The notes under the pieces are model-generated. The model made no database searches and was not told the DNA's origin. It saw only the letters and a list, made by a program, of their open reading frames with translations. The translations under genes were made by a program, and so were the position numbers. Positions 1 through 15,810 of a stretch of 15,810 bases of DNA are shown here, one piece after another (position 1 is the stretch's first letter; the number at the start of each line of letters is the position of its first letter). This stretch comes from Candidatus Avelusimicrobium ruminicola (GTDB taxonomy: Bacteria; Elusimicrobiota; Elusimicrobia; Elusimicrobiales; Elusimicrobiaceae): positions 1 to 15,810 of the forward strand of contig ONQH01000052.1 in NCBI GenBank assembly GCA_900319885.1. The letters are read 5' to 3'.

Positions 1-939
1 GAACTTCGCCGTCGGCTTGCGATTTCGGTGTTGCCCGTCTCATTATTTTATTTGCTTCGTTTGCGTCAATCGGCTCCCACCCTTTTTGCCCTGCTTGTGC
101 GAACAGGTTTGGCGCTGCGCTGGACAGGTTTAGGGTATATTGCGGCGTGCCTCCCGGGGTTTACTTGGCTGTGGCATGCACTTAAACTTTTGCCGCGCAA
201 GACCGCCTATGGCACGGGGCCCGATTGTGCCGAACCTACGCTTATTTATTTGCCGTCGTTGGAAGCGCAGTTTTTTATACCCTCGTTGTTTGAAAAGACG
301 TACCGGTTGGGCTCGCGCCAACACAAAGTACGCGTGTGGGAAAATACCTCCAGCGGTTTATTTGAATATATATACGGGGACCTCCGTCGTGCCCGCAAGA
401 CGGTGCGCCAACTTATGAAAAAACACGCCGCGCAAGGGAACGGGAAACTGCCTATATTGACCGACAGCATAGATGTCTATTATTTCCTTACACGGGCCGA
501 AGAGTTGTTCGCGGGGTATAAGACGCTTGAAAAAAAAGCGGCCCGGTTTGCGGCGTGCATCCGCTATGTAACCGATTTCTTGCCGGAAAAAATGCCTGCG
601 GCAGAGGCATTTTCTTCGCCGGTACAGTTCATGTCCGGGGCGGCTTTTTCACAGCAAACGCTACCCCAATTAAAAGCGCAACAAATATTGCATACACTTT
701 TTGACAAAAATTTTGTACAGTGTGGGTATAAGGAAGGAACAGTACCACCAGTAGGGTGTGGGTTTGTAAAACACACGCACGCACCGGCTTACTCTTTATC
801 TGCGGTGCAATCAATAGCCGCTCATCAAACGCAATGCGTATTTGTACTGAGCGGATTGGCCGCCCTGGAGTTGATGTTCTATACGCGTAAGTTTTATCCA
901 GTGGCGCAAGTGCGGCATATAGTAGAACTGAACGGATAG
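1..939 (+). CDS. Degenerate GlcF/LutA-like Fe-S oxidoreductase subunit, C-terminal part (5' end outside window)
   Basis: The frame is open from base 1, so the true start is probably upstream; the first in-window start is GTG at 28, without a convincing ribosome site. Residue spacing follows the C-terminal half of glycolate-oxidase iron-sulfur subunits (GlcF/LutA, CCG domains): a helical Arg/Leu-rich linker, the GDLRRAR helix after the first CCG position, the AARFA..IRYVTDFL segment, and a terminal VRHIVELNG like HPVEL in GlcF. The cluster ligands are largely gone. The first CCG reads SSG (349-357), the second reads GCG (754-762), and the HDPCH, NAAGC and NPGC positions carry no Cys. The family oxidises 2-hydroxy acids using 4Fe-4S clusters; this copy probably cannot bind them normally. 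It lies 3 nt upstream of the HD-GYP gene, implying co-transcription. The family link rests on pattern reading only. Confidence 0.6.
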   Translation, partial: ELRRRLAISVLPVSLFYLLRLRQSAPTLFALLVRTGLALRWTGLGYIAACLPGFTWLWHALKLLPRKTAYGTGPDCAEPTLIYLPSLEAQFFIPSLFEKTYRLGSRQHKVRVWENTSSGLFEYIYGDLRRARKTVRQLMKKHAAQGNGKLPILTDSIDVYYFLTRAEELFAGYKTLEKKAARFAACIRYVTDFLPEKMPAAEAFSSPVQFMSGAAFSQQTLPQLKAQQILHTLFDKNFVQCGYKEGTVPPVGCGFVKHTHAPAYSLSAVQSIAAHQTQCVFVLSGLAALELMFYTRKFYPVAQVRHIVELNG

Positions 940-942
940 ATT

Positions 943-2115
943 ATGCAACGTTTTCAATCGGGCAATAAATTAACAGCAGAGCAGAAATTAAAACTCCTCG
1001 TGGAGTTTGGCACCCGCACGTCGGGTGAAATTCGCTTGGATAAACTGTTGGATATTATTGCACAGCAAATTTCCACCATGCTGGATGTGGGACGTTGTAC
1101 CATTTATTTGAAAGATATAGAAAAAAACGAACTATGGTCTAAAATTGCGCACGGTCGCGGATTAGAGCATACCGAAATTCGTTTACCCTTAAACGGAAAT
1201 AATGCAGTATCTATTGTGGCGCGTACGGGGGAAGTGCTTAATTTTCCAAACGCGTATGAAGACCCCCGCTTTTCCATGGACGTAGACATGGTAACGGACT
1301 TCCGCACGCATACCATGCTGGCGGTTCCGCTTAAAAATAATTCCGGCAAAGTATTGGGCGTGTTTCAGGTGGCCAATAAATCGGACGGTACGCCTTTTGA
1401 TAAAAATGATGAAGGTATTTTAACCTTGCTGGCCACCTTGGCCGGCAGTTCCATTGAAATTGCCAAGTTGTATCAAGATGTTCACGTAGCGCAGTTGGAA
1501 ACGATTTACCGGCTAGCCGTTACGGCAGAATATCGTGATCAGCAAGATACGCGTGCCCACTTAAAAAACATTAGCATTATTTCGTATTTGCTCGCACGTG
1601 CCTTAGGCATGGGGACCAAAGATTCCGAACTGATTAAAAACGCCAGTCCGCTCCATGATATTGGCAAGGTAGCCTTGGCAGATACTATTTTGCTAAAACC
1701 CGGCAAACTGACTGCGGAAGAGTTTGAAGTGATGAAATCCCACACCATTTACGGGGGCCGCATTTTGGAAGGCGCCCACTCCAAGGTGCTTAAAATTGCA
1801 CACAAGATGAGTCTTTATCACCACGAAAAATGGAACGGGAAAGGCTATCCGCACGGATTAAAAGGGGAAGAAATCCCGTTAGAAGCGCGCATTATTACGG
1901 TAGCGGACGTGTTTGACGCGTTGTGCCAGTTCCGCGTGTATAAACAAGCGTGGAAAACGGATGAAGCGTATGAATATATTTTGGCGCAATCGGGGCAATC
2001 GTTTGATCCGCGCATTGTGGCTGCCTTCAAAAAAATTTATCCGTCTATTCGCAAATTATATTCGCATATTTCTGTCAATCAAGCCAATGTGAAAAGTGCC
2101 ATGCAATCGGGATGA
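943..2115 (+). CDS. GAF domain / HD-GYP domain protein, likely cyclic-di-GMP phosphodiesterase
   Basis: A 390-residue cytosolic protein with no visible signal peptide or membrane segment. A GAF-type sensor domain spans about residues 25-175, with typical GRCTIYL and LAVPL...LGVFQVANK segments. A short helix leads into an HD-GYP domain at about 195-375. The metal and catalytic residues are visible: H238-D239 with G241-K242, H267, H293-H294, the signature G301-Y302-P303 and D322 in VADVFDA. HD-GYP proteins hydrolyse cyclic di-GMP to pGpG or GMP, and the GAF domain usually senses a small ligand or redox state; which one cannot be read here. The ATG is 3 nt after the stop of the degenerate Fe-S protein, suggesting translational coupling. 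With all key residues present it should be active. Cyclic GMP-AMP is a possible alternative substrate. Confidence 0.9.
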   Translation: MQRFQSGNKLTAEQKLKLLVEFGTRTSGEIRLDKLLDIIAQQISTMLDVGRCTIYLKDIEKNELWSKIAHGRGLEHTEIRLPLNGNNAVSIVARTGEVLNFPNAYEDPRFSMDVDMVTDFRTHTMLAVPLKNNSGKVLGVFQVANKSDGTPFDKNDEGILTLLATLAGSSIEIAKLYQDVHVAQLETIYRLAVTAEYRDQQDTRAHLKNISIISYLLARALGMGTKDSELIKNASPLHDIGKVALADTILLKPGKLTAEEFEVMKSHTIYGGRILEGAHSKVLKIAHKMSLYHHEKWNGKGYPHGLKGEEIPLEARIITVADVFDALCQFRVYKQAWKTDEAYEYILAQSGQSFDPRIVAAFKKIYPSIRKLYSHISVNQANVKSAMQSG

Positions 2116-2241
2116 AACGTTCCGCCGGTTTATTGAGAACGACAAATAACTTCTTTATTTCAAATCGTTTCTAAAAATACTACAATAGATATGTCCTTTT
2201 GGCTTTCAACCTTAAGTACAACTTAATTTTGTGAGGTTTTG

Positions 2242-3321
2242 ATGGAGAAAGAGACTGTCTTAGTCGGCCTGAGCGGGGGGGTAGACTCTGCCGCCACGGC
2301 TGTTATCTTAAAAGAGCAAGGCTACCATGTAATCGGGGCCACGATGCTCATCTGGGATCCTTCCCTCCCCGTTCCTAAAAACGGGCATCAAAAAAATGCG
2401 TGTTTGGCGCCGGAGAAGGAAGACTTGTCCGAAATAGAAGCCATTGTTAAAAAATTGCAAATTGATTTTTTAACCGTGGATTGCCGCGAAGAATATCGCC
2501 ATACCGTCTTGGATAATTTTCGCCTGGAATATTCCTGCGGGCGTACGCCTAACCCCTGTGTGCTTTGCAATAGCCTAATTAAGTTTGGGGTGCTCCCCTC
2601 GGCAGCGGCCAAGCAAGGGGTCAAATTTGATAAGTTTGCTACCGGTCACTACGCGCGCGTAGAGAAGGATGAAAAAACCGGCAAGTATTTACTTAAAAAG
2701 GCACTTGATTTGTCGCGTGATCAAAGTTATTTTTTGCACCGCTTAAAACAAGAACAACTGGCGCATGTTTTATTCCCGCTGGGCGATAAGCATAAACCGG
2801 AAATTCGGGAAAAAGCACGCGAGGCCGGCTTGGTAGTGGCTGATAAAGAAGACAGTATGGATTTTTACTGCGGCGATTATAACGATCTGTTGAACTTCCC
2901 GAATAAACCCGGGGATATGGTTACGTTAGATGGCCGGGTCGTCGGCAAACATAACGGTATCTGGAATTATACGATAGGCAAACGCAAAGGATTGGGTATT
3001 AGCGGATTTGCCGAACCGATGTATGTAGTTAAAATTGATGCCGCAAAAAATCAAGTCATAATCGGTCCCAAAAGCGCCTTATATTCCAACACGTTACGGG
3101 CCGATCATGTCAGTTGGATTGCCGGCGAACCGCCTGCCGATTTGTTTGCGTGTGAAATTAAAATTCGCAATTTGCACGTGCCCGCTAAAGCACAAGTACA
3201 AGTAAATAAAGACGGCAGTTTTACCGCCACGTTTGATGCACCCCAACTGTCTGTTACCGCCGGGCAAAGTGCAGTGTTGTATCAAGGGGATGTGGTGCTG
3301 GGCGGTGGTATTATTTTGTAG
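2242..3321 (+). CDS. mnmA: tRNA-specific 2-thiouridylase MnmA
   Basis: Makes the 2-thio group of s2U34 in the wobble position of Lys, Glu and Gln tRNAs, using ATP and a persulfide relay. Visible motifs from the ATG at 2242 (359 aa, family length): the ATP-binding PP-loop SGGVDS at 11-16, TPNPCVLCN with catalytic Cys106, ATGHYAR at 133-139, DQSYFL at 160-165, a second Cys at 210 in the DSMDFYC segment, and YTIGKRKGLGI from 243 opening the C-terminal beta-barrel region. The frame could also begin at the TTG just before (2239), but GTGAGG at 2231-2236 is well spaced for ATG 2242. The second Cys sits one residue later than in the E. coli DSTGICF motif, apparently a lineage variant. A weak promoter candidate (TACAAT, 2181-2186) lies upstream. 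The gene appears monocistronic. Confidence 0.95.
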   Translation: MEKETVLVGLSGGVDSAATAVILKEQGYHVIGATMLIWDPSLPVPKNGHQKNACLAPEKEDLSEIEAIVKKLQIDFLTVDCREEYRHTVLDNFRLEYSCGRTPNPCVLCNSLIKFGVLPSAAAKQGVKFDKFATGHYARVEKDEKTGKYLLKKALDLSRDQSYFLHRLKQEQLAHVLFPLGDKHKPEIREKAREAGLVVADKEDSMDFYCGDYNDLLNFPNKPGDMVTLDGRVVGKHNGIWNYTIGKRKGLGISGFAEPMYVVKIDAAKNQVIIGPKSALYSNTLRADHVSWIAGEPPADLFACEIKIRNLHVPAKAQVQVNKDGSFTATFDAPQLSVTAGQSAVLYQGDVVLGGGIIL

Positions 3322-3327
3322 TAAACC

Positions 3328-3360
3328 GTCCTTAAATATATAAGGCAGACTAAATTTTTA
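3328..3360 (+). terminator. Possible weak terminator of mnmA
   Basis: Seven bases after the mnmA stop, CCTTA (3330-3334) can pair with TAAGG (3341-3345) across a six-base loop, with a short outer GT/AC extension. A run of T follows only after about ten bases (3355-3359). The stem is short and AT-rich, so this is weak evidence. Confidence 0.3.
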
Positions 3361-3378
3361 TACTTGCAAAAAATATTG

Positions 3379-3408
3379 TTGACACAAATTATAAATTTGT
3401 GATATACT
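3379..3408 (+). promoter_or_regulatory. Strong sigma70-type promoter with extended -10
   Basis: A consensus TTGACA -35 at 3379-3384, an 18-nt spacer and a TATACT -10 at 3403-3408 preceded by TGA, giving an extended -10. The predicted start of transcription is near 3415, which is also the A of an ATG. The spacer is filled by a perfect inverted repeat (separate entry), so the promoter is likely controlled by a dimeric regulator. Confidence 0.8.
3383..3401 (+). promoter_or_regulatory. Perfect palindromic operator inside the promoter spacer
   Basis: CACAAATTATAAATTTGTG is an inverted repeat with two 8-bp arms around a 3-nt centre. It lies between the -35 and -10 hexamers and overlaps the last two bases of the -35. 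A protein bound there would block RNA polymerase, so repression is the simplest reading. The cognate regulator is not in the window. I do not match the arms to a known operator with confidence. Confidence 0.65.
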
Positions 3409-3414
3409 AAACCT

Positions 3415-3513
3415 ATGCAAAATTTTAACGCTCGTAAACATAGTCTAATTATTAACTTCTTGTCCATTATTATGTGGCAAGAAGAAAACCCTGTTTGCGA
3501 GAGTGTTAAATAA
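3415..3513 (+). CDS. Possible leaderless 32-residue peptide
   Basis: An ATG at 3415 coincides with the predicted transcription start, so the mRNA would be leaderless, and it opens a 32-codon frame ending in TAA at 3511-3513. The peptide starts MQNFNARKH and has a short hydrophobic stretch LIINFLSIIMW in the middle and an acidic tail. I recognise no family. The same bases form the long rod of the candidate small RNA, which argues that the frame may be accidental. A small hydrophobic peptide of the type I toxin kind cannot be excluded. Confidence 0.2.
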   Translation: MQNFNARKHSLIINFLSIIMWQEENPVCESVK

Positions 3514-3548
3514 AAAATAAAAATTTGAATTTGCTGTAAAAAAACCAA

Positions 3549-3574
3549 CCTCGCAAAAAATGCGAGGTTTTTTT
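3549..3574 (+). terminator. Intrinsic terminator
   Basis: CCTCGCA (3549-3555) pairs perfectly with TGCGAGG (3561-3567) over an A5 loop and is followed by seven T. It ends the short transcript that begins near 3415. It could also work as an attenuator for the gene at 3603, which has no clear promoter of its own between this terminator and its ribosome site. Confidence 0.9.
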
Positions 3575-3602
3575 ATTAGATTAGTATAGGAGAAAACAAA
3601 AC

Positions 3603-4064
3603 ATGAAAAAATTAGTAATCACCCTCGCTGCCGTGGCCTTTGCCGCAGTGGCAGCCCAAGCCCAATCCGTTGGGGCCGAAGTACGTGTGGCAGATGCCGC
3701 CTGGAGAGGAACGCTTACTCCGCGTACCTTTGCCCAAAATAGAGTGCCTACCCAGAAACAGGCCACGGTAGAACAAAAAGTTACCAATAAAGTAGAACGG
3801 GCTGTAGTAAAGCAAGAGCAACAAAACAAAAACGCAAAAGCTCCCGCCAAAAAACCGGCCGCGAAAAAAGCGCCTGCTAAGCAAGCCCCCAAAACAAATA
3901 AAAAGGGAACAACTCCTAAAAAAAGAACTTCTCTAAAACAAAATGGCAGCGTGTCGGATTGGTTGATTGCTGCTATGGGTGGAAAATATCCCAATGAAAC
4001 GAGCGAAGAGTATCGTGCGCGTTTGTCTGTGCAATCGCAACCGTCCTCTCTGCCGTTCAAATAA
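3603..4064 (+). CDS. Exported Lys/Ala/Pro-rich small protein of unknown function
   Basis: A 153-residue protein that I do not assign to a family. A classical signal peptide is visible: MKK, a hydrophobic core at about 4-18 and an AQA cleavage site near residue 20. A mature N-terminal region with Gln-rich, charged sequence (about 21-77) is followed by a Lys/Ala/Pro-rich low-complexity segment (about 78-113) and a folded-looking C-terminus with DWLIAAMGG and ETSEEYRARLS (about 118-153). The basic repeat could contact nucleic acid, lipopolysaccharide or peptidoglycan, but that is a guess. AGGAG at 3588-3592 supports the ATG at 3603. Transcription may come through the upstream terminator or from an unseen promoter. 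A strong terminator follows at 4113. Confidence 0.75.
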   Translation: MKKLVITLAAVAFAAVAAQAQSVGAEVRVADAAWRGTLTPRTFAQNRVPTQKQATVEQKVTNKVERAVVKQEQQNKNAKAPAKKPAAKKAPAKQAPKTNKKGTTPKKRTSLKQNGSVSDWLIAAMGGKYPNETSEEYRARLSVQSQPSSLPFK

Positions 4065-4112
4065 TTTATAGTTGTTGCTGTGTGCAATAATTATACAACA
4101 AGTACAAAAAAT

Positions 4113-4150
4113 GAAGGTTTGCAAATTGTTGCAGACCTTCTTTATTTTTT
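4113..4150 (+). terminator. Intrinsic terminator after the exported protein gene
   Basis: A 12-bp stem (4113-4124 with 4129-4140, one G-U pair) over a 4-nt loop, followed by a T-rich run (TTTATTTTTT, 4141-4150). It separates the small gene from the rRNA leader. Confidence 0.9.
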
Positions 4151-4158
4151 GCTATAAT
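4129..4158 (+). promoter_or_regulatory. Possible distal rRNA promoter overlapping the terminator
   Basis: TATAAT at 4153-4158 is preceded by TGC (extended -10). A TTGCAG -35-like hexamer at 4129-4134 lies 18 nt upstream, inside the terminator hairpin. The -10 is perfect but the -35 is mediocre, so this is only a candidate. Confidence 0.35.
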
Positions 4159-4281
4159 AAATAAGTAGTTAGTACGCAGTAAATGACCGCGCAAACTTTT
4201 GCAAAGGTCTTTGGAAACAAGTCAAAATCATTTATTTCCCGACGGAGAAAATAATTGTTGACAAAAATGTTCAAAGGGTGC

Positions 4282-4311
4282 TTGACTTTTCTGCCCCTTT
4301 TTTGCTAAACT
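4282..4311 (+). promoter_or_regulatory. rRNA operon promoter P1
   Basis: TTGACT (4282-4287), an 18-nt spacer, and TAAACT (4306-4311) preceded by TGC. A second -35-like TTGACA lies at 4258-4263, but no -10 sits at the right distance from it. The predicted start is near 4318, about 680 nt before 16S. Confidence 0.6.
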
Positions 4312-4580
4312 ATATACATAGTTGGAATTGATCTTTAATAAGCAACAAAACTTCTTAAAAAATTAGTTCGTAAGCAGAAAACTTTCCTGCACCGAAACAT
4401 CACCTACTATTATAATAAAGGTTCAAACGATGGGCTGAGGCCAGCGGGTCAAGTTAGTCTTACAAACTAAAATAACAAACATATATAGTTAGCCTAACCC
4501 TTTGGCCTATGCGCCGTGACCAGCTTGAATAATCAAGCGGTATATAATAGGTTAACACTGATGCAGTTGTAAAGCGGACT

Positions 4581-4699
4581 GGAAAGATTTGCAAGAAAGA
4601 CTTGACAAACTTTGAAAAATATGCTTTAATAGTAGTGTAGTAACCGCAAAGACTTAATTTAATTTTAAAATAGGTCTTGACAAAGTTGGAAAGATTTGC
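4581..4699 (+). repeat. Duplicated promoter modules in the rRNA leader
   Basis: GGAAAGATTTGC occurs at 4581-4592 and 4688-4699, and CTTGACAAA at 4601-4609 and 4676-4684. In P2 the repeat lies upstream of the -35; in P3 it fills the spacer and supplies the extended -10. The order of the two words is therefore swapped between copies, so this is not one simple tandem duplication. Confidence 0.7.
4602..4630 (+). promoter_or_regulatory. rRNA operon promoter P2
   Basis: Consensus TTGACA (4602-4607), a 17-nt spacer and TTTAAT (4625-4630) preceded by TGC. It shares CTTGACAAA and the nearby GGAAAGATTTGC with the next promoter, as if the two arose by duplication. Confidence 0.8.
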
Positions 4700-4705
4700 T
4701 ATAAT
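4677..4705 (+). promoter_or_regulatory. rRNA operon promoter P3, perfect consensus
   Basis: TTGACA (4677-4682), exactly 17 nt, TATAAT (4700-4705) with TGC directly upstream, and an A/T-rich UP-element-like stretch before the -35 (about 4653-4672). This is as strong a housekeeping promoter as can be written and is probably the main rRNA promoter. The start is predicted at about 4712. Confidence 0.9.
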
Positions 4706-4707
4706 AT

Positions 4708-4790
4708 CTTTGTAGCAAATGAGTGCTACGAAGAAGTTAAAATAAATTTCCTTGCTTTTTTCAAAGCAGAAAAAAGCAACGAGGAAATTT
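4708..4790 (+). promoter_or_regulatory. Hairpins at the start of the P3 rRNA leader
   Basis: CTTTGTAGCA (4708-4717) pairs with TGCTACGAAG (4724-4733), a 10-bp stem at the predicted P3 start. A second, longer hairpin spans 4744-4790: AAATTTCCT with AGGAAATTT on the outside and GCTTTTTTC with GAAAAAAGC inside, capped by six bases. No T run follows, so these look like leader or processing structures, not terminators. Confidence 0.6.
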
Positions 4791-4971
4791 CGTTCTGTGA
4801 AAATTTGACAGCAATGTGCGAATGGGCGATTTGAAATGACAGCGCCGCAAGGCAAAACAGTTCAAATGCTCATAAGTTAAGTCTTATACTTTAAAAATAA
4901 GACACCAAGTTAATTCAAAACAAGTAAGAGTCAAATGTCAACAGCTCACTGTTAACGATTGTTTGTCTTTA

Positions 4972-4993
4972 AGCTCTTTGAGTTTAAAGATAA
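4972..4993 (+). promoter_or_regulatory. boxA-like antitermination element before 16S
   Basis: AGCTCTTTGAG followed by AAGATAAA resembles rRNA boxA (consensus around TGCTCTTTAACA), the RNA site for NusB/S10 that lets RNA polymerase read through rRNA genes. It lies just before 16S, and similar elements precede tRNAIle and 23S. Confidence 0.6.
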
Positions 4994-4999
4994 ATAATT

Positions 5000-6641
<1,642 letters not shown>

Positions 6642-6715
6642 GGGCTCGTAGCTCAGCTGGTTAGAGCGCACGCTTGATAAGCGTGAGGTCGAAGGTTCGA
6701 TCCCTTCCGGGCCCA
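6642..6715 (+). tRNA. tRNA-Ile (GAT anticodon)
   Basis: A full cloverleaf. The acceptor GGGCTCG pairs with CGGGCCC, the D arm has GCTC/GAGC, the anticodon stem CACGC/GCGTG holds loop TTGATAA (anticodon GAT), and the T arm is GAAGG-TTCGATC-CCTTC. The 3' CCA is not encoded, so the tail must be added by CCA-adding enzyme. The usual tRNA of rRNA spacers. Confidence 0.97.
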
Positions 6716-6731
6716 CGGTAAAACTTATTAA

Positions 6732-6804
6732 GGGGCTGTAGCTCAGTTGGGAGAGCGCCTGCTTTGCAAGCAGGAGGTCGTCGGTTCGATCCCGATCAGC
6801 TCCA
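6732..6804 (+). tRNA. tRNA-Ala (TGC anticodon)
   Basis: A full cloverleaf. The acceptor GGGGCTG pairs with CAGCTCC, the anticodon stem CCTGC/GCAGG holds TTTGCAA (anticodon TGC), and the T arm is GTCGG-TTCGATC-CCGAT. CCA is not encoded. It lies 16 nt after tRNA-Ile in the 16S-23S spacer. Confidence 0.97.
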
Positions 6805-6846
6805 CAACTTTACCAGTACATCAAATACATGTTGCGTCAAATTTGT

Positions 6847-6867
6847 AGTTCTTTGAAAATTAGATAA
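6847..6867 (+). promoter_or_regulatory. boxA-like element in the tRNAAla-23S spacer
   Basis: AGTTCTTTGAAAA followed by TTAGATAA resembles the boxA sequences before 23S in many bacteria. It shares the AG(C/T)TCTTT...AGATAA layout with the copies before 16S and tRNAIle. Confidence 0.6.
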
Positions 6868-7113
6868 CTTATAGTCAATCGTCTCTTGTAAGACTCCACA
6901 AACCGAACGGTTTTAGTAAACCAATCGGCGGTAGCAAAGAGAATGAAACTATATTTTAGAAAAGCCAAGCGTTTGTATATTAGATATGTGATAATAATAT
7001 ACTTACACTTACACAATTAAAACGACCAATTAACGAGAGTTAATGGTTATCTATTAGATAAGCAATTATCTAGCATTTGTAGGCTATATTCGATCTGTAA
7101 GATTAAAGAATAT
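6860..7113 (+). other. 5' strand of the pre-23S processing stem
   Basis: Three segments here are complementary to sequence after 23S. 7093-7113 pairs with 10076-10096 (one A-C mismatch and a few G-U pairs). TTTTAGAAAAGC (6954-6965) pairs perfectly with 10122-10133. TTAGATAACTT (6860-6870) pairs with 10132-10142. The first joins directly onto the normal 23S terminal helix. Such stems loop out the precursor and are cut by RNase III. The rest of this 309-nt spacer carries no gene. Confidence 0.75.
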
Positions 7114-10075
<2,962 letters not shown>

Positions 10076-10077
<2 letters not shown>

Positions 10078-10250
10078 ATTCTTTAATCCTATAGATGCGA
10101 AACAGTGTAAATAACACTTGCGCTTTTCTAAAAGTTATCTAACGTTGGAAATGATGCGATGACCCACCTAGTAAGTGACGAGCAGGATTCCAGCGGGAAA
10201 GGAGGAGTTGAGAAGTAACTAATCCTTTCACGATTTGTTCTTTTATAATT
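10076..10250 (+). other. 23S-5S spacer with 3' strand of the pre-23S stem
   Basis: Bases 10076-10096, 10122-10133 and 10132-10142 are the partners of the 23S leader segments. Further on, GAAAGGA (10197-10203) pairs with TCCTTTC (10223-10229), with AGTT/AACT inside, giving a separate hairpin without a T run. No tRNA or protein gene is present. Confidence 0.65.
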
Positions 10251-10263
10251 AAGAGGCTTTAAT

Positions 10264-10387
10264 GAGATCGATATTAATTCCGATAAGGTCACACCCGTTC
10301 CCATTCCGAACACGGCAGTTAAGCTTATCAGGGTCGATGGTATTGGCACCCAATTCGGTGCTGAGAGAGTAGATCGGTGTCGGTCTC
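10264..10387 (+). rRNA. rrf: 5S ribosomal RNA
   Basis: Contains the conserved CACACCCGTTCCCATTCCGA, ACACGGCAGTTAAGC and GAGAGTAGATCGGTG segments of 5S. Helix I is formed by GAGATCGA with its downstream partner near 10380-10387. Mature ends are uncertain by a few bases because the terminal helix continues into flanking DNA as a 21-bp stem (10251-10271 with 10380-10400), likely a processing site. Confidence 0.93.
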
Positions 10388-10411
10388 ATTAAAGCCTCTT
10401 ATCCATTTTAT

Positions 10412-10439
10412 ATCCCCCTTTTGTTGAAGGGGGATTTTT
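10412..10439 (+). terminator. rRNA operon terminator
   Basis: ATCCCCCTT (10412-10420) pairs perfectly with AAGGGGGAT (10427-10435) over a 6-nt loop and runs into TTTTT. On the minus strand the hairpin is not followed by T, so it mainly ends rRNA transcription and only lies downstream of the convergent minus-strand gene. Confidence 0.92.
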
Positions 10440-10451
10440 GTTTGTAGAAAA

Positions 10452-11102
10452 TTATTTTTCTTTTTGGGTAGACTCTATGAAATGGTTGGTAATCTTTTGA
10501 CCGGCAGGGTTTATGCTGGAGTTTCTGATAAAGATTATTTTTCTGGACGGGTCTACATCAGCAAAAACCTGCTGATTATAGGGTTCAATATAAAAACGAT
10601 ACCCGGCCCCACGCCCTAGTTTTTCCATAGGCAACTCTTGGTTGGGATGTAGTAAAAAGTGGATCAGAGCCTGTTTGGTGGACGTTGTCACATGGGGAGC
10701 ATCCACTAAAACAACTTTATAATTAGAAAAGGCAGGGCTTTTTGCAATAGCCTGTGCAATAGCGGGGTATAAATCCGCGCGGTTTTTGCCGGAAAATACA
10801 AAAGCTTCATGGGCAGAATTGATGGCCAATGCAACGGCTCCCCCCGCCAGAAGTGTACCTGCAGCAGGTCCCCCGGCAATGCCAAAGAGTTCAAGAGAAA
10901 AGGCCGATACGCTACCAAACGTCATGCCTTTGGCCAGCTTTTGGCTTACCTGCCCTCGTGTAAGTTCTCTATTCTGTGCAGTTGCTTCTTGTATAGCACG
11001 TCTGTACAAAAAATCTGTTTTGATTTTCCGCTGCGCGTACGACAAATTAGATAGTAGTAACAGGCAAACAGACACAGTTGTCCACTTATATTGTTTGTTC
11101 AT
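10452..11102 (-). CDS. Exported protein of unknown function, 216 aa
   Basis: I recognise no family. The start is supported by AGAGGG (plus-strand 11107-11112) four bases before the ATG. A signal peptide is visible (hydrophobic core about 8-20, SYA cleavage site near 23). A basic, helical region (about 24-58) precedes a Gly/Ala-rich hydrophobic stretch (about 62-97) long enough to cross a membrane, perhaps as a hairpin. The remainder (about 105-216) looks like a small alpha/beta domain with YKVVLVDAPHV, YRFYIEPYNQQVFADVD and RKIIFIRNS strands. It faces the rRNA operon tail to tail and is divergent from rplJ, so it is transcribed alone. It is probably periplasmic or inner-membrane anchored. Confidence 0.75.
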   Translation of the reverse strand: MNKQYKWTTVSVCLLLLSNLSYAQRKIKTDFLYRRAIQEATAQNRELTRGQVSQKLAKGMTFGSVSAFSLELFGIAGGPAAGTLLAGGAVALAINSAHEAFVFSGKNRADLYPAIAQAIAKSPAFSNYKVVLVDAPHVTTSTKQALIHFLLHPNQELPMEKLGRGAGYRFYIEPYNQQVFADVDPSRKIIFIRNSSINPAGQKITNHFIESTQKEK

Positions 11103-11148
11103 ATATCCCTCTAAATATATTTTATATGGTTTATTTCTGTTTACACAG

Positions 11149-11160
11149 GGTCTTAAGACC
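11149..11160. promoter_or_regulatory. 12-bp perfect palindrome between divergent genes
   Basis: GGTCTTAAGACC is fully self-complementary. It lies about 47 bp upstream of the minus-strand start codon, roughly at the -35 of that gene, and about 50 bp upstream of the rplJ -35. A dimeric regulator site is possible; a single 12-mer is weak evidence. Confidence 0.35.
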
Positions 11161-11174
11161 TAAACTGTTTAAAA

Positions 11175-11204
11175 GAAGGGCCTATCCAAAGATGGGTCTT
11201 TTTG
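11175..11204 (+). terminator. Terminator-like hairpin upstream of the rplJ promoter
   Basis: 11175-11186 pairs with 11191-11202 (several G-U pairs) over a CAAA loop, and the 3' arm merges into TTTTT (11199-11203). It reads in the plus direction although no plus-strand gene directly precedes it. It may stop leftover rRNA read-through before the rplJ promoter. Confidence 0.5.
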
Positions 11205-11206
11205 TC

Positions 11207-11236
11207 TTGCAAGTTTATATGATTTTTTGTTATAAT
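11207..11236 (+). promoter_or_regulatory. Promoter of rplJ-rplL-rpoB
   Basis: TTGCAA (11207-11212), an 18-nt spacer and a perfect TATAAT (11231-11236) with an upstream TGT (extended -10). The start is predicted near 11243, leaving a 5' leader of about 207 nt. Confidence 0.7.
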
Positions 11237-11242
11237 ATAACT

Positions 11243-11449
11243 ATAATCCGCGGATAATACGGTGCAACAAAGTTGCATTTGGCGGATAAAACTGATAAAA
11301 TATATCAGTTGAAGTTTGAACAGATTTTTACGAGAACCATAACTCCTCCGACGAGAAATCAACGGAAAGGGGGTTTGTGGCTGTCGTTTTCTCTGTCTTT
11401 TTGAAGACGAGAAAAGACGCTGTTCTCGTTAAAAAAACAGGCAAATAAA
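11243..11449 (+). promoter_or_regulatory. Likely L10-binding leader of the rplJ operon
   Basis: A structured leader of about 207 nt. CTGATA/TATCAG forms a small hairpin near 11290-11306. A strong hairpin at 11387-11415 pairs TTTTCTC/GAGAAAA and GTCTT/AAGAC around a bulged T. CTGTT/AACAG closes a stem next to the start codon. In many bacteria the L10-L7/L12 complex binds such a leader and represses its own operon; that role here is inferred from position and structure. The ribosome site is weak (ACAGG, 8 nt before ATG), as expected for a regulated start. Confidence 0.55.
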
Positions 11450-11971
11450 ATGAACCTGACAAAAGACCAAAAGAAACAAAAGTCGCAAGACTTAGCTTCT
11501 GAAATTACTTCTACGGGCACCCTGTTCTTCACCTCTTATCAAGGGTTGAAGTTCGTGGACATGGCCGATTTACGCGCCACCTTAGCTCCTACCGGGGCCA
11601 AGTTCCGCGTGGAACGCAACGCCATCGTAGAACATGCTATCAGCCAGGCCAAAATTGAAGGAGCCGATACGAAGCTCTTCCAAGGGCCGACCGCTATTGC
11701 CGTCGGTGGCGATATTGCTGCCGTGGCCAAAGCGTTGGTAGATTTTCAGAAGAAGAATGCGGCTTTGAAGCTGCGTGCTTGCTATAGTGAAGGGGTCTGG
11801 TACGATGAGGCTCAAGTTAAACAACTCGCTACCATTGGTACGAAGGAAGAAAACTTGTCCAAATTGGCCGGCGCGTTGTACAACGCGGTTGCCCAATCCG
11901 CGCAAGTATTGCAAGCTCCGATCCGGGATTTTGCCTACGTTATCAAAGCTTTGGAAGACAAGCAGAAATAA
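11450..11971 (+). CDS. rplJ: 50S ribosomal protein L10
   Basis: Base of the ribosomal stalk: binds 23S rRNA helices 42-44 and carries the L7/L12 dimers through its C-terminal helix. The 173-residue length is normal. Typical features are the N-terminal MNLTKDQKKQ helix, the LFFTSYQGL strand, the LRATLAPTGAKFRVERNAIVEHA segment, the LFQGPTAIAVGGD loop, and the C-terminal Ala-rich helix that docks L12. It is first in the operon, with rplL 152 nt downstream and rpoB after that. The gene also acts as the probable autorepressor through the leader upstream. Confidence 0.97.
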   Translation: MNLTKDQKKQKSQDLASEITSTGTLFFTSYQGLKFVDMADLRATLAPTGAKFRVERNAIVEHAISQAKIEGADTKLFQGPTAIAVGGDIAAVAKALVDFQKKNAALKLRACYSEGVWYDEAQVKQLATIGTKEENLSKLAGALYNAVAQSAQVLQAPIRDFAYVIKALEDKQK

Positions 11972-12123
11972 CGCGTCAGGTTTTCAGTTGGCCTTCGTAG
12001 CCAACTGAAAATCGGTAAAATCTAAACCCGCCACGTGCGGTAGTAGTCCGAAAGGATAAAGGTACGGGCTTAACTAGGTTAAGCAGAAGGCCGCTACTCT
12101 AGAAATAAAAGGAAAAAATAAAA
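11972..12123 (+). promoter_or_regulatory. Highly structured rplJ-rplL intergenic RNA
   Basis: Four hairpins in 152 nt: a perfect 12-bp stem at 11981-11992/12000-12011; CCGC/GCGG at 12028-12040; a C(GAAA)G tetraloop hairpin TCC/GGA at 12047-12056; and GCTTAAC/GTTAAGC with a 3-nt loop at 12068-12084. AGTAG (12042-12046) pairs with CTACT (12094-12098), enclosing the last two in a three-way junction. No promoter hexamers are obvious, so it is probably part of the rplJ transcript. It may set the high L12:L10 ratio through mRNA processing or stability. I do not know a named RNA family for it. Confidence 0.55.
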
Positions 12124-12510
12124 ATGGCTAAAATGACCAAAGATGAATTAGTAAACGCGATCGCTGAACTGACCGTGTTAGAACTTTCTGAACTCGTGAA
12201 AGCGATTGAAGAAAAATTCGGTGTAAAAGCTGCTGCTCCGGCCGTAGCTGTTGCCGCTGCCCCCGCTGCTGGTGGTGCCGCTGCCGCTGAAGAAAAAGAC
12301 GAATTCAACGTCGTGTTGACCGCTGTAGACGCTGCCAAAAAAATCGGCGTAATTAAAGTAGTGCGCGAAATCACCGGTTTAGGCCTCAAAGAAGCCAAAG
12401 ACTTGGTTGAAGGCGCCCCCAAAGCGGTAAAAGAAAACGTTGCCAAAGCCGAAGCTGAAGAACTCAAAAAGAAAATCACTGAAGCCGGCGGTACCGTAGA
12501 ACTCAAATAA
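12124..12510 (+). CDS. rplL: 50S ribosomal protein L7/L12
   Basis: Flexible stalk protein that recruits translation GTPases; present in multiple dimers per ribosome. It has 128 residues: an N-terminal dimerisation and L10-binding domain (about 1-35), an Ala/Pro/Gly-rich hinge (about 36-56), and the C-terminal factor-binding domain (about 58-128) with [32 protein letters not shown] and TVELK. An A-rich ribosome site AAAGGA near 12108 precedes the ATG. Codon use is typical of a highly expressed gene. A GC-rich hairpin follows before rpoB. Confidence 0.98.
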
Positions 12511-12525
12511 TCAACCGACTCATTT

Positions 12526-12554
12526 AATCCCATCCCCCTTGTGGGGGTGGGATT
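12526..12554 (+). terminator. Attenuator-like hairpin between rplL and rpoB
   Basis: AATCCC-A-CCCCC (with one bulged T) pairs with GGGGG-T-GGGATT around a TTGT loop. It is very stable but has no T run after it, so it should reduce but not stop transcription or serve as an RNase cut site. A partial terminator at this place, which lowers rpoB relative to rplL, is known in E. coli. Confidence 0.6.
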
Positions 12555-12628
12555 ACGTACCGTAAAGGTACTGGCGAAAAGTGTTGTGCGTTGCTCTATT
12601 CGCCCGATACAGCAGGAAGAACTTAGAA

Positions 12629-15810
<3,182 letters not shown>

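Follow-up and report, generated by a model that had tools for sequence, protein, structure and literature searches.

A putative ribosome-dependent transcription attenuator with a leaderless leader ORF in Candidatus Avelusimicrobium ruminicola and relatives of its genus

We suggest that a short transcription unit in Candidatus Avelusimicrobium ruminicola is a ribosome-dependent transcription attenuator with a leaderless leader ORF, and that it controls genes for orphan secreted proteins; we consider this reading probable. The unit was found in positions 1 to 15,810 of contig ONQH01000052.1, a stretch of 15,810 nucleotides that is referred to as the window. The anatomy of the unit, its recurrence in relatives, its open reading frame and its covarying alternative pairings, all seen in the sequences, form the basis of this reading. 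Most likely it represents a known kind of switch in a new form that is specific to this lineage. Its parts in the window are:

3379..3408, + strand: promoter TTGACA-18-TATACT, 11 of 12 consensus positions, TG ahead of the -10; 6 nt from the end of the -10 to the ATG
3383..3401, + strand: dyad CACAAATTATAAATTTGTG in the promoter spacer, a possible operator (from the sequence and comparison by eye)
3415..3513, + strand: predicted leaderless leader ORF of 32 codons, MQNFNARKHSLIINFLSIIMWQEENPVCESVK (open frame, recurrence in relatives)
3424..3440, + strand: region 1, the 5' strand of the rod (early codons), partner of region 2
3456..3484, + strand: apical hairpin capping the rod; in the clade alignment 66.7% of its cells are paired
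3492..3510, + strand: region 2, the 3' strand of the rod (last codons), with the core TTTGCGAG at 3494-3501
3547..3574, + strand: intrinsic terminator T1, the 3:4 hairpin and a U-run, AACCTCGCA-AAAAA-TGCGAGGTT, -13.5 kcal/mol
3548..3557, + strand: region 3, the left arm of T1; alternative partners 3494-3501 and 3503-3504 (antiterminator, one bulged base)
3588..3593, + strand: Shine-Dalgarno-like AGGAGA of the next gene (from the sequence; similar in the units of relatives)
3603..4064, + strand: candidate regulated gene, whose product of 153 aa begins in a signal-peptide-like way and has LPFK as its last residues
4113..4140, + strand: terminator T2, which closes the unit (a hairpin and T-run after the gene or T1 recurs in relatives)

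The ATG at 3415 coincides with the expected transcription start, and the 32-codon ORF spans the rod. Positions 3379-3600 fold at -57.6 kcal/mol, compared with -29.92 +/- 3.75 kcal/mol for 200 dinucleotide shuffles (z -7.38, 0/200 as low). In the predicted rod, 3424-3440 pairs with 3492-3498 and 3501-3510. A near-consensus promoter, a strong terminator and a self-complementary transcript had been proposed in an earlier note on this DNA, and all three are borne out at the level of sequence and predicted folding; the internal bubble that it placed at 3441-3455 opposite 3485-3491 is about right, judged by the predicted rod pairs. We found no promoter-like site on the + strand between 3409 and 4281 of the window, and the 153-aa gene starts 28 nt after T1. 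By eye, the dyad CACAAATTATAAATTTGTG is similar across the window's clade and is not seen in other clades.

Forty-two diverged units sharing a promoter, an ATG near a -10-like box, a rod and T1 were collected. They come from 38 of the 66 genomes of the genus, a manual tally over several searches, and one weak outsider. At the DNA level 19 of 90 family genomes gave a match, in several cases across the whole unit, and 12 other loci repeat the ATG, an ORF of 32-36 codons, the rod and the terminator. A covariance model built from 12 units (R1) gave matches with E up to 0.1 in 18 of the 90 genomes, each a member of the genus, and a search with the downstream protein added the unit in G023. We also scanned 33 regions beside a gene that by its appearance we take to be squalene/phytoene synthase, present in 59/66 genus genomes, which gave 16 further diverged units, selected with an ORF filter of 15-60 codons; the region of G055 was left aside. 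A second model (R2), built from 11 of these 16, matched 21/90 family genomes at E up to 0.1. It added units in G028 and G046 (G046b), a second unit in G019, and a fourth kind of unit (G002, G064, G040b, G046c), which has no good -35 and precedes a different signal-peptide-like gene. Over 149 genomes of the order, R2 gave nothing beyond the genus at E up to 0.01, with the exception of the weak G068. Units can be missed because the first search stage scores only 21-37 candidates per genome. The models detect each other's units weakly (R2 on the window E 0.043; R1 on G023 0.0024 and on G001 0.0072), so that the case for homology between the kinds depends chiefly on their common architecture and spacing and in part on position. 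Since the promoter, rod and terminator recur in the same order in diverged relatives, the observation in the window goes beyond chance.

It should be noted that G068, which belongs to another genus, is weak and has no clear leaderless promoter, is included in the 42 units and also in the 41 units of the pairing, ribosome-position, T1-stability and shuffle analyses, from which G045, cut before T1, is excluded. Two copies in G062 (L037 and L039) are cut by contig ends and excluded from the 42 units, with G062 still counted among the 38 genomes; they share 99 identical bases and have different upstream genes, and the G045 copy also ends a contig. The R2 matches in G072 and G075 (E 0.036 and 0.02) were judged by eye to be chance and not counted. 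Locus L020 and the weak downstream-protein matches L057-L069 were inspected and dropped as unrelated. The pattern AAANGGGTACAA is present in 52/66 genomes of the genus, with 0-4 copies per genome over the whole set; in many the counts do not exceed those of a reversed control pattern, so it is not a large regulon motif.

The rod is supported by covariation. In the window's clade 81.0% of cells are paired compared with 75.1% in shuffles (0/500), and 12 pairs are changed on both sides compared with 6.7 (3/500). In the second clade the corresponding pairing is 88.5% compared with 85.7% (0/500), with 17 cells changed on both sides compared with 8.4 (0/500); two of its five measures, pairs changed on both sides (6 compared with 4.7, 127/500) and further pair types (24 compared with 25.9, 470/500), are not beyond the shuffles. 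Sliding the partner lowers pairing to 38-53% in the window's clade and gives 35-46% in the second, a comparison in which both structures are favoured because they were named from members of the alignments. RNAalifold, unaided, returned the outer and middle rod only, with 15 pairs, 7 of them with both sides changed. The stems are thus kept with compensatory changes in relatives of the same genus, which fits the earlier proposal of a new, lineage-specific regulatory RNA.

The leader ORF is open throughout the family. Over the first 25 codons frame 0 is free of stops in 42/42 units, compared with 1/42 for frame 1 and 6/42 for frame 2; as 16 units were selected by the ORF filter, the other 26 were also counted separately, and among these frames 0, 1 and 2 are open in 26, 1 and 6. 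The -10-like hexamer ends 6-8 nt ahead of the ATG in 41/42 units. A short predicted leader ORF that overlaps region 1 is therefore found in every unit, with leaderless spacing in all except one. A leaderless-promoter pattern has 22 matches in the own genome of the window, compared with 11 for its reversed control, and it precedes genes that look like ndk, msrA, xerC and a copper ATPase, names that we presume by eye. These sequence patterns suggest that the genome makes use of leaderless genes. Eight of the 22 strong matches were inspected, and none of these was accepted as a further unit. Promoter-like sites with a -10 located 5-8 nt before the ATG of ordinary-looking genes are seen at L172, L176, L178 and L182 of the same genome (G000), where leaderless mRNAs may be common.

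The end of the ORF is complementary to the T1 left arm, in many cases with a single base bulged out. Region 2 and the T1 arm change together between lineages. The cores of region 2 and T1 were named after inspection of the sequences: the window's clade has TGCGAG/CTCGCA and the second clade GCGGG/CCCGC, and further cores are GTGGG/CCCAC (G023), GCGGA/TCCGC (G035) and GGTGGG/CCCACC (G019b). The mean energy of the 2:3 duplex is -13.7 kcal/mol for own partners (41), -13.0 for partners exchanged within a core group (504) and -10.1 between groups (1136). Region 2 is the strongest partner of the T1 arm in the leader body in 40/41 units, G040 being the exception. When 10 representatives were cross-paired, the own partner was best in 7 rows and 6 columns. 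Against dinucleotide-shuffled leaders the 2:3 duplex passes 95% in 20/41 units and 99% in 9; for the window 1/200 shuffles is as strong, and most members of its clade are marginal. The 1:2, 2:3 and 3:4 pairings, which exclude one another, are predicted, with single elements often not beyond shuffles, and support for the putative antiterminator is carried by covariation between lineages and not by single elements. T1 (mean -17.7 kcal/mol) is more stable than 2:3 (mean -13.7), so antitermination would be kinetic. A kinetic choice between pairings also holds in other attenuators.

Based on these pairings we propose the following mechanism, for which we infer the transcription start, translation, readthrough and the cause of ribosome slowing. 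RNA polymerase would start at or beside the A of the ORF's ATG and produce a leaderless mRNA. Region 1 can pair with region 2 to form the rod, region 2 may instead pair with region 3 as the antiterminator, and region 3 may instead pair with region 4 as T1. Region 3 would be free when no ribosome is present (in the window), and likewise when a ribosome at the stop codon covers region 2; in both cases T1 would halt transcription. A ribosome lingering at about codons 2-11 would cover region 1 and leave region 2 to capture region 3; T1 would then form too late to prevent transcription of the downstream gene.

The effect of ribosome position on this choice is a computed one. We folded the leaders under the constraints that region 4 is not yet made and that a ribosome footprint, which reaches 12 nt upstream and 15 nt downstream from the first base of the P-site codon, is unpaired. 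The predicted probability of the antiterminator, as a mean of 41 units, is 0.69-0.82 with the ribosome at codons 1-8, 0.26-0.63 at codons 9-23 and at most 0.03 from codon 26. In the window's leader the value is 0.00 both when no ribosome is present and when one sits at the stop; over codons 2-11 it does not fall below 0.4, and its maximum is 0.83. With the ribosome at the stop it exceeds 0.05 in 5/41 units (0.07-0.34), with the highest value in G046c (0.34).

Among the points against the attenuator are that the downstream gene encodes an orphan secreted protein and not a biosynthesis enzyme, and that 19/42 units have no gene after T1. Genes follow in 21 units, and two units (G045, G068) were left undecided. 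The 21 consist of 16 in the window's clade, G023 and four with the other gene (read by eye), and the 19 are 16 plus three from the second-model set. In 16/16 examined units of the window's clade, T1 is followed at a distance of 25-43 nt by a gene whose small protein product has a signal-peptide-like start. The unit had been described as self-contained, a claim that we do not uphold, since a signal-peptide-like gene directly follows T1 in 17/42 units and the other such gene in four more; the 19 gene-less units speak the other way. A Pfam scan of four downstream proteins gave none that reached the cut-off. The family has a conserved start, an often conserved C-terminus and a varying middle. The protein of 3603-4064 belongs to an orphan family of secreted proteins in which this middle is rich in Lys and Ala and changes fast. 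A second copy of the gene, a paralogue without leader (L070), is found in G043.

In the gene-less units T1 is followed by a hairpin, usually by the motif AAACGGGTACAA, and then by T2. GGGTACA also follows the gene in 11 of the 16 units examined in the window's clade, whereas the window's own unit lacks it there. In several gene-less relatives (L105, L108, L114 and others) the T1-T2 segment holds a hairpin and AAAACGGGTACAAC without a stable reading frame, and this segment may be a small RNA of its own. A mini-ORF in the segment was rejected by eye, as its frame is not kept. Between T2 and the next leader these relatives have a recurrent GC-alternating stretch such as GTGCGCGCACGCGCGCGTACG. Locus L154 of G019 carries two tandem units, the first gene-less and the second gene-bearing, so both kinds coexist in one genome. 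The window's unit stands before an rRNA operon, and in several relatives the unit precedes, by eye, a similar leader sequence.

That so many units (19/42) are kept whole with no gene after T1 would also be expected if the unit were a free-standing regulatory small RNA of about 160 nt that ends at T1 and acts on other RNAs or on proteins, its ORF being incidental or dual-function and the next gene being reached by leaky readthrough. T1 is strong, the rod is conserved, and in Sinorhizobium meliloti the terminated trp leader acts in trans, as described in passages of PMC7298713. We nevertheless find this reading unlikely, since an untranslated RNA needs neither a frame that is open in 42/42 units nor an ATG 6-8 nt from a -10-like box in 41/42, and since the complementarity to its own terminator covaries.

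A different question is whether the peptide itself matters. Within each clade peptide similarity is recognisable, and the unit has a promoter and a terminator of its own, as would a gene for a small protein of 26-37 residues whose synthesis is all that the RNA structure regulates. The closing stem (85.6% of cells paired) and the start codon, which can pair with the segment directly before T1 in much of the window's clade, are in line with such regulation. Against this, 29 close pairs, which are not independent and in which RNA structure also restrains synonymous change, have 113 synonymous differences (102.5 expected) and 323 nonsynonymous ones (333.5 expected), a ratio of 0.88, and the differences at codon positions 1, 2 and 3 number 161, 118 and 157. 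By eye there is little likeness between the peptides of different clades; the pairing core of G038 is in another frame, and the ORF of G013 stops short of region 2. We regard a functional peptide as the product of the unit as quite improbable. The open frame together with this ratio indicates that the act of reading seems to be kept, with the peptide sequence hardly constrained. An outcome in which the frame alone was conserved, which would have spoken against a regulatory RNA, is not what we see, as the structure is conserved and the peptide nearly unconstrained.

No runs of one amino acid's codons were found in the leader ORFs. Asn, Gln, His and Thr are commoner in codons 2-12 than later, as a matter of composition, and regulatory codons of an amino acid type that matches the operon product are absent. 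With no codon run, the proposed attenuator is not a classical amino acid attenuator.

Without a ribosome the predicted probability of 2:3 has a mean of 0.26 and exceeds 0.7 in 8/41 elements (G001, G010, G059, G060, G046b, G002, G064, G068), of which five are gene-less and two gene-bearing, the eighth being G068. Untranslated leaders may therefore read through in some lineages. These elements, the lower means at codons 9-23 and the five units with residual antiterminator at the stop speak against the attenuator. As a rival reading, the terminator could be switched by a protein or small molecule binding the rod or bubble; the eight elements favour it, and the AU-rich bubble and apical loop are similar within clades. 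We judge such a switch very unlikely: apart from rRNA and tRNA nothing in the window matched Rfam at the gathering score, and binding of this sort leaves the conserved open leaderless frame unexplained. The unit itself gave sub-threshold Rfam matches only, the best being Arrc14 (28.7 bits, threshold 99) and Trp_leader (26.7, threshold 41), both of which overlap the terminator; we therefore rejected a known Rfam leader, riboswitch or small RNA.

A divergent 6S RNA mimicking an open promoter, as the earlier note had considered, is scarcely credible: the small, independent-looking transcript, the rod with a bubble and the slot left open by the 90 family genomes, none with a detected 6S, recall it, but a search with RF00013 gave no match in the window, in its own genome (83% complete) or in the 90 genomes, and the leaderless ORF (open in 42/42), the alternative pairing with the unit's own terminator and the strongly asymmetric bubble do not fit. 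Nor is 6S among the 31 Rfam matches at E up to 10. The RF00013 search used on the 90 genomes was positive in 5/14 control genomes, and weak matches could be lost in it because stricter filters were applied. In this family 6S RNA has either been lost or become too diverged for RF00013.

The attenuator that we favour resembles several known systems. In mycobacteria, leaderless cysteine-rich upstream ORFs act as attenuators. They likewise place a leaderless upstream ORF in control of a downstream gene; they differ in their runs of Cys codons, the window's ORF having one Cys and no run. The attenuators of the enterobacterial trp and his operons are ribosome-dependent. As outlined in parts of PMC7298713 and PMC9413887, they share a leader ORF and mutually exclusive antiterminator and terminator, and differ in having tandem regulatory codons and a biosynthetic operon. 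The closest precedent that we found, by analogy, is the trpLE(G) attenuator of S. meliloti (rnTrpL / peTrpL), whose RNA, according to passages of PMC7298713, begins with the ATG of the leader ORF. In that account it is likewise leaderless, makes a ribosome-dependent choice between antiterminator and terminator and releases the terminated leader RNA; its peptide has 14 aa with Trp codons and precedes a Trp biosynthesis gene. Here, in contrast, the ORF has 26-37 codons without a codon run, spans regions 1 and 2, and is followed by an orphan secreted-protein gene or none. Among the papers found on Elusimicrobia and 6S or small RNA, leaderless mRNA, or attenuation and leader peptides, we recognised no translation-coupled attenuator; PMC9413887, from the last of these groups, concerns HisR.

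If our reading holds, the units represent a translation-coupled attenuator family in a phylum with no recognised example in the literature covered, with a leader peptide that is nearly free to drift as frame, rod and terminator pairing are held. They also provide 42 natural variants for studying ribosome control of termination on leaderless mRNA, and a handle on the fast-evolving secreted proteins of Elusimicrobia. We further speculate, and hold it to be rather doubtful, that the units together form a family of translation sensors across the genus, in which a leaderless ORF begun directly at a 5' AUG gates readthrough into whatever follows. The output of gene-less units would then be a second small RNA (hairpin, AAACGGGTACAA motif, T2), and the sensor, located beside an rRNA operon in the window and several relatives, would report not on one amino acid but on slow initiation or early elongation.

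The unit is located downstream of mnmA in the window, G003 and G031, and upstream of mnmA in G056. The mnmA of the window is 96% identical to that of isolate RUG14410, and the closest records that carry a name are those of uncultured Elusimicrobium sp. and of Elusimicrobiaceae MAGs. The 5' UTR of mnmA carries GTCCTTTTGGCTTTCAACCTTAAGTACAA (2193-2221 of the window), which is kept in 12/12 relatives whose upstream DNA was compared, two of them with one substitution. Standing amid varying surroundings, it is a candidate conserved leader element.
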